Assembly: GCA_013287665.1 (NCBI GenBank)
Contig: JABDDK010000006.1
Coordinates: 186 to 51,206 of the forward strand
Length of the DNA stretch: 51,021 nucleotides
Direction: 5' to 3'
From: Alphaproteobacteria bacterium
Lineage (GTDB): Bacteria; Pseudomonadota; Alphaproteobacteria; UBA9655
Made by a program: the position numbers and the translations under genes. This document shows positions 1 through 51,021 of this stretch, piece by piece. Position 1 is the first letter of the stretch; every line of letters begins with the position of its first letter. The notes beneath the pieces were generated by a model. The model was given only the letters and a program-made list of their open reading frames with translations, did not search any database and had not been told where the DNA came from.

Positions 1-566
1 ATGATTGAGATACGATTTAAGTCGTTAAGCTTTCCTAAGCCCGTATGAGAGCCACCAAGGGCTAATAGGGGAGAAAGCTCTTTAAATGAAAATTCTTGGT
101 TAGGTTTATTTTCACCAAATCCAAATGTAAACTCACCCTTTTCATCTCTCTCAAGAAGGATTTGCGGATGATAAAATCTTAACTGCTTAACAGAGACGTC
201 CCCCAACAACAAACGATAAAGTCTTATGGATATCGCTATATGGTCAATTTTAAGCCAGTCAGGGCTTTGATCTTTTTTAAGATGAGCCCCTACCAGCTCT
301 ATCTCAAACGGATGCTTCCAGTCCCGCCAAACAAGTTGGGTGTGCTCTATGGAGGCACTGAGTCCTGCTTTAGGGATAACGAGGGCTTCTTCAATATCTT
401 TCGTTAAGAAATCAAGGTTAATAGGGCCCATGGAAAGACGACCTAAGAGAATAATAAGGAGGACGAAAACAAGTGCTATGAGAGATCCTGCTACTTCTAA
501 AGCCAAGCGAAACCATCTTTTTCCCAAAAGGCCTTTTCTAAAAAGGGTTGTTAGAGTATGGTTCAT
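1..566 (-). CDS. YhdP/AsmA-like envelope protein, N-terminal part
   Basis: The reverse strand reads open from an ATG at 566 to the left edge, so only the first ~188 residues are seen. A short basic N-terminus is followed by one strongly hydrophobic segment (about residues 20-42, rich in L/I/V) that looks like an inner-membrane anchor. After it comes LGRLSMGPINLDFL and a pattern of short amphipathic strands. This is typical of the N-terminus of alphaproteobacterial YhdP/DUF3971-AsmA-like proteins, large periplasmic beta-rich proteins implicated in lipid transport between membranes. It is divergent from bcp, with 42 bp between the two starts. The family call rests on a recognised pattern over a partial sequence. 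Confidence 0.6.
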   Translation of the reverse strand, partial: MNHTLTTLFRKGLLGKRWFRLALEVAGSLIALVFVLLIILLGRLSMGPINLDFLTKDIEEALVIPKAGLSASIEHTQLVWRDWKHPFEIELVGAHLKKDQSPDWLKIDHIAISIRLYRLLLGDVSVKQLRFYHPQILLERDEKGEFTFGFGENKPNQEFSFKELSPLLALGGSHTGLGKLNDLNRISI

Positions 567-608
567 GATATTTAAATGCACTCCATAATATTAAAGGAGA
601 TATGCCGT

Positions 609-1079
609 ATGACGTTAGCGATCGGTGATTCTGCGCCACCCTTTGATCTTCCTGCTGATGGGGGGAGAAGAGTCTCGCTTACTGATTTCATTGGCGAAAA
701 GGTCATTGTCTATTTTTATCCTAAGAATGGCACATCCGGTTGTACAAAAGAAGCTTGCTCTTTCAGAGACTTGAAGCCTAATTTTGATAAACTGAACACT
801 CATATTATTGGTATTTCTAAAGATTCTATCAAAAGTCACGATACTTTTAAAGCAAATGAAAAACTTAATTTCACATTAGCTTCTGATTTATCAGGTGAGG
901 TGTGTGAAAAATACCAGGTATGGGTTGAAAAATCTATGTACGGTCGGAAGTATTTTGGTGTTCAACGATCTACGTTTTTAATTAATGAAAAAGGGTTGAT
1001 CTCAAAAATATGGCGAAAGGTAAGCGTTCCCGGCCATGTAGAAGAGGTTCTGGAAAATGTTTCACGTGAAACATTTTAG
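609..1079 (+). CDS. bcp: Thioredoxin-dependent peroxiredoxin (BCP/PrxQ family)
   Basis: A 156-residue peroxiredoxin that would reduce hydroperoxides in the cytoplasm using thioredoxin. The peroxidatic Cys45 and resolving Cys50 lie in SGCTKEAC, the CX4C spacing of PrxQ. The ATG at 609 is chosen over 576 because an AAAGGAGA ribosome site sits 8 bp upstream and the protein then begins at the conserved GDSAPPF region. The last codons (NVSRETF, stop) are encoded by a perfect parS-like palindrome at 1054-1077, so the chromosome-partition site doubles as the 3' end of the gene. Confidence 0.93.
   Translation: MTLAIGDSAPPFDLPADGGRRVSLTDFIGEKVIVYFYPKNGTSGCTKEACSFRDLKPNFDKLNTHIIGISKDSIKSHDTFKANEKLNFTLASDLSGEVCEKYQVWVEKSMYGRKYFGVQRSTFLINEKGLISKIWRKVSVPGHVEEVLENVSRETF
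1054..1077. promoter_or_regulatory. parS: parS-like ParB binding site 1
   Basis: The core TGTTTCACGTGAAACA (1058-1073) equals the bacterial parS consensus, and here it is extended to a 24-bp perfect palindrome by AAA/TTT flanks. It lies within the last codons of bcp and includes the first base of the stop codon. Two other perfect cores occur in this window, too many for chance. parA and parB are not in the window. Confidence 0.9.
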
Positions 1080-1112
1080 GAGAATTTGGGTTTTTCTTGC
1101 AAAATGAAGCAC

Positions 1113-1258
1113 CATCACCTCTCCCCTTGTGGGAGAGGTCGACCCTTTAGGGGCGGGTGAGGGGCCGCCAAACCATATTCCAAAACGACTTATAGAGAGT
1201 ATAGATACCCCTCACCCGCCGCTGCGCGTCGACCTCTCCCACAAGGGGAGAGGTGATG
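1113..1258. repeat. Family-1 palindromic element, copy R1
   Basis: An imperfect inverted repeat. The left arm runs CACCTCTCCCCTTGTGGGAG...GGGTGAGGGG and the right arm is its reverse complement, with CATCACC/GGTGATG at the ends. Each arm folds into two hairpins: CCTCTCCC/GGGAGAGG and a GGTCG...CGGGTGA tip hairpin (ACCCTTTAGGGGC here). It starts 34 bp after bcp. The centre is unrelated AT-rich sequence. No transposase or ORF is seen. Confidence 0.9.
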
Positions 1259-1820
1259 CCTTATCTTCCCTTGGAAGAAGAGAAAAGCAGGACGAGAGAG
1301 AGCCGTTTCAGTCCGTGGGAATTGGGGTTCCCTATCAGAGACTGAGGCAAGGATGGGTTGAAGGCAGGCAGCAATAGTTGGGGTGTAATATTGCTGTGAT
1401 CAAAACCCAAGCTTGCTGAGGTAGGATAAAGCCTCTCAAGCCTTAGCTTTTCTCTTCCTTCAAAGGAAGAGTATGATTAAGGCGTCATTGCGAGGCGGAC
1501 CGAAATTAAACATGAGTACTCCTTTAACTGCTTTTCAAAATAATGCTGTAAAAGGTAGATTTAGGAAGGTAGACTTTCAGAAAAAGTTATTATATACTCC
1601 CAAATATGTAAGCCTTTTACAGGTTTTATGCTTTTGGAAGGTTAGTAAAGAGACCTCCCATTCTCTTTTTGGTGTTTTTAGATTAAACATTTTTGATAGT
1701 TTGTATACCATAAATTTGAGTTGTGTTAATTTTTTTTTGAGTGGCATATTTTGGACTTATTCAGATATTAATTCTATACTAATGTCATAAAAGACTTGGT
1801 TTTAGGTAAAATGAGAGCGT
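1259..1820. other. Gene-free interval between R1 and the XRE regulator
   Basis: Apart from the candidate structured RNA (1262-1471) and a half copy of the CGTCATTGCGAG family-2 repeat (1483-1499), this holds AT-rich DNA. A 105-codon open frame at 1473-1790 has no convincing ribosome site, starts next to the repeat fragment and has a biased Phe/Ser/Leu composition with no recognisable domain, so I do not call it a gene. The last ~100 bp presumably carry the promoter of the downstream operon. Confidence 0.5.
1262..1471. ncRNA. Candidate structured RNA of unknown class
   Basis: The ends form a 25-nt stem: 1262-1286 against 1447-1471, with 22 Watson-Crick pairs, one G-U and two mismatches. Inside, GGGAA/TTCCC, GGCAAG/CTTGC, TGGGTT/AACCCA and an apical CAGCAATA/TATTGCTG (8 bp, 12-nt loop) nest consistently. 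The rod shape and ~210-nt size recall 6S RNA, but I cannot match 6S consensus bases and see no clear promoter or terminator. The strand is undecided. It could instead be another palindromic repeat with long arms. Confidence 0.35.
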
Positions 1821-2294
1821 ATGGATTCGGAAGTAAAAGAAAAAATTATTGAGCGCATGGAAGAAAGAAATTTATCCATTGCGGAGTTAGAGAGACGCGC
1901 AGGTTTAAGCATTCATTCAGTCAGAAACATTCTGAAAGGTCGCATAAAAAAACCCAGTGCACAGTCTCTTCAAGCCATTGCTGAGGCATTAGACTGTTCC
2001 ATTATTGATTTGATGAACAATTCACCGACAGCCATAGGCCAGCACTCCCTTGATCTTGAAAGAAAGTTTAAAAAGAGTCCGATCCTCGAGTGTCCTGATC
2101 TTATGGTCGAATGCACGAGCACTGTCTTGAAGTTGATCAAAAAATCAGAGACGAAGGTTACTGTTGATGAATATTTGGATATCGTAAAAAAGGTATATTT
2201 TTACTCATCTAAGGAAGAGCCCCGTAAACTGGATATACGATTTGCAGAGTGGCTTATTGAAAGTCAACTCGGCATTCAGAAATCCTCAGCTTAG
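1821..2294 (+). CDS. XRE-family HTH transcriptional regulator
   Basis: 157 residues. The N-terminal third is a Cro/CI-type helix-turn-helix: about residues 10-60 contain LSIAELERRAGLSIHSVRNI, then LKGR...PSAQSLQAIAEAL, the usual four-helix pattern with the recognition helix at SIHSVRNI. The C-terminal ~90 residues match no effector domain I know. The stop is only 5 bp before serC and the three genes 1821-4113 run in one direction, so it is probably the first gene of the operon and may be autoregulatory. Its target is unknown. Confidence 0.8.
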   Translation: MDSEVKEKIIERMEERNLSIAELERRAGLSIHSVRNILKGRIKKPSAQSLQAIAEALDCSIIDLMNNSPTAIGQHSLDLERKFKKSPILECPDLMVECTSTVLKLIKKSETKVTVDEYLDIVKKVYFYSSKEEPRKLDIRFAEWLIESQLGIQKSSA

Positions 2295-2299
2295 AAAAA

Positions 2300-3427
2300 A
2301 TGCAGCCTTCATTAAAACCTGAACGTCCAAATTTTTCCTCAGGCCCCACCTGCAAGAGGCCCAATTGGCGCATTGATAAGCTAGATCTCATAACAATCGG
2401 AAGATCCCACCGTTCGTCTCTTTGTTTGGACCGCATTAATCACTTAGTCGATCTTACGAAAAACGTTCTTGAGATACCTGAGACGTATCATGTTGGAATT
2501 CTTCCAGGGTCGTGTACAGGAGCTATGGAAGCTGCGATGTGGTCGCTTCTCGGCCCACGGCCTGTTGATTTTGTGAGCTTTGATGTGTTCGGCAATGTAT
2601 GGATTCATGACGGGCTCAAAGAACTCAAGCTCAAAAATACGCAAGTTTTAACGGCTCCTCCAGGATGTTTGCCGGATCTCTCAAAAGTAAATCCTTCACA
2701 CGATGTTGTTTTTACCTATAACGGATCAACGACGGGAGTTTGTGTACCAAATGGCGAATGGATTTCAGATAAGCGAGAAGGACTAGTAATTTGTGATGCG
2801 ATTTCGGCTCTCTTTTCCATGTCTTTCCCTTGGGAAAAAATGGATGTCGTTAGTTTTGCTTGGCAAAAGGGGTTAGGGGGTGAGGCGGCGCATGGGATGC
2901 TCGTCTTAAGTCCACGTGCTGTAGAAAGACTCGAGTCTCATCGTCCACCATGGCCTATTCCCCGTGTTTTTAGGCTTGCTGAGGAGGGTAAATTTTCAAA
3001 GCGCATATTTGAAGGAATGACGATCAATACGCCCTCAATGTTCATTATAGAAGATTTCATCGATGCCTTGACATGGGCCCAGGATATAGGTGGACTTCCT
3101 ATTTTGATTTCTCGCTCAAAAGCAAATTTAAAGGCTGTGGAAGAGTGGGTAGAGAAAACGCCATGGATAGAGTTTTTAGTTCAAGACCCAGAGATCAGGT
3201 CTTCGTCGACGATTTGTCTTAGATTTCCTGAAGATCCCGTGGGTTGGTTGTATCCTAAAGCTATTGCCAGCCTGTTAGAAGACAATGGAATTGCTTATGG
3301 GATTCTTGGACATACGTCTTCAGTACCTTGTTTGCGGATTTGGGGAGGGCCCACCGTTGAGGCGTCTGACATTAAGGCTCTTCTTCCTTGGATAACCTGG
3401 GCTTATGAACAAGTGAAATCAGCATGA
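2300..3427 (+). CDS. serC: Phosphoserine aminotransferase
   Basis: 375 residues of a class V PLP-dependent aminotransferase. It converts 3-phosphohydroxypyruvate and glutamate to phosphoserine in serine biosynthesis and can serve the analogous step of PLP synthesis. The alphaproteobacterial/archaeal SerC subtype is recognisable from the N-terminal RPNFSSGPTCKRP, the PLP-lysine region WQKGLGGEAAHGML (Lys near residue 190) and ESHRPPWPIPRVFRL. The start has no strong ribosome site and lies 5 bp after the XRE gene, which suggests translational coupling. The 3' end overlaps sfsA by ATGA. serA and serB are not nearby. Confidence 0.93.
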   Translation: MQPSLKPERPNFSSGPTCKRPNWRIDKLDLITIGRSHRSSLCLDRINHLVDLTKNVLEIPETYHVGILPGSCTGAMEAAMWSLLGPRPVDFVSFDVFGNVWIHDGLKELKLKNTQVLTAPPGCLPDLSKVNPSHDVVFTYNGSTTGVCVPNGEWISDKREGLVICDAISALFSMSFPWEKMDVVSFAWQKGLGGEAAHGMLVLSPRAVERLESHRPPWPIPRVFRLAEEGKFSKRIFEGMTINTPSMFIIEDFIDALTWAQDIGGLPILISRSKANLKAVEEWVEKTPWIEFLVQDPEIRSSSTICLRFPEDPVGWLYPKAIASLLEDNGIAYGILGHTSSVPCLRIWGGPTVEASDIKALLPWITWAYEQVKSA

Positions 3428-4113
3428 TCTTTCAAACGCCTCTAGTGAAGGGCCACCTCATCAAGAGATATAAGAGATTTCTTGCTGACATTGAGCTTGA
3501 AGATATCGGGTTTATTACAGCCCATTGTCCGAACTCTGGAGCCATGCAGGGTATCAGCGATCCCGGAATGCCTGTGTGGGTGTCAAAGTCTATGAATGCT
3601 TCTCGCAAGCTTCCCTACACATGGGAAATGGTAGAGGTAAATGGGACATATGTTGGAATGAACACCTCAAATCCAAATCACCTCGTCGAAGAGGCGCTTC
3701 ATGCAGGAATCATCAAGGAATTACAAGGGTATGAAACGGTCAAGCGAGAGGTTCCCTATGGTCAAAATTCCCGCATTGATTTTTTACTGACGGACCATCA
3801 GAAAACATTGACTTATGTAGAAGTGAAAAACGTTCATTTAAAAAGAGGGACAGTGGCTGAGTTTCCGAGTTCCGTGACGGCTCGGGGCGCAAAGCACATG
3901 CGAGAGCTATCCGACATGGTAAAACTTGGGCATCAAGCTTACGTCATCTACGTTGTTCAACGAAATGATTGTGAGGGGTTTGAAATCGCAAAGGACATCG
4001 ATCCCGTGTATGCGCAAGAAACGCTTAAAGCTATTGAAGTGGGTGTTGTGCCCCTGGTTTATGCCTGTGAGGTGAGTCCTCAGAAAATTTCGACAACACA
4101 TCGACTGAAGTAA
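3424..4113 (+). CDS. sfsA: Sugar fermentation stimulation protein SfsA
   Basis: 229 residues, the usual SfsA length. Family hallmarks are HCPNSGAMQGISDPGMPVWVS near the N-terminus, VGMNTSNPNHLVEEA, and SRIDFLLTD...YVEVKNVHL in the middle, which together form an OB-like N-domain and a PD-(D/E)XK nuclease-like core (D, E-V-K). E. coli SfsA was described as a DNA-binding protein affecting maltose genes; its biochemical role is unsettled. The ATG overlaps the serC stop (ATGA), so the two are probably co-translated. Family-1 repeat R2 begins 4 bp after the stop. Confidence 0.93.
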   Translation: MIFQTPLVKGHLIKRYKRFLADIELEDIGFITAHCPNSGAMQGISDPGMPVWVSKSMNASRKLPYTWEMVEVNGTYVGMNTSNPNHLVEEALHAGIIKELQGYETVKREVPYGQNSRIDFLLTDHQKTLTYVEVKNVHLKRGTVAEFPSSVTARGAKHMRELSDMVKLGHQAYVIYVVQRNDCEGFEIAKDIDPVYAQETLKAIEVGVVPLVYACEVSPQKISTTHRLK

Positions 4114-4116
4114 TTA

Positions 4117-4259
4117 CACCTCTCCCCTGAGTGGGAGAGGTCGCCTCGAAGAGGCGGGTGAGGGGGAAATATGACTTTAAAGAAATGTCAAAGAACACTG
4201 CGTACGGCCTACCCCTCACCCGCCGCTGCGCGTCGACCTCTCCCACAAGGGTAGAGGTG
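4117..4259. repeat. Family-1 palindromic element, copy R2
   Basis: Inverted arms CACCTCTCCCC.../...GTAGAGGTG between sfsA and the dsbA-like gene. The left tip hairpin is CCTCGAAGAGG. The central segment 4171-4208 closely resembles the centre of R6 at 32461-32498 (both read ATGACTTTAAAGAAAT then a near match), unlike the other copies, so R2 and R6 form a subfamily. Confidence 0.9.
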
Positions 4260-4336
4260 AAAGAGTAAATGTATAGCTTGTTGTATTCTTGAAAAAAGAG
4301 TACACTAAATGTCTTAAAACAAAGGGAGTCTAATTC

Positions 4337-5155
4337 ATGAAAAAAATATATTTAGGATTATTATCTGTAGCCTGTGTAGGTGCATTTGCAACCTGGCTCG
4401 CGGCTGATACGAAATCAGTCCAAATTCCAGTAACGCAAGCTCAACCCCCAGCATCTAACTTTTCAGCAGGACAAATCGCAGAAATTGAAAAACTCGTCGG
4501 AGATTATATTGCCAAGCACCCGGATATCGTCATGACGTCGATTCAAGCGGGTATGGACCTTCAACAAAAAGCCGAAATCGAAAATATGGAAAAGGCCGTC
4601 GCTGAGAATAAAGCAAAAATATTCAATGACCCGTCTTCCCCAGTTATTGGAAATCCAAAAGGAACTCAGTCTTTGGTGGCTTTTTTGGATCCCTATTGTG
4701 GATACTGTCGTAAATTCCATGGCGAACTCACGACTCTTTTGTCAAAAAACAAAGATGTGAAAGTGATTATAAAGGAAATTCCCATCATGGGAGATGACTC
4801 TGTTTTGACGATTAAAGCTTTGCTTGCTGCAAAAAATCAGGGGAAATATGAACAGCTTCAAACAGCCGTTTATTCATCAGATAAGCACCTGGATGAAAAG
4901 CAAATTATGAAGGCTGCAAGTTCCCTCGGTATTGATACAAAAAAGTTGAAGGCTGACATGGATGACAAGGCCATTCAAACGGAAATTGACCAAACCCTTG
5001 AGCTTGCAAAACTTATTGGCGTGAATGGAACGCCGACGTTAATTGTCGGTGAAAAGACAGTTCTTCCTGGATTCATCTCTGCTGAAGATTTGAATAAGAA
5101 ACTGGAAGAATCTGTTGCGACTGATGGGAAAAAAGAAGCAACTCCGAAGCTATAA
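4337..5155 (+). CDS. Secreted DsbA-family thiol:disulfide oxidoreductase (Com1/ScsC-like)
   Basis: 272 residues. An N-terminal signal peptide (MKKIYLGLLSVACVGAFATW) exports it to the periplasm. Residues ~45-100 form a charged helical region like the N-terminal domain of ScsC/Com1 proteins, where it mediates oligomerisation. The thioredoxin-fold domain has its active site at DPYCGYCRKFH (CXXC near residue 115) and the cis-proline loop at GVNGTPTLIVG. Expected role: oxidation or isomerisation of disulfides in envelope proteins, perhaps including the Cys-rich secreted proteins at 26057-26746 (inference). A strong AAAGGGAG site precedes the ATG. Confidence 0.88.
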   Translation: MKKIYLGLLSVACVGAFATWLAADTKSVQIPVTQAQPPASNFSAGQIAEIEKLVGDYIAKHPDIVMTSIQAGMDLQQKAEIENMEKAVAENKAKIFNDPSSPVIGNPKGTQSLVAFLDPYCGYCRKFHGELTTLLSKNKDVKVIIKEIPIMGDDSVLTIKALLAAKNQGKYEQLQTAVYSSDKHLDEKQIMKAASSLGIDTKKLKADMDDKAIQTEIDQTLELAKLIGVNGTPTLIVGEKTVLPGFISAEDLNKKLEESVATDGKKEATPKL

Positions 5156-5168
5156 TGAGGGGTGATCC

Positions 5169-5192
5169 AAAATGTTTCACGTGAAACATTTT
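5169..5192. promoter_or_regulatory. parS: parS-like ParB binding site 2
   Basis: A perfect 24-bp palindrome with core TGTTTCACGTGAAACA (5173-5188), identical across 24 bp to the site at 1054-1077. It is intergenic, 13 bp after the dsbA-like stop codon and about 4.1 kb from site 1. Confidence 0.92.
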
Positions 5193-5224
5193 GGGTTAAG
5201 GTGTTGTAAAATATGGTTTTCTTT

Positions 5225-5411
5225 CACCTCTCCCCTTGTGGGAGAGGTCGCCCCTTCTTTTGGGGCGGGTGAGGGGTTCGTCAACCCAAATGCAAACAGA
5301 CATTATGTATTATAGATATCTATATCCTTACTAACAAACAAAGAATCTTACTGATATTACGGACCCCTCACCCGCCGCTGCGCGTCGACCTCTCCCACAA
5401 GGGGCGAGGTG
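5225..5411. repeat. Family-1 palindromic element, copy R3
   Basis: Inverted arms CACCTCTCCCC.../...GGGGCGAGGTG fill the gap between the convergent dsbA-like and tyrS genes. The left tip hairpin is CCCCTTCTTTTGGGG, the longest of the set. The ~85-bp centre is AT-rich and unlike other copies. The position between convergent genes would suit a bidirectional terminator, but no U-tract is present. Confidence 0.9.
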
Positions 5412-5417
5412 AAGTCC

Positions 5418-6671
5418 CTATCCCCTCTTCACCAGTCCGTGACGCTTCTTTCCGGCGGAGAGCTTGATCATATCATCATCATTAAAAGACGTGAGAGTGA
5501 GGGTGAGGAGCTCATCTGTAATGGGTGTATCGTTAAGGCGGGCGCCACCGCCCTCGATCAATCGACGCGCTTCTCCCTTAGATCCTGTTAAATTTAAGCG
5601 ATGAAATAGGTCAGTTACGGAGACGCCCGCCTCGAGCTCCGCATCACTTAACAGAAGGGTCGGAAGGGCCGCTTCATCGAGACTGGCACCTTGTACCTCA
5701 AACAGTTTTGCTGCTGTTTCTCGGGCAGTCTGAACGGCTTCAGGCCCGTGAATAAAGAGGGTGACAGCATCCGCAAGGATCTTCTTGGCTTCATTAATCT
5801 CAGCCCCCTCAAGCTTTTCAAGGCGCTTAATTTCATCAAGGGGAAGATTGGTGAATAGTCTTAAAAAGCGACCCACATCCGCATCATCCGTATTGCGCCA
5901 GAACTGCCAAAAATCGAAGGGGGGCAGCAGATCGGCATTCAACCATATCGCCCCTTTTGAGGACTTGCCCATCTTGGCGCCACTCGCCGTTGTGATCAGA
6001 GGGGTTGTAAGACCGTAAACCGTTTTGTGGGTCACGCGTCTGACCAACTCAACGCCGTTAATGATATTTCCCCATTGATCAGATCCTCCTATTTCAAGAA
6101 GACATCCATAACGCTTATAAAGTTCAAGGAAATCATAGGCTTGCAGAATCATATAATTAAATTCAAGAAACGTCATTGGCTGTTCTCGCTCAAGACGCAA
6201 GCGGACGCTTTCAAAACTGAGCATGCGATTGACCGTGAAATGATGGCCAAAATCTCTTAAAAAAGCTGGATAATTTAGAGTATCAATCCAATGGGTGTTA
6301 TTGAGCAAGACCGCATCCTGAGGACCAGTTCCAAAGGTGACGGCTCTTTCAAAAATCCGGGATAAACTGATGATGTTTTTGTCAATTTCAGCATCATCTA
6401 AAAGCTTGCGCGATTCGTCTTTGCCTGAGGGATCCCCAATCTTTGTTGTCGCCCCGCCTAAGAGAACAAGCGGACGATGGCCACATTTTTGCAGCCAATA
6501 CAATAGCATAATCTGAACGAGATTCCCGACATGAAAGCTTGGGGCCGTCGCATCAAATCCGGTGTAGGCAGTGATGGGGCCTTCTGCCATCTTATCGTCA
6601 AGAGCTTCCAGGTCCGTTCCTTGATGGATAAACCCTCTCTCTTGAAGTATCTTTAAAAACTCGGACTTCAT
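5418..6671 (-). CDS. tyrS: Tyrosyl-tRNA synthetase
   Basis: 417 residues; charges tRNA-Tyr in the cytoplasm. The class I signatures are FHVGN (HIGH-type, near residue 48) and KMGKS (KMSKS-type). The specificity region [18 protein letters not shown] and a C-terminal S4-like RNA-binding domain ([20 protein letters not shown]) are present. The start overlaps phoU by 4 bp, so it appears to be the last gene of the pst-phoU operon, an unusual partner for phosphate genes. Confidence 0.97.
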
Positions 6672-7339
6672 TGAGGATCACTTTCTTTGAATTGTTTTCC
6701 GGTAACTAATGTATAGACAGCTTCTGCAATATTTGTTGATTGATCGCCTATCCGTTCAATATTCTTTGCTGCAAATAAGAGTTGTGTACACGGGCCAACA
6801 TTCTTTGGATCAGCAATCATCGCATTAAAAAGTTCAGTGAGATATTCATTAAATAACTCATCGACTTCACGGTCCATGTGCCACACATGAAGGGCCAGAT
6901 TCAAATCGTGGGTCGCGAAAGCAACAAGGGCCCGTTCAAACATCCGCTTCGGAATCTTAAGAAGTGCGGGAAGCCCCTCAACGAGCGGTAAATGGGGCAT
7001 ATCATGAAGCATGAGAGTCCTTCTTGCGATGTTTGTTGCATAGTCAGCAATTCTCTCAACTTGGTTGGAAATTTTAAGGGCCGCAACAACCGTCCGCAGA
7101 TCAAATGCGACGGGTTGCCGCAAAGCAATGATTCTCACAGCCAGTTCATCAATCTTCACTTCGAGGAGATTAATTTCATCATCCGTCTCAATCACTTTAT
7201 GGGCAAGTTTTTCGTCACCCTTTATAATCGATTGAATGGCTTTATCAATCTGCTGAACCGTCATTTCTCCCATATGATGAATAAGTTCATGAAGGGTGTT
7301 GAGTTCATCGTCGTAGGCTTTAACAATATGATCTGTCAT
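6668..7339 (-). CDS. phoU: Phosphate transport regulator PhoU
   Basis: 223 residues, the normal length, made of the two PhoU three-helix repeats. The characteristic [21 protein letters not shown] and its C-terminal echo [19 protein letters not shown] carry the E-R-x-x-D metal-binding motifs. PhoU links Pst transporter activity to PhoR signalling and restrains phosphate uptake. It overlaps pstB upstream and tyrS downstream by 4 bp each. No phoB/phoR genes are in the window. Confidence 0.96.
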
Positions 7340-8094
7340 CCGTAACGTCCTGTAATATATCCTTGTGTGCGTTCATCTTGTGGTGTTGTAAAGAGTGCCC
7401 CGGTTTCACCCTCTTCGACAAGGTAACCGCTATGGAAAAAAGCGGTTTTTTGGGACACACGAGCGGCTTGTTGTAAATTATGAGTTACGATAACGATTGT
7501 AAACTTTTCTCGCAAGTCATCAATCAATTCTTCAACTTTTGCTGTAGCAATAGGATCGAGGGCTGAGCAGGGTTCATCCATAAGGATCACTTCCGGATTT
7601 ACAGCAATCGCTCTTGCGATACAGAGACGCTGTTGTTGTCCCCCTGAAAGGCGGGTTGCGGGTTGATGAAGGCGATCTTTCACCTCATTGAAAAGGGCTG
7701 CACGCGTCAGGCTACCTTCAACGATGTCATTGAGGTCGGCTTTGCTTTTAAAGAGCCCATGAATACGAGGGCCGTAAGCTACATTTTCAAAAATGGAGCG
7801 AGGAAAGGGATTCGGCTTTTGAAAAACCATGCCAACCCGTGTTCGAACCTCAACCACATCAACAGAACGCGCATAAATATCTTCTCCGTCAAGGATGACT
7901 TGACCCTCACATCTTGCGGAGGGAATGATATCATTCATTCGATTAAGGCATCTTAAGAACGAACTTTTGCCGCATCCTGAAGGTCCAATAAGGGCTGTCG
8001 TTTGATGGGATTGTAAACTTATAGACACGTCATGGAGAGCTTGCTTCTCCGCGTAAAATAAATTTAAGTGTTTAACATCAATTTTGATATCCAT
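7336..8094 (-). CDS. pstB: Phosphate ABC transporter ATP-binding protein
   Basis: 252 residues from the ATG at 8094 ([14 protein letters not shown]), preferred to a longer upstream frame because it starts 1 bp after the pstA stop. Walker [11 protein letters not shown]-loop [11 protein letters not shown] signature LSGGQQQR, Walker B VILMDEP and H-loop VTHN are all intact, so it should be an active ATPase powering phosphate import through PstA/PstC. The order on the minus strand is pstS-pstC-small protein-pstA-pstB-phoU. Confidence 0.97.
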
Positions 8095-8095
8095 C

Positions 8096-9151
8096 TCACG
8101 CCTCAAACTTCTTACGAATGACGACAGCGATCCCATTCAAAAGGGCTAAAACAAAAAGTAATACCAAAATAGCACCAGAGGTGTTTTCAATAAAACCCAT
8201 TTCAGAGCTCCGAGACCAATTAAAAATCTGGACAGGTAAAACTGTTGCTGGATCAAGGAAGTGTTCAGGGGGGAGAGCGATAAAAGCAACCATTCCGATC
8301 AAGAGAAGAGGAGCTGTCTCGCCCAAAGCACGGGCAAGACTCAAGATAACACCCGTCATAATGCCAGGAAGTGCTGTTGGAAAGACATGATGAAACAGAA
8401 CTTGGAGGGGCGTTGCACCCAAGCCCAGAGCGGCTTCCTTTAAGGTTTGAGGGACAGTGGACAGGGCAGACCGGGTCGCAACGACAATGACGGGCAAACT
8501 CATCAACCCCAACGTGAGACCTCCCACAAGAGCGGAAGGACGGGGGAGTCCTAGGATTTGAATAAAAAAGACGAGGCCTAAAAGACCAAACAAGATCGAG
8601 GGAACGGCCGCAAGATTATTGATGTTGGCCTCAATTAAATTCGTGAGACGATTTTTTGGAGCAAATTCTTCGAGGTAAATAGCGGTGCCGACTCCTAAAG
8701 GAAATGCGGTAAGGAATGTGACAATCAGGGTGAGAAGTGAACCATACAGCCCTCCCCAAATACCGGCAAGCTCAGACTCCTGAGAATCTGAATGGGTGAA
8801 AAACCCCCAATTAAATGCTTTTCGAATGTGTCCTGTCTCTTCAAGGGATTTTATGGCTTGGAGTTGGGGAGGCGTTAAGTTTCCCTTGTAGCCCTTTTTG
8901 ACATACATATCCACGTCACTGTTTGCGGTGATCCAACGATTTGTTTCAGGAGAATGAGAGGCATGGGCATTTAAAAGATCAGGTGTTGCAGTTCCCGCTT
9001 CAATTTCTGTGGTGATAAAAGCGGAGTACCCTTTATAGGCAATATCACCCAATATCCCCCCTAAAAAGAGAAGGGCAAGACACAAGCTAAAGAGTCCAGC
9101 TCCCTGGAACAATCTCTCTTTGAAGCGCCTGAATTTTAATGTTCGTCTCAT
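8096..9151 (-). CDS. pstA: Phosphate ABC transporter permease PstA
   Basis: 351 residues, longer than E. coli PstA because of a ~100-residue loop between the first membrane segment and the core. The loop contains [20 protein letters not shown] and is predicted periplasmic, as in the DUF3333-containing PstA of many alphaproteobacteria. The permease core has the EAA-type loop ([20 protein letters not shown]) that contacts PstB, and five further hydrophobic segments. It overlaps the preceding small membrane protein by ATGA and pstB follows after 1 bp. Confidence 0.95.
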
Positions 9152-9378
9152 GTAAGCTTCTTTAAAATAAAAAGAATGAGATTAACAATTATGGTGATAA
9201 GCAAAACAACGACACCAACAATCAAAAATCCAAAAACAAACAAAAGGCCAACAACTATAAGGCTTATAATGACGAGAATTTGCTTCCACGTGAGACGTTT
9301 TGAAGGTGTCTCCCACTGCCAGCTTTCCACTTTAATTTCTGTGTCGTCTTCTGTATTCTTCGGTGGTTTTTTAGCCAT
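9148..9378 (-). CDS. Small two-segment membrane protein encoded inside the pst operon
   Basis: 76 residues. A soluble, charged N-terminus (KKPPKNTEDDTEIKVESWQW, residues ~3-22) is followed by a basic stretch and then almost continuous hydrophobic sequence (residues ~33-72), long enough for two membrane passes, ending KKLT. AGAGGA lies just upstream of the ATG, the start overlaps pstC by 8 bp and the stop overlaps pstA by ATGA. It is therefore translated between the two permeases. I do not recognise the family; an accessory or assembly subunit of the PstCA permease is a reasonable inference. Confidence 0.8.
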   Translation of the reverse strand: MAKKPPKNTEDDTEIKVESWQWETPSKRLTWKQILVIISLIVVGLLFVFGFLIVGVVVLLITIIVNLILFILKKLT

Positions 9379-10276
9379 AGATCCTCTGGTATCTTTTTAC
9401 GCCGTATAGAGCGAGTATATTCAAAAACAAGGTAAGAATAAACAAAACAAATCCTAAGCCAAAGGCAGCCAGTGTTTTCGCATTATCAAAGGCTTGATCA
9501 CCGGTTAAAAGACTGACAATTTGAACTGTCACTGTCGTTACAGCCTCAAAGGGATTAAAGCTGAGGTTTGCTGCAAGTCCTGCGGCCATGACAACGATCA
9601 TTGTCTCCCCAATAGCTCTTGAGAGGGAGAGTAAAAACGCAGCCATCAGACTAGGAAAGATGGCCGGCAAAAGAACACGTATGATCGTTTCAGAAGGGGT
9701 GGCTCCCAACCCCATGGACCCCTCCCTTAAGGTTGTGGGGAGAGAGTGGAGCGCGTCTTCACAGAGTGAGGACATATAAGGCAGAATCATCACGCCCATG
9801 ACAAGTCCGGCACACAGAGCACTTTCACTGGCAATAGAAAGATTAAAAAATCCGGCCACATCACGGATTAAAGGGCCGAGGGTGGCTACAGCAAAAAAGC
9901 CATAGACGAGGGTTGGAATCCCTGCCAGCGTTTCAAGAAGGGGTTTTAGAGTTTGCCTTATTTTGGGGGATGCATATTCGGATAAATAAACCGCGACCAT
10001 GACGCCGCAGGGGACCGCAACGGCCATCGCGATAAGGGTAATCAAGGCTGTTCCTGTAAAAAGGGGAATGGCACCAAATCCGATCTCTTCCCCACTCTCA
10101 AGAGTATGAGGTGCCCAATTCAGCCCAAAGATAAAGTCGAAAACATTCACACGGGCAAAGAAACGAAACGCTTCACCGATTAAGGAGACAACGATCCCAA
10201 TCGTAATAACAACGGCCCCTAGGGCACAGAGCATGAAAAAACCTCGGACGAATCTTTCTAGCCAGACGGATCTCAC
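9371..10276 (-). CDS. pstC: Phosphate ABC transporter permease PstC
   Basis: 301 residues of an integral membrane permease with six or so hydrophobic segments. The binding-protein-dependent transport EAA loop reads REGSMGLGATPSETIIRVLLP, and the MAVAVPCGVMVAVYLSEYA region is typical of PstC. The start is GTG at 10276, overlapping the pstS stop as GTGA, so translation is coupled to pstS. This matters because the 3' end of pstS is made of an inserted repeat. It overlaps the small membrane protein downstream by 8 bp. Confidence 0.95.
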   Translation of the reverse strand: MRSVWLERFVRGFFMLCALGAVVITIGIVVSLIGEAFRFFARVNVFDFIFGLNWAPHTLESGEEIGFGAIPLFTGTALITLIAMAVAVPCGVMVAVYLSEYASPKIRQTLKPLLETLAGIPTLVYGFFAVATLGPLIRDVAGFFNLSIASESALCAGLVMGVMILPYMSSLCEDALHSLPTTLREGSMGLGATPSETIIRVLLPAIFPSLMAAFLLSLSRAIGETMIVVMAAGLAANLSFNPFEAVTTVTVQIVSLLTGDQAFDNAKTLAAFGLGFVLFILTLFLNILALYGVKRYQRIYG

Positions 10277-11403
10277 TTCAGACTCCTTATGCCACAGCCG
10301 TCATTGCGAGCGAAGCGAAGCAATCTGGGAATTACAGAGTCGATCGCAAAGCGATCGAGAAACGCTGCGGCACCAGATTGCTTCGCTTCGCTCGCAATGA
10401 CGGCTTTACTTTTGTAATTTACTACAGGCTTCTCCGCTCCATAGGGGCGGCTTTTTGTTGATGACGATGAATTTTTGTTTCCTATATCAATAGCTCTTTG
10501 ATACATTTCCTTTTGTTCCCGTTCATTTAGAGGAATCAGACCTTTCGCCTTTAAATAACCTGTCACACCAATAGCAGCCGTTGACATAAATTCACGAACG
10601 AAGATAGCCCTCGAGGGATTCTCGTTGATATTATTGGTCTTAATATATAAGTACAGATCTCGGCTCAAAGGGTAGGTGCCGTTATGAATAGAGTCCATGG
10701 TGGGCTCAACGCCATTAATGGGCAGGGCATTCAACCGATCTTTGTTTTTCTCATAATAACTAAAAGTGACGATACCTAACGTATGTGAGGCATTTAAAAC
10801 CTTTTGGATGATAAGATTTTCATTCGTCGGAGCTTCAATATACGCACCGTCATGCCTGAAATAAGGACCACAGGTTCCCCCTATTTTTTCTCTCAAGATA
10901 TCATAGGTTCCCGAAGTTGGAGCGGGACCGAGAACGCGAATCGGATCATTGGGCAAGTTTGCTTGCACATCTTTCCATGTTTTGTGGGGATTTAAGATAC
11001 AGGAGCTGCCCTCTACTGTCTTCTCATCGAGTGCCTCAGTCAAATCCTTGAGAGTCAGAGCGATAGAATCCTCCCTCTTATTTTGAAAAATGACGAGACC
11101 ATCTTGACCAATTTTAAACTCTTGATAAGTGACATGATGGGCCTCACATCTCTCTTTTTCGCTTTCCGTCATAGGCCTTGAGGCCACAACGCCATCGGGG
11201 GATCCTGTGCTTCCACAAAAGAGTTTCACCCCAGCGCCTGTGCCGGTGGACTCAACAATCGGCGTTGGTTCATTTGTTTTGTAATGGAAATGTTCAGCAA
11301 CGGTGGCTGCAAAGGGAAAAACCGTTGATGAGCCAACAATACGAAGAGAAGAAGCCGCAAGCGATTCCTGAAGACATAATAAGGTAAGGAAGGCTTTCCA
11401 CAT
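10273..11403 (-). CDS. pstS: Phosphate-binding protein PstS with a repeat-encoded C-terminal tail
   Basis: 376 residues. A signal peptide (MWKAFLTLLCLQESLAAS) directs it to the periplasm. Phosphate-binding family motifs are IVGSSTVFPFA, STGTGAGVKLFC, VASRPMTESE and GPAPTSGTYDILRE. The normal PstS fold ends near residue 310 (GYLKAKGLIPL). Residues ~334-368 are translated from the family-2 repeat at 10299-10402 (VIASEAKQS...FLDRFAIDS...LLRFARND), the same peptide the copy at 46135-46246 would encode. The insertion kept the frame and the GTGA coupling to pstC. The tail is likely a harmless extension (inference). Confidence 0.93.
   Translation of the reverse strand: MWKAFLTLLCLQESLAASSLRIVGSSTVFPFAATVAEHFHYKTNEPTPIVESTGTGAGVKLFCGSTGSPDGVVASRPMTESEKERCEAHHVTYQEFKIGQDGLVIFQNKREDSIALTLKDLTEALDEKTVEGSSCILNPHKTWKDVQANLPNDPIRVLGPAPTSGTYDILREKIGGTCGPYFRHDGAYIEAPTNENLIIQKVLNASHTLGIVTFSYYEKNKDRLNALPINGVEPTMDSIHNGTYPLSRDLYLYIKTNNINENPSRAIFVREFMSTAAIGVTGYLKAKGLIPLNEREQKEMYQRAIDIGNKNSSSSTKSRPYGAEKPVVNYKSKAVIASEAKQSGAAAFLDRFAIDSVIPRLLRFARNDGCGIRSLK
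10299..10402. repeat. Family-2 palindromic repeat inside pstS
   Basis: Terminal inverted sequence CGTCATTGCGAGCGAAGCGA at the left and its reverse complement at the right, with a centre containing the palindrome TCGATCGCAAAGCGATCGA. It is nearly identical to 46135-46246 and related to 23862-23948. It lies entirely within the pstS reading frame. Similar dispersed sequences are familiar from intracellular bacterial genomes. Confidence 0.92.
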
Positions 11404-11499
11404 GAGCGGTTATAGTTCCATTCTGTTCATTGGGGAGAGTGTAGCATAGTTTGGAAAAAACGAAAATATACGGGATTCTTTATTCACCACCCATTAATT

Positions 11500-11549
11500 G
11501 GTAATAATTATTACCACTTTAGGTGATAATCGGTAATAATTTTTACCAC
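11500..11549. repeat. Direct-repeat pair at the 3' border of the AAA/DUF4143 ATPase
   Basis: Two 18-bp units, GGTAATAATTATTACCAC (11500-11517) and GGTAATAATTTTTACCAC (11532-11549), lie 32 bp apart; each is itself near-palindromic. The pair ends directly next to the ATPase stop codon at 11550. The same pair with the same spacing and orientation occurs at 12881-12930 on the other side of the gene. Confidence 0.9.
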
Positions 11550-12851
11550 TTACTTCTGGTTAAGCAAGAAGCGCCAAATGGGTATAACTTCTATCCATCT
11601 GCCCTCGATGTGTATCTTATCTTCCTCGTTTCGAGTGACAATGATACCAGAATCTAAGTTTAATTCTTCCATAGCCTCAACTAATGCTGAAACTTCTCGC
11701 TTACGCGTTTGATCATTCGCTAAAGTTTCACACACTTGTACAAGCATCTTTGTTCTACCTTGAGTTTGAACAATAAAGTCAACTTCGCGGCCGCTCTTCG
11801 TTTTGTAATAAAATATGTTTTGAAAAACGCTTCTTAAAGAGATAAACACCAAATTCTCAAGTAGATGCCCTGAATTAACAAGAATTTTTGATGAGATAGA
11901 CGTAACGAAGGCATGGTCTATGCAATAGATTTTCTTAGGGTTTGCTTTCCTTCGTGAAAGTGATGCGTCAAAAACACTTACGGTGAATAAGAAATATGCA
12001 TCTTCAAACCAATCTACATAGGATGAAACGGCTGATTTAGGCGCTTTATGATGTAAGGATTGTAAATAACCTGTCAAACTGTTGATTGAGTAAAGGGATG
12101 CAGTCGTATCGATTAATTTATAGGCCAAATCCATGACGGCATTTGGATGGGGAATGTCATAACGTTCAACCAGATCACGATACATAATTGCTTGAAAATA
12201 GTCTTGATGAATTTTGGTTCTCAAGTGTTGACTGAGACCAATCACTTCAGGAAACCCTCCTGATTCCCAATACTGTTGAAATCCCTTCTGAACAAGGAGC
12301 CTCTTCTTGGTTGAGAGAGATTCAGCTGACTCTATTCCTTTATAGTCTAGAAATTCTTTGAAAGAGAAGGGGAATAACTCCCATGATAGTGCTCTTCCTC
12401 TCATTTGTGTGGCGATCTCTTTAGAAAGCAATTGAGCGGAAGAACCCGTAATATAAATTTCACAGTTTTCAGTCCGCTGTACTCTATCTATAAAGGCTTC
12501 CCAAGCCGGGATGACCTGGATTTCATCAAAGAAACAATAAATTTTTTCTGTCCCTTTTTTCTCGGGATAAAGAGAAAAATAGGCTTCTAGGACATTTCCT
12601 AACCCATCATGATGCAAATTATGTAAACGATCATCAAAGAAGTTCAGATATAAAATGTTATCTCGGGATACTCCTTTTTCGAGGAGAGATCTCATGACTT
12701 GAAACATGTAGGTAGATTTCCCACAACGGCGAACACCAACACAAATTGTTGCTTTTCCGGGAACAGGTTCAATCTGTGTCACCCTACTTATTCCTGTTTC
12801 AAGAGGTGTTTCTTGAAAATCCAGAATTAAGGTCTTCAATGTTTCAAGCAT
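11550..12851 (-). CDS. AAA ATPase with DUF4143 domain (AAA_14 family)
   Basis: 433 residues. The N-terminal P-loop ATPase has Walker A GVRRCGKSTYMF (near residue 40), Walker B IYCFFDEIQV and a sensor-like YITGSSAQLLSKE. The C-terminal half resembles DUF4143, including a nuclease-like SGREVDFIV...MLVQVCE in which the usual E-V-K is replaced by QVC, so nuclease chemistry is doubtful. The molecular role of this family is not established. The gene is bounded by matching repeat pairs, with the upstream pair 29 bp before the start, and seems to be a self-contained cassette between pstS and ispB. Confidence 0.9.
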   Translation of the reverse strand: MLETLKTLILDFQETPLETGISRVTQIEPVPGKATICVGVRRCGKSTYMFQVMRSLLEKGVSRDNILYLNFFDDRLHNLHHDGLGNVLEAYFSLYPEKKGTEKIYCFFDEIQVIPAWEAFIDRVQRTENCEIYITGSSAQLLSKEIATQMRGRALSWELFPFSFKEFLDYKGIESAESLSTKKRLLVQKGFQQYWESGGFPEVIGLSQHLRTKIHQDYFQAIMYRDLVERYDIPHPNAVMDLAYKLIDTTASLYSINSLTGYLQSLHHKAPKSAVSSYVDWFEDAYFLFTVSVFDASLSRRKANPKKIYCIDHAFVTSISSKILVNSGHLLENLVFISLRSVFQNIFYYKTKSGREVDFIVQTQGRTKMLVQVCETLANDQTRKREVSALVEAMEELNLDSGIIVTRNEEDKIHIEGRWIEVIPIWRFLLNQK

Positions 12852-12880
12852 TTAATACGATCTCTTCAAGATTTCTATCT

Positions 12881-12930
12881 GGAAATAATTATTACCACAT
12901 ATGAGGATTATCGGCAAGAATTATTTCCAC
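12881..12930. repeat. Direct-repeat pair upstream of the AAA/DUF4143 ATPase
   Basis: Units GGAAATAATTATTACCAC (12881-12898) and GGCAAGAATTATTTCCAC (12913-12930), 32 bp apart, in the same orientation as the pair at 11500-11549. The 14-bp spacers are also related (both end in A/T-TATC or ATAATC). The pair ends 1 bp before the ispB stop codon. It could be an operator for the ATPase gene or one end of a mobile cassette. Confidence 0.85.
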
Positions 12931-12931
12931 A

Positions 12932-13933
12932 TTAACTATCTCGATGCAGTGAAAAATGGGCCAGCTCCTGTAGAGCAGCTTTCAAAGGTGAGTCTGGAAA
13001 GAGGTCCAAACACGTTAACGCATCACTCACATAGTCTTGAGCCTTATGCTTTGTTTTGATCAACGCGCCTGATTCCTTGAGAAGGCGGATGGCATGGGCT
13101 AGGGCGCCAGCATCACGTGTTCCTCCCTCAAAGGCTTCCTTCCAAAAGACAGGGTCACTGCCACTTTGATATGCAAGAATAACGGGCAATGTGACCTTTC
13201 CTTCTCTGAAATCATCACCGATGGCTTTGCCCAGCTTTTCTTGATCGGCTGCATAATCCAGCACATCATCCATCAGTTGAAATGCAAGACCGAGAGCATA
13301 TCCAAAATCCCGCAATGCGACTCTTTCCTTGTTCTCAGCTCGAGCAACAACGGCTCCGACTTCCGTCGCAGCCGAGAAAAGACGGGCTGTTTTGGCACTG
13401 CAAATTTTAAGATAAGTTTCTTGATCAAGACTTAAGTCATGGCTTGAGGCCAATTGCATGACTTCCCCCTCAGCAATAACAGAAGACGCATGGGATAGAA
13501 TTTTAAGCACATCAGGGGATCCATCCTCAACCATCAGCTCAAATGCGCGGCTAAAAAGAAAATCACCGACCAGAACACTGGCCTTATTACTCCAAATGGC
13601 GTTTGCAGTGCCTTTGCCTCTACGAAGCTTGCTTTCATCAACCACATCATCATGAAGAAGGGTGGCGGTGTGGATAAACTCAACGCTTGTTGCGAGTTGA
13701 ATGTGACGCATTCCTTCATATCCGCACAACTCAGCACAGGCGACAGTTAGCAAGGGACGTAACCGCTTTCCCCCTAAAGAAACGAGATATCCTGCAATTT
13801 GTGGAATCAACTCCACAGGGCTTTTCATTTTCTCTAAGATACAAGCGTTGATAGCCTTCAACTGAGGCTCGAGCAAGGTTGTTAAGGAATTTTGCGCTTG
13901 TATAGGCTTTAACGAGGGGATCATAAACGGCAT
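12932..13933 (-). CDS. ispB: Polyprenyl diphosphate synthase (octaprenyl type)
   Basis: 333 residues of an all-helical trans-prenyltransferase. The first aspartate-rich motif is LLHDDVVDESKLRRGKGTAN and the second is FQLMDDVLDYAA; both DDxxD motifs are intact, as is GGKRLRP near residue 53. It elongates farnesyl diphosphate to the long side chain of ubiquinone, which fits ubiE in this window. Chain length cannot be read reliably from sequence alone. The gene ends 1 bp from the ATPase repeat pair. Confidence 0.94.
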   Translation of the reverse strand: MPFMIPSLKPIQAQNSLTTLLEPQLKAINACILEKMKSPVELIPQIAGYLVSLGGKRLRPLLTVACAELCGYEGMRHIQLATSVEFIHTATLLHDDVVDESKLRRGKGTANAIWSNKASVLVGDFLFSRAFELMVEDGSPDVLKILSHASSVIAEGEVMQLASSHDLSLDQETYLKICSAKTARLFSAATEVGAVVARAENKERVALRDFGYALGLAFQLMDDVLDYAADQEKLGKAIGDDFREGKVTLPVILAYQSGSDPVFWKEAFEGGTRDAGALAHAIRLLKESGALIKTKHKAQDYVSDALTCLDLFPDSPLKAALQELAHFSLHRDS

Positions 13934-13964
13934 TTCCTGTGATTCTTTTGAAACTTAACATACT

Positions 13965-15236
13965 CTAACTTGTATTGGTTATTCTAGTCTTTTTATCTAG
14001 GAAGAGGACTAACCCACACGCAAAAACAGAGAGGGCAAGGATGTAGAGCAAAGGGCTTGCGGGAACCCCATTGAGCGCATAAATCCAAAAGCAGATGAAG
14101 GGGGCACTTCTTCCAAAAAGTTCAGAACCTAGGTTATAACTGACACTATGCAACAAGTACTTATCCTTTCCAGCCAAGAGTTTATTGGTCCAAGGAACAA
14201 GTGCGGATGCAAATCCAACCCCTCCGATGACCATCATAAGACGCAATATAAAGAGTCCTGCCCCATTGAGATGAGGTAAGGTGAGAAGAAGCGTCACTCC
14301 AATCATAAACAGAAATGCTGAGGCTAAAAGACCGAAACGCCAATTATAACGGTTAAGGAGGAGGGCAACCCCAGGAAAAAGGAATGCATCTAGCCAGAAG
14401 AGGGTGTTCGTATGTTGCAGTAGGGTCGATAAGGGAATATCAGTTGTTTGTGTGAGAAAGGGGTTTAAGAAGACGAATATAATCGAATAGGTTAAGTAGG
14501 AGAGTCCATAAATGGGGATAAGAGCTAAGAGTAGTCTTGAATTACACTTGAGGCGTAAAAAAATTTCACGATATGAATGGGAAAAACTGGAATCCAAGGG
14601 GCTCGTTATTTCACGATAATGAAAGCGTAACCAAAGGGCCCAGAGACCGAGGAAAAATCCTGCAATAAAGGGATAACGCCAGAGATCCTCAGCGTGTTCT
14701 GAGAGAAGGACGAGGCTGCTGATGGAGGACGCAAACAGAATCCCTGTAATGGTTGAACTATGGTAGAGTCCAGACCAGGATAAGTGCTTTTTTTCTTCTG
14801 TATTTTCAATGAGATAATATCCAGCTATCGCGCTTTCGCCTGCGGCACAAAAGCTTTGGAAAAATCGAACGATGATAAGGAGAAGAGGTGCAAAGATTCC
14901 AATATCATTGGCTATAGGAAGAAGCCCCATAAGTCCTGTCGAAAAAGCAACGCCGAGCAAAGACCAAGAGAGGACGCGTAAGGGGCCATATTGATAGGTT
15001 AATTTGGAGAAGAATATTCCGCCGAAGGGACGAGCAACAAACGTAATGAGGTAAACACTAAAGGCGAGAATGATCTGATAAAGAGGGGAAAACTGCGGGA
15101 AAAAGACCCGTCCTATGACAGGCGCTAAAAACCCATACAAGGAAGAGTCAAAGTGCTCGAGAAGGTTCCCGATGATAAGGCTCCACCGATGAACTTTTGC
15201 GCGTTTATGTAAAGCAAGGTTAGATGAAGTCTGCAT
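13965..15236 (-). CDS. MHS-family MFS transporter under a TPP riboswitch, candidate thiamine importer
   Basis: 423 residues with about twelve hydrophobic segments. The N-terminal LLEHFDSSLYGFLAPVIGRVFFP and VARPFGGIFF match the metabolite:H+ symporter branch (ProP/ShiA-like). Start at 15236: the GGAGGA of the riboswitch 3' end lies just upstream of this ATG, whereas the longer frame from 15257 would begin inside the aptamer. Riboswitch control by thiamine diphosphate implies import of thiamine or a precursor instead of proline or betaine. The control element is seen directly; the substrate is inferred. Confidence 0.9.
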   Translation of the reverse strand: MQTSSNLALHKRAKVHRWSLIIGNLLEHFDSSLYGFLAPVIGRVFFPQFSPLYQIILAFSVYLITFVARPFGGIFFSKLTYQYGPLRVLSWSLLGVAFSTGLMGLLPIANDIGIFAPLLLIIVRFFQSFCAAGESAIAGYYLIENTEEKKHLSWSGLYHSSTITGILFASSISSLVLLSEHAEDLWRYPFIAGFFLGLWALWLRFHYREITSPLDSSFSHSYREIFLRLKCNSRLLLALIPIYGLSYLTYSIIFVFLNPFLTQTTDIPLSTLLQHTNTLFWLDAFLFPGVALLLNRYNWRFGLLASAFLFMIGVTLLLTLPHLNGAGLFILRLMMVIGGVGFASALVPWTNKLLAGKDKYLLHSVSYNLGSELFGRSAPFICFWIYALNGVPASPLLYILALSVFACGLVLFLDKKTRITNTS

Positions 15237-15242
15237 CTCAAT

Positions 15243-15320
15243 TTCCTCCGCCGGCATAACCCGGATCAGGTTGTACGGGTATAATCTCAGCTCTTACCAT
15301 AAGAGCACCCCGATGAGTGG
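15243..15320 (-). promoter_or_regulatory. TPP (THI-box) riboswitch
   Basis: Reading the minus strand, CGGGGTGCTCTTATGGTAAG, then GCTGAGATTATACCC, GTACAACCTGATCC and GGGTTATGCCGGCGGAGGA follow the thiamine-pyrophosphate aptamer consensus in order. CTGAGA and ACCTGATC are the pyrimidine-binding and pyrophosphate-binding signatures. The terminal GGAGGA serves as the ribosome site for the MFS gene, so control is probably translational, with TPP closing the site. Confidence 0.96.
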
Positions 15321-15445
15321 TTGTTTTATAGGTGAAAAGGGGGAGAGGGTCAAGAGGGAGAATAACTAAATAATATTAAAATAAATAGCAATAAAATAAT
15401 AAACGTGATATAATAGTTGTAACAATGAAAGAAGGTGATGAAATT

Positions 15446-15637
15446 ATGAATTACCATGCAATGGCAGCAACAGTAGCTTACGTCCTTGTTATCATAGGAG
15501 CTCTTAATTGGGGTCTTGTTGGTTTATTTGGGATTGATCTCGTTGCACGCTTATTGGGACCGATGACTATGGCTGCACGTATTGTCTACGTACTGATCGG
15601 TGTATCGGGTTTATACTTACTTTTCCTGATGCTGTGA
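15446..15637 (+). CDS. DUF378 small membrane protein
   Basis: 63 residues with two hydrophobic segments separated by the conserved ALNWGLVGLFGIDLVARLLG. This is the DUF378 pattern (N-W-G-L-x-G-L/x-G-x-D), found in many bacteria without known function. The ATG at 15446 is preferred to 15425 since GAAGGTG lies 9 bp before it. A TATAAT at 15409-15414 may be the -10 element. It is divergent from the riboswitch-controlled transporter. Confidence 0.82.
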   Translation: MNYHAMAATVAYVLVIIGALNWGLVGLFGIDLVARLLGPMTMAARIVYVLIGVSGLYLLFLML

Positions 15638-15638
15638 G

Positions 15639-15680
15639 AATTCACCACGTCATGGGGAAAAATTCACCACGCTGTGGGGA
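15639..15680. repeat. Tandem 22-bp repeat, two copies
   Basis: AATTCACCACGTCATGGGGA (15639-15658) and AATTCACCACGCTGTGGGGA (15661-15680) differ only in a three-base core. They lie between the converging DUF378 and holin genes. Function unknown; it could be a protein-binding site pair or the remnant of an element end. Confidence 0.7.
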
Positions 15681-15700
15681 GAATGGTTAATGCGTTGTTT

Positions 15701-16231
15701 TTATTTCGAAAAAAATAGCTCTGAAAGTTTTGTATCTTTCAATTTACTTCCGCGAGAAGATCCAAACTCAAACGCATAGGCATCCTTAAGGCAGGCCCCG
15801 AAAATTCCTGCAATTGTTGAGATAATTCCAACGGCCTCTCCAGGTAGGCTTGATCGATAAAGAGTAATAGTAATGAGGCAGGAGATGAGCCCTAAAGCCG
15901 CAGAGATAACCATAATGTCTGCTCGCATGTTGCTTCGCCCGGCTTGAGCAAGGGCAATGTCCCTCAATCGTGCATTTTCTCTGTCTTTGACCTCTGTTAG
16001 CTTGAGATCATGATCCATTTTGAGAATGGCTGTTTGAAAGTCGGCCACGAGCTGTGGATTCCCTTTTAAAGACAGCAGAACTTTGGCAGGGTCTTTTTCA
16101 CCTGTGATTGACTGAGCAACATCAACAACCTTTTGAATCACTTTATCTTCTTGTTCTCCTTTGATCCACCGCCTAAGAAAGGGCACGAATTCTATTAAGG
16201 CATAGGCAAGATTTAACATTGAAAAGCTCAT
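15701..16231 (-). CDS. Holin of the GTA three-TM family
   Basis: 176 residues. It matches the pattern of the 'holin of 3TMs, for gene-transfer release' family: an N-terminal hydrophobic stretch (LAYALIEFVPFLRRW), a charged coiled region (residues ~30-100, KVVDVAQSITGEKDPAKVL, ENARLRDIALAQAG), then two C-terminal membrane segments (IMVISAALGLISCLITITLY, GIISTIAGIFGACLKDA). Such holins open the inner membrane to release gene-transfer-agent or phage particles. GAGGAGG precedes the ATG. It is the last gene of the phage-like block, directly after the cell-wall hydrolase. Confidence 0.82.
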   Translation of the reverse strand: MSFSMLNLAYALIEFVPFLRRWIKGEQEDKVIQKVVDVAQSITGEKDPAKVLLSLKGNPQLVADFQTAILKMDHDLKLTEVKDRENARLRDIALAQAGRSNMRADIMVISAALGLISCLITITLYRSSLPGEAVGIISTIAGIFGACLKDAYAFEFGSSRGSKLKDTKLSELFFSK

Positions 16232-16240
16232 GATTCCTCC

Positions 16241-16654
16241 TCAAGTTAGGTTATAGAAAATGTGGTGACCTATGCGCAGTTTAATTTTGTCAGGGTTTGC
16301 CCACGACGGATTGCAGGATGTTGCATGATAATGGTCGCAACCTCTTGTTAAATCGGGCCAGCTGCCTTTAACAACCTTTTTCGCGACTTCAAGGCAAAGC
16401 ATGAAGAGAGGCTCTTTTAAAAACTCATTTCCCTTCAGAAGAGCATAATTGGGATCATTTTCATTCCAGCAAGAAAACTGCTTTGGCTTCAAGCAAACCT
16501 CAGAAATGGTTTTACCAAATCGCTTCCCTTTTTTCAGACGATTCATGATGACATTTGCAATTGCAATTAAAGGTGCGAGTCCGGAGGTTGCGTATTCACC
16601 GCGTGCTTCTCCATACATAGTACGCGCAAGAATATTGAGATCTTCTTCGTTCAT
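16241..16654 (-). CDS. Cell-wall hydrolase (SleB/Hydrolase_2 family), lysis endolysin
   Basis: 137 residues from the ATG at 16654, which overlaps the upstream stop codon (ATGA) and has AAAGGAGA before it; the longer frame is rejected. Motifs ARTMYGEARGE, IANVIMNRLKKGKRFG and PKQFSCWNENDPNY are those of the SleB-type lytic transglycosylase or amidase fold, with the catalytic Glu in GEARGE. There is no signal peptide, so export would depend on the adjacent holin. In gene-transfer agents and phages this pair performs host lysis. Confidence 0.9.
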   Translation of the reverse strand: MNEEDLNILARTMYGEARGEYATSGLAPLIAIANVIMNRLKKGKRFGKTISEVCLKPKQFSCWNENDPNYALLKGNEFLKEPLFMLCLEVAKKVVKGSWPDLTRGCDHYHATSCNPSWANPDKIKLRIGHHIFYNLT

Positions 16655-17052
16655 AAGATGTCTCCTTTCATAAGTGTTTGCCATGATTTTCCGTTAAAAT
16701 AAATGAGTGTTGGACTTGTCTCATCAAAGAGGAGTGCCATTTTTCCTAACTCATCTTGTTTGGGGAGAGTTGCTTTTTCAAAGAGGGGGAGTGAAGGCGA
16801 TTTTGTTGTCACCACATCAGAAAGTATAACATCACTCTGAGAGGGATTAGGGAGAGGGAAGCTTCCAAAATCCGTTCCAAAAGATCCAGTAATTGTCAGG
16901 GTTTCATTTTGATAACTGATGTTACCAATCCCCTCACTCGTCTCGTTCGTCTCTTCTAATTGAGAGAGTCTCTTTTCCAACTCACGAAAATTCCCGTCGA
17001 GCTCTTGAGCTGTAAGAGGGGAACCCTTCTCTTCACGATAAATAATGCCCAT
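16651..17052 (-). CDS. Phage tail-fibre-like protein, small
   Basis: 133 residues. The N-terminus (YREEKGSPLTAQELDGNFRE, followed by a short coiled coil) is a pattern seen at the start of phage tail fibre and tail-tip accessory proteins. The rest is beta-prone and Ser/Thr/Pro-rich, ending FNGKSWQTLMKGDIL, which resembles head-binding or fibre tip repeats. AGGAGG precedes the ATG and the 3' end overlaps the hydrolase. Specific function unknown. Confidence 0.6.
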   Translation of the reverse strand: MGIIYREEKGSPLTAQELDGNFRELEKRLSQLEETNETSEGIGNISYQNETLTITGSFGTDFGSFPLPNPSQSDVILSDVVTTKSPSLPLFEKATLPKQDELGKMALLFDETSPTLIYFNGKSWQTLMKGDIL

Positions 17053-17106
17053 AATGGCCTCCTAGGTTTTAGGTGTAGAAAGGGTCTCAATGTGATGGGG
17101 TTTCTT

Positions 17107-17138
17107 CACCCCCCCTTCTGGGAGAGATCGCTCGAAGA
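17107..17138. repeat. Truncated family-1 arm
   Basis: CACCCCCCCTTCTGGGAGAG followed by ATCGCTCGAAGAG is recognisable as a degenerate left arm of the family-1 element (compare R2). It stops at the border of the family-3 element at 17145, suggesting that family 3 inserted into or next to a family-1 copy. Confidence 0.6.
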
Positions 17139-17144
17139 GCCACT

Positions 17145-17415
17145 GCCATTAAGTTAAGGGAAAGCCACCCCCCGCTGGCGTCGTCCTGGGGATGAGAAAT
17201 GCTAAGCGAAGCTTAGATTTCTCATAACCCGGGATCCAGGACAACAACTCATTGCGAAGCAATGGTGTAATATCTTTCTTTAAGATGCAGTTTCATTGCT
17301 ACGCAATAAGTTATTGGTATCTGGATCCCGGATAACAAGAAGACTTGAGCTACGCTCAAGATATTCTTGTTTCCGGGACGACGCAGGTGGTGGGCAGTTT
17401 GCTTAACTTAATGGC
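17145..17415. repeat. Family-3 MITE-like element with terminal inverted repeats
   Basis: A 271-bp palindromic element. The outer 14-bp ends GCCATTAAGTTAAG / CTTAACTTAATGGC are perfect inverted repeats. Inside are further inverted blocks (CTGGCGTCGTCC / GGGACGACGCAG; GGGATCCAGGAC / ATCTGGATCCC) and small hairpins such as GCTAAGCGAAGCTTAG and CTTGAGCTACGCTCAAG. No coding capacity. With the truncated family-1 arm it fills the whole 378-bp gap between the outer membrane protein gene and the fibre-like gene. A related shorter copy is at 40974-41126. Confidence 0.88.
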
Positions 17416-17430
17416 AATAGAAGGCGACTC

Positions 17431-18186
17431 CTAAAGTGTAAACCTCACACCAAGTGTGATTGGGAATGAAAACTGTCCTCCCGTACTTCCAACTTTAAAA
17501 AGTTGGACGGGGGGTCTGTTTATAAGAAATGTTCCCTTACGGCTAAAGGAAGCCAGTGCTTCAGCTTTGAAGACTAAGGAAACATTCTTCAACAATTGCC
17601 AATTAACACCAACTTGAAATCCGCCAGCAAATGAGTTTTTCTTACCGAAATAAGCAAAGTTGGTGTTTTGAGAAGCCCCAAATCCAGTCACAGTTTGGTT
17701 AACTTTCACGCTGTTTTGGCTAAGTATACCAATCTTTGCGCCGACAAAGGGTTTAACAGGACTGCATTTAAACGTGAAATAATAGCGGGCTCCGAGATAG
17801 TTCCCGTAAGCATTATATTTTGAAAACTTTTGATCAAATGTAACGCCATTTTGAGTGAAATTATATGTTTTTCCTCCCCCATGACTCCAATCAAAATTAT
17901 AAAAGACTTCCAAATCGTTCTTTACAACGTATCCAAGTTCCCCAGCTAAATCAAAAGGCATTTTAAATTGCTTGCTGAATTCAGGAGGTTTTACACCGGT
18001 TAAAGCCGTTGTGTTATTTGGTGTTTTTCGACTCATGTAAAATGCTGGCATAATACCCACATTAGCACTCGCTGAGAACTTGCCTGCATTCGTACTGCTC
18101 CACGCCCTTCCATGGGATTCGGCATTCGCATTGGAAATAAGAACTGAGCTAAGAAGAAGAGATGTGGTGAGGAGCTTTGAAAACAT
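17431..18186 (-). CDS. Outer membrane beta-barrel protein (surface antigen/opacity type)
   Basis: 251 residues. A clear signal peptide (MFSKLLTTSLLLSSVLISNANA) precedes a mature protein of alternating amphipathic strands, e.g. LEVFYNFDWSHGGGKTYNF, YLGARYYFTFK, PVKPFVGAKIGI, ending in LGVRFTL with a terminal aromatic-x-x pattern typical of BAM substrates. It resembles the eight-stranded opacity/P44-Msp surface protein families of host-associated bacteria. It sits inside the phage-like block and is bordered by a family-3 repeat, so it is probably a later insertion and not a virion gene. Confidence 0.82.
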   Translation of the reverse strand: MFSKLLTTSLLLSSVLISNANAESHGRAWSSTNAGKFSASANVGIMPAFYMSRKTPNNTTALTGVKPPEFSKQFKMPFDLAGELGYVVKNDLEVFYNFDWSHGGGKTYNFTQNGVTFDQKFSKYNAYGNYLGARYYFTFKCSPVKPFVGAKIGILSQNSVKVNQTVTGFGASQNTNFAYFGKKNSFAGGFQVGVNWQLLKNVSLVFKAEALASFSRKGTFLINRPPVQLFKVGSTGGQFSFPITLGVRFTL

Positions 18187-18279
18187 TTGTTTTTCCTTTC
18201 GTTGATCGAATATTTTATTGTTATGGGATGACCTTACTGCACTTCTCTAAAAAAATAAATAGAGATCAGATGCCTTTGT

Positions 18280-18378
18280 TTACAATTCTAAAAGCTTTTC
18301 AAGATTTGGCACATCTTCAAGGCTGAGAGCAAAATTTAAGTTAGCGTAACCACGGTTACGGAACTGAAGCTCAACAGA
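18280..18378 (-). pseudogene. Possible 3' remnant of a coding sequence
   Basis: Reading the minus strand in the same frame as the preceding 302-codon gene, but after two stop codons, 32 codons run open to a stop at 18280: SVELQFRNRGYANLNF then ALSLEDVPNLEKLLEL. The composition is protein-like with amphipathic helix spacing. It has no start codon or ribosome site. It may be the displaced C-terminus of that gene or of a deleted neighbour. Confidence 0.3.
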
Positions 18379-18387
18379 TTAAAGGGA

Positions 18388-19296
18388 TCAGATTGGCTTA
18401 AAATAAACATCAATAAGGTTCGGGTGACCCACGATAGGCTCACCAAAGGTAGAGGTGAATTTTGTCACGCTCCCCTCATATTCGACTAATAGAGAACAAA
18501 ATCCTTCAGCGAGAGCCCCTGACAGGCTTAAATAGTGGTGTCTTTCAGGAGAAGGATGAAACAAAATTTGCTTATTAAAATCACGACCTCCTTGGGGTGC
18601 AGGTGTGTGCTGTTCATGTAAAACAGTTGAAGAAAATAATCTTACCCGAGTTTTATTCTCGACAGAGGTTAGCGAGTAATAGACTTGCTGGATATCTTCA
18701 AGTTTTATGCCCTCTTTATAATACCCTCCAAAACCACGCAGGATTCTTGCGTTGAGGACACCTGGTGGAGAAATGAGTATTTGTCTAGAAGGCAAAGATG
18801 TTGATCTTTCAGCGTAAGACTGGGATTCCACAGAAAAGGGTTTTACATAAAGAGGATTTGCACATCTGATACAACCTTCTTTTAAATCTGCGCCCTCAAA
18901 CACAAACGCCTCACCGCCTTGAACTCCTCGACCCTTCCCTGTATAGTCCAGAGCAATGCCCTGAACCATTGAGTGTTCAAACTCTCTTTCATACCCATAG
19001 GTGAGGGATCCTTTATCATAGAGTAAGACGTCTTCAAGAGGATTACCCTCAGAGATAAGCCTCACCTTTATATCCTGATTCAGGTATGGAATGGGCCTCA
19101 GAGTACAGCGAAGAATGAGGGTTTCTGCAACAAGTTTCGATTCCTCAATAAGGTCGCACTCGGATGAAGAGCCGATATCGAGCACTCCTTTCTCTGTGTT
19201 CAATTCAGGGGGTGAGGGCTCATACCCGTCAGTGATTTTAGAGGGAGGAAGAATACGCATTGGCTTAAACCCCCACGACGTCGCACTGAATGACAT
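18388..19296 (-). CDS. Hypothetical protein of the phage tail block
   Basis: 302 residues if the ATG at 19296 is used; an ATG at 19260 just after the upstream stop is also possible. I do not recognise a domain. It is predicted beta-rich, with no signal peptide or membrane segment. It overlaps or abuts the hub-like gene and has the same strand and phage-like setting, so a tail-tip or receptor-binding role is plausible. Coding-looking sequence persists beyond its stop (18280-18378), so its 3' end may be altered. Confidence 0.6.
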   Translation of the reverse strand: MSFSATSWGFKPMRILPPSKITDGYEPSPPELNTEKGVLDIGSSSECDLIEESKLVAETLILRCTLRPIPYLNQDIKVRLISEGNPLEDVLLYDKGSLTYGYEREFEHSMVQGIALDYTGKGRGVQGGEAFVFEGADLKEGCIRCANPLYVKPFSVESQSYAERSTSLPSRQILISPPGVLNARILRGFGGYYKEGIKLEDIQQVYYSLTSVENKTRVRLFSSTVLHEQHTPAPQGGRDFNKQILFHPSPERHHYLSLSGALAEGFCSLLVEYEGSVTKFTSTFGEPIVGHPNLIDVYFKPI

Positions 19297-21013
19297 GCTC
19301 TATACATTCCTTTGTGCGGTAATCATTAAAATGAAGTCGCAAGCGGGTTGGTTTGCGAGCCATTGCTTTTTTCAGGTGAGAGGGCGTCCTATGGTTCCGC
19401 ATGTCAGCTTCTTGCTCAAGGGGGCCGTTGATAAGCTCGAGCCCGGTCAAGAGATTCCCTTGTCCAATGGACGGAGGGGTTTGATCGTCATATCTATAAT
19501 ATTGAAGTCCTGTGGGCGTTTGAGATAAATGGTTCTCTTGAACCTGATACGTTTCTTCGCAATATGTCTCCAAAACATAAACGGGCTTTGGCTTCGTTGC
19601 TTTCTTCTGGATAGACTCTTGAGCCTTTGAACAAAGAAGGGTGACGCGCCCAAACAATTCTCCCGTTTCACCCTTTGCAAGGAGGGCATACTTTACGACC
19701 TTTCCCTTGATTTCCCCCTTAGGAAGCCGTGGATCTTTCAATCGCACCGATGAATCGGTCGTGATGGACTTTAAATCTTCCCAGGATGCTTCAAAAGAGA
19801 TTTCAAGGGTACGCGTGCTCTTTATAAGCTCAACTCTCGCTCGCTCAAGGGCATGTTCAAAAGCTTTATATCCTCTATCGTTAAGAAAAAAAGAGGCGCG
19901 GGCAGGACTTCCTATCGGTGTATGAAACTTCTTTTTAAATGTCCAATTTTTCTCATCAAACGTCATTGAAGATGTATGCGCTGTATGACAACGATAGTAA
20001 GAGCTCCCCTGGCAGATTTTATCACCCACCCTATACATTGTAGCAGGTTGCCAAGGATAGGATTTAGGATCGGGGTTAATGTTCTGCAACCTAAATTCTA
20101 ACTGTTTATGATCGCCTTCCCCCTGATATGAGTTATGGTTGAGCGTAAACGTAATCGTTTCCTTTCTTTTTTGATGGGCTTGCCAGCAAACCCACAAGGT
20201 TGGTTTGAACCAATGTCTTCTTAACCGATGCTGCTTGATTAAACCTTTCGCATCTTCAAGGGGAAGTTGGGGGGAGTATTTAGGATAAAGGGATGAGGGA
20301 GGATTTACAGCGCGCAACTTACTTTTAATAATCCATACGCCAGATCTTCCAATCCTTTTCCCCGTCTCTGGCCATTTATCCTGGAGCGCATCTTTTGTAT
20401 AGGTGTTCACTTTGTAGTGAGGGAAAGCCCGACGAATCGCAGGACTCAGATTTGCGATACCGCCTTGTCTTTGAATCCAATGGGCATGCACTTGAAGAGA
20501 ACAGGCTTTAAGAGGTTTTCCAATTGTTTTTATCTGAAGAGAGTCTTCAAAGAAATTTCCATTCATATCAATCACTTGATTTCCATTGAACCAGTCGGAC
20601 AGAGATAACTTACCAGTACGGCGATCACAATAGAGAGAGGCTGCTCTAACGTCTTGCCTTTCTTCAACATGATTCAATTTTTCAGGACGTATATAAAGGG
20701 GATCCCAGAAAGGGTGAACTCTCAATTCCTTTTGTATGTCGTTAAGTTGATTCAAAAAATCGACGGGTTTTGCAATGAGCACAATCTCTGCAAAGTGTCC
20801 AACTATTTTATGCGGGGTGCTCTCTAGGACGCCTTTAAAAAGAATTTCGTTTGCATCAATGTAGAGAATTCCTTCCGTCCCTATCTTTGGAAGAGGGGCA
20901 AGAGCATCTATTAATAGCTTTGCTTTTGCAAAGGCTCCCTCTTCTTGAGAGATTTCAACCTCAAAGAGTGCGGTTGAGTCGGAAAACGCATTCCAGTTAA
21001 GGTGTAAATTCAT
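19265..21013 (-). CDS. Phage baseplate hub/tail-tip-like protein with carbohydrate-binding insert
   Basis: 582 residues from the ATG at 21013 (GAAAGG upstream); the frame extends to a TTG at 21037 that I reject. The N-terminal ~110 residues (LFEVEISQEEGAFAKAKLLI, GILYIDANEILFKGVLES) resemble the first barrel of phage hub/late-control proteins. Near residues 340-385, YPWQPATMYRVGDKICQGSS and YYRCHTAHTS look like a small chitin-binding-type (CBM5/12) module with conserved aromatic and GD residues. The C-terminal part (SVRLKDPRLPKGEIKGKVVK) is a pattern I associate with siphovirus tail-tip proteins. Probably host-surface contact. Confidence 0.6.
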   Translation of the reverse strand: MNLHLNWNAFSDSTALFEVEISQEEGAFAKAKLLIDALAPLPKIGTEGILYIDANEILFKGVLESTPHKIVGHFAEIVLIAKPVDFLNQLNDIQKELRVHPFWDPLYIRPEKLNHVEERQDVRAASLYCDRRTGKLSLSDWFNGNQVIDMNGNFFEDSLQIKTIGKPLKACSLQVHAHWIQRQGGIANLSPAIRRAFPHYKVNTYTKDALQDKWPETGKRIGRSGVWIIKSKLRAVNPPSSLYPKYSPQLPLEDAKGLIKQHRLRRHWFKPTLWVCWQAHQKRKETITFTLNHNSYQGEGDHKQLEFRLQNINPDPKSYPWQPATMYRVGDKICQGSSYYRCHTAHTSSMTFDEKNWTFKKKFHTPIGSPARASFFLNDRGYKAFEHALERARVELIKSTRTLEISFEASWEDLKSITTDSSVRLKDPRLPKGEIKGKVVKYALLAKGETGELFGRVTLLCSKAQESIQKKATKPKPVYVLETYCEETYQVQENHLSQTPTGLQYYRYDDQTPPSIGQGNLLTGLELINGPLEQEADMRNHRTPSHLKKAMARKPTRLRLHFNDYRTKECIEHVIQCDVVGV

Positions 21014-21102
21014 TCTTAAGCCTTTCTTAGAAAACAAATTGATTGACGAATAGACAAAGCATCACTAAATACTATGTGTCTATTTAGTTAACAGATGAGT
21101 AT

Positions 21103-22038
21103 ATGTCCGTGACGTCACAAACATCTTGGTTTAATTCAAAAGGATACCTCCAGGGAATTTTCTGGATGGTTGTCGTCTGTGCCATTAGCAACATGAATGA
21201 TATTCTCACGAAATGTGTCGGATTTCGTTTGTCCGGCTTTGAAGTTGCTTTTTTTCGATTTTTCTTTAGTACGCTCGTCCTTCTTCCCTTCATGCTTCTA
21301 AAAGGAAAAGGGGCCTTTATCACCCATTACCCAGGGGCGCAGCTCATTCGTTCTTTATTGCTCGTTTTAGCGATTGCTCCTTGGTGCTATGGTGTTGCAG
21401 CCCTTCCCCTCACCCTTGCAACAACCCTCTCGTTTACAGTTCCCTTTTTCGTTCTGCCAATGGCCAAGATTTTCTTAAAAGAACATGTGGGATGGCAACG
21501 ATGGTCAGCAACTCTCTTTGGTTTCTTGGGAATTTTAGTAAGCTTGCATCCTTCAGGAAATGCCTTTAATCCGCTGGCTCTTCTTCTTGTCGGTTCAGCC
21601 GTTATGTTTGCGTCCCTTGATATCATCAATAAAAAGCTTTTGATTGAAGATGAAACCCTCCTCTCAATGCTCTTTTATTCGGCGTTAGGGACAACCGTAC
21701 TCGGGTTTATTCCAGCTCTTTTGACGTGGCAAACACCAACACTTCAAGAACTTTTCTTTCTTGCTCTCTTAGGCGCCGGAGGGAGTATGATCCTTTTCTG
21801 TTTACTGAAAGCCTTTGCTGCTGCTGAAGTCTCAGCTCTTTCACCGTTCAAGTATTTTGAATTTGTGTTGTCTGCTTTCTTTGGCTTTCTTATTTTTCAA
21901 GAGTTCCCAACACTGAGCACGCTTTTGGGAGCTGCGATCATTATTCCTTCAACACTTTATCTAGCTGTTTACGAGACGCGCCAGCAGCATCGCCGCGTTG
22001 AACGTGCAGAGCTGCGCACCGCTGTTGTTGGAAATTAG
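21103..22038 (+). CDS. DMT-superfamily transporter, Sam-like (S-adenosylmethionine uptake)
   Basis: 311 residues with ten hydrophobic segments in two EamA repeats. Several stretches match the Rickettsia S-adenosylmethionine transporter pattern: GFEVAFFRFFFSTLVLLPF, LSMLFYSALGTTV, GSMILFCLLKAFAAAE and FPTLSTLLGAAIIIPSTLY. That family imports host AdoMet, useful to organisms that lost MetK. It is on the plus strand, opposite to all the phage-like genes, and occupies the place between tail tube and hub genes where a tape-measure gene is expected. Substrate is inferred from resemblance. Confidence 0.8.
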   Translation: MSVTSQTSWFNSKGYLQGIFWMVVVCAISNMNDILTKCVGFRLSGFEVAFFRFFFSTLVLLPFMLLKGKGAFITHYPGAQLIRSLLLVLAIAPWCYGVAALPLTLATTLSFTVPFFVLPMAKIFLKEHVGWQRWSATLFGFLGILVSLHPSGNAFNPLALLLVGSAVMFASLDIINKKLLIEDETLLSMLFYSALGTTVLGFIPALLTWQTPTLQELFFLALLGAGGSMILFCLLKAFAAAEVSALSPFKYFEFVLSAFFGFLIFQEFPTLSTLLGAAIIIPSTLYLAVYETRQQHRRVERAELRTAVVGN

Positions 22039-22041
22039 GGA

Positions 22042-22557
22042 TTAGATTTCTTCGAGGTCTAACGTCCACCCAACGGTTAAACCCCATTCATCTGTCTCCA
22101 GGGCATAGTTTTTTACCATCATGAAAAGGATGGGTTTATAGGTCATAAATCCCCCTGGAAATCCTGGAGAAATTGACATCCAACGGTTCTCAGAGGGTGT
22201 TGCTGGCCAAACCCCGGATCCATAATCAAAGAGATGATGATCGAATCCTTCCCTATCCATTTGTACGGCGAGGCACCCAGCATTCACGGGTTGAGTCACA
22301 GGCTGTATACACCCCACCTTAAGAGTCATGCCTTTCCAGAGGCCGTCAAAGGCGGGAGGGGCCTTGTCCTTACACCGAATGGTCGAGAGAAACTTCTGGT
22401 GACCATGGCTGTTAATACATTTAAGATCGCCATTCACCGTTCGCCGAAAAACGGCTTGAGGAATGGTCGTTAAGGTTTGGTGACATTCGCGCGCTGAAAA
22501 AGGGGAAATAAGATCTCCTTTGCCCATAACTTCTAATTTTAAATCCGTATTCATCAT
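22042..22557 (-). CDS. Phage structural protein, probable tail-tube protein
   Basis: 171 residues. The region FSARECHQTLTTIPQAVFRR-TVNG resembles a pattern common in siphovirus tail proteins (SARGLTQTL...RRTVNG), and later residues suggest a beta-sandwich. It follows the tail-completion gene with an overlapping start (GGGAGG before ATGATG), the position of the major tail protein in HK97-type and GTA clusters. No further diagnostic motif is seen. Confidence 0.6.
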   Translation of the reverse strand: MMNTDLKLEVMGKGDLISPFSARECHQTLTTIPQAVFRRTVNGDLKCINSHGHQKFLSTIRCKDKAPPAFDGLWKGMTLKVGCIQPVTQPVNAGCLAVQMDREGFDHHLFDYGSGVWPATPSENRWMSISPGFPGGFMTYKPILFMMVKNYALETDEWGLTVGWTLDLEEI

Positions 22558-22901
22558 TCTGGCCTCCCTAATAGTCGCGTTTTTAACTTGAACGTATGAA
22601 GTCGTGTTTGACCGTCTTTCAGAAGTTCAAGACTGCTTTCTCGAATTTTTAGGCTGTTATTCCTGTAGTTTTGAATGACGGTTTCAACTTCTTTCGCAAG
22701 TTTGAGAATTTCTATGGTTCCTGCATACCGACTCCAAATTTTTATTGAGAATGTGGCAACTCTAGGCCCCCACGGTAATCCGAGTAGAACAAGATCGGGT
22801 TCAAGGGTGATATAAGGGTAGGGTGTTTTCAGAGGAACATGAACATAGGTTGGGATGACGGCAGAGAGCAGTGATGAAAGATTGATGAGGAGCTCACGCA
22901 T
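22554..22901 (-). CDS. Phage tail completion/terminator protein (DUF3168-like)
   Basis: 115 residues from the ATG at 22901 (GTGGAG ribosome site); an upstream TTG is rejected. The pattern LLSAVIPTYVHVPLKTPYPYI followed by a beta-strand-rich segment and a helix (IEILKLAKEVETVIQ) matches DUF3168 tail-terminator proteins, equivalent to GTA gp8, which cap the tail tube and join it to the head. It overlaps both neighbours by a few bases. Confidence 0.75.
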   Translation of the reverse strand: MRELLINLSSLLSAVIPTYVHVPLKTPYPYITLEPDLVLLGLPWGPRVATFSIKIWSRYAGTIEILKLAKEVETVIQNYRNNSLKIRESSLELLKDGQTRLHTFKLKTRLLGRPE

Positions 22902-23277
22902 GGGGCGTCTCCACAACTGTCATTCGCAAGAACCGATTGTTTTGAATCAGGACAGGTGTGTTCACAACCATAAGACGCTTCGTTCCCTGCCTGAGGTTCC
23001 AGAGGAAAGCAACCTTCTGGGGAAGGTGGATTCCCGCCCTCATGAAAACGCGGTAGCGTGCTGGCGCTGGGGTTTTAAGATAGCCTATTTGTGAGGCCAT
23101 GGGGCCCCCTTCATCTTCATTGTGAAAACCATCGGAGTTGAGTAACGGCCATAGGGAAGCCCATATGCGAGGCCCTCTCCTCCAGATATCCTTTGTACCG
23201 CCCTCTTCATCTTGGACAGTTTGAGCAAGCAGGAGTGTAAGGGATTCTTTCAAATCCCGTGCTGTAATGTCTTTCAT
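22894..23277 (-). CDS. Phage head-tail adaptor (head closure) protein
   Basis: 127 residues. ITARDLKESLTLLLAQTVQD, a central W-rich strand region (RIWASLWPLL) and a C-terminal RYRVFMRAGIHLP...NRFLRMTVVE barrel fit the Phage_H_T_join/GTA gp7 family that closes the connector channel. It is in the expected order after the gp6-like connector, 13 bp downstream of it. Confidence 0.75.
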   Translation of the reverse strand: MKDITARDLKESLTLLLAQTVQDEEGGTKDIWRRGPRIWASLWPLLNSDGFHNEDEGGPMASQIGYLKTPAPARYRVFMRAGIHLPQKVAFLWNLRQGTKRLMVVNTPVLIQNNRFLRMTVVETPHA

Positions 23278-23290
23278 CGTCTATTCCTTT

Positions 23291-23809
23291 TTAAATGAAT
23301 CGATAAACTTTATAGGGGTGAAGGAGAGGTAATTCAGTGATGTCGCCGTCATAAAAAAAACGGGTGGCCATGAGAGTCGCGAATTTCAAATCGGGGGGAA
23401 GAGACTCAGCGCTATCGCCATATCCCGCACTGTAAGTGATTGTTAAATCTTGATCCCAAAGATTATTGGAGAGTTTGAGGGAGTTCTCGGACGTAGTGAA
23501 GGGAATGGACTTATTCCCGGCTTCAACAGTCAGAACCTCTATGAGGGGAGGCTTTGGGAGACGAATCTCAAGTTCAGGTCCTTTAAGACGGACAAGAGGT
23601 GAGGATGGGGGATAGGGAGGTTTGATCTCCATCGTCCAAATTTGTTTTAATAGGGAGCGACCCGTGACGCTTTCCACATGCGCCCGAGCTGCTGTTATAA
23701 GGAAGGGTAAAAAAGAGTCTTCATCATCGGAAGAGAGTTTTAGATAGGCTTTGACCTCATCACCTGTGAGTGGCTCATGTAGGGGTGGCGTTTTAAGTAT
23801 TAATTTCAT
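23291..23809 (-). CDS. Phage head-tail connector protein (gp6-like)
   Basis: 172 residues. The N-terminal HEPLTGDEVKAYLKLSSDDE followed by DSFLPFLITAARAHVESVTG and a conserved RSLLKQIW is the signature of the HK97 gp6/GTA gp6 connector family: three helices, then a beta region with ITYSAGYGDSAESLPPDLK. It forms the ring between portal and adaptor. Confidence 0.88.
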   Translation of the reverse strand: MKLILKTPPLHEPLTGDEVKAYLKLSSDDEDSFLPFLITAARAHVESVTGRSLLKQIWTMEIKPPYPPSSPLVRLKGPELEIRLPKPPLIEVLTVEAGNKSIPFTTSENSLKLSNNLWDQDLTITYSAGYGDSAESLPPDLKFATLMATRFFYDGDITELPLLHPYKVYRFI

Positions 23810-23861
23810 TTTATCCTCATCGTCAGAAATGGTGTTATTTCAAGGGCACTAGCCCCAAGGC

Positions 23862-23948
23862 CGTCATTGCGAGCATAGCGAAGCAATCCATCTTTCTTTC
23901 TTCTCTTAAGGTGGATTGCCGCGTCGCCTGTGGCTCCTCGCAATGACG
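23862..23948. repeat. Family-2 palindromic repeat
   Basis: CGTCATTGCGAGCATAGCGA at the left end is answered by CTCGCAATGACG at the right, with complementary inner sequences (GCAATCCA / TGGATTGC). It is shorter and more diverged than the copies at 10299 and 46135. It lies in the non-coding gap between capsid and connector genes. Confidence 0.88.
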
Positions 23949-24053
23949 ATTATTTTAACTAATACTTAACTTATAATATGTTATATTAAATTATAGCTTG
24001 GTTTTAGTGTTATTAGGATGGTTAGTACGGAGGGTGTCATGACCAGTAAAATA

Positions 24054-24148
24054 AGTGTTCAGTGTTCAGTGTTCAGAAAAAACGGTGGCTTCCCTACACA
24101 GGGATATTTTTTCTGAACACTGAACACTGAACACTGAACACTGAACAC
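24054..24148. repeat. Inverted array of the heptamer TGTTCAG
   Basis: Three tandem copies of the heptamer (24055-24076) plus A6 face T6 plus CTGAACA repeated five times (24113-24148), forming a nearly 29-bp perfect stem with a 24-nt loop (24083-24106). It begins 8 bp after the capsid stop codon. Possible roles are an mRNA-stabilising or terminating hairpin after the capsid gene, or a repeat expanded by slippage. Confidence 0.9.
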
Positions 24149-24155
24149 AGCCTTT

Positions 24156-25367
24156 CTATGCTGCGAAATTAAGAACCTTAAGCGCTTCAAAATTCAAGAC
24201 ATCTCCACCAACTCTTCTTGTTGTGTAAAACTCGACATATGGTTTTGCACTGTAGGGGTCCCTGAGGACACGAATTCCTGTCCGGTCCACGATTTGATAT
24301 CCTTCCTTGAAATTCCCGAATACAATGGATTTAGAGGCGTGCCCTATGCTCAGCGTTGGCATGTCATCTGAAATGACGATAGGATACCCCAGCATTGTCG
24401 GGTTCGGAGAGCCTGCCAGCGGTGGCTGCCATAAGTAATGATGACTTCCTGGATCTTGAAGCTTTCTCAGTGCACCTTGCGCAACCCGAGACATGAGCCA
24501 AGAGGCTCCGGGGAGATATTGAGGTTTTAAAGCATGAAAAAGATCCAATAAAGTGCTCGCTCCATGCCCCTCTTCAAAATTACCATTCACCCCAGACTTA
24601 ATATCCTCAAGCTTTCCCCACTCCCATTGCGCTTTGGAGACCGTTTCATAGCTAAGTATACCCTTTGGCTTGTTATCTCCATCGCCTAAAATGAACGCCG
24701 CATTTTCCATCAGGGCCATTTTATGGGCGATCTTTTGGGATAACCAATCTTCCACGTTCAAACTTGCATCATCTAAAAGCTTTTGTGTTGCTCTTGGTTT
24801 TGCGTACATCTCATGAACATTGATGCGGATCTTTGCGAGCTCGGGTGTTTTTGTCTCAGGCCTCTCCTGCTTTTCAGACACCCATCCAACATCCGCAGCA
24901 TCTTTATCTATGAGTAACTCAAGGGCTGAACTTGAGATCTCTCGAACGGTTGCAAGGTCTCGCATAACAGATGTGGCTTGAAGAGTAGCATAGAGACGAT
25001 CGTGAAGACCAGAAGGCACCAAATAACCCCCATCACGATCAGGCGTTGTCGATAGGCTTTTTTGTTCAATATCATGCAATGAGGCATCAAGGCCTTTACG
25101 AATATAGTCCATGAAGGCATTTTGATGCGCACAAAAAGGATCATGAGCTGTTTCAACCTGTGGACGATTTGAGAGAGCCTCAAGTCGCTTAAATTTTGTT
25201 TCGGCTGAATCAAGGCTGCACTCAATGCGATCCAGCTTTTCTTGGAGAACTGGATCCACATTTCCTTTTTTTTCAAGGCTTTTGAGCCTTTCCTCATTGA
25301 CGCCTTTAAACTCCTCAAATGTGCGTGATAAATCATCCAAAGTTGTTTGAATATCATAGTCGTGCAT
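24156..25367 (-). CDS. HK97-family major capsid protein
   Basis: 403 residues. The first ~105 residues form a charged, coiled-coil delta/scaffold domain (EEFKGVNEERLKSLEKKG), normally removed by the protease encoded just upstream. The shell domain follows, with diagnostic stretches STTPDRDGGYLVPSGLHDRL, LLIDKDAADVGWVSEKQERP, FILGDGDNKPKGIL, and TMLGYPIVISDDMP near the C-terminus. It is closely GTA gp5-like in length and architecture. The frame is complete, so the capsid gene is not obviously decayed. Confidence 0.95.
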   Translation of the reverse strand: MHDYDIQTTLDDLSRTFEEFKGVNEERLKSLEKKGNVDPVLQEKLDRIECSLDSAETKFKRLEALSNRPQVETAHDPFCAHQNAFMDYIRKGLDASLHDIEQKSLSTTPDRDGGYLVPSGLHDRLYATLQATSVMRDLATVREISSSALELLIDKDAADVGWVSEKQERPETKTPELAKIRINVHEMYAKPRATQKLLDDASLNVEDWLSQKIAHKMALMENAAFILGDGDNKPKGILSYETVSKAQWEWGKLEDIKSGVNGNFEEGHGASTLLDLFHALKPQYLPGASWLMSRVAQGALRKLQDPGSHHYLWQPPLAGSPNPTMLGYPIVISDDMPTLSIGHASKSIVFGNFKEGYQIVDRTGIRVLRDPYSAKPYVEFYTTRRVGGDVLNFEALKVLNFAA

Positions 25368-25429
25368 TCTTTCCTCTCTATTTTATGGTTATGAAAAGCC
25401 ACCTTGTTTAGGTGACGACGAAACAGTGA

Positions 25430-25876
25430 TTACTGATCACTGATGACGTGGGCGGTTGCGCAGGCATTCGCTCCAAAAGTTACTAAGGAAATTTCAATTA
25501 AATCGATATCAAGTAGGGTACGTGTTTTATGTCCCTTATCATGGGACGCTTGTATGGTTCTGAATCCAATGGAAAGTCCATCGATCGCTCCCTGCTTTAA
25601 CAAAAGATAAGCCTCATCAGCTTTGGAAACCCCAAGAGCTAACTTGCCCTCTGCAAAAAGACCGCGCTCATCTTCAAATAGGCGGGTCCACACGCCAATG
25701 GGTTGTTTGGGATCATGTTGCCAGAGCATCTTTGGCATTTTACCAAAAATCTTTGCGGCTCTTAGTGTTGCTTTAAAGGCACCTTTTGCAACACGATCTC
25801 TCATACGATCAACGACGTTAAAATAACTGGCGTACCCAGCAATCATGCCGTGTTGACTCTTAATATTATTCGGCAT
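25430..25876 (-). CDS. HK97-family prohead protease
   Basis: 148 residues. Family motifs: GYASYFNVVDRMRDRVAKGA, MLWQHDPKQPIG (His of the catalytic triad), DGLSIGFRT (catalytic Ser) and LIEISLVTFGANACATA. It should cleave the capsid delta domain during maturation. It is complete, with an appropriate ATG at 25876, and lies 62 bp upstream of the capsid gene in the usual order. Confidence 0.94.
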   Translation of the reverse strand: MPNNIKSQHGMIAGYASYFNVVDRMRDRVAKGAFKATLRAAKIFGKMPKMLWQHDPKQPIGVWTRLFEDERGLFAEGKLALGVSKADEAYLLLKQGAIDGLSIGFRTIQASHDKGHKTRTLLDIDLIEISLVTFGANACATAHVISDQ

Positions 25877-26056
25877 GTGAGGGATCTCCTTCAGGGATAT
25901 AAAAAATATTCCATAAGACGTTGATTCTATTGATATAATCTCTGTTTTTTAAAAAAATAATCCATTATTAATAAAATATTATCTATTTATCATTACACTC
26001 AAACGTGAAGAATAATAATAAGAAGAATATAACTTTTAACATTAAGGAGAAAGACG

Positions 26057-26293
26057 ATGAAAACAGTAACAACTTTTGCATTTTTAGCTGTTCTAGCTTT
26101 GAGTACAGCAGCAAGTGCTAACAACGAAAAAAGACAAAACTGGTTCTACTATTTTGGTGGTCCAGTCGCTGCAGCACCTTGTGCAAATCCATGTGCACCA
26201 GTGTGTCCACCAGTATGTGAGCCAGTGTGTGCGCCAGTTTGCCCACCACCATGCCCTTGTCCTTGCCCACCAATTCGTGGAATCTTCTGGTAA
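26057..26293 (+). CDS. Secreted Cys/Pro-rich repeat protein, copy 1
   Basis: 78 residues. A signal peptide (MKTVTTFAFLAVLALSTAASA) is followed by NNEKRQNWFYYFGG, then short PVC-PPVCEPVC type repeats, and a conserved end PPIRGIFW. There are ten cysteines in the mature ~57 residues. AAGGAG lies 6 bp before the ATG. It is on the plus strand, opposite the phage-like genes on both sides. I do not recognise a family; a cross-linked envelope or extracellular matrix component is possible. Confidence 0.82.
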   Translation: MKTVTTFAFLAVLALSTAASANNEKRQNWFYYFGGPVAAAPCANPCAPVCPPVCEPVCAPVCPPPCPCPCPPIRGIFW

Positions 26294-26314
26294 GACAGGC
26301 TTAAGGCTAATGTA

Positions 26315-26336
26315 ACCGATCCCGAAAGGGATCGGT
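26315..26336. terminator. Hairpin after Cys/Pro-rich gene 1
   Basis: ACCGATCCC-GAAA-GGGATCGGT, a 9-bp perfect stem with a GAAA tetraloop, 22 bp after the stop codon of copy 1. A T-run occurs only ~11 bp later (26347-26353), so it is either a weak terminator or an mRNA-stabilising loop. The block TGTAACCG...CATA around it is shared with the region after copy 2. Confidence 0.55.
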
Positions 26337-26437
26337 GCATAGCTGATTACTTTTTTATTGATTTATTCCTCATTCCCGATTACCTTTTTTCCTACGAAAG
26401 ATAAAAATTGATCAATTCACAAAAAAAAGGAAAAAAG

Positions 26438-26746
26438 ATGAAAAAAATCTCAACTCTTGTTTTTCTTGCAGCCATCTCAGTCGGAGCAGCAGCAAGTGCA
26501 AATAACGTTAAACAACAAAACTATCTCTATTATTTAGGCGGTCAAGCACCTTGTGCGCCAGTCTGTCCTCCACCATGTGCACCAGTGTGCCCACCTCCTT
26601 GTGAGCCAGTCTGTCCGCCTCCTCCTTGTGAGCCGGTCTGTCCTCCGCCATGTGAGCCGGTCTGTCCTCCGCCATGTGAGCCAGTTTGCCCACCACCACC
26701 CTGTGAAAAGCCTTGCTGCCCACCAATTCGTGGAATCTTTGGTTAA
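26438..26746 (+). CDS. Secreted Cys/Pro-rich repeat protein, copy 2
   Basis: 102 residues from the ATG at 26438 (AAGGAAAAAAG before it). Same layout as copy 1: signal peptide (MKKISTLVFLAAISVGAAASA), NNVKQQNYLYYLGG, then a longer array of CPPPCEPVC-like units (about seven) and the conserved end CCPPIRGIFG. The DNA repeats show recent in-frame expansion of a 24-27-bp unit. Its stop codon overlaps the stop of the converging portal gene (26743-26746). It and copy 1 are clearly paralogues. Confidence 0.85.
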   Translation: MKKISTLVFLAAISVGAAASANNVKQQNYLYYLGGQAPCAPVCPPPCAPVCPPPCEPVCPPPPCEPVCPPPCEPVCPPPCEPVCPPPPCEKPCCPPIRGIFG

Positions 26747-27936
26747 GGTATAAGATTGTGTAACCGGTCCCCATCCGGGACCGGTTCATATCCTAGGGTA
26801 GCCCTCTTTTCATTAAGCGTCAGAAATGACGCTTTTTCAATTTTCCCCCAAAGGGCTTCTCGTTTCGGTGCTAGCGCCGGAATTGAGTCTAAATCAAAAT
26901 CAAGGAATAGATTCTCTCCAAACAAGGGCAAGAGCCATTTATTCAATTCACCTTTAATCATTTCTAAATGGGGCAAGATTGTATCTTCCCACAAGTGATA
27001 ACGGGCTTCCTTATAGTTTGAAAAGGTTGCGTCTCCAGGTACGCCAACCAGCATGGGCGGCACGCCGTAAACTTGTGCAATTTCCCGAGCGGACAAATAC
27101 TTCCCTTCAATAAAGTCTAAGTCCTTAGGCGACATCCCCATTTCCTTCCAGTCAAAGTCCCCTTCGAGAATCATAATCCGTCCCGCATTTCGCTGCCCTT
27201 CGTAGATGTCTTTTAAATCCTGACGCAAGGTGGATCGTTGTACTTCCGATAATATGTTACCATTACTATCTGGTTTCATAATAAAGGCGCCCGAAGGACG
27301 CGCACCATTTTGAAGTAAGGCCAAGTTATGTCCAGCCACCGCATTATGTTGATCAATTGAATGAGCCGCAGCCTCAATCGGACTCATTCCATACCAATCA
27401 TGAAGCGGGTTAAAGGTTTTGATATGTAAGATTCTGGACTTACCATTCAGCGGATCGACAGGAATTGTGAGGGCCTTTCCCCCAAGGGTATAAAGGAAAG
27501 CCTCAGGCACACCCCCTCTCCCAGGGACAACACGGACCCGATCTGGTCTTAAGAGATAAAGCTCTAGAGGTTCCTCTTCAGGCATAACGGCCTCAATATA
27601 AACATTTCCTGAAAGAAGAAGGTATGAGGTTAACGCTTCCATAAAGCGGCCCAAACTTTGCCCGGGATTGGGGGCGTGAAGAAGGTTTAAAAGGGGATGG
27701 GTTTCAAGGCAGGTGTCGCCTCGATAGAGTTTCCAGGGAACACTCCCCACACCCCGTGCGATTAAAGAGACACAGCGGTAGACCACTATATTTTTCTGAT
27801 AGCCTTCTTCCGCAAGAGTATCGTATTGACGGGGTGTCCAGACGGGTTGATGTGATCCTGTTGAGAGCAAGAGAGGAGCCGTAGCACTCGCTTTTTTTTC
27901 AGACGCGTGCAAGAGGTGATGAATCCAATTTTTCAT
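26743..27936 (-). CDS. HK97-family portal protein
   Basis: 397 residues from the ATG at 27936 (CGGAG upstream). Portal hallmarks: NIVVYRCVSLIARGVGSVPW near the N-terminus, LLNLLHAPNPGQSLGRFMEA, LLSGNVYIEAV, MSPIEAAAHSIDQHNAVAGH and FSNYKEARYHLWEDTILPHL. The portal forms the dodecameric DNA-entry vertex. The gene is complete. The terminase that should precede it is not present: the next features upstream are repeat R4 and the divergent atp operon. Confidence 0.95.
   Translation of the reverse strand: MKNWIHHLLHASEKKASATAPLLLSTGSHQPVWTPRQYDTLAEEGYQKNIVVYRCVSLIARGVGSVPWKLYRGDTCLETHPLLNLLHAPNPGQSLGRFMEALTSYLLLSGNVYIEAVMPEEEPLELYLLRPDRVRVVPGRGGVPEAFLYTLGGKALTIPVDPLNGKSRILHIKTFNPLHDWYGMSPIEAAAHSIDQHNAVAGHNLALLQNGARPSGAFIMKPDSNGNILSEVQRSTLRQDLKDIYEGQRNAGRIMILEGDFDWKEMGMSPKDLDFIEGKYLSAREIAQVYGVPPMLVGVPGDATFSNYKEARYHLWEDTILPHLEMIKGELNKWLLPLFGENLFLDFDLDSIPALAPKREALWGKIEKASFLTLNEKRATLGYEPVPDGDRLHNLIP
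26762..26786. repeat. Hairpin after Cys/Pro-rich gene 2, within the portal C-terminus
   Basis: AACCGGTCCC-CATCC-GGGACCGGTT, a 10-bp perfect stem 15 bp after the stop of copy 2. On the minus strand the same bases encode the portal C-terminal residues EPVPDGDRL. The equivalent hairpin follows copy 1, where there is no portal gene. Confidence 0.7.
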
Positions 27937-28045
27937 GAGGGGTCTCCGGGATTTTATAGGCACAATTCTTCGATTTTACATTTATGACGTTATCTCAATT
28001 TTCCAATCTGTCAATGAGACGGACTGGACGATAATTGCCCATTTG

Positions 28046-28198
28046 CATCACCTCTCCCCTACGTGGGAGAGGTCGATCCGAAGGATCGGGTGAGGGGGCG
28101 CGAACCAACGCACTGATGGAAACGGGTTCTTGAAAAGAATGATTTTAAAGCCCCTCACCCGCCGCTACGCGTCGACCTCTCCCACAAGGGGAGAGGTG
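28046..28198. repeat. Family-1 palindromic element, copy R4
   Basis: Inverted arms between the divergent portal and atpI genes, start CATCACCTCTCCCC and end GGGGAGAGGTG. The left tip hairpin is ATCCGAAGGAT; the right arm has the GCCGCTACGCGTC tip shared with R7. It occupies the region that must contain the atp promoter, leaving only ~60 bp before atpI. Confidence 0.9.
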
Positions 28199-28257
28199 AA
28201 GAAACCTTGACAGCCCAGGGTTACGAACATACCCTATGAAAAAATGGTGAGAAAACG

Positions 28258-28539
28258 ATGTCTGATGACCCGGCATTAGAGAGCTTAAAGCGAAAAATCA
28301 AAGAGGCTCAAAAACCCCCTGATAAAGAAAACAAACCTGAAACGTCTGCGGCTAAGTACTTTAACGTTGGTGTTGAACTTGTATCCGGCGTCTTAGTGGG
28401 CGTGGGTGTCGGCCTTTTTATTGACTGGATGTTTGGGACGTCCCCGTGGGGTCTCATTTCTTTGTTTATTCTTGGCGCGAGCGCAGGTATGCTCAATGTG
28501 TATCGCGTGCTAACAAAAAAGGAGGACACAGATGGCTGA
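28258..28539 (+). CDS. atpI: ATP synthase accessory protein AtpI
   Basis: 93 residues. A charged N-terminal third (SLKRKIKEAQKPPDKEN) is followed by two membrane segments (VGVELVSGVLVGVGVGLFID, SPWGLISLFILGASAGMLNV). This is the AtpI/AtpQ-like pattern with glycine-rich helices and the alphaproteobacterial GxFIDWMFGTSP. It assists c-ring assembly or Mg2+ handling in other bacteria. It overlaps atpB by 8 bp and opens the F0 operon. Confidence 0.93.
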   Translation: MSDDPALESLKRKIKEAQKPPDKENKPETSAAKYFNVGVELVSGVLVGVGVGLFIDWMFGTSPWGLISLFILGASAGMLNVYRVLTKKEDTDG

Positions 28540-29254
28540 TCCTCTTCATCAGTTTGAAATTCACAAGCTTATCCCCTTAAAGTTGGATGGGATTGATATT
28601 TCTTTTACAAATTCATCGTTGTTTATGGTGTCTGCTGTTCTCCTCACAACCGTCTTTCTTGTCGGTGGAATGATGCGCTCCCAACTCATCCCTGGGCGCT
28701 GGCAATCGATGACGGAGATAACCTATTCCTTTGTCGCAAACTTGCTTGATGAAACGGTGGGACTCAAGGGCCGCCAGTATTTCCCCTTTATCTTTACGAT
28801 ATTTATGTTCATCCTCATGGGAAATTTGATCGGTATGCTTCCCTATACCTTCACCTTTACAAGTCACATTATTGTGACATTCGGCCTTGCCGTGATTGCC
28901 TTTGGCGTTGCGACACTTATCGGATTTATGCGTCATGGCTTCCACTACTTTACGCTTTTCGTGCCCAAGGGAGCACCTGTGTACATGCTTCCCTTGATTG
29001 TCCCTATTGAGATTCTCTCTTACCTCTCCCGGCCCATTAGTCTTTCTGTGCGTCTTTTTGCGAATATGATGGCAGGGCACACCATGCTCAAGGTATTTGC
29101 AGGCTTTACGGTGGCTTTAGGGATCTTTGGTGTGGCCCCACTTGCGGTCAATACCCTGCTTACGGCCTTTGAAATCTTAGTTGCAGTTTTACAAGCATAT
29201 GTTTTTACGATATTAACGTGTATATATTTACAAGACTCAATTAATCTACATTAA
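28532..29254 (+). CDS. atpB: F0F1 ATP synthase subunit a
   Basis: 240 residues, polytopic. Conserved PLIVPIEILSYLSRPISLSVRLFANMMAGH contains the essential proton-channel arginine (SVRLFAN), and the C-terminal helix has the family's polar residues (ILVAVLQAYVFTILTCIYL). With the c-ring it forms the two proton half-channels. GGAGG precedes the ATG within atpI. Confidence 0.97.
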   Translation: MADPLHQFEIHKLIPLKLDGIDISFTNSSLFMVSAVLLTTVFLVGGMMRSQLIPGRWQSMTEITYSFVANLLDETVGLKGRQYFPFIFTIFMFILMGNLIGMLPYTFTFTSHIIVTFGLAVIAFGVATLIGFMRHGFHYFTLFVPKGAPVYMLPLIVPIEILSYLSRPISLSVRLFANMMAGHTMLKVFAGFTVALGIFGVAPLAVNTLLTAFEILVAVLQAYVFTILTCIYLQDSINLH

Positions 29255-29269
29255 AGAAGGAGAATAGAC

Positions 29270-29494
29270 ATGGATGTTGAAGCAGCACGTATGGTTGGAG
29301 CAGGGCTTGCAGTTGTAGCTCTTGCAGGGGTGGGTCTCGGTATTGGGATGATTTTCTCATCCTTGATTACGGCGATCGCAAGAAACCCTTCAGCGCGGGA
29401 ACAAGTCTTTCCTGTTGGTATTTTAGGGTTTGCGCTTACAGAAGCTGTGGCTCTTTTTGCCCTTCTGATTGCCTTTTTGATCTTGTTTAAATAA
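29270..29494 (+). CDS. atpE: F0F1 ATP synthase subunit c
   Basis: 74 residues, a two-helix hairpin. Helix 1 is glycine-rich ([20 protein letters not shown]), the polar loop is RNPSAREQ, and helix 2 carries the proton-binding glutamate in [14 protein letters not shown]. The residues around that Glu are those of an H+-type ring, without an obvious Na+ motif. 15 bp after atpB. Confidence 0.97.
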
Positions 29495-29518
29495 AGAGTC
29501 CTTGAGGGAGCTAAGGTC

Positions 29519-29974
29519 ATGCCTCAATTAGACACATCTACATTTGCGTCCCAACTGTTTTGGTTGGTGATATGCTTCTTAGCTCTTTATTTTATATTGT
29601 CTTATATTGCCCTTCCGAAGATCTCAAAAGTTCTTGAAACGCGAGAGCAAACGATAGAGGCTAAAATTAACAAAGCGAGCCTTTACCGCGAACAAGCTGA
29701 AGATCTCCTCAACGAGTACGAAGCGATCCTTGCAAAGGCAAGGGAAGACGCCCACCTCCACTATAAATCAAGTGCGAGTGCGATATCAGCCGATGTAACT
29801 CTCAAACAAAAAGATATAATCGATAAACTGAGCAATCGCCTTCACCTTGCTGAGCAAACCCTCTACCGTTCCCGTGTTGAAGCAGGGAAAGAGATGGGCT
29901 CCATCGCTGAAGAAATAGCAAATTTGATCCTTGATAAGCTAACGGGTCGCTCGCCACGAAAGAAAGGTGCCTGA
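29519..29974 (+). CDS. atpF2: F0F1 ATP synthase subunit b' (second b-type subunit)
   Basis: 151 residues. One N-terminal membrane segment (FWLVICFLALYFILSYIALP) is followed by a long helical stalk. The start PQLDTSTFASQLFWL and the PKISKVLETREQTIEAKI region are typical of b' of photosynthetic and alpha bacteria. It pairs with subunit b to form a heterodimeric peripheral stalk. The stop overlaps the start of the next gene (TGATG). Confidence 0.93.
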   Translation: MPQLDTSTFASQLFWLVICFLALYFILSYIALPKISKVLETREQTIEAKINKASLYREQAEDLLNEYEAILAKAREDAHLHYKSSASAISADVTLKQKDIIDKLSNRLHLAEQTLYRSRVEAGKEMGSIAEEIANLILDKLTGRSPRKKGA

Positions 29975-30450
29975 TGTTTTCAACACCTGAATTTTGGGTC
30001 TTTATCGCGTTTGTCCTTCTGATCGCCTCCTTTGGAAAAAGGGCTTACATTTTTGTGACCCAAACTCTGGATCAGCATAGTCAGAAAGTGACAGACCAAC
30101 TCGCAAAAGCCGAGAGCCTTCATGATGAAGCACAGAGTCTTTTAAACTCATATAAAAAGAAGCATGAAGAAGCGCTAGAGCAAGCCAACAAAATTATTGC
30201 CTATGCAGAACGCGAAGCTCTTGAATTAAAGCAGACGAGTGAACGTGAATTAGAGAAATTTATAGCTCAAAAGGAAAAGGCACTTCACGAGCGCATGAAC
30301 ATTGAACGAGAAGAAATGAAAGCAAAGCTCATTTCAGAGGCGACGGATGAAGCCTTAAAAATTGTAGAGCGTGTCTTGGCGAAGTCTCCCGCTGATCTGA
30401 AGACACTTACGGAGGCGTCTTTGAAGGAAGTCGCGAAGCTACACGTATAA
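29974..30450 (+). CDS. atpF: F0F1 ATP synthase subunit b
   Basis: 158 residues, an N-terminal membrane segment (FWVFIAFVLLIASFG) and a long charged coiled-coil stalk (HDEAQSLLNSYKKKHEEALE). The order I-a-c-b'-b without F1 genes is the alphaproteobacterial arrangement; the atpHAGDC cluster must lie elsewhere. Repeat R5 starts at the last base of its stop codon. Confidence 0.93.
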   Translation: MFSTPEFWVFIAFVLLIASFGKRAYIFVTQTLDQHSQKVTDQLAKAESLHDEAQSLLNSYKKKHEEALEQANKIIAYAEREALELKQTSERELEKFIAQKEKALHERMNIEREEMKAKLISEATDEALKIVERVLAKSPADLKTLTEASLKEVAKLHV

Positions 30451-30635
30451 CCTCTCCCCTTGTGGGAGAGGTCGACGCGCAGCGGCGGGTGAGGGGTGTC
30501 TCCCCAAGAACTCGTATGCGTTGATTAGCTTAGATCTCTTGCACTGTAGGTTACATTCCAATGAGCTTAATTATCTGTGTTCCCTCCCCCTCACCCGACC
30601 TTTCAGGTCGACCTCTCCCACGGTGGGGAGAGGTG
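30450..30635. repeat. Family-1 palindromic element, copy R5
   Basis: Begins at the atpF stop codon (ACCTCTCCCCTTGTGGGAG) and ends GGGGAGAGGTGATGG. The left arm has the common ACGCGCAGCGG tip, the right arm the tip ACCTTTCAGGT. The right flank (GGTGCCTCGCAATTTCATGAG) is the reverse complement of the left flank of R7, apart from a few bases, so the element is ~25 bp longer than the arms alone. Confidence 0.9.
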
Positions 30636-30719
30636 ATGGTGCCTCGCAATTTCATGAGGTAACCCTGAAGGTATAAACACCTTCTTTGACAGTTTTTCTC
30701 AATTCCGATACGATACGAT

Positions 30720-31889
30720 ATGAAGCAAATATTACTCATCATAACCGGCAGTATTGCAGCTTATAAAAGTTTGGAGCTTATTCGTTTTTTACGAAAGGAA
30801 AACGTTCGGGTTCGCGTTATTTTAACGCCTGGGGGCGCCGAATTCATCACGCCCTTATCGTGCGCAACCTTGACGGAAGAGCCTGTCTATTCTGACTTGT
30901 TTTCTCTGACAGAAGAAACGGAGATGGGACATATCCGTCTCGCGCGTGAAGCCGATCTTGTTGTCGTTGCTCCTGCAACCGCGGACATCATAGCAAAAGT
31001 TGCGGAAGGGCGGGCAGATGATTTGGCCTCAACGACCTTGCTCACCACAACGAGACCCATTGTTATAGCCCCTGCGATGAACGTCGAGATGTGGAATAAT
31101 CAGGCAACTCAAAGCAATGTAAAACTCTTAAAGCAAAGAGGAGTTGAATTCATCGGACCTGAGGAAGGCGAGTTGGCTTGTGGAGAATGGGGTCGTGGGA
31201 AAGTGACGGAGCCGTCCGCTATCAGTGCCTTTATCATCGACAAATTGTTCGGGGATCGACCTTTAAAAGGATTCAAGGCTTTGGTGACAGCTGGGCCCAC
31301 GCAAGAGCTTATCGACCCCGTCAGATTCATCTCTAACCCTTCTTCAGGTAAGCAAGGATATGCCATTGCAGAAGCTCTGCTTCAGAAAGGGGCCGAGGTT
31401 ACTTTAATTTCAGGGCCAACAAATGAAACACCTCCAGAGGGCGCTCACCTAAATCTTGTTCAAACAGCTGAAGAGATGTGGAAAGCAACTGAATCAGTCC
31501 TTCCCGTTGATCTTGCGATTTGCACGGCAGCTGTTTCAGATTACCGTCCAGACCATCCTTCTTCTCAAAAAATTAAAAAGAAAAATGAAGCGTCTTCTCT
31601 TACGATGATTCCAACCGTTGATATTCTTGCAAGTCTTTCTAATCACAAGAAACGCCCTCGTCTTCTGATCGGATTTGCAGCGGAAACAGAAAATATCGTT
31701 GAAAATGCAAAAACAAAATTAATCAAATGCGATTGGGTTATTGCAAATGATGTAAGCAAAGGTATATTTAGATCAAATGAAAATGAAGTTTACCTGATAA
31801 CGCCTAAGGCAAATGAACATTGGCCTCGGATGACAAAAAAGGAAGTTGCTATCAAGCTCGTGGAACACATAATAAAAGAGTTAAAATGA
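30720..31889 (+). CDS. coaBC: Bifunctional phosphopantothenoylcysteine decarboxylase / phosphopantothenate-cysteine ligase
   Basis: 389 residues. The N-terminal CoaC flavoprotein half shows [13 protein letters not shown], the catalytic His region ([20 protein letters not shown]) and [10 protein letters not shown]. The C-terminal CoaB half shows [33 protein letters not shown] and IGFAAET. It makes 4'-phosphopantetheine precursors for CoA. It overlaps dut by ATGA, a pairing common in bacteria. Confidence 0.97.
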
Positions 31890-32347
31890 TTACCGTCCCC
31901 CTCATTAGATTCCCTCATGGAGAAGATCTCCCCCTCCCAACCTATGCCACATCCTTAAGTGCGGGTCTCGATCTTATGGCCGCTATCGATGGGCCCATTG
32001 TGTTAAAGCCTTTTGAGCGAAAGCTTATTCCAACGGGGATCTCGATTGCCTTGCCTGCTGGGTATGAAGCCCAAATTCGTCCTCGTTCCGGTCTTGCTCT
32101 CAAGCATGGGCTAACCGTCTTAAACACACCGGGAACAATTGACGCCGACTACCGCGGTGAGATTCAGGTCATACTGATTAACTTAAGCCAGGATGAATTT
32201 ACGATTGAACGAGGTTTAAGGATTGCACAAATGATTTTGAGTCCCGTAACTCAACTCCAGTGGACTGAAAGGGATCAACATGATGATATCGCTCAACAAG
32301 AGCGCCAGGGTGGCTTTGGTTCAACAGGAATGATGCAACGATCATGA
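31886..32347 (+). CDS. dut: dUTP diphosphatase
   Basis: 153 residues starting at the ATG that overlaps the coaBC stop. All five trimeric dUTPase motifs are present: [34 protein letters not shown] and the P-loop-like RQGGFGSTG. It hydrolyses dUTP, giving dUMP for thymidylate synthesis and keeping uracil out of DNA. Confidence 0.97.
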
Positions 32348-32406
32348 GAAATATAATGAAATTAATGCATAGTGAAGCACCATCACCTCATAAGGACGAA
32401 GTCCTT

Positions 32407-32548
32407 CACCTCTCCCCTACGTGGGAGAGGTCGACGCGCAGCGGCGGGTGAGGGGGATATATGACTTTAAAGAAATATCAAATGACACTGCGTGCGGCCT
32501 ACCCCTCACCCGCCCTAAAGGGCGACCTCTCCCACAAGGGGAGAGGTG
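32407..32548. repeat. Family-1 palindromic element, copy R6
   Basis: Inverted arms with left tip ACGCGCAGCGG and right tip CCCTAAAGGG. The central segment is shared with R2. The element is preceded by GAAGCACCATCACCT, the same flank as R1, but separated from the arm by an extra hairpin (AAGGACGAAGTCCTT, 32392-32406). The right end runs into fragments of the family-2 end sequence CTCGCAATGACG (32564-32575 and 32595-32607), which reach into the next gene's 5' end. Confidence 0.9.
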
Positions 32549-32574
32549 AGGGTGCCCTGGCATCTCGCAATGAC

Positions 32575-33054
32575 GTGAATTTGTTTATTGCGTTCCTCGC
32601 AATGACGATCTTTTTATTTCTCTCCCCCCTGTCGGCGGCCGATAAAAATCCCGTCCCTCGCTTTGTCTCCTTAAGACCCAGTGAAGTGAATGCAAGAGTG
32701 GGCCCTGGGCCTGAATATCCTGTAAAATGGATTTTCGTAAAGGCGGGTCTTCCTGTTGAAGTCACTGCAGAATTTGATACATGGCGGCGGATTCGTGATG
32801 TTGAAGGGTCTGAGGGATGGGTCCACCAAAACATGCTCTGCTCCAAAAGGCGAGCCGTTGTGTGTTGTCCTGAAGCTCTTATGTACAGTGAAGAAAATGC
32901 CTTCAGTCCTCCCTTAGTACGTCTCCAACAAGGCGTCATTATCGAGTTGACAAAGTGTCGCGGCGACTGGTGTCGTGCGCAAGTGGGTGAGTATAGAGGA
33001 TGGATTAGACGCGAATTTTTATGGGGTGTCTATCCTCAGGAAAATGTCGGGTAA
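32575..33054 (+). CDS. Secreted bacterial SH3-domain protein
   Basis: About 159 residues if GTG at 32575 is used, 150 from ATG at 32602. The hydrophobic leader (MTIFLFLSPLSAADK) indicates export. The mature part has two SH3-like modules: FVSLRPSEVNARVGPGPEYP...GWVHQNML, and YSEENAFSPPLVRLQQGVII...RGWIRREFLWGVYP, the SH3_4/SH3b pattern for peptidoglycan-associated proteins. Both candidate starts lie in sequence contributed by family-2 repeat ends, so part of the leader is repeat-derived. The frame stays open back through R6 to 32461. Confidence 0.82.
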   Translation: MNLFIAFLAMTIFLFLSPLSAADKNPVPRFVSLRPSEVNARVGPGPEYPVKWIFVKAGLPVEVTAEFDTWRRIRDVEGSEGWVHQNMLCSKRRAVVCCPEALMYSEENAFSPPLVRLQQGVIIELTKCRGDWCRAQVGEYRGWIRREFLWGVYPQENVG

Positions 33055-33062
33055 TCAATCCT

Positions 33063-35144
33063 TCACCCTTCAAGCTTCGAAAAATCAGCAATTTGATGAA
33101 GGGTTTTGCGTAAATAAGCCAATAAATGCAAGCGGTTAGCTCGCACCTTTTCTTCGTCCGCATTGACAATCACTTTCTCAAAAAACTGATCGACGAAGGG
33201 CCGAAGGGTAGCTAAGTCTTGTACAGCCTTTACAAAATCTCCTTTTTGAACAAGAGCTTGTATCTCAGGGGACTTCACACTTAAATTTGCAAAGAGGGTT
33301 TTTTCTTCCACTTCTTGTAAGACACCCTCACTAATCGTTCCTTCATAGCGCACCTTATCTTTTTCTTCTTCTATTTTCAATATGTTAGAGGCGCGTTTGT
33401 AGGCCGCGAGCAAGTTCTTTCCGTCCTGCCCTCCCATCAATTGATCCAGGGCTTTCACCCGTGAGGTTAAATCCGCAAAAGTGGGATGATCATGCGCGAC
33501 GCCTAAAACAGCATCCACATGGTCATAGGGGCTGCCCTGACCATCTTTCAACATAAATTTAAAGCGCTCTAAAATGAACTGCCATAAGTCGTTGATCGCC
33601 TCTTCCCTCTTTTTCAGAACGGGAGGGGCGAGTTCGGACCAGGGATAGGTATCATAAGCCCATCCCAAAGCTTCGAGGATGGAAAGCTTGAAATGAGGGT
33701 TCAACGATAAGGCGATCAACGCAAGTCCCGCGCGCCTCAGGGCAAAAGGATCCTTAGATCCCGTTGGGGAAATGCCAATCGCAAAAAAGCCCATGAGTGT
33801 ATCGAGACGATCCGCCATCGCAAGAATCACACCTGACACAGTTTGAGGAATCGGACCTCCGGATACTTTTGGCCAATAATGTTCTTCGATAGCCTGAGCA
33901 ACTTCGGGAGTCTCTCCTTGATTGAGAGCGTAATACCGCCCCATAATGCCTTGCAGTTCAGGGAATTCACCGACCATATGACTGCCGAGATCTGCTTTCG
34001 ATAAAAATGTTTCACGTGAAACATTGATGGGATCGATAGATGCCTTCGATGCGATTAAGGAGGTAAGCTTTCCAAGACGTTCAACCTTATCTGCTATGCT
34101 TCCGAGATGTTGATGGAACAGGCGGGTTTTGAGTGCGATGTTAAAATGCTCTAACGGTTTGAGTTGATCCTGCTCCCAAAAGAATTTAGCGTCCGCAAGG
34201 CGGGCTCTTAAAACCCGTTCATTCCCAATGACAATGGTCTTTCCCCCATCGGTTGCGGTTGTATTGGCGCAAAATCCAAAATAGGGAGCAAGCTTTCCTT
34301 TGGAATCGACCAAGGGAAAATACCGCTGATGAACCCGCATCGGTGTGGTGATCACCTCATTAGGAAGATCCATAAAGTGTGCATCGACTTGTCCTCGAAG
34401 TGCAATTGGCCATTCTACAAGCCCTGCAACTTCATCAAGCAATCCCTCATCTTTGAAGGGAGTTAAGTCACCCGCAACCTTTTCAATGTCTTTTTCAATA
34501 AGGTTTCGACGTTCCTGCCAATCTAAAATCACAAAGTGATCTCTCAGTTTTTGTTCGTAATCCTTAAAGTTTTGAACCGTAAAGGGCTTTGGTGCTAAAA
34601 ACCGATGACCCCTTGTTTCATTCGAAGCCGTAACTCCTGCATATGTTAGGGGGATAATATGCCCCTCAAACACATTTAAAAGCCCACGGATAGGCCGAAC
34701 CCATGTTTTCGTCTCACTACCCCACCGCATCGATTTCGCCCACCGAAACTGCTCTAAAAAGGACTGAGAAAGGGTGGAGAGAATCTCTTGTATAGGCTTG
34801 CCTGGTTGCTTCACAATGACAAACAGGAACGACCCTTTTGGGGTTTCTCGGACTTCACAGTCCTCACGCTTGACACCATTGGTTTTCAAAAAACCTTCCA
34901 AAGCGGCTGGCGGGGCATCCGTACGAGGACCTTTTTTTTCTTCAATCTTTTCAATCGTTTGCAAGGGAAGTCCGTCTACAACTAACGTCAATCGTCGCGG
35001 GGTAACAAATGTTCTGATCCGCTCATACACCAAGCCTTCTTCTTGAAAAGCCTTTTCCGCTAAAGTCTTAAGCTGACCCGCTGCATCCTGTTGCATACGG
35101 GAGGGAATCTCTTCCGAGAAGATCTCAAACAACCACTCAGTCAT
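33063..35144 (-). CDS. glyS: Glycyl-tRNA synthetase beta subunit
   Basis: 693 residues from the ATG at 35144 (TGGAGA upstream), overlapping glyQ by 8 bp. Family features: [17 protein letters not shown] at the start, [35 protein letters not shown] with KDPFALRRA, and a C-terminal anticodon-binding helical domain. With GlyQ it forms the alpha2beta2 enzyme. A perfect parS-like core (34008-34023) is read through in frame as NVSRETF. Confidence 0.96.
34008..34023. promoter_or_regulatory. parS: parS-like ParB binding site 3, inside glyS
   Basis: TGTTTCACGTGAAACA, identical to the cores at 1058 and 5173, located within the glyS coding region and encoding VSRET. About 29 kb from site 2. The AT flanks are shorter than in sites 1 and 2. 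Confidence 0.9.
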
Positions 35145-36003
35145 GGGCATTCTCCATCCACAGCTCACAACACTGGCGTGCCAATGCGCGCACTCGTCCG
35201 ATATAATTCGCCCGCTCTGTCACACTAATGACCCCTCGTGCATCCAAAAGATTAAAGAGATGGCTCGCTTTAAGGCAATGTTCATAGGCCGGAAGAACGA
35301 GCTTTTTCAGGGCGAGATGGCGACTCATGGCTTCAGCATCCTCAAAATGCCGAAAGATCATGGACGCATCGACTTCCTCAAAACTGTAGGCTGAAAATTC
35401 TTTCTCCATTTGATGCGCAACATCACCGTAGGTCATCCGCGCGTCCCCTTCAGCCCCATTCCAATCGAGATCATAAACATTCTCAATACCTTGCAAAACC
35501 TGGACAAGGCGCTCTAACCCATAGGTGAGTTCAGCACATACAGGCTCACAAGGAAATCCCCCGACTTGCTGAAAATAGGTGAATTGTGTCACTTCCTGAC
35601 CATCCCCCCAGACTTCCCATCCCAGTCCCGAAGCCCCTAAGGTCGGACTTTCCCAATCATCTTCCACAAACCGAAGGTCATGCAGACTGGGATCCAACCC
35701 AATATACTTTAAACTCTCAAGATAAATATCCTGCACATCGGGAGGAGAAGGTTTCAGAATGACTTGATATTGATGATGACGATAGAGCCGATTCGGGTTC
35801 TCACCATAACGGCCGTCCGCCGGCCGTCGTGAAGGCTGAACATAGGCAGCTTTCCAAGGCTTTGGACCAAGAGCCCTCAATGTCGTCGCGGGATGGAATG
35901 TTCCAGCACCAACTTCCGCATCATAGGGCTGTAGAATGACACAGCCCTGCTGTGCCCAAAATTCCTGGAGCTTTAAAATGACAGTTTGAAAGTCGGTCTT
36001 CAT
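35137..36003 (-). CDS. glyQ: Glycyl-tRNA synthetase alpha subunit
   Basis: 288 residues of a class II synthetase catalytic subunit. Typical stretches: [54 protein letters not shown] and [13 protein letters not shown]-type (here [19 protein letters not shown]). It binds glycine, ATP and tRNA-Gly acceptor end. It is the first gene of glyQ-glyS. Confidence 0.97.
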
Positions 36004-36090
36004 ATGATGAATAGCCTAAGTAAACGTTTGCTGAGACAGTAGCTTTACCGGGTTCCGGGGTCAAGTTCGTAATACATGATCATTCCTCAT

Positions 36091-36209
36091 CCTTGATTTT
36101 CGACCAAAAGCGAATCCATTTTACCTTGAAAAACGACCAAAAGTACCTTCAAGTATCCTTGATTTTTGACCAAAAATGTAGTAAAGTATCCTTGAATTAC
36201 GACCAAAAG
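36091..36209. repeat. Iteron array: four 20-bp units at exact 33-bp spacing
   Basis: CCTTGATTTTCGACCAAAAG at 36091, with related copies at 36124, 36157 and 36190. The outer CCTTGA and GACCAAAA blocks are nearly invariant and the middle varies. Starts are 33, 33 and 33 bp apart, about three DNA turns. The last unit ends 10 bp before the ATPase start codon. The 13-bp spacers are too short and too similar for a CRISPR array. It looks like a cooperative operator or recognition site. Confidence 0.92.
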
Positions 36210-36218
36210 TGAAAAAAT

Positions 36219-37553
36219 ATGAAGCGTAGCATAGACTTTTATCTTGCGAATTGGAAAGACAAAACCACAAGAAAACCACTTATCCTTAGAGGAGCTCGAC
36301 AAGTGGGAAAAACCCATGCGATTCGACGTTTTGGTGGGTCCTTCGACAACTTCGTTGAAATAAACTTTGAGAGTACACCCTCTACAAAATCTGTTTTTGA
36401 GGCTGACTTATCACCTCAGAGAATTATCCGTGATTTGGGCCTTTTAACCCAACAAACGATTACGCCTGGTAAGACTTTGTTATTTCTGGATGAGATTCAG
36501 GAACAACCGAAAGCTCTTCTCGCACTTCGGTATTTATATGAAGAGCTACCAGATTTACACGTTATTGCGGCAGGTTCCTTATTAGATTTTGCAATTGATC
36601 AGGTTGGAATTCCTGTAGGGCGGGTTGAATTCCTCTTTATGCGTCCTATGTCATTTATTGAGTTTCTCTGTGCATCGGATAACCGAGGCTTAGCAGAAGT
36701 TATATTAAATCAAAAGGCAGCCGACCCTTTACTTGAGAGCATTCACCAAAAGATTACCAGGTTATTAGGAGAGTACTTAGCAACCGGTGGAATGCCTGAG
36801 ATCATTCAACTCTGGATCAATGATCAAGACATTAATTCTGTCCTTGCGGCACAACAAAATATTGTAAATAGCTATATTCAAGATATTCCGAAATATACAC
36901 GTAAAACTCAGATTTCGACAGTCGATGTCGTTTTTAAACATATCCCTTACATTTTAGGACAGCGATTTAAAACGAATGCTATCAAAGGTGAATACCGCAA
37001 ACGTGAAATCATTCCCGCTTTAGATTTGCTTGATAAAGCTATGATTATACAAAAAATAGTTCACACGTCCGCCCAAGGACTTCCCCTTGCCGCCCAAAGT
37101 GATCTCGATAAATTTAAGCTCATATTAGTGGATTTTGCCTTAAGTCAAAGGCTCTTGAATAGTGATCAAAGAGAATGGATTTTAAATCCCAAAGAAGCAG
37201 CCATTAATAAAGGACCCGTTATTGAAGCATTCATTGGCCAAGAGCTCCTTTGTTATCAAAATCCTACAACTCCTGGAGAATTGTTTTATTGGCACCGTGA
37301 AGAGCGTAGCAGCTCAGCAGAAGTTGATTATGTCATCGCCGCGGGTCGAGAAATTCTACCTATTGAAGTCAAGAGTGATAAAGGGGGCAGTTTAAAAAGC
37401 ATGAGAGTCTTTCAAGAGACACATCCTAAGTCACCCTATGGAATTCGGTTTTCTAACCATAATTATTCCATCGTAGATGATATTCACTCTTATCCTCTGT
37501 ATGCAGCAGCTGCACTCTTTCCTGAACAACACGCTGCTCTCCTTGCTTTATAA
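36219..37553 (+). CDS. AAA ATPase with DUF4143 domain (AAA_14 family), second copy
   Basis: 444 residues. Walker A ILRGARQVGKTHAIR (near residue 30), Walker B LLFLDEIQEQPKALLALRYL, then VIAAGSLLDF. The C-terminal domain ends in an intact nuclease-like motif: WHREERSSSAEVDYVIAAGR with LPIEVKSDKGG (D...E-V-K). The overall order matches the ATPase at 11550, but the two sequences are distantly related. It is preceded by four iterons. The cellular role of the family is unknown; some members are thought to be selfish or regulatory. Confidence 0.92.
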   Translation: MKRSIDFYLANWKDKTTRKPLILRGARQVGKTHAIRRFGGSFDNFVEINFESTPSTKSVFEADLSPQRIIRDLGLLTQQTITPGKTLLFLDEIQEQPKALLALRYLYEELPDLHVIAAGSLLDFAIDQVGIPVGRVEFLFMRPMSFIEFLCASDNRGLAEVILNQKAADPLLESIHQKITRLLGEYLATGGMPEIIQLWINDQDINSVLAAQQNIVNSYIQDIPKYTRKTQISTVDVVFKHIPYILGQRFKTNAIKGEYRKREIIPALDLLDKAMIIQKIVHTSAQGLPLAAQSDLDKFKLILVDFALSQRLLNSDQREWILNPKEAAINKGPVIEAFIGQELLCYQNPTTPGELFYWHREERSSSAEVDYVIAAGREILPIEVKSDKGGSLKSMRVFQETHPKSPYGIRFSNHNYSIVDDIHSYPLYAAAALFPEQHAALLAL

Positions 37554-37628
37554 ATCTTCTCCTTAACAATTTCTTCACACTTATCCTATATCCTCACTCT
37601 CATGAACAAAAGATTTGGGAGACATTCA

Positions 37629-37838
37629 ATGAAGTACTTCGTATTGACCATAGCCCTCGGGTTACTCACTCTTTCTTCAGCCATGGCTGATGTCACACTC
37701 ACCATTAATAACAAGGATTTCCCAACAAGCTCATCTTGTCGTGGGACGGGGGAAACTGTGGTTAAATTGAGTGAAGGGACGAAATACGATCTTAAATTGG
37801 CGTCTGACTGTTCTGTGATTGTGAAGAAGATTCAGTAA
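37629..37838 (+). CDS. Small secreted hypothetical protein
   Basis: 69 residues from the ATG at 37629 (GGGAGA upstream). Signal peptide MKYFVLTIALGLLTLSSAMA, then a ~49-residue mature protein with two cysteines (SSSCRGTGETVV, LASDCSVIVKK) that could form a disulfide, and several short beta-strand-like stretches. No family recognised. It converges on the sugar transferase with only 2 bp between stop codons. Confidence 0.7.
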   Translation: MKYFVLTIALGLLTLSSAMADVTLTINNKDFPTSSSCRGTGETVVKLSEGTKYDLKLASDCSVIVKKIQ

Positions 37839-37840
37839 GC

Positions 37841-38401
37841 TTAATGGCTTACGTCCTTTTCAAAGAGGATCTTCTTACAAGTCCTCGCGAAAATATACAT
37901 ATCAAAAAGAAAGCTCTGTCTTTCTAAATACTCTTTATCCAGAAGAACTTTATCGGGGATCGGCAGTGAATCCCGCCCATTAATTTGTGCCCAGCCCGTA
38001 AGTCCTGGTGTGAGCAAATGAATCCCGGATTCCGTTCTTAATACCACCAAATCATCCTGATTAAACAAGGCTGGTCGTGGTCCAACAAAGCTCATATCCC
38101 CTTTTAGAATTGAGAATAGTTGAGGAATTTCATCAAGGGATGTCCGTCTTAAAAAGGGGCCGATAGGTGTTAAGTAAGCCTCTGGATTTGTGAGTAAATG
38201 TGTAGGCAATGCGGGGGTATCAATGCGCATGGTTCGAAATTTAGGCATTTTAAATAAGACGTTATTTCTCCCCACCCGGTCTGACCAATAGAGGATAGGG
38301 CCAGGGGAGGTTAGTTTAATAGCAAGGCTTATGATAACGATCAGAGGGAGCAGGATAAGTAACGAAAGTAAAGCAACACTGAAATCGAAGAGGCGTTTCA
38401 T
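37841..38401 (-). CDS. Undecaprenyl-phosphate sugar phosphotransferase (WcaJ/RfbP catalytic type)
   Basis: 186 residues, only the catalytic domain of bacterial sugar transferases. One membrane re-entrant helix (FSVALLSLLILLPLIVIISL), then PGPILYWSDRVGRNN, FKMPKFRTM, RRTSLDEIPQLFSILKGDM, SFVGPRPAL and PGLTGWAQINGRD. It loads the first sugar onto undecaprenyl phosphate for capsule, O-antigen or glycan synthesis. No other glycan genes are adjacent; it is 4 bp downstream of trpS, apparently in the murJ-trpS operon. Confidence 0.93.
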   Translation of the reverse strand: MKRLFDFSVALLSLLILLPLIVIISLAIKLTSPGPILYWSDRVGRNNVLFKMPKFRTMRIDTPALPTHLLTNPEAYLTPIGPFLRRTSLDEIPQLFSILKGDMSFVGPRPALFNQDDLVVLRTESGIHLLTPGLTGWAQINGRDSLPIPDKVLLDKEYLERQSFLFDMYIFARTCKKILFEKDVSH

Positions 38402-38405
38402 GGCA

Positions 38406-39404
38406 TCACACCCTTAGAAACCCAACGATTTCCTTAATCTCGTTCATGTTTTTGATGGCGATCTCATTCGCTCTGTCTGACCCTTTTTTAAGGATGGCAT
38501 CAATTTCAGAGGGGTCCTTTAAAAGACTGATCATCTTCAAACGGATGGGTTCCATGGTTGCAACGATCTGATCTGTCAGCTCTTTTTTAAACGGGGCAAA
38601 TGTAGATCCTTCAAATTTAAGACAAGCCTCTTCAACGGTCATATCTGCAAAGGCTGCATAAATACCGAGCAAGTTCAGGGCTTCCGGGCGATCTTTCATT
38701 GCATCAGGCGTTGCTTGAATCGGATCTGCATCCGTCTTTGCTTTCCTTATCTTGAGCGCAACCGCATCCGGATCATCCGTAAATTGTATACGGCTATAGT
38801 CGGAAGGATCAGTTTTGCTCATTTTGGAGGTTCCATCCCGTAAGCTCATAATGCGGGAGGCTGTTTTTAAGATATAGGGTTCGGGGAGCTCAAAATACTC
38901 AACCCCATACTGACGGTTGAATGCGCCCGCAATATCGCGTGCCAATTCAAGATGCTGTTTTTGATCTTCTCCAACGGGGACGTGGGATGCCTTATAAGCT
39001 AAGATATCTGCTGCCATCAGAACGGGGTAAGCATAGAGCCCAAGATTGGCGTCTTCTTTATGCTTTCCAGCTTTTTCCTTAAACTGCGTCATCCGATTGA
39101 GCCATCCAAGGGGCGTGAGACAACTAAAAATCCACCCCAGTTCACAGTGAGCTGAGACAGCACTTTGCGGAAAGACGATTGATTTTTCAGGATTAATTCC
39201 AGCAGCAATATAAGAAGCTGCCACTTCACGAATCCATGTTTTCATGTTTTCTGGACTGGGAAGTGTCGTTAAAGAATGGAGATCGACAATACAGAAGATA
39301 CTCTCAAACGAATCCTGAAGTTTAACCCAATTGCGAAGGGCGCCTAAGTAATTGCCAATATGGAAATTTCCCGTTGCTTGTATGCCTGAAAAAATACGTC
39401 CCAT
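38406..39404 (-). CDS. trpS: Tryptophanyl-tRNA synthetase
   Basis: 332 residues. Class I motifs: SGIQATGNFHIGNYLGALRN (HIGH type) and TSKMSKTDPSDYSRI (KMSKS). The MAADILAYKASHVPVGEDQKQHLELARDIA block is highly characteristic. The ATG abuts the murJ stop (TAATG), so the two genes are coupled. Confidence 0.97.
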   Translation of the reverse strand: MGRIFSGIQATGNFHIGNYLGALRNWVKLQDSFESIFCIVDLHSLTTLPSPENMKTWIREVAASYIAAGINPEKSIVFPQSAVSAHCELGWIFSCLTPLGWLNRMTQFKEKAGKHKEDANLGLYAYPVLMAADILAYKASHVPVGEDQKQHLELARDIAGAFNRQYGVEYFELPEPYILKTASRIMSLRDGTSKMSKTDPSDYSRIQFTDDPDAVALKIRKAKTDADPIQATPDAMKDRPEALNLLGIYAAFADMTVEEACLKFEGSTFAPFKKELTDQIVATMEPIRLKMISLLKDPSEIDAILKKGSDRANEIAIKNMNEIKEIVGFLRV

Positions 39405-40951
39405 TATGTCCTCGCTGAAAACATGAGTTTAAAATCATTAAAACGAAAGGCTCCCAGAATATGGGAAAGGATGAAAAAGCCAAGAAGACCTAATACAACA
39501 AGTCCCACAACGGAGAGATCTCTCACCAGTTCTCCTCGTGCAAGCAAAGGGTGAATAAGGGATAGTAAACCCTTTAAAAGAACAACAGTTCCTACACATG
39601 TAAAGGCGATGCGGAAAGCAAACTTCTTAATCCGAACCTCAAATCGCAAGTACCCTTGACGCCATAAGATATATCCAAGCCAGAGCGCATTGACCCAAGC
39701 GGCTCCTGCTGTTGCAAAGGCGATGCCGACTTGTTGGAAGGTTCCCATTAAGGCAAGGCTCAGGCCAATATCAACAAGAACGCCAGCACAGGCTGTATAC
39801 ACAGGCGTTAACGTATTCTGACGGGCAAAGAAGCTTGAGCTAAAGACCTTAATCAAAACGTAGGCAGGCAAACCACACGCCAAAGCTTGAAGGGTCATGG
39901 ATGTTGCCATTGTGTCTTTTGCGGAAAAGGCTCCTCTTTCAAACACCATCATGACAAAGGGTTCAGCAAGAAAGCCCAGAGCAAGGGCCGCCGGCAATGT
40001 TAAGAGCATTGAAAATTCAAGGGCTTGGCCCTGAGTTTCGTGGGCCTTTTCCCAAGATCCTGCTCGAATTTGCCGCGAAAGGATCGGAAGGAGCGCCGTG
40101 CTCACGGCCACACCGATGACACTTAAAGGCAATTGATTCAATCGATCAGCATAATTGAGGTAGGAAATAGCACCCGTTGGAAGCCAGGATGCGATAAATG
40201 CGCCCACAAATAGATTGATTTGCACAACACCAGACCCGAAGGCGGCGGGGGCGAGAACTTTAAAAAATTTCTTAACATTCCCATCAAACTTTGGCTTTAC
40301 TAAACGAAGGCCAACGCCCTGCCTGAGAGCGGGGATCCATACCCAAAGGAACTGCAAGATCCCACACGCTAAAATGCCCCATGAAAAAGCATAACCAGAG
40401 GATTCAAATTGATTATAAAAACACATGACAATCGCAATTATGATCATGTTCCCAATCATGGGAGATGAGGCAACGACTGCAAATTTATCGAGTGAATTAA
40501 GAATGCCGCTGTAAAGGGCTGTCAGAGAGATAAAAAAGATAAAAGGGAACGTAATACGACTAAACTCGATCGCATAATACAAGCGCTCTGGTGTTGATTG
40601 AAAGCCAGGGAGAAGATAGGTCATGATCTGGGGTAGGAAAAGTTCGACCACGATCGTAAGAAGAAAAAGAACGCCGACCCAAATCGTCAAGATTTGCTCT
40701 GCAAACGTGCGGGCTTCCTCTTTCCCTTTTGTAGCCAAGAGACCTGCAAACAAGGGCACGAATGACGCATTAAACGCCCCTTCAGCAAAAAGGCGACGAA
40801 AGAAAGACGGAAGTTTCATGGCGATAACCAGCGCATCTGCAGCAGGTCCTGCCCCTAAGAAGGACGCTGTCAGAATCTCACGCACAAATCCAATCATACG
40901 GCTTCCAATGGTATAGCCGCCAACCGTTGTAATAGATCGCATAAGATTCAT
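39404..40951 (-). CDS. murJ: Lipid II flippase MurJ, copy 1
   Basis: 515 residues from the ATG at 40951 (a TTG at 40957 is rejected; the ATG start aligns with copy 2). A polytopic MOP-superfamily protein with about 14 hydrophobic segments; MurJ signatures FRRLFAEGAFNASFVPLF near residue 50, ASWLPTGAISYLNYADRLNQ, FERGAFSAKDT and SSSFFARQNTLTPV. It moves lipid-linked peptidoglycan precursor across the inner membrane. A paralogue lies directly upstream, with a family-3 repeat between them. Confidence 0.95.
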   Translation of the reverse strand: MNLMRSITTVGGYTIGSRMIGFVREILTASFLGAGPAADALVIAMKLPSFFRRLFAEGAFNASFVPLFAGLLATKGKEEARTFAEQILTIWVGVLFLLTIVVELFLPQIMTYLLPGFQSTPERLYYAIEFSRITFPFIFFISLTALYSGILNSLDKFAVVASSPMIGNMIIIAIVMCFYNQFESSGYAFSWGILACGILQFLWVWIPALRQGVGLRLVKPKFDGNVKKFFKVLAPAAFGSGVVQINLFVGAFIASWLPTGAISYLNYADRLNQLPLSVIGVAVSTALLPILSRQIRAGSWEKAHETQGQALEFSMLLTLPAALALGFLAEPFVMMVFERGAFSAKDTMATSMTLQALACGLPAYVLIKVFSSSFFARQNTLTPVYTACAGVLVDIGLSLALMGTFQQVGIAFATAGAAWVNALWLGYILWRQGYLRFEVRIKKFAFRIAFTCVGTVVLLKGLLSLIHPLLARGELVRDLSVVGLVVLGLLGFFILSHILGAFRFNDFKLMFSART

Positions 40952-40973
40952 GTTCAAATACCCAGTACCTCTG

Positions 40974-41126
40974 CACTGGCGTCGTCCTCGCGAAAGCGGG
41001 GATCCAGTACATTTAATCCATTCCGATAGGAATGTAAGAATTTCTCAACAAGAATTAACAATTTTACATTGCTTACGCAATAAATTATTGTCCTGGATCC
41101 CCGCGTTCGCGAGGACGACGCCAGTG
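40974..41126. repeat. Family-3 palindromic repeat between the murJ paralogues
   Basis: CACTGGCGTCGTCC...GGGGATCCAG on the left and CTGGATCCCC...GGACGACGCCAGTG on the right, an inverted repeat of ~153 bp. The inner tips CGCGAAAGCG and CGTTCGCG are pairing hairpins. It shares the GGCGTCGTCC and GGATCC blocks with 17145-17415 but lacks the outer TTAAGTTAA ends. Confidence 0.88.
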
Positions 41127-41138
41127 TTTGATTCATTT

Positions 41139-42686
41139 TCACGATAAGAACTGATTCTTCATCGCCTTTTGAAGATCCCGAAAATGGAAAGCCCCAATAA
41201 GCCGCGCCGTCATCACATAAGCCATAAAGCCACCCGCAATCCATAAGCTCACGAGGCCCACACGCAGGTGAATCTCTTCTGGAAAGGGGGTGAAGACTTG
41301 AAAGCCATGACAAACTCCTCCCATGAGGAGTGACGACACAACAAGACGAGGAAGAATGGATTTGAGGCGTGTATCCATAACGATCCACTGTTTCACATAG
41401 AGAATACTGCCCAAACAGATCGCATTAAACCAAGCTGCGATAGCTGTGGACAATGCGAGTCCCACATAGGAAAAAGGACCAATGAGAAGGCAATTTAAGA
41501 TAAAGTTTAAACCCACAGCAGCCATCGCCACTTTCATAGGTGTTTTCGTATCTTGGCGCGCAAAGAATTGAGTGCTTAAAATCTTAACAAGCACATAAGC
41601 CGGAAGGCCTGCAGCAAAGGCGGATAAGGTATATCCTGTAGCAAGAGCATCATCACTTGTAAAAGCTCCCCTCTCAAAGAGGAGGGCAACGAGGGGTCCT
41701 CCCAAAATGATGAGGCCAACAGCCGCAGGCAACGTAATGGCAAGGGCAAATTCAAGCGCTCGATTTTGGGTGTGCTGAGCTGCCGCATGTTCCCCTGCCT
41801 TAATGTGCTTCGAGAGAGCCGGCAGAAGGGCTGTACTCACAGAAATTCCAATAACACCTAAGGGGAGTTGATTCAGGCGATCCGCATAAAACAAATAAGA
41901 TACAGATCCCGTTGGTAACCAAGACGCAAAAATCATATCCATGAAGAGATTCACCTGAATGACACCTGCACTAATAGCGCCAGGAATACCTAATTTTATC
42001 AATGACTTAGTTTGAGGCGAAAGTTCCGGAAGCGCTGGCCGAATTCCCATCCCTTGAAAATGGCAGGAAAGCCAGAGCCACCCGAGTTGTAAAATGCCCG
42101 CAATAAACACAGCCCACGCCAGCCCTTGCCCAGGAGAAGCGTATTCAAATAAGGCCATGAGCAGCGCTGCGATCATGGTCAAATTCAAAATGATGGGAGT
42201 GCCTGCGGGGGCTGCAAATTTGCCCATGGAATTGAGAATACCCCCTAAGAGAGACGCAAGGGAGATAAAGAGAATATAAGGAAATGTGATGCGCGAGAGG
42301 GTAACAGCCAAGTCAAAACGTTCAGGTGTGGCTTCAAATCCGGGTGCAAAAAGATAAACAGCAACGGGCATGAAATTCTCAAACAGAAGCACAAACCCCG
42401 TGAGCGTGAAGAGAAGAAGAGCAAAGATTTTCTCCCCATAGAGACGAGCCGCCGTAGGCCCGGAAGAGACGAGAATTCCTGAGAAGAGAGGAATGAAGGC
42501 GGCATTAAAGGCCCCTTCAGCAAAAAAGCGACGGAAGAAATTCGGTAACTTAAAGGCGACAAAAAAAGCATCCGTAAGGCCGCTCACACCAAGAATCCCT
42601 GCGATAAGGGCATCCCGAACAAAGCCCGTTAAACGACTGGCAAGTGTAAAACCCCCAACGGTTGCAATAGATCGATAAAGATTCAT
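41139..42686 (-). CDS. murJ: Lipid II flippase MurJ, copy 2
   Basis: 515 residues. It is homologous to copy 1 along its full length, with the same signature blocks (FRRFFAEGAFNAAFIPLF, ASWLPTGSVSYLFYADRLNQ, FERGAFTSDDA, STQFFARQDTKTPM) but many substitutions, so the duplication is not recent. Both copies are intact. One may have specialised for another lipid-linked glycan; the sugar transferase in the same operon makes that a testable idea. Confidence 0.94.
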   Translation of the reverse strand: MNLYRSIATVGGFTLASRLTGFVRDALIAGILGVSGLTDAFFVAFKLPNFFRRFFAEGAFNAAFIPLFSGILVSSGPTAARLYGEKIFALLLFTLTGFVLLFENFMPVAVYLFAPGFEATPERFDLAVTLSRITFPYILFISLASLLGGILNSMGKFAAPAGTPIILNLTMIAALLMALFEYASPGQGLAWAVFIAGILQLGWLWLSCHFQGMGIRPALPELSPQTKSLIKLGIPGAISAGVIQVNLFMDMIFASWLPTGSVSYLFYADRLNQLPLGVIGISVSTALLPALSKHIKAGEHAAAQHTQNRALEFALAITLPAAVGLIILGGPLVALLFERGAFTSDDALATGYTLSAFAAGLPAYVLVKILSTQFFARQDTKTPMKVAMAAVGLNFILNCLLIGPFSYVGLALSTAIAAWFNAICLGSILYVKQWIVMDTRLKSILPRLVVSSLLMGGVCHGFQVFTPFPEEIHLRVGLVSLWIAGGFMAYVMTARLIGAFHFRDLQKAMKNQFLS

Positions 42687-42780
42687 AAAGAACCCCCGTA
42701 ATTACGTGAGCAAGATAGTCCGGGAGGTGAGTGACGTCAAGGAGACATAGGTGTACTCATGAAATTTGTGAGGCACCATT

Positions 42781-43025
42781 ACCTCTCCCCTTGTGGGAGA
42801 GGTCGACGCGTAGCGGCGGGTGAGGGGTCTTTAAATCATCTCCAAGACTCCCTCTATGTTATTCAACGCATCATTATTCCAAAAACGGATAACCTTTGTA
42901 TGGTAATTATTCTAAAACTCTTGATCTGCATGCTGTCCTCTATCGAGCTTAGTAACCAGTTTTCTCTCGTGGCAAATACCCCTCACCCGACCCTATGGGT
43001 CGACCTCTCCCACAAGGGGAGAGGT
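42781..43025. repeat. Family-1 palindromic element, copy R7
   Basis: Inverted arms ACCTCTCCCCTTGTGGGAG.../...GGGGAGAGGTG with the longest centre (~150 bp, AT-rich, no ORF). The left tip is ACGCGTAGCGG and the right tip ACCCTATGGGT. The left flank CTCATGAAATTTGTGAGGCA mirrors the right flank of R5. It fills most of the 347-bp gap between murJ copy 2 and dksA; the remaining ~90 bp hold nothing I recognise. Confidence 0.9.
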
Positions 43026-43033
43026 GAACAACA

Positions 43034-43444
43034 TTACTCTTCCCGATACGTCTTCTCAAGGCGCTCGTGGCGTTCTTGTGCTTCTAGACATAAGGTCGCA
43101 ATGGGGCGGGCATCGAGACGCGCAACACCAATAGGAACGCCTGTTTCTTCGCAAAACCCATACGTCCCATCGTCAATCCGCTCGAGAGCTAGATTAATCT
43201 TGAGGATTAACTTCCGCTCCCGGTCCCGTGTTCTAAGTTCGAGTGACCGATCTGTTTCAGTTGATGCTCTGTCATTAACATCAGGTTCGCTTAAGGATTC
43301 CTCTTGCATATGATGCAGGGTTTCAGCCGTTTCCTTCTGAAGATCTTCACGCCATTTGAGCAGTTTTCCCCTAAAATAGGCAAGCTGATCTGGATTCATG
43401 TAGGTTTCATTTTCACTGGGTTTATAGTTTTGTTGTACGCTCAT
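43034..43444 (-). CDS. dksA: DksA/TraR-family RNA polymerase regulator
   Basis: 136 residues. A coiled-coil region (FRGKLLKWREDLQKETAETL) with acidic tip residues (SEPDVNDRASTETDRSLEL) is followed by the zinc-finger-like end GFCEETGVPIGVARLDARPI and ATLCLEAQERHERLEK. Only one Cys remains at each half of the finger (CEET, CLEA), as in several alphaproteobacterial DksA proteins, so classical four-Cys zinc binding is not expected. It acts with ppGpp on transcription initiation. Confidence 0.93.
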   Translation of the reverse strand: MSVQQNYKPSENETYMNPDQLAYFRGKLLKWREDLQKETAETLHHMQEESLSEPDVNDRASTETDRSLELRTRDRERKLILKINLALERIDDGTYGFCEETGVPIGVARLDARPIATLCLEAQERHERLEKTYREE

Positions 43445-43510
43445 ACTGTCCCCTTACAACCAAATTGATTTCTGGCAATATAATGACTGATATTAGCAGT
43501 GCTCGCAATC

Positions 43511-44248
43511 TTAAATTTTATACCCTCGATGCAGGGCGACAACACCTCCCGTGTAGGTATCATATGAGGCTTTCTCAAATCCCACCTTTTTCATCAAGGC
43601 CAGCAGCTCTTCACGGGTTAGAAATGTCCGAATACTCTCACTTAAATATTGATAGGAGTCTCGATCTTTTGCGATCAACTGCCCAAGGCGAGGAATGATC
43701 TGGAAAGAATAAAGGTCATACAGTTTTTGGAGTGGCGCTTTTACTTGGCTAAATTCAAGGCAAGCAAATAGTCCGCCTGGTTTGAGAACCCGAAACACCT
43801 CCGCAATCGCCTTTTCCTTATGGGTTACATTCCTCAACCCAAAAGCAATGGTTGCCACATCAACCGAGTTATCTTGGAGGGGTAAGCTTTCGGCGTTGGC
43901 ACACATCCACGTTAAATTTGGGTGACGCTTTTTGCCAACGTTTATCATTGCAGGATTAATATCAGTGGCAATGAGGTCGCTCTTAAACCCAAAGCGTGTG
44001 AGGCGTTCGTGAATCCCATGAATGATGTCGCCGGTGCCCGAGGCCATATCGAGATAAACTCCCTCCTGGCGAAGGGGAAGGCTATCTACAAACCAAGCCT
44101 TCCACAATCGATGAATGCCAAGGCTCATCATATCATTCATCAGATCATAGCGGGAAGCAACGCGCTCAAAAACTTCGGCGACGTCTTCTGTCTTTTGAGT
44201 CGCCGAAACCTTTCTAAATCCAAAATCAAACTCGTCTTGGGGTGACAT
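43511..44248 (-). CDS. ubiE: Ubiquinone/menaquinone C-methyltransferase UbiE
   Basis: 245 residues of a SAM-dependent methyltransferase. Motif I is LDMASGTGDIIHGI, motif II DINPAMINVGKKR, and UbiE-specific ANAESLPLQDNSVDVATIAF, FGLRNVTHKEKAI and CLEFSQVKAPLQKLYDLYSF follow. The N-terminal FGFRKVSATQKTEDVAEVF is alphaproteobacterial. With ispB it supports ubiquinone synthesis. If metK is absent in this organism, its AdoMet might come through the Sam-like transporter (inference). Confidence 0.96.
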   Translation of the reverse strand: MSPQDEFDFGFRKVSATQKTEDVAEVFERVASRYDLMNDMMSLGIHRLWKAWFVDSLPLRQEGVYLDMASGTGDIIHGIHERLTRFGFKSDLIATDINPAMINVGKKRHPNLTWMCANAESLPLQDNSVDVATIAFGLRNVTHKEKAIAEVFRVLKPGGLFACLEFSQVKAPLQKLYDLYSFQIIPRLGQLIAKDRDSYQYLSESIRTFLTREELLALMKKVGFEKASYDTYTGGVVALHRGYKI

Positions 44249-44348
44249 CGGGTTAAACCTTCGTTATTCGTATTTCTTTGGTTTGATCCTACAGGCAAGT
44301 CATGTAGAATGCACAGACAAAATAATAATAATCAAGAGAATCAGGGGC

Positions 44349-44693
44349 ATGGTTGATTCGTCAAATGGGGGTTTTAATAACCGCGAAAAAGCATATGAGG
44401 CTAAATATCTCCATGATGAAGAGCTGACTTTTAAGATCAACGCAAGACGAAACCGTTTATTTGGCCTGTGGGCTGCTGAGCTTTTAGGGTATACGGGTGA
44501 AAAGGCTGACAGTTACATAGACGAAGTTATTGTCGCGGGCCTTCAAAAAAGTCATACTGATACTGTTTTTAGTAAAGTCCTTAAGGATTTAAAAACAGCA
44601 AAGGTGGATATGAGTGAGCATCGTGTTCAAAAAGCATTTGAGAGGTGCTTGGAGGCGGCTCGAGCGATGCTGATGCAGGATAAAGAGGAATAG
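44349..44693 (+). CDS. DUF1476 protein, F1F0-ATPase inhibitor zeta subunit family
   Basis: 114 residues from the ATG at 44349; the preceding in-frame sequence has no family similarity. FNNREKAYEAKYLHDEELTF followed by KINARRNRLFGLWAAELLG is the DUF1476 signature; in Paracoccus this N-terminus inserts into F1 and blocks ATP hydrolysis. The rest is a helical bundle. It lies 2 bp before the DUF3572 gene, and is far from the atp F0 operon. Confidence 0.92.
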   Translation: MVDSSNGGFNNREKAYEAKYLHDEELTFKINARRNRLFGLWAAELLGYTGEKADSYIDEVIVAGLQKSHTDTVFSKVLKDLKTAKVDMSEHRVQKAFERCLEAARAMLMQDKEE

Positions 44694-44695
44694 GG

Positions 44696-44974
44696 ATGGA
44701 AAAAGAACAAGCAGAAACAATTGCACTACAAGCGCTCTCTTTTCTTGTAAAAGATGAAGACCTGCTGGAGCAATTCTTAACGAACAGTGGTCTTACAGCA
44801 GATGAGCTCAAGAAACGGTTTAATGATCCGCAACTCTTAGGCGGCGTATTAGATGTAATCCTTGGAGATGATACAGTCCTCCTTGATTTTTGTAATGCAG
44901 TCTCGTTAAGTCCGGATACGCTTGTCAAGGCACGCAGGGCTCTTCCCGGAGGATACGACATCTACGGGAGTTAA
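44696..44974 (+). CDS. DUF3572 protein
   Basis: 92 residues, all-helical. [40 protein letters not shown] and [11 protein letters not shown] match the alphaproteobacterial DUF3572 family of unknown function. TAGGG precedes the ATG, 2 bp after the DUF1476 stop, so the two are an operon. A complementing role is not known. Confidence 0.9.
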
Positions 44975-45018
44975 GGCTTGCTCCTGCGTCATCGGCGTGG
45001 CATAAATGCCACAAATTA

Positions 45019-46119
45019 ATGTTGGATAAAATGAATAGTATAGGACTAGACAAAGGAACGCGAATTGTTGTCGCCATGTCAGGGGGCGTTGACAGCTCGG
45101 TTGCGGCTGCTTTGATGGTCGAAGAAGGGTATGACGTCATAGGGATGACGCTACAGCTTTATGATCAAGGGGCGGCAGCGGCGAAGAAGGGTGCCTGCTG
45201 TGCGGGGCAAGACATTTATGATGCCCGTCGTGTGTGCGATAAATTGGGCATTCCTCATTATGTGCTTGATTATGAATCTCGGTTTAGCGAAGCGGTTATT
45301 GAAGATTTCGCGGATAGTTATTTGAGGGGGGAAACCCCCATTCCTTGCGTACGGTGTAATCAACAGGTGAAGTTTAAGGATCTTCTAACAACAGCCCGTG
45401 ATCTGGGGGCAAAAGCGCTCGTCACCGGTCACTATGTCCAGCGCGTTGGGGCTGAGACAGGGGCAGAGCTTCACCGGTCATTTGACCCAACGAAAGATCA
45501 GTCTTATTTTTTATTTGCAACAACCCAAGCTCAGTTGGATTTCCTGAGGTTTCCACTCGGTGGTATGCCGAAATCTGTCACCCGAGAGCACGCCCTCCGT
45601 TTTGGGCTTGAGGTTGCTGATAAGCCGGATAGTCAGGATATCTGCTTTGTACCCAATGGATCTTATGTGAGTGTTCTTGAAAAGCTTCGCCCCGGTGCGC
45701 TTGAAGAAGGAGATATCCTTCATATTGATGGCCGGGTTTTAGGCCGTCATAAGGGCATCATTAACTATACGATTGGTCAACGTAAAGGTCTGGGGATTGG
45801 GGGAGCTGAGGCTCTCTATGTGATTCGACTGAACCCTGCAAATCACCAAGTGATTGTGGGTCCCTATGAGGCCTTAGCTCGCACTGATATTGAAGTTAAA
45901 GAACTGAATTGGTTAGGAGATATTCCCGACGGTCCTCTTCACTGTGAGGTCAAAGTTCGCTCAACACGGCCCTCAGTGCCAGCCACTGTGACCCTGGAGA
46001 CGGGAAACCGAGCGAAGGTGCTATTCCATTCCCCTGAGTACGGCGTCGCTGCTGGGCAAGCTTGTGTGTTTTACAGTGGCGAGAGAGTTTTGGGTGGAGG
46101 ATGGATCAGTGCTGGATAA
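45019..46119 (+). CDS. mnmA: tRNA-specific 2-thiouridylase MnmA
   Basis: 366 residues from the first ATG (a second in-frame ATG at 45031 is equally plausible). PP-loop [16 protein letters not shown], the catalytic Cys in [24 protein letters not shown] and the second conserved Cys at [13 protein letters not shown]. It thiolates U34 of Lys, Glu and Gln tRNAs using sulfur relayed from IscS. The C-terminal barrel domain is complete. Confidence 0.97.
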
Positions 46120-46134
46120 ATACATAAGAATAGA

Positions 46135-46246
46135 CGTCATTGCGAGCCCCTGAAAGGGGCGTGGCAATCCCTGGGTTATAGAGTCGATCGCAAAGCGATC
46201 GAGAAACGCTGCGGCACTGGATTGCTTCGCTTCGCTCGCAATGACG
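46135..46246. repeat. Family-2 palindromic repeat
   Basis: CGTCATTGCGAG...CTCGCAATGACG ends with a centre (GTCGATCGCAAAGCGATCGA, GAAACGCTGCGGCAC) almost identical to the copy inside pstS. On the minus strand it would encode VIASEAKQSSAAAFLDRF, the same peptide fused to PstS. It starts 16 bp after the mnmA stop. Confidence 0.92.
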
Positions 46247-46260
46247 TATTTTTTTGTGTG

Positions 46261-46362
46261 CACCAGCCCGCCGTCGCTACTTCGTAGCTATGGCGCGCAG
46301 CCTCCGCCCTAAATGGACTCCGGCTGGCTTGCCAGCCGAAGCCCAAAGGGCGAAGGCTGGTG
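46261..46362. repeat. Family-4 palindromic element abutting the tRNA-Val 3' end
   Basis: Ends CACCAGCCCGCC and GGCGAAGGCTGGTG are inverted, and the element contains the 18-bp palindrome CGGCTGGCTTGCCAGCCG (46321-46338) and smaller hairpins (GCTACTTCGTAGC). Its right end overlaps the CCA of the tRNA. No second copy was seen in this window. Confidence 0.7.
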
Positions 46363-46432
46363 GGCGTAACAGGGATTGAACCTGTGACCTCTACGATGTC
46401 AACGTAGCGCTCTCCCGCTGAGCTATACGCCC
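46358..46432 (-). tRNA. tRNA-Val (anticodon GAC)
   Basis: 75 nt including an encoded CCA. Acceptor stem GGGCGTA/TACGCCC, D-arm GCTCAGCGGGAGAGC, anticodon stem CTACG/CGTAG with loop TTGACAT (anticodon GAC), T-arm ACAGG-TTCAATC-CCTGT. All stems pair perfectly. The family-4 element follows the 3' end directly. Confidence 0.97.
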
Positions 46433-46480
46433 TCTTCAGTGAACTGATATAGCCTTGATCTTTTCAAGACGCAAGTCTAT

Positions 46481-46783
46481 TTAGCTGCCTCTGATACGTG
46501 GGTTCGTAAAATTGACGCCATAACTCTTGGGAAAGATCTCGTGGAGTGTTGGATTCATCACATGATAGCGATATCCTTTTGAATTAACGAAATCAAGCGC
46601 TTCAGACAGGGAAGGAAAGGTAAGATGGAGTTGTTCATTTGTATCCCGAGAGCTAACCCATCCCATAAGAGGCTCGGCCAATAAGGGATCATGTGTGTCA
46701 AACTCAAGCACCCACTCACCTGTTTTTGCAAGGCCGGCTTGCATTGCTGATTTTGATGGTTGATAAATTCGTACTGTCGTCAT
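46481..46783 (-). CDS. Complex I accessory subunit, NDUFS4-like
   Basis: 100 residues matching the ETC complex I 18-kDa subunit family: VRIYQPSKSAMQAGLAKTGE, then WVLEF, LMGWVSSRDTNEQLHLTF, and a C-terminal SYGVNFTNPRIR. Alphaproteobacteria share this accessory subunit with mitochondria, where it stabilises the NADH-oxidising module. It is alone, next to a tRNA and divergent from gmk. Confidence 0.93.
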   Translation of the reverse strand: MTTVRIYQPSKSAMQAGLAKTGEWVLEFDTHDPLLAEPLMGWVSSRDTNEQLHLTFPSLSEALDFVNSKGYRYHVMNPTLHEIFPKSYGVNFTNPRIRGS

Positions 46784-46830
46784 AGGCTCCTCATTATAAT
46801 TTTATAGCATATAGAAGTAAGAAAAGCATC

Positions 46831-47478
46831 ATGCACATTCCTCAAAACCCTTTCGTGTCCCGTCGTGGCTTTATGCTCGTATTATCCTCCCCCTCAGGCG
46901 TTGGAAAAACAACGATTTCCAGAGAAGTCTTAACTCAAGAGACTGACCTTGAGCTTTCGATTTCCGTGACAACACGGCCTAAACGTCCCTCTGAAGTCGA
47001 AGGGAGAGATTACCATTTTGTGGATGTCCCTACCTTTGATGCTATGGTAGAGCGCAATGAATTCTTAGAGCATGCTTACGTTTATGGTTATCATTACGGG
47101 ACGCCCAAATCATCCATTGAAGGTCATCTGGCTTCGGGAATTGATGCTCTCTTTGATATTGATTGGCAAGGAACACAACAACTTAAACAAATTTCGACCG
47201 GAGATTTAGTGAGCGTGTTTCTCTTGCCCCCCACAATGGGGGCTTTGGAAGATCGCCTGCGAAGGCGCGCAGAAGATCCTGAGGAAACTATCCTTATACG
47301 CATGAGCAAAGCGTCGAATGAGATGAGCCACTGGGCAGAATATGATTACATCATTATTAATAATGCACTTGAAGATAGTATTCATGCGGTGAGGTCTATT
47401 ATTCAAGCTGAACGTTTAAAAAGACGCCGTCAACTGGGACTGGCACAGTTTGTCAACACGCTTAAGCGAGAAGATTAA
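46831..47478 (+). CDS. gmk: Guanylate kinase
   Basis: 215 residues. P-loop LSSPSGVGKTTISRE, the GMP-binding segment SVTTRPKRPSEVEGRDYHFV and FLEHAYVYGYHYGTP, then DIDWQGTQQL and FLLPPTMGALEDRLRRR (lid). It phosphorylates GMP to GDP. The stop overlaps the converging usg gene by 4 bp. Confidence 0.97.
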   Translation: MHIPQNPFVSRRGFMLVLSSPSGVGKTTISREVLTQETDLELSISVTTRPKRPSEVEGRDYHFVDVPTFDAMVERNEFLEHAYVYGYHYGTPKSSIEGHLASGIDALFDIDWQGTQQLKQISTGDLVSVFLLPPTMGALEDRLRRRAEDPEETILIRMSKASNEMSHWAEYDYIIINNALEDSIHAVRSIIQAERLKRRRQLGLAQFVNTLKRED

Positions 47479-47753
47479 TGCAATGTATATTGTTCTGCAA
47501 CGTAACGAGCTTCTGGAATTCCAATGACTTCCGACTGAGCCACTTTGACACTATATAATTTTCCCTCGAGATTGCGTTCCCAATACTCTAAAAAGGCATG
47601 CAAACGTGGAAAAGCTGGAGAAATATCAAATTCTTGCCAGATATAGCTTTGAATCAGTTCAGGATAATCTGGAATCCGATAAAGGATCTCGGCTGTCGTT
47701 AATCGGAAACCTTGAAGTTCGAGTAACAAGTCAGGAGTGGAATGAACGCGCAT
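47475..47753 (-). CDS. usg: Usg family protein
   Basis: 92 residues. The conserved core LTTAEILYRIPDYPELIQSY, IWQEFDISPAFPRLHAFLEYW and ERNLEGKLYSVKVAQSE is that of alphaproteobacterial Usg, a small protein of unknown function often near tryptophan genes. No trp biosynthetic genes are adjacent here. Confidence 0.92.
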   Translation of the reverse strand: MRVHSTPDLLLELQGFRLTTAEILYRIPDYPELIQSYIWQEFDISPAFPRLHAFLEYWERNLEGKLYSVKVAQSEVIGIPEARYVAEQYTLH

Positions 47754-47785
47754 ATTAACCCCCTACAAACGCAACCACGTCATCC

Positions 47786-47829
47786 GAGGGTCTTATGACA
47801 GGGTTGCCTTACAGGAACAAGAGACCCTC
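47786..47829. other. Hairpin in the usg/thioredoxin-like divergent region
   Basis: GAGGGTCT and AGACCCTC pair across a ~28-nt loop, followed on the plus strand by TTACTTTT. It lies between two divergent starts, so it is more likely part of a 5' untranslated region or an operator than a terminator. The rest of the 265-bp gap is AT-rich promoter-like DNA. Confidence 0.35.
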
Positions 47830-48018
47830 TTACTTTTAGTGTGTCATGAAGTAGTTAACAAATGGTTAATATTTGTTAAATTATGATGAATATTTGCATT
47901 ATTTAAAAAATTCATTTACGATGAAGAGCGAGCATGTACTTTTAAATATCAGGGTAACAGAGTAGATTTTCATGGCTATCAATGTTATTTTTACAGTCTA
48001 TAACAGTAAAGGAATAAT

Positions 48019-48570
48019 ATGGCAGTCACACCCTCAACGATGATCCCGCTCCAGACAAAAGCACCGAATTTTGAACTTATTGACGTATTGAGGGGAAAAC
48101 TTGTGACGCTTGAGGATAGAAAGTCCGATAAGGCAACGGTCATCGTTTTTATGTGTAATCATTGTCCTTTCGTGAAACATATTTTACCTGGTCTCATTGA
48201 GGTGGCGGATAAATATATTCGTAAAGGGATTAGCTTTGTAGCCATAAACTCAAATGATGTGGAAACCTATCCTGATGATTCCCCTGAACATATGAAAACG
48301 GTGGCTGAAGGTCTGGGCTTTCCTTATCTTTTTGATGAAACGCAAAGTGTAGCCAAGGCTTACCATGCCGCCTGCACACCAGACTTCTTCGTTTTTGATA
48401 AGGATCTCAAGTGTGTTTACCGCGGCCAGTTTGATGACTCACGTCCTAGAAGTGATATTCCTGTTACGGGACATGATCTGAGTGAGGCCTTGGATGCCGT
48501 CCTTGCAGGGAGGCCCGTGTCAGAAAATCAGAAACCGAGTATTGGGTGCAATATTAAGTGGAGAACCTAA
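48019..48570 (+). CDS. Thioredoxin-fold peroxiredoxin-like protein (PRX_like family)
   Basis: 183 residues. The active-site region VIVFMCNHCPFVKHILPGL contains CXXC, followed by FVAINSNDVETYPDDSPEHM, GFPYLFDETQSVAKAYHAAC and TPDFFVFDKDLKCVYRGQFD. This is the cytoplasmic 'thioredoxin family/AhpC-like' group; it lacks a signal peptide, so it is probably a cytosolic reductase of uncharacterised substrate. TAAAGGA precedes the ATG. Confidence 0.88.
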   Translation: MAVTPSTMIPLQTKAPNFELIDVLRGKLVTLEDRKSDKATVIVFMCNHCPFVKHILPGLIEVADKYIRKGISFVAINSNDVETYPDDSPEHMKTVAEGLGFPYLFDETQSVAKAYHAACTPDFFVFDKDLKCVYRGQFDDSRPRSDIPVTGHDLSEALDAVLAGRPVSENQKPSIGCNIKWRT

Positions 48571-48577
48571 GCGTCTT

Positions 48578-48609
48578 CACCTCTCCCACAAGATATAAGG
48601 GGAGAGGTG
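48578..48609. terminator. Family-1-type hairpin between convergent genes
   Basis: CACCTCTCCC and GGGGAGAGGTG pair across an 11-nt loop (acaagatataa), which is one hairpin module of the family-1 element without the rest. It sits between the thioredoxin-like gene and the converging hisC, where it could terminate transcription from both sides, though no T-run follows. Confidence 0.6.
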
Positions 48610-48640
48610 ACGAAGTCGCGCCTTGTTCTTAGAAAAATAT

Positions 48641-49705
48641 TCACTCCCCAGACGCCTCCTTTATCGCCTCCAAGAATTTCCTGTTCTGTTGCTCATTTCC
48701 AATCGACACACGTAGGGAATTTTCGATCGTGCCAGAGCAATTCAACACATTGATTTTATGGGCTTTTAAACGCTCTAAAACGGCTACAAAATCATTGAAA
48801 ATAGGCATGATAAAGTTCGTTTCACTTTTATAGATTTTCTTAACAGCCTTTAACTTTGAAAGTTCAGAAACCAAGGTGTCACGATTCATCTTTATCCTCG
48901 CCCAAGAATCAAAGATTTTATCGGGGTTGAGTAAGCTTTCCTTTACGGTTTCTTGGGCTTGCGTCGATAAACCAAAGGGCAATTGGACATACCGTAGGGC
49001 ATTAATCACAAGCTTATCTGCAAGAATGGCGCCGCACCGCACACCAGCCATTCCCCACGCCTTTGAAAAGGTTCGTAAAATGATCAAGTTCTTATACCGC
49101 TTGAGATAATAGAGGGAGGATGGATGATCTGAAAATTCAATATAGGCTTCATCAACCACAACGAATCCCTCAATGGATTCACAAAGTTGGGGGATTATAC
49201 TGACATCGAGCTTTGAGCCAACTGGGTTATTGGGATCACATAAGAAAATCATTTTTGGATTGATATCCACGATAGCTTTGATGAAGAGATGATTCAAGTT
49301 CTCACCCAAAAGAGGTACGTGCTTTACGGTTAAATTGTGAATCAAGGCCCAGTGTTCATAGGCTGAGAAGGTGGGCGATGTAAGACAAATTACATCCGTG
49401 TTGGGCTCAGCGAACGTTCGAATCATCAAGTCCAATCCTTCCATTGATCCAACGGTAAATAAAACATTATCTCTTGTTATTTTTGGCTTCGTTTTAGGGG
49501 AGGGTTTGAGGGAGAGAATGGTGCTTATATAAATATCCTTGAGGTGATTTTGACAAATGTCCGGATAATTGGCCAAGCTTCCCACATAAGGATTTGTATT
49601 GTTACTCAAATCAATCTCCCAATCCTGGTGCATAAAGTATTTCTTGATGGGGGATGGAATAGACAGTTTTGAAATAAGCGGTCGCGCTTTCGCATGAATC
49701 ATCAT
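48641..49705 (-). CDS. hisC: Histidinol-phosphate aminotransferase-type class I/II aminotransferase
   Basis: 354 residues from the ATG at 49705 (AGGAGAA just upstream); the longer frame to 49780 is rejected. Fold-type I motifs: DLSNNTNPYVGSLANYPD, FLCDPNNPVGSKLD, VVVDEAYIEFSDHPSSLYYL and the PLP-lysine TFSKAWGMAGVRCG. The C-terminal SLRVSIGNEQQN carries the substrate arginine. HisC-like enzymes also act on aromatic amino acids; no other his genes are nearby, so its role could be broader than histidine synthesis. Confidence 0.85.
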   Translation of the reverse strand: MMIHAKARPLISKLSIPSPIKKYFMHQDWEIDLSNNTNPYVGSLANYPDICQNHLKDIYISTILSLKPSPKTKPKITRDNVLFTVGSMEGLDLMIRTFAEPNTDVICLTSPTFSAYEHWALIHNLTVKHVPLLGENLNHLFIKAIVDINPKMIFLCDPNNPVGSKLDVSIIPQLCESIEGFVVVDEAYIEFSDHPSSLYYLKRYKNLIILRTFSKAWGMAGVRCGAILADKLVINALRYVQLPFGLSTQAQETVKESLLNPDKIFDSWARIKMNRDTLVSELSKLKAVKKIYKSETNFIMPIFNDFVAVLERLKAHKINVLNCSGTIENSLRVSIGNEQQNRKFLEAIKEASGE

Positions 49706-49842
49706 GGGGTTCTCCTCTTTTTGATGAAGTTTTAAGTCTTTAGAAAAGGACTTTAGAAATTGCACCGAAATCAGGGGCAATTACCAGATATGATGAAGCA
49801 TATATATAAAATTTTAGGGATTCAAGTGAAATTTATGATAGT

Positions 49843-51021
49843 TTACTGATCGCTGTTGAGAAGGACAACGTTACTCGCTTCTCTCTTTTTTAACCACTGA
49901 GTGGCGGCATCTGGCTTCATGGAACGGCTGACGAGGAATCCTTGAACGGCGTCACATCCCCATTCTTTTAAGAGATTATACTGGTTATGAGTTTCAACAC
50001 CTTCTGCAATCACTTCCATCTTCAAGTCGTGGGCAAGGGAGATTGCATTCTTTACAATAGCAGCCGCCGCAGGATTGTGGGAAATGGACTGCACGAAAAC
50101 CTTATCGAGCTTAATAACGTCAATAGGAAGCTCAAAGAGGTATTGTTGTGACGCTTGTCCTGTTCCAAAGTCATCAATAGCCACTCGAACGCCCACTTCT
50201 TTCAAATCTTCTAACACTTTAGAAAGATGGGTAAGACTGGAAGCAACAGACGTTTCAGTGACTTCTATTTCAAGAAAATGTGGCGGAATCTTATACTTGT
50301 TCAGAAGCTCACTAATGCTCCCCATCAGAGCTGGATCATGAAAGTTTTTATTCGAAAAATTAACGCTTACGGGTACAATGATTCCCTGCTTTTTCCACTC
50401 AGCTAATTGAATGACAGCCGATTCTAAAAGCCACTTCGTAAGGGGATTGATCAAAAGCGTATCTTCGGCAAGCGGAATAAAATCCATAGGATTTACTGTC
50501 CCAAGAAGGGGATCAACCCAACGAACGAGTGACTCAAAACCCATAACCGTATCCGTTTGGATGTACAGTTTAGGCTGATATTCAAGAATCAATGACTTGT
50601 TATCAATGGCCTTTTTGAGTTGATGAAGGATCATCAGGTTTTTCTCAGAGGCATCATCTGATTCTTTATCAAAGTGACTGATACGCTCTGTTTGATTCCT
50701 AGGAATATTTATAGCAATTTGAGCTTTACGCGTAAGATTGCTTAAATCTCTGTCGTCATAAGGATACCGAGAAATCCCAAAGCGCATTTCAACAAAGAGA
50801 GGGATACTTCCCACATGATAAGTGGCCTCCGAAAGAGGCGTACATTTATCTAGAATCGCTTGAACGTTATTTTCATCGGGAACAATAAGGGCAAATCGTT
50901 GAGGTTGAAAGTGCCCTAAAATGGCCTTATCACCCACAACGGTTTTTAACCCAGCCGCAACTTGCTTGATTAGGTCGGCGGTTCCCTCTGTTCCTAAGGC
51001 ACGATCAATCTCACCCATTTG
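49843..51021 (-). CDS. GGDEF/EAL-type cyclic-di-GMP phosphodiesterase, 5' truncated
   Basis: The C-terminal ~392 residues are seen; the start lies beyond the right edge. Part of a degenerate GGDEF domain (HFQPQRFALIVPD where GGDEF would be) is followed by a complete EAL domain: YQPKLYIQTDTVMGFESLVR (ESL for EAL), SVNFSNKNF, LEIEVTETS, VAIDDFGTGQAS, DVIKLDKVFVQ, VIAEGVET and GFLVSRSM. All metal- and substrate-binding residues of active EAL enzymes appear present, so it should hydrolyse c-di-GMP, with the GGDEF part acting only as a sensor or allosteric site. Confidence 0.92.
   Translation of the reverse strand, partial: QMGEIDRALGTEGTADLIKQVAAGLKTVVGDKAILGHFQPQRFALIVPDENNVQAILDKCTPLSEATYHVGSIPLFVEMRFGISRYPYDDRDLSNLTRKAQIAINIPRNQTERISHFDKESDDASEKNLMILHQLKKAIDNKSLILEYQPKLYIQTDTVMGFESLVRWVDPLLGTVNPMDFIPLAEDTLLINPLTKWLLESAVIQLAEWKKQGIIVPVSVNFSNKNFHDPALMGSISELLNKYKIPPHFLEIEVTETSVASSLTHLSKVLEDLKEVGVRVAIDDFGTGQASQQYLFELPIDVIKLDKVFVQSISHNPAAAAIVKNAISLAHDLKMEVIAEGVETHNQYNLLKEWGCDAVQGFLVSRSMKPDAATQWLKKREASNVVLLNSDQ

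Follow-up and report, generated by a model that had tools for sequence, protein, structure and literature searches.

The occurrence of four tandem repeats directly in front of a gene for a P-loop ATPase raises the question of which protein reads the repeats, and of what such reading would do to the gene behind them. The repeats occupy positions 36091-36218 of the window (the whole 51,021-nucleotide stretch of alphaproteobacterial DNA that was analysed), between a glyQ-like ORF and the ATPase gene, and each has the form CCTTGA-N5-GACCAAAA. A preliminary description had reported four units with a 33-bp period, conserved CCTTGA and GACCAAAA elements around a drifting middle, and a last unit ending 10 bp before the start codon, and all of this was borne out. 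The units start at 36091, 36124, 36157 and 36190, which is an exact 33-bp period; the pattern CCTTGANNNNNGACCAAAA is present in all four with 0 mismatches, at spacings of 33, 33 and 33; the 6 + 8 core bases are the same in every unit, and variation is confined to the N5 middle and the 14-bp spacer; and the last unit ends at 36208, leaving a gap of 10 bp before the ATG at 36219.

36091..36109, + strand: candidate operator unit 1, CCTTGATTTTCGACCAAAA, exact pattern match
36124..36142, + strand: candidate operator unit 2, CCTTGAAAAACGACCAAAA, exact pattern match
36157..36175, + strand: candidate operator unit 3, CCTTGATTTTTGACCAAAA, exact pattern match
36190..36208, + strand: candidate operator unit 4, CCTTGAATTACGACCAAAA, exact pattern match

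The best fixed lag in the 270-bp upstream region is 33, with a self-match score of 32; dinucleotide shuffles of the same region (n=1000) gave a mean of 8.4 and a maximum of 13. Questions about the organism's own genome were answered through pattern and family searches, and these gave no exact copy of the motif in its 1.58 Mb beyond the four units; less exact matches do not rise above the control level. An RNA element was ruled out by the absence of structure in the array region (z -0.23) and of any Rfam match found there. The array does not have the form of a CRISPR array either, since it consists of a 19-bp core, a 14-bp spacer and a degenerate middle, as against unique spacers of about 25-40 bp accompanied by cas genes. 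Other repeats occur elsewhere in the window: the partly complementary heptamers AGTGTTC (3 copies) and CTGAACA (5 copies) lie beside a phage capsid gene at 24054-24076 and 24113-24148, and a tandem 24-bp repeat of 6 copies lies near a phage portal gene at 26547-26706.

The gene behind the array encodes an ATPase fused to a nuclease, which may be divided as follows.

36219..37553, + strand: AAA_14/DUF4143 ATPase-nuclease (P0001), 444 aa, PDC-S01 family (Pfam, PADLOC, AlphaFold)
36219..36959, + strand: P-loop ATPase and helical parts, residues 1-247, with Walker A GARQVGKT and Walker B LLFLDE (invariant columns in alignment A2)
36960..37163, + strand: winged-helix-like region, residues 248-315, the candidate repeat reader (AlphaFold model; best predictor of motif similarity)
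37164..37550, + strand: PD-(D/E)XK nuclease domain, residues 316-444 (DUF4143 match, alignment A2)

The AAA_14 and DUF4143 domains score 77 and 82 bits, both above the curated Pfam cut-off, and the PADLOC PDC-S01 profile PDLC04788 matches residues 1-419, nearly the full length, with an E-value of 1.2e-135. By sequence the protein is thus a member of PDC-S01, a PADLOC candidate single-gene defence comprising COG1373-type ATPases with AAA_14 and DUF4143 domains. Columns G30, K31, D91, E92, E336, D370, E383 and K385 are invariant or nearly invariant in alignment A2, so that the Walker A and B motifs and the PD-(D/E)XK site are intact. According to the accessible text of PMC12988326, PDC-S01 is a candidate defence and the fourth most common in prokaryotes, with 29,494 bacterial and 9,986 archaeal copies; the accessible text of that paper and of PMC13356809 mentions no operator, repeats, regulation or experiment for it.

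No solved structure of a family member was found by a profile search of PDB sequences. The AlphaFold model of P0001 (pLDDT 96, pTM 0.94) places residues 1-315 closest to the Walker-type ATPase 2QEN (Z 17.2) and to SSO1545, 2FNA (15.9), with further matches to the plant NLR RPP1 (15.0) and to CED-4 (14.9), and Foldseek returned Orc1/Cdc6 bound to origin DNA at the second rank. Foldseek matches to p97, FtsH and other AAA proteins were set aside, as they reflect the common P-loop core. In published work the NB-ARC domain of the plant NLR Rx1, which binds and bends DNA, and Orc1/Cdc6 are both DNA binders (PMC4599002), and DNA binding by P0001 is plausible for this reason. These proteins resemble P0001 in being related P-loop ATPases with a winged helix; P0001 differs from them in lacking an origin context, in its fused nuclease domain and in having its sites in its own promoter. 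The gene lies beside glyQ/glyS on a chromosome-like contig; the + strand immediately behind it bears no partner gene, and no Rep gene adjoins the array or P0001.

If the repeats belong to this gene, they should recur in front of its relatives. A search with a profile (A1) of five clade members yielded 80 loci, from bacterial genomes of over 15 phyla and from seven viral contigs; among the groups represented are Dependentiae, Chlamydiota, Legionellaceae, Acidobacteriota, Bacteroidota, Spirochaetota, Aminicenantes, Elusimicrobia and Omnitrophota. In a test set of 84 relatives with usable upstream sequence (32-55% identity), and with a self-match score of at least 14 as the threshold for an array, 65/84 upstream regions passed, compared with 2 in shuffles, and 58/84 passed at a lag of 31-34. 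The arrays are specific to the family: at lag 31-34 the same threshold was reached by 0/84 regions inside the gene, 0/82 downstream regions and 3/207 other neighbouring ORFs, and the three positive neighbours are themselves ATPase-nuclease genes, two of them AAA_14/DUF4143 and one AAA + PDDEXK_9, the last adjoining a second copy of its neighbour's array. Some clade members have no detectable array, and some low scorers, such as L154, still hold two degenerate units. The period is fixed while the sequence drifts, since the unit sequence varies widely among relatives (GCCTTGTATTTTTGACA, TTGGATTTTGTCCAA, CACCCCCCGTAAAATAGCCAAA, TTTTCTGCAAAAATGCAGAAAA) and the period stays at 32-34. All 5/5 plasmid-borne relatives examined, chosen from Chlamydiota, Pseudomonadota, Fusobacteriota and Bacteroidota, have a repeat, with a spacing of 32-33 bp in four and a pair at 66 bp in the fifth. 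The relatives are solitary genes.

Neither palindromic units nor downstream arrays can be taken as a general rule. Units are palindromic in only 5 of 57 cases, though several PDC-S27 and some S01 units are palindromic, and downstream arrays fail both in the 0/82 count and in the case of P0002, described below. At one locus (L164) two arrays of the same motif lie 1.1 kb apart (~1796-1894 and ~2905-3003), one of which adjoins an AAA + PDDEXK_9 gene; the interval between the two arrays contains a VapC-like PIN gene. The closest relatives of P0001 (L147-L155, 48-55% identity) are mostly from Dependentiae, Chlamydiota and Legionellaceae; since these are groups known for amoeba-associated life, the distribution suggests gene exchange in that niche.

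The organism's own genome offers a comparison among paralogues. Five DUF4143 genes were found in it, and upstream repeats precede 4/5 of them, with sequences that differ and periods that are nearly equal: 33 for P0001, about 33 for AAAACAGnnnnCTGTTTT units, 32 for GGGAATGCTATTCC units and 32 for GTGGTAATAATTATTACC units. The fifth, the divergent L005, has no upstream repeat. The GTGGTAATAATTATTACC units belong to the other DUF4143 gene of the window.

11550..12851, - strand: second AAA_14/DUF4143 gene (P0002, PDC-S01; Pfam, PADLOC)
12881..12930, - strand: two units GTGGTAATAATTATTTCC and GTGGAAATAATTCTTGCC (12881-12898, 12913-12930), 32 bp apart, upstream of P0002
11500..11549, - strand: two more units of the same motif, GTGGTAATAATTATTACC and GTGGTAAAAATTATTACC (11500-11517, 11532-11549), 32 bp apart, directly after the P0002 stop codon

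A different, 32-bp repeat had been ascribed to this gene earlier; the two upstream units agree with that account, which had missed the second 32-bp pair behind the stop codon. The GTGG motif thus flanks P0002 with two units on each side, and elsewhere in the genome only weak 3-mismatch matches to it occur. The downstream pair (GTGGTAATAATTATTACC-type) lies upstream of a PstS-like gene and is absent in a 75%-identical orthologue, L140. Three ATPase_2 genes of the same genome also carry repeats: L262 (G000:C38, upstream of 1486), which is PDC-S27 by PADLOC, carries in its promoter a 55-bp palindromic unit in 3.3 nearly identical copies (score 102), and, among the other PDC-S27-type genes, L285 has a 55-bp pair and L297 has two inverted repeats of one sequence, recognized by eye.

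Arrays also extend to other clades. Among DUF4143 promoters from the window's relatives and a phylum sample, 34/122 score at least 14, against 0/122 shuffles, with lags grouping at 22-25, 31-33 and 53-64. The period class requires 8 changes on the protein tree versus 19.5 for shuffled labels, with 0/200 shuffles as low, although these labels include a p60 for L038/L122 that may belong to a divergent PDC-S27-type neighbour using a common array, and a p23 for L140 that stemmed from an unrelated upstream repeat. ATPase_2-type genes have lags of 51-56 in 9/18 cases, and no shuffle reached an equal score; no array was seen in the two AAA-ATPase_like (PF09820) genes with usable upstream sequence, a sample of two genes only. 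The sister family PDC-S27 (ATPase_2 PF01637 + PD-(D/E)XK) accordingly resembles PDC-S01 in the idea of its architecture and in having upstream arrays, often of palindromic units, but it is a different sequence family with a period of 51-56 bp rather than the 32-33 of the P0001 clade. In one genome a DUF4143 gene (L122) and an ATPase_2 gene (L291) diverge from one common array of TGCACATAATC palindromes (G002:C30, ~6160-6290). The genes can be numerous in small genomes: G021 has 24 DUF4143 matches and G028 has 22, both genomes being below 2 Mb, with some matches in tandem.

The position of the repeats relative to the promoter bears on what they do. Where units of the CTTG type occur in the clade, 12 loci have a TATAAT-like hexamer that starts exactly 8 bp ahead of a unit, versus 0.42 expected, and on this ground the array is locked to the promoter. 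The -35 element (TTGAnn) is supplied by the preceding unit, 17 bp from the -10, as can be read directly in L172 and L180. The same phase places the boxes of the window.

36159..36164, + strand: putative -35 box TTGATT inside unit 3, 17 bp before the putative -10, placed by the phase of the relatives; 4/6 to consensus
36182..36187, + strand: putative -10 box TAAAGT, exactly 8 bp before unit 4, an offset as in the 12 clade loci; 4/6 to consensus

These boxes are weak, with 8/12 consensus bases, and are placed by homology to the relatives; because only 4/6 of its bases fit the consensus, the -35 box falls below the scanner threshold. The units that precede the -35 would not be transcribed from the array-embedded promoter, and this placement, together with the absent RNA structure and Rfam match, suggests that a protein binds the DNA at the promoter. 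The repeats of the L002 subclade stop just upstream of the -35 box, an arrangement which activation would fit too.

The identity of the reader can be approached through the relation between motif and protein. The motif tracks with the protein: motif similarity among relatives rises from 0.29 at about 40% protein identity to 0.61 above 70%. The winged-helix region (residues 248-315) gives the best correlation with motif similarity, with a partial correlation of 0.143 given the rest of the protein (p=0.002); the helical region lies in between (0.108, p=0.012) and the ATPase domain shows none (-0.036, p=0.75). This lends correlative support to the ATPase itself as the reader. A scan for co-variation of the motif with single columns was not significant after permutation; the highest permutation z in that scan, which was not significant overall, fell on residues 364 and 366 of P0001, which are variable and lie beside the nuclease active site.

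The explanation that best fits these results is that the array is a self-operator bound by the downstream ATPase-nuclease, mainly via its winged helix, so as to give autoregulation; a probability of roughly 0.7 may be assigned to this reading, in which binding and repression are both inferred. Each 33-bp unit would be a binding site for the protein encoded just downstream, read mainly by the winged-helix region. The unit spacing would set neighbouring protomers side by side on roughly one DNA face, where they may bind cooperatively; the suggestion that all units share one face is consistent with the data, since 32-33 bp is about three helical turns. The gene's own sigma-70 promoter would be embedded in the array, with the -35 in the penultimate unit and the -10 directly before the last, and since it is embedded, occupancy should exclude RNA polymerase and would hold a potentially toxic nuclease at a low level. 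If the protein were pulled off the array or titrated, expression would rise. Lying across the promoter of the gene it precedes, the array probably puts each protein in charge of its own expression.

It is unlikely that a separate host regulator uses the array as its operator instead and that the ATPase does not bind there. Binding by the ATPase itself is a prediction, and a promoter just downstream of the repeats, as in the L002 subclade, would suit such a regulator; against this, a solitary gene keeps its array across more than 15 phyla and on plasmids, paralogous ATPase genes of one genome have different motifs, and similarity between motifs goes with that of the ATPase's winged-helix region. 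Distinctly unlikely is a reading in which the array serves chiefly as a functional DNA ligand or sensor and less as a simple operator, the protein being parked on it in an inactive state until loss of the complex (through invader DNA degradation or titration) releases an active ATPase-nuclease. The NB-ARC/STAND-like fold without an evident sensor domain, the conserved nuclease residues, the listing of the family among candidate defences in the accessible text of PMC12988326, arrays of more units than simple repression seems to need, and the extra arrays distant from the promoter at the P0002 and L164 loci would all be in keeping with it, but promoter locking already accounts for the array, and the distal arrays are rare and are not kept in the 75%-identical orthologue.

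The preliminary description had proposed cognate iterons, possibly autoregulatory or partition-like, with repeats of 31-34 bp upstream of homologues that would track sequence and clade. Such repeats are present and do track, so the cognate repeats are strongly supported by the 58/84 relatives and by the tree, and promoter phase-locking (12 boxes versus 0.42) favours the autoregulatory reading, while the sense of an iteron as a replication element finds no support. That the ATPase and array segregate or replicate DNA is very improbable: an ATPase with tandem repeats, a fold related to Orc1/Cdc6 and plasmid-borne relatives would be expected of such a system, but the gene sits beside glyQ/glyS, the relatives are solitary, neither a Rep nor a ParB partner was seen, the several genes within a genome differ in motif, and the arrays are promoter-locked. 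Repeats that arise by chance, composition or at the RNA level and have no function in DNA are hardly credible; AT-rich regions do yield weak self-matches in shuffles, but the controls from shuffled, coding, downstream and neighbouring sequence give values near zero, which refutes this account statistically, there is no RNA structure, and the upstream units precede the -35 box.

Repeated sites overlapping the promoter that drives expression of their own binding protein are found in toxin-antitoxin and restriction-controller operators and in parC/iteron arrays. The self-operator proposed here differs from these in that a single gene is involved, its presumed effector being itself the regulator, and in that the period, from 23 to 64 bp, depends on the clade while the sequence drifts fast. 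No description of arrays or regulation of DUF4143/COG1373 genes was found in the titles and abstracts of the open-licence PMC literature, where DUF4143 appears in one paper and COG1373 in seven, so although tandem autoregulatory operators are already known, clade-typed, rapidly drifting arrays before PDC-S01-type genes appear to be unreported there. A wider and doubtful conjecture is that NLR-like (STAND) ATPase-nucleases use the private array as a sensor on which they are stored inactive, that disturbance by an invader derepresses the gene and frees active nuclease, a putative link to anti-phage activity, and that array-reader pairs diversify and so insulate paralogues.

A private array precedes most examined members of the clade and many related genes. 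For many PDC-S01 proteins a cognate DNA sequence and a regulatory circuit can thereby be predicted, which offers experimenters a likely DNA ligand, and the arrays form a natural set of protein-DNA specificity pairs from which a recognition code could be learned. Prokaryotic relatives of the NLR/Apaf-1/Orc ATPases would, on this prediction, be linked to sequence-specific DNA binding.
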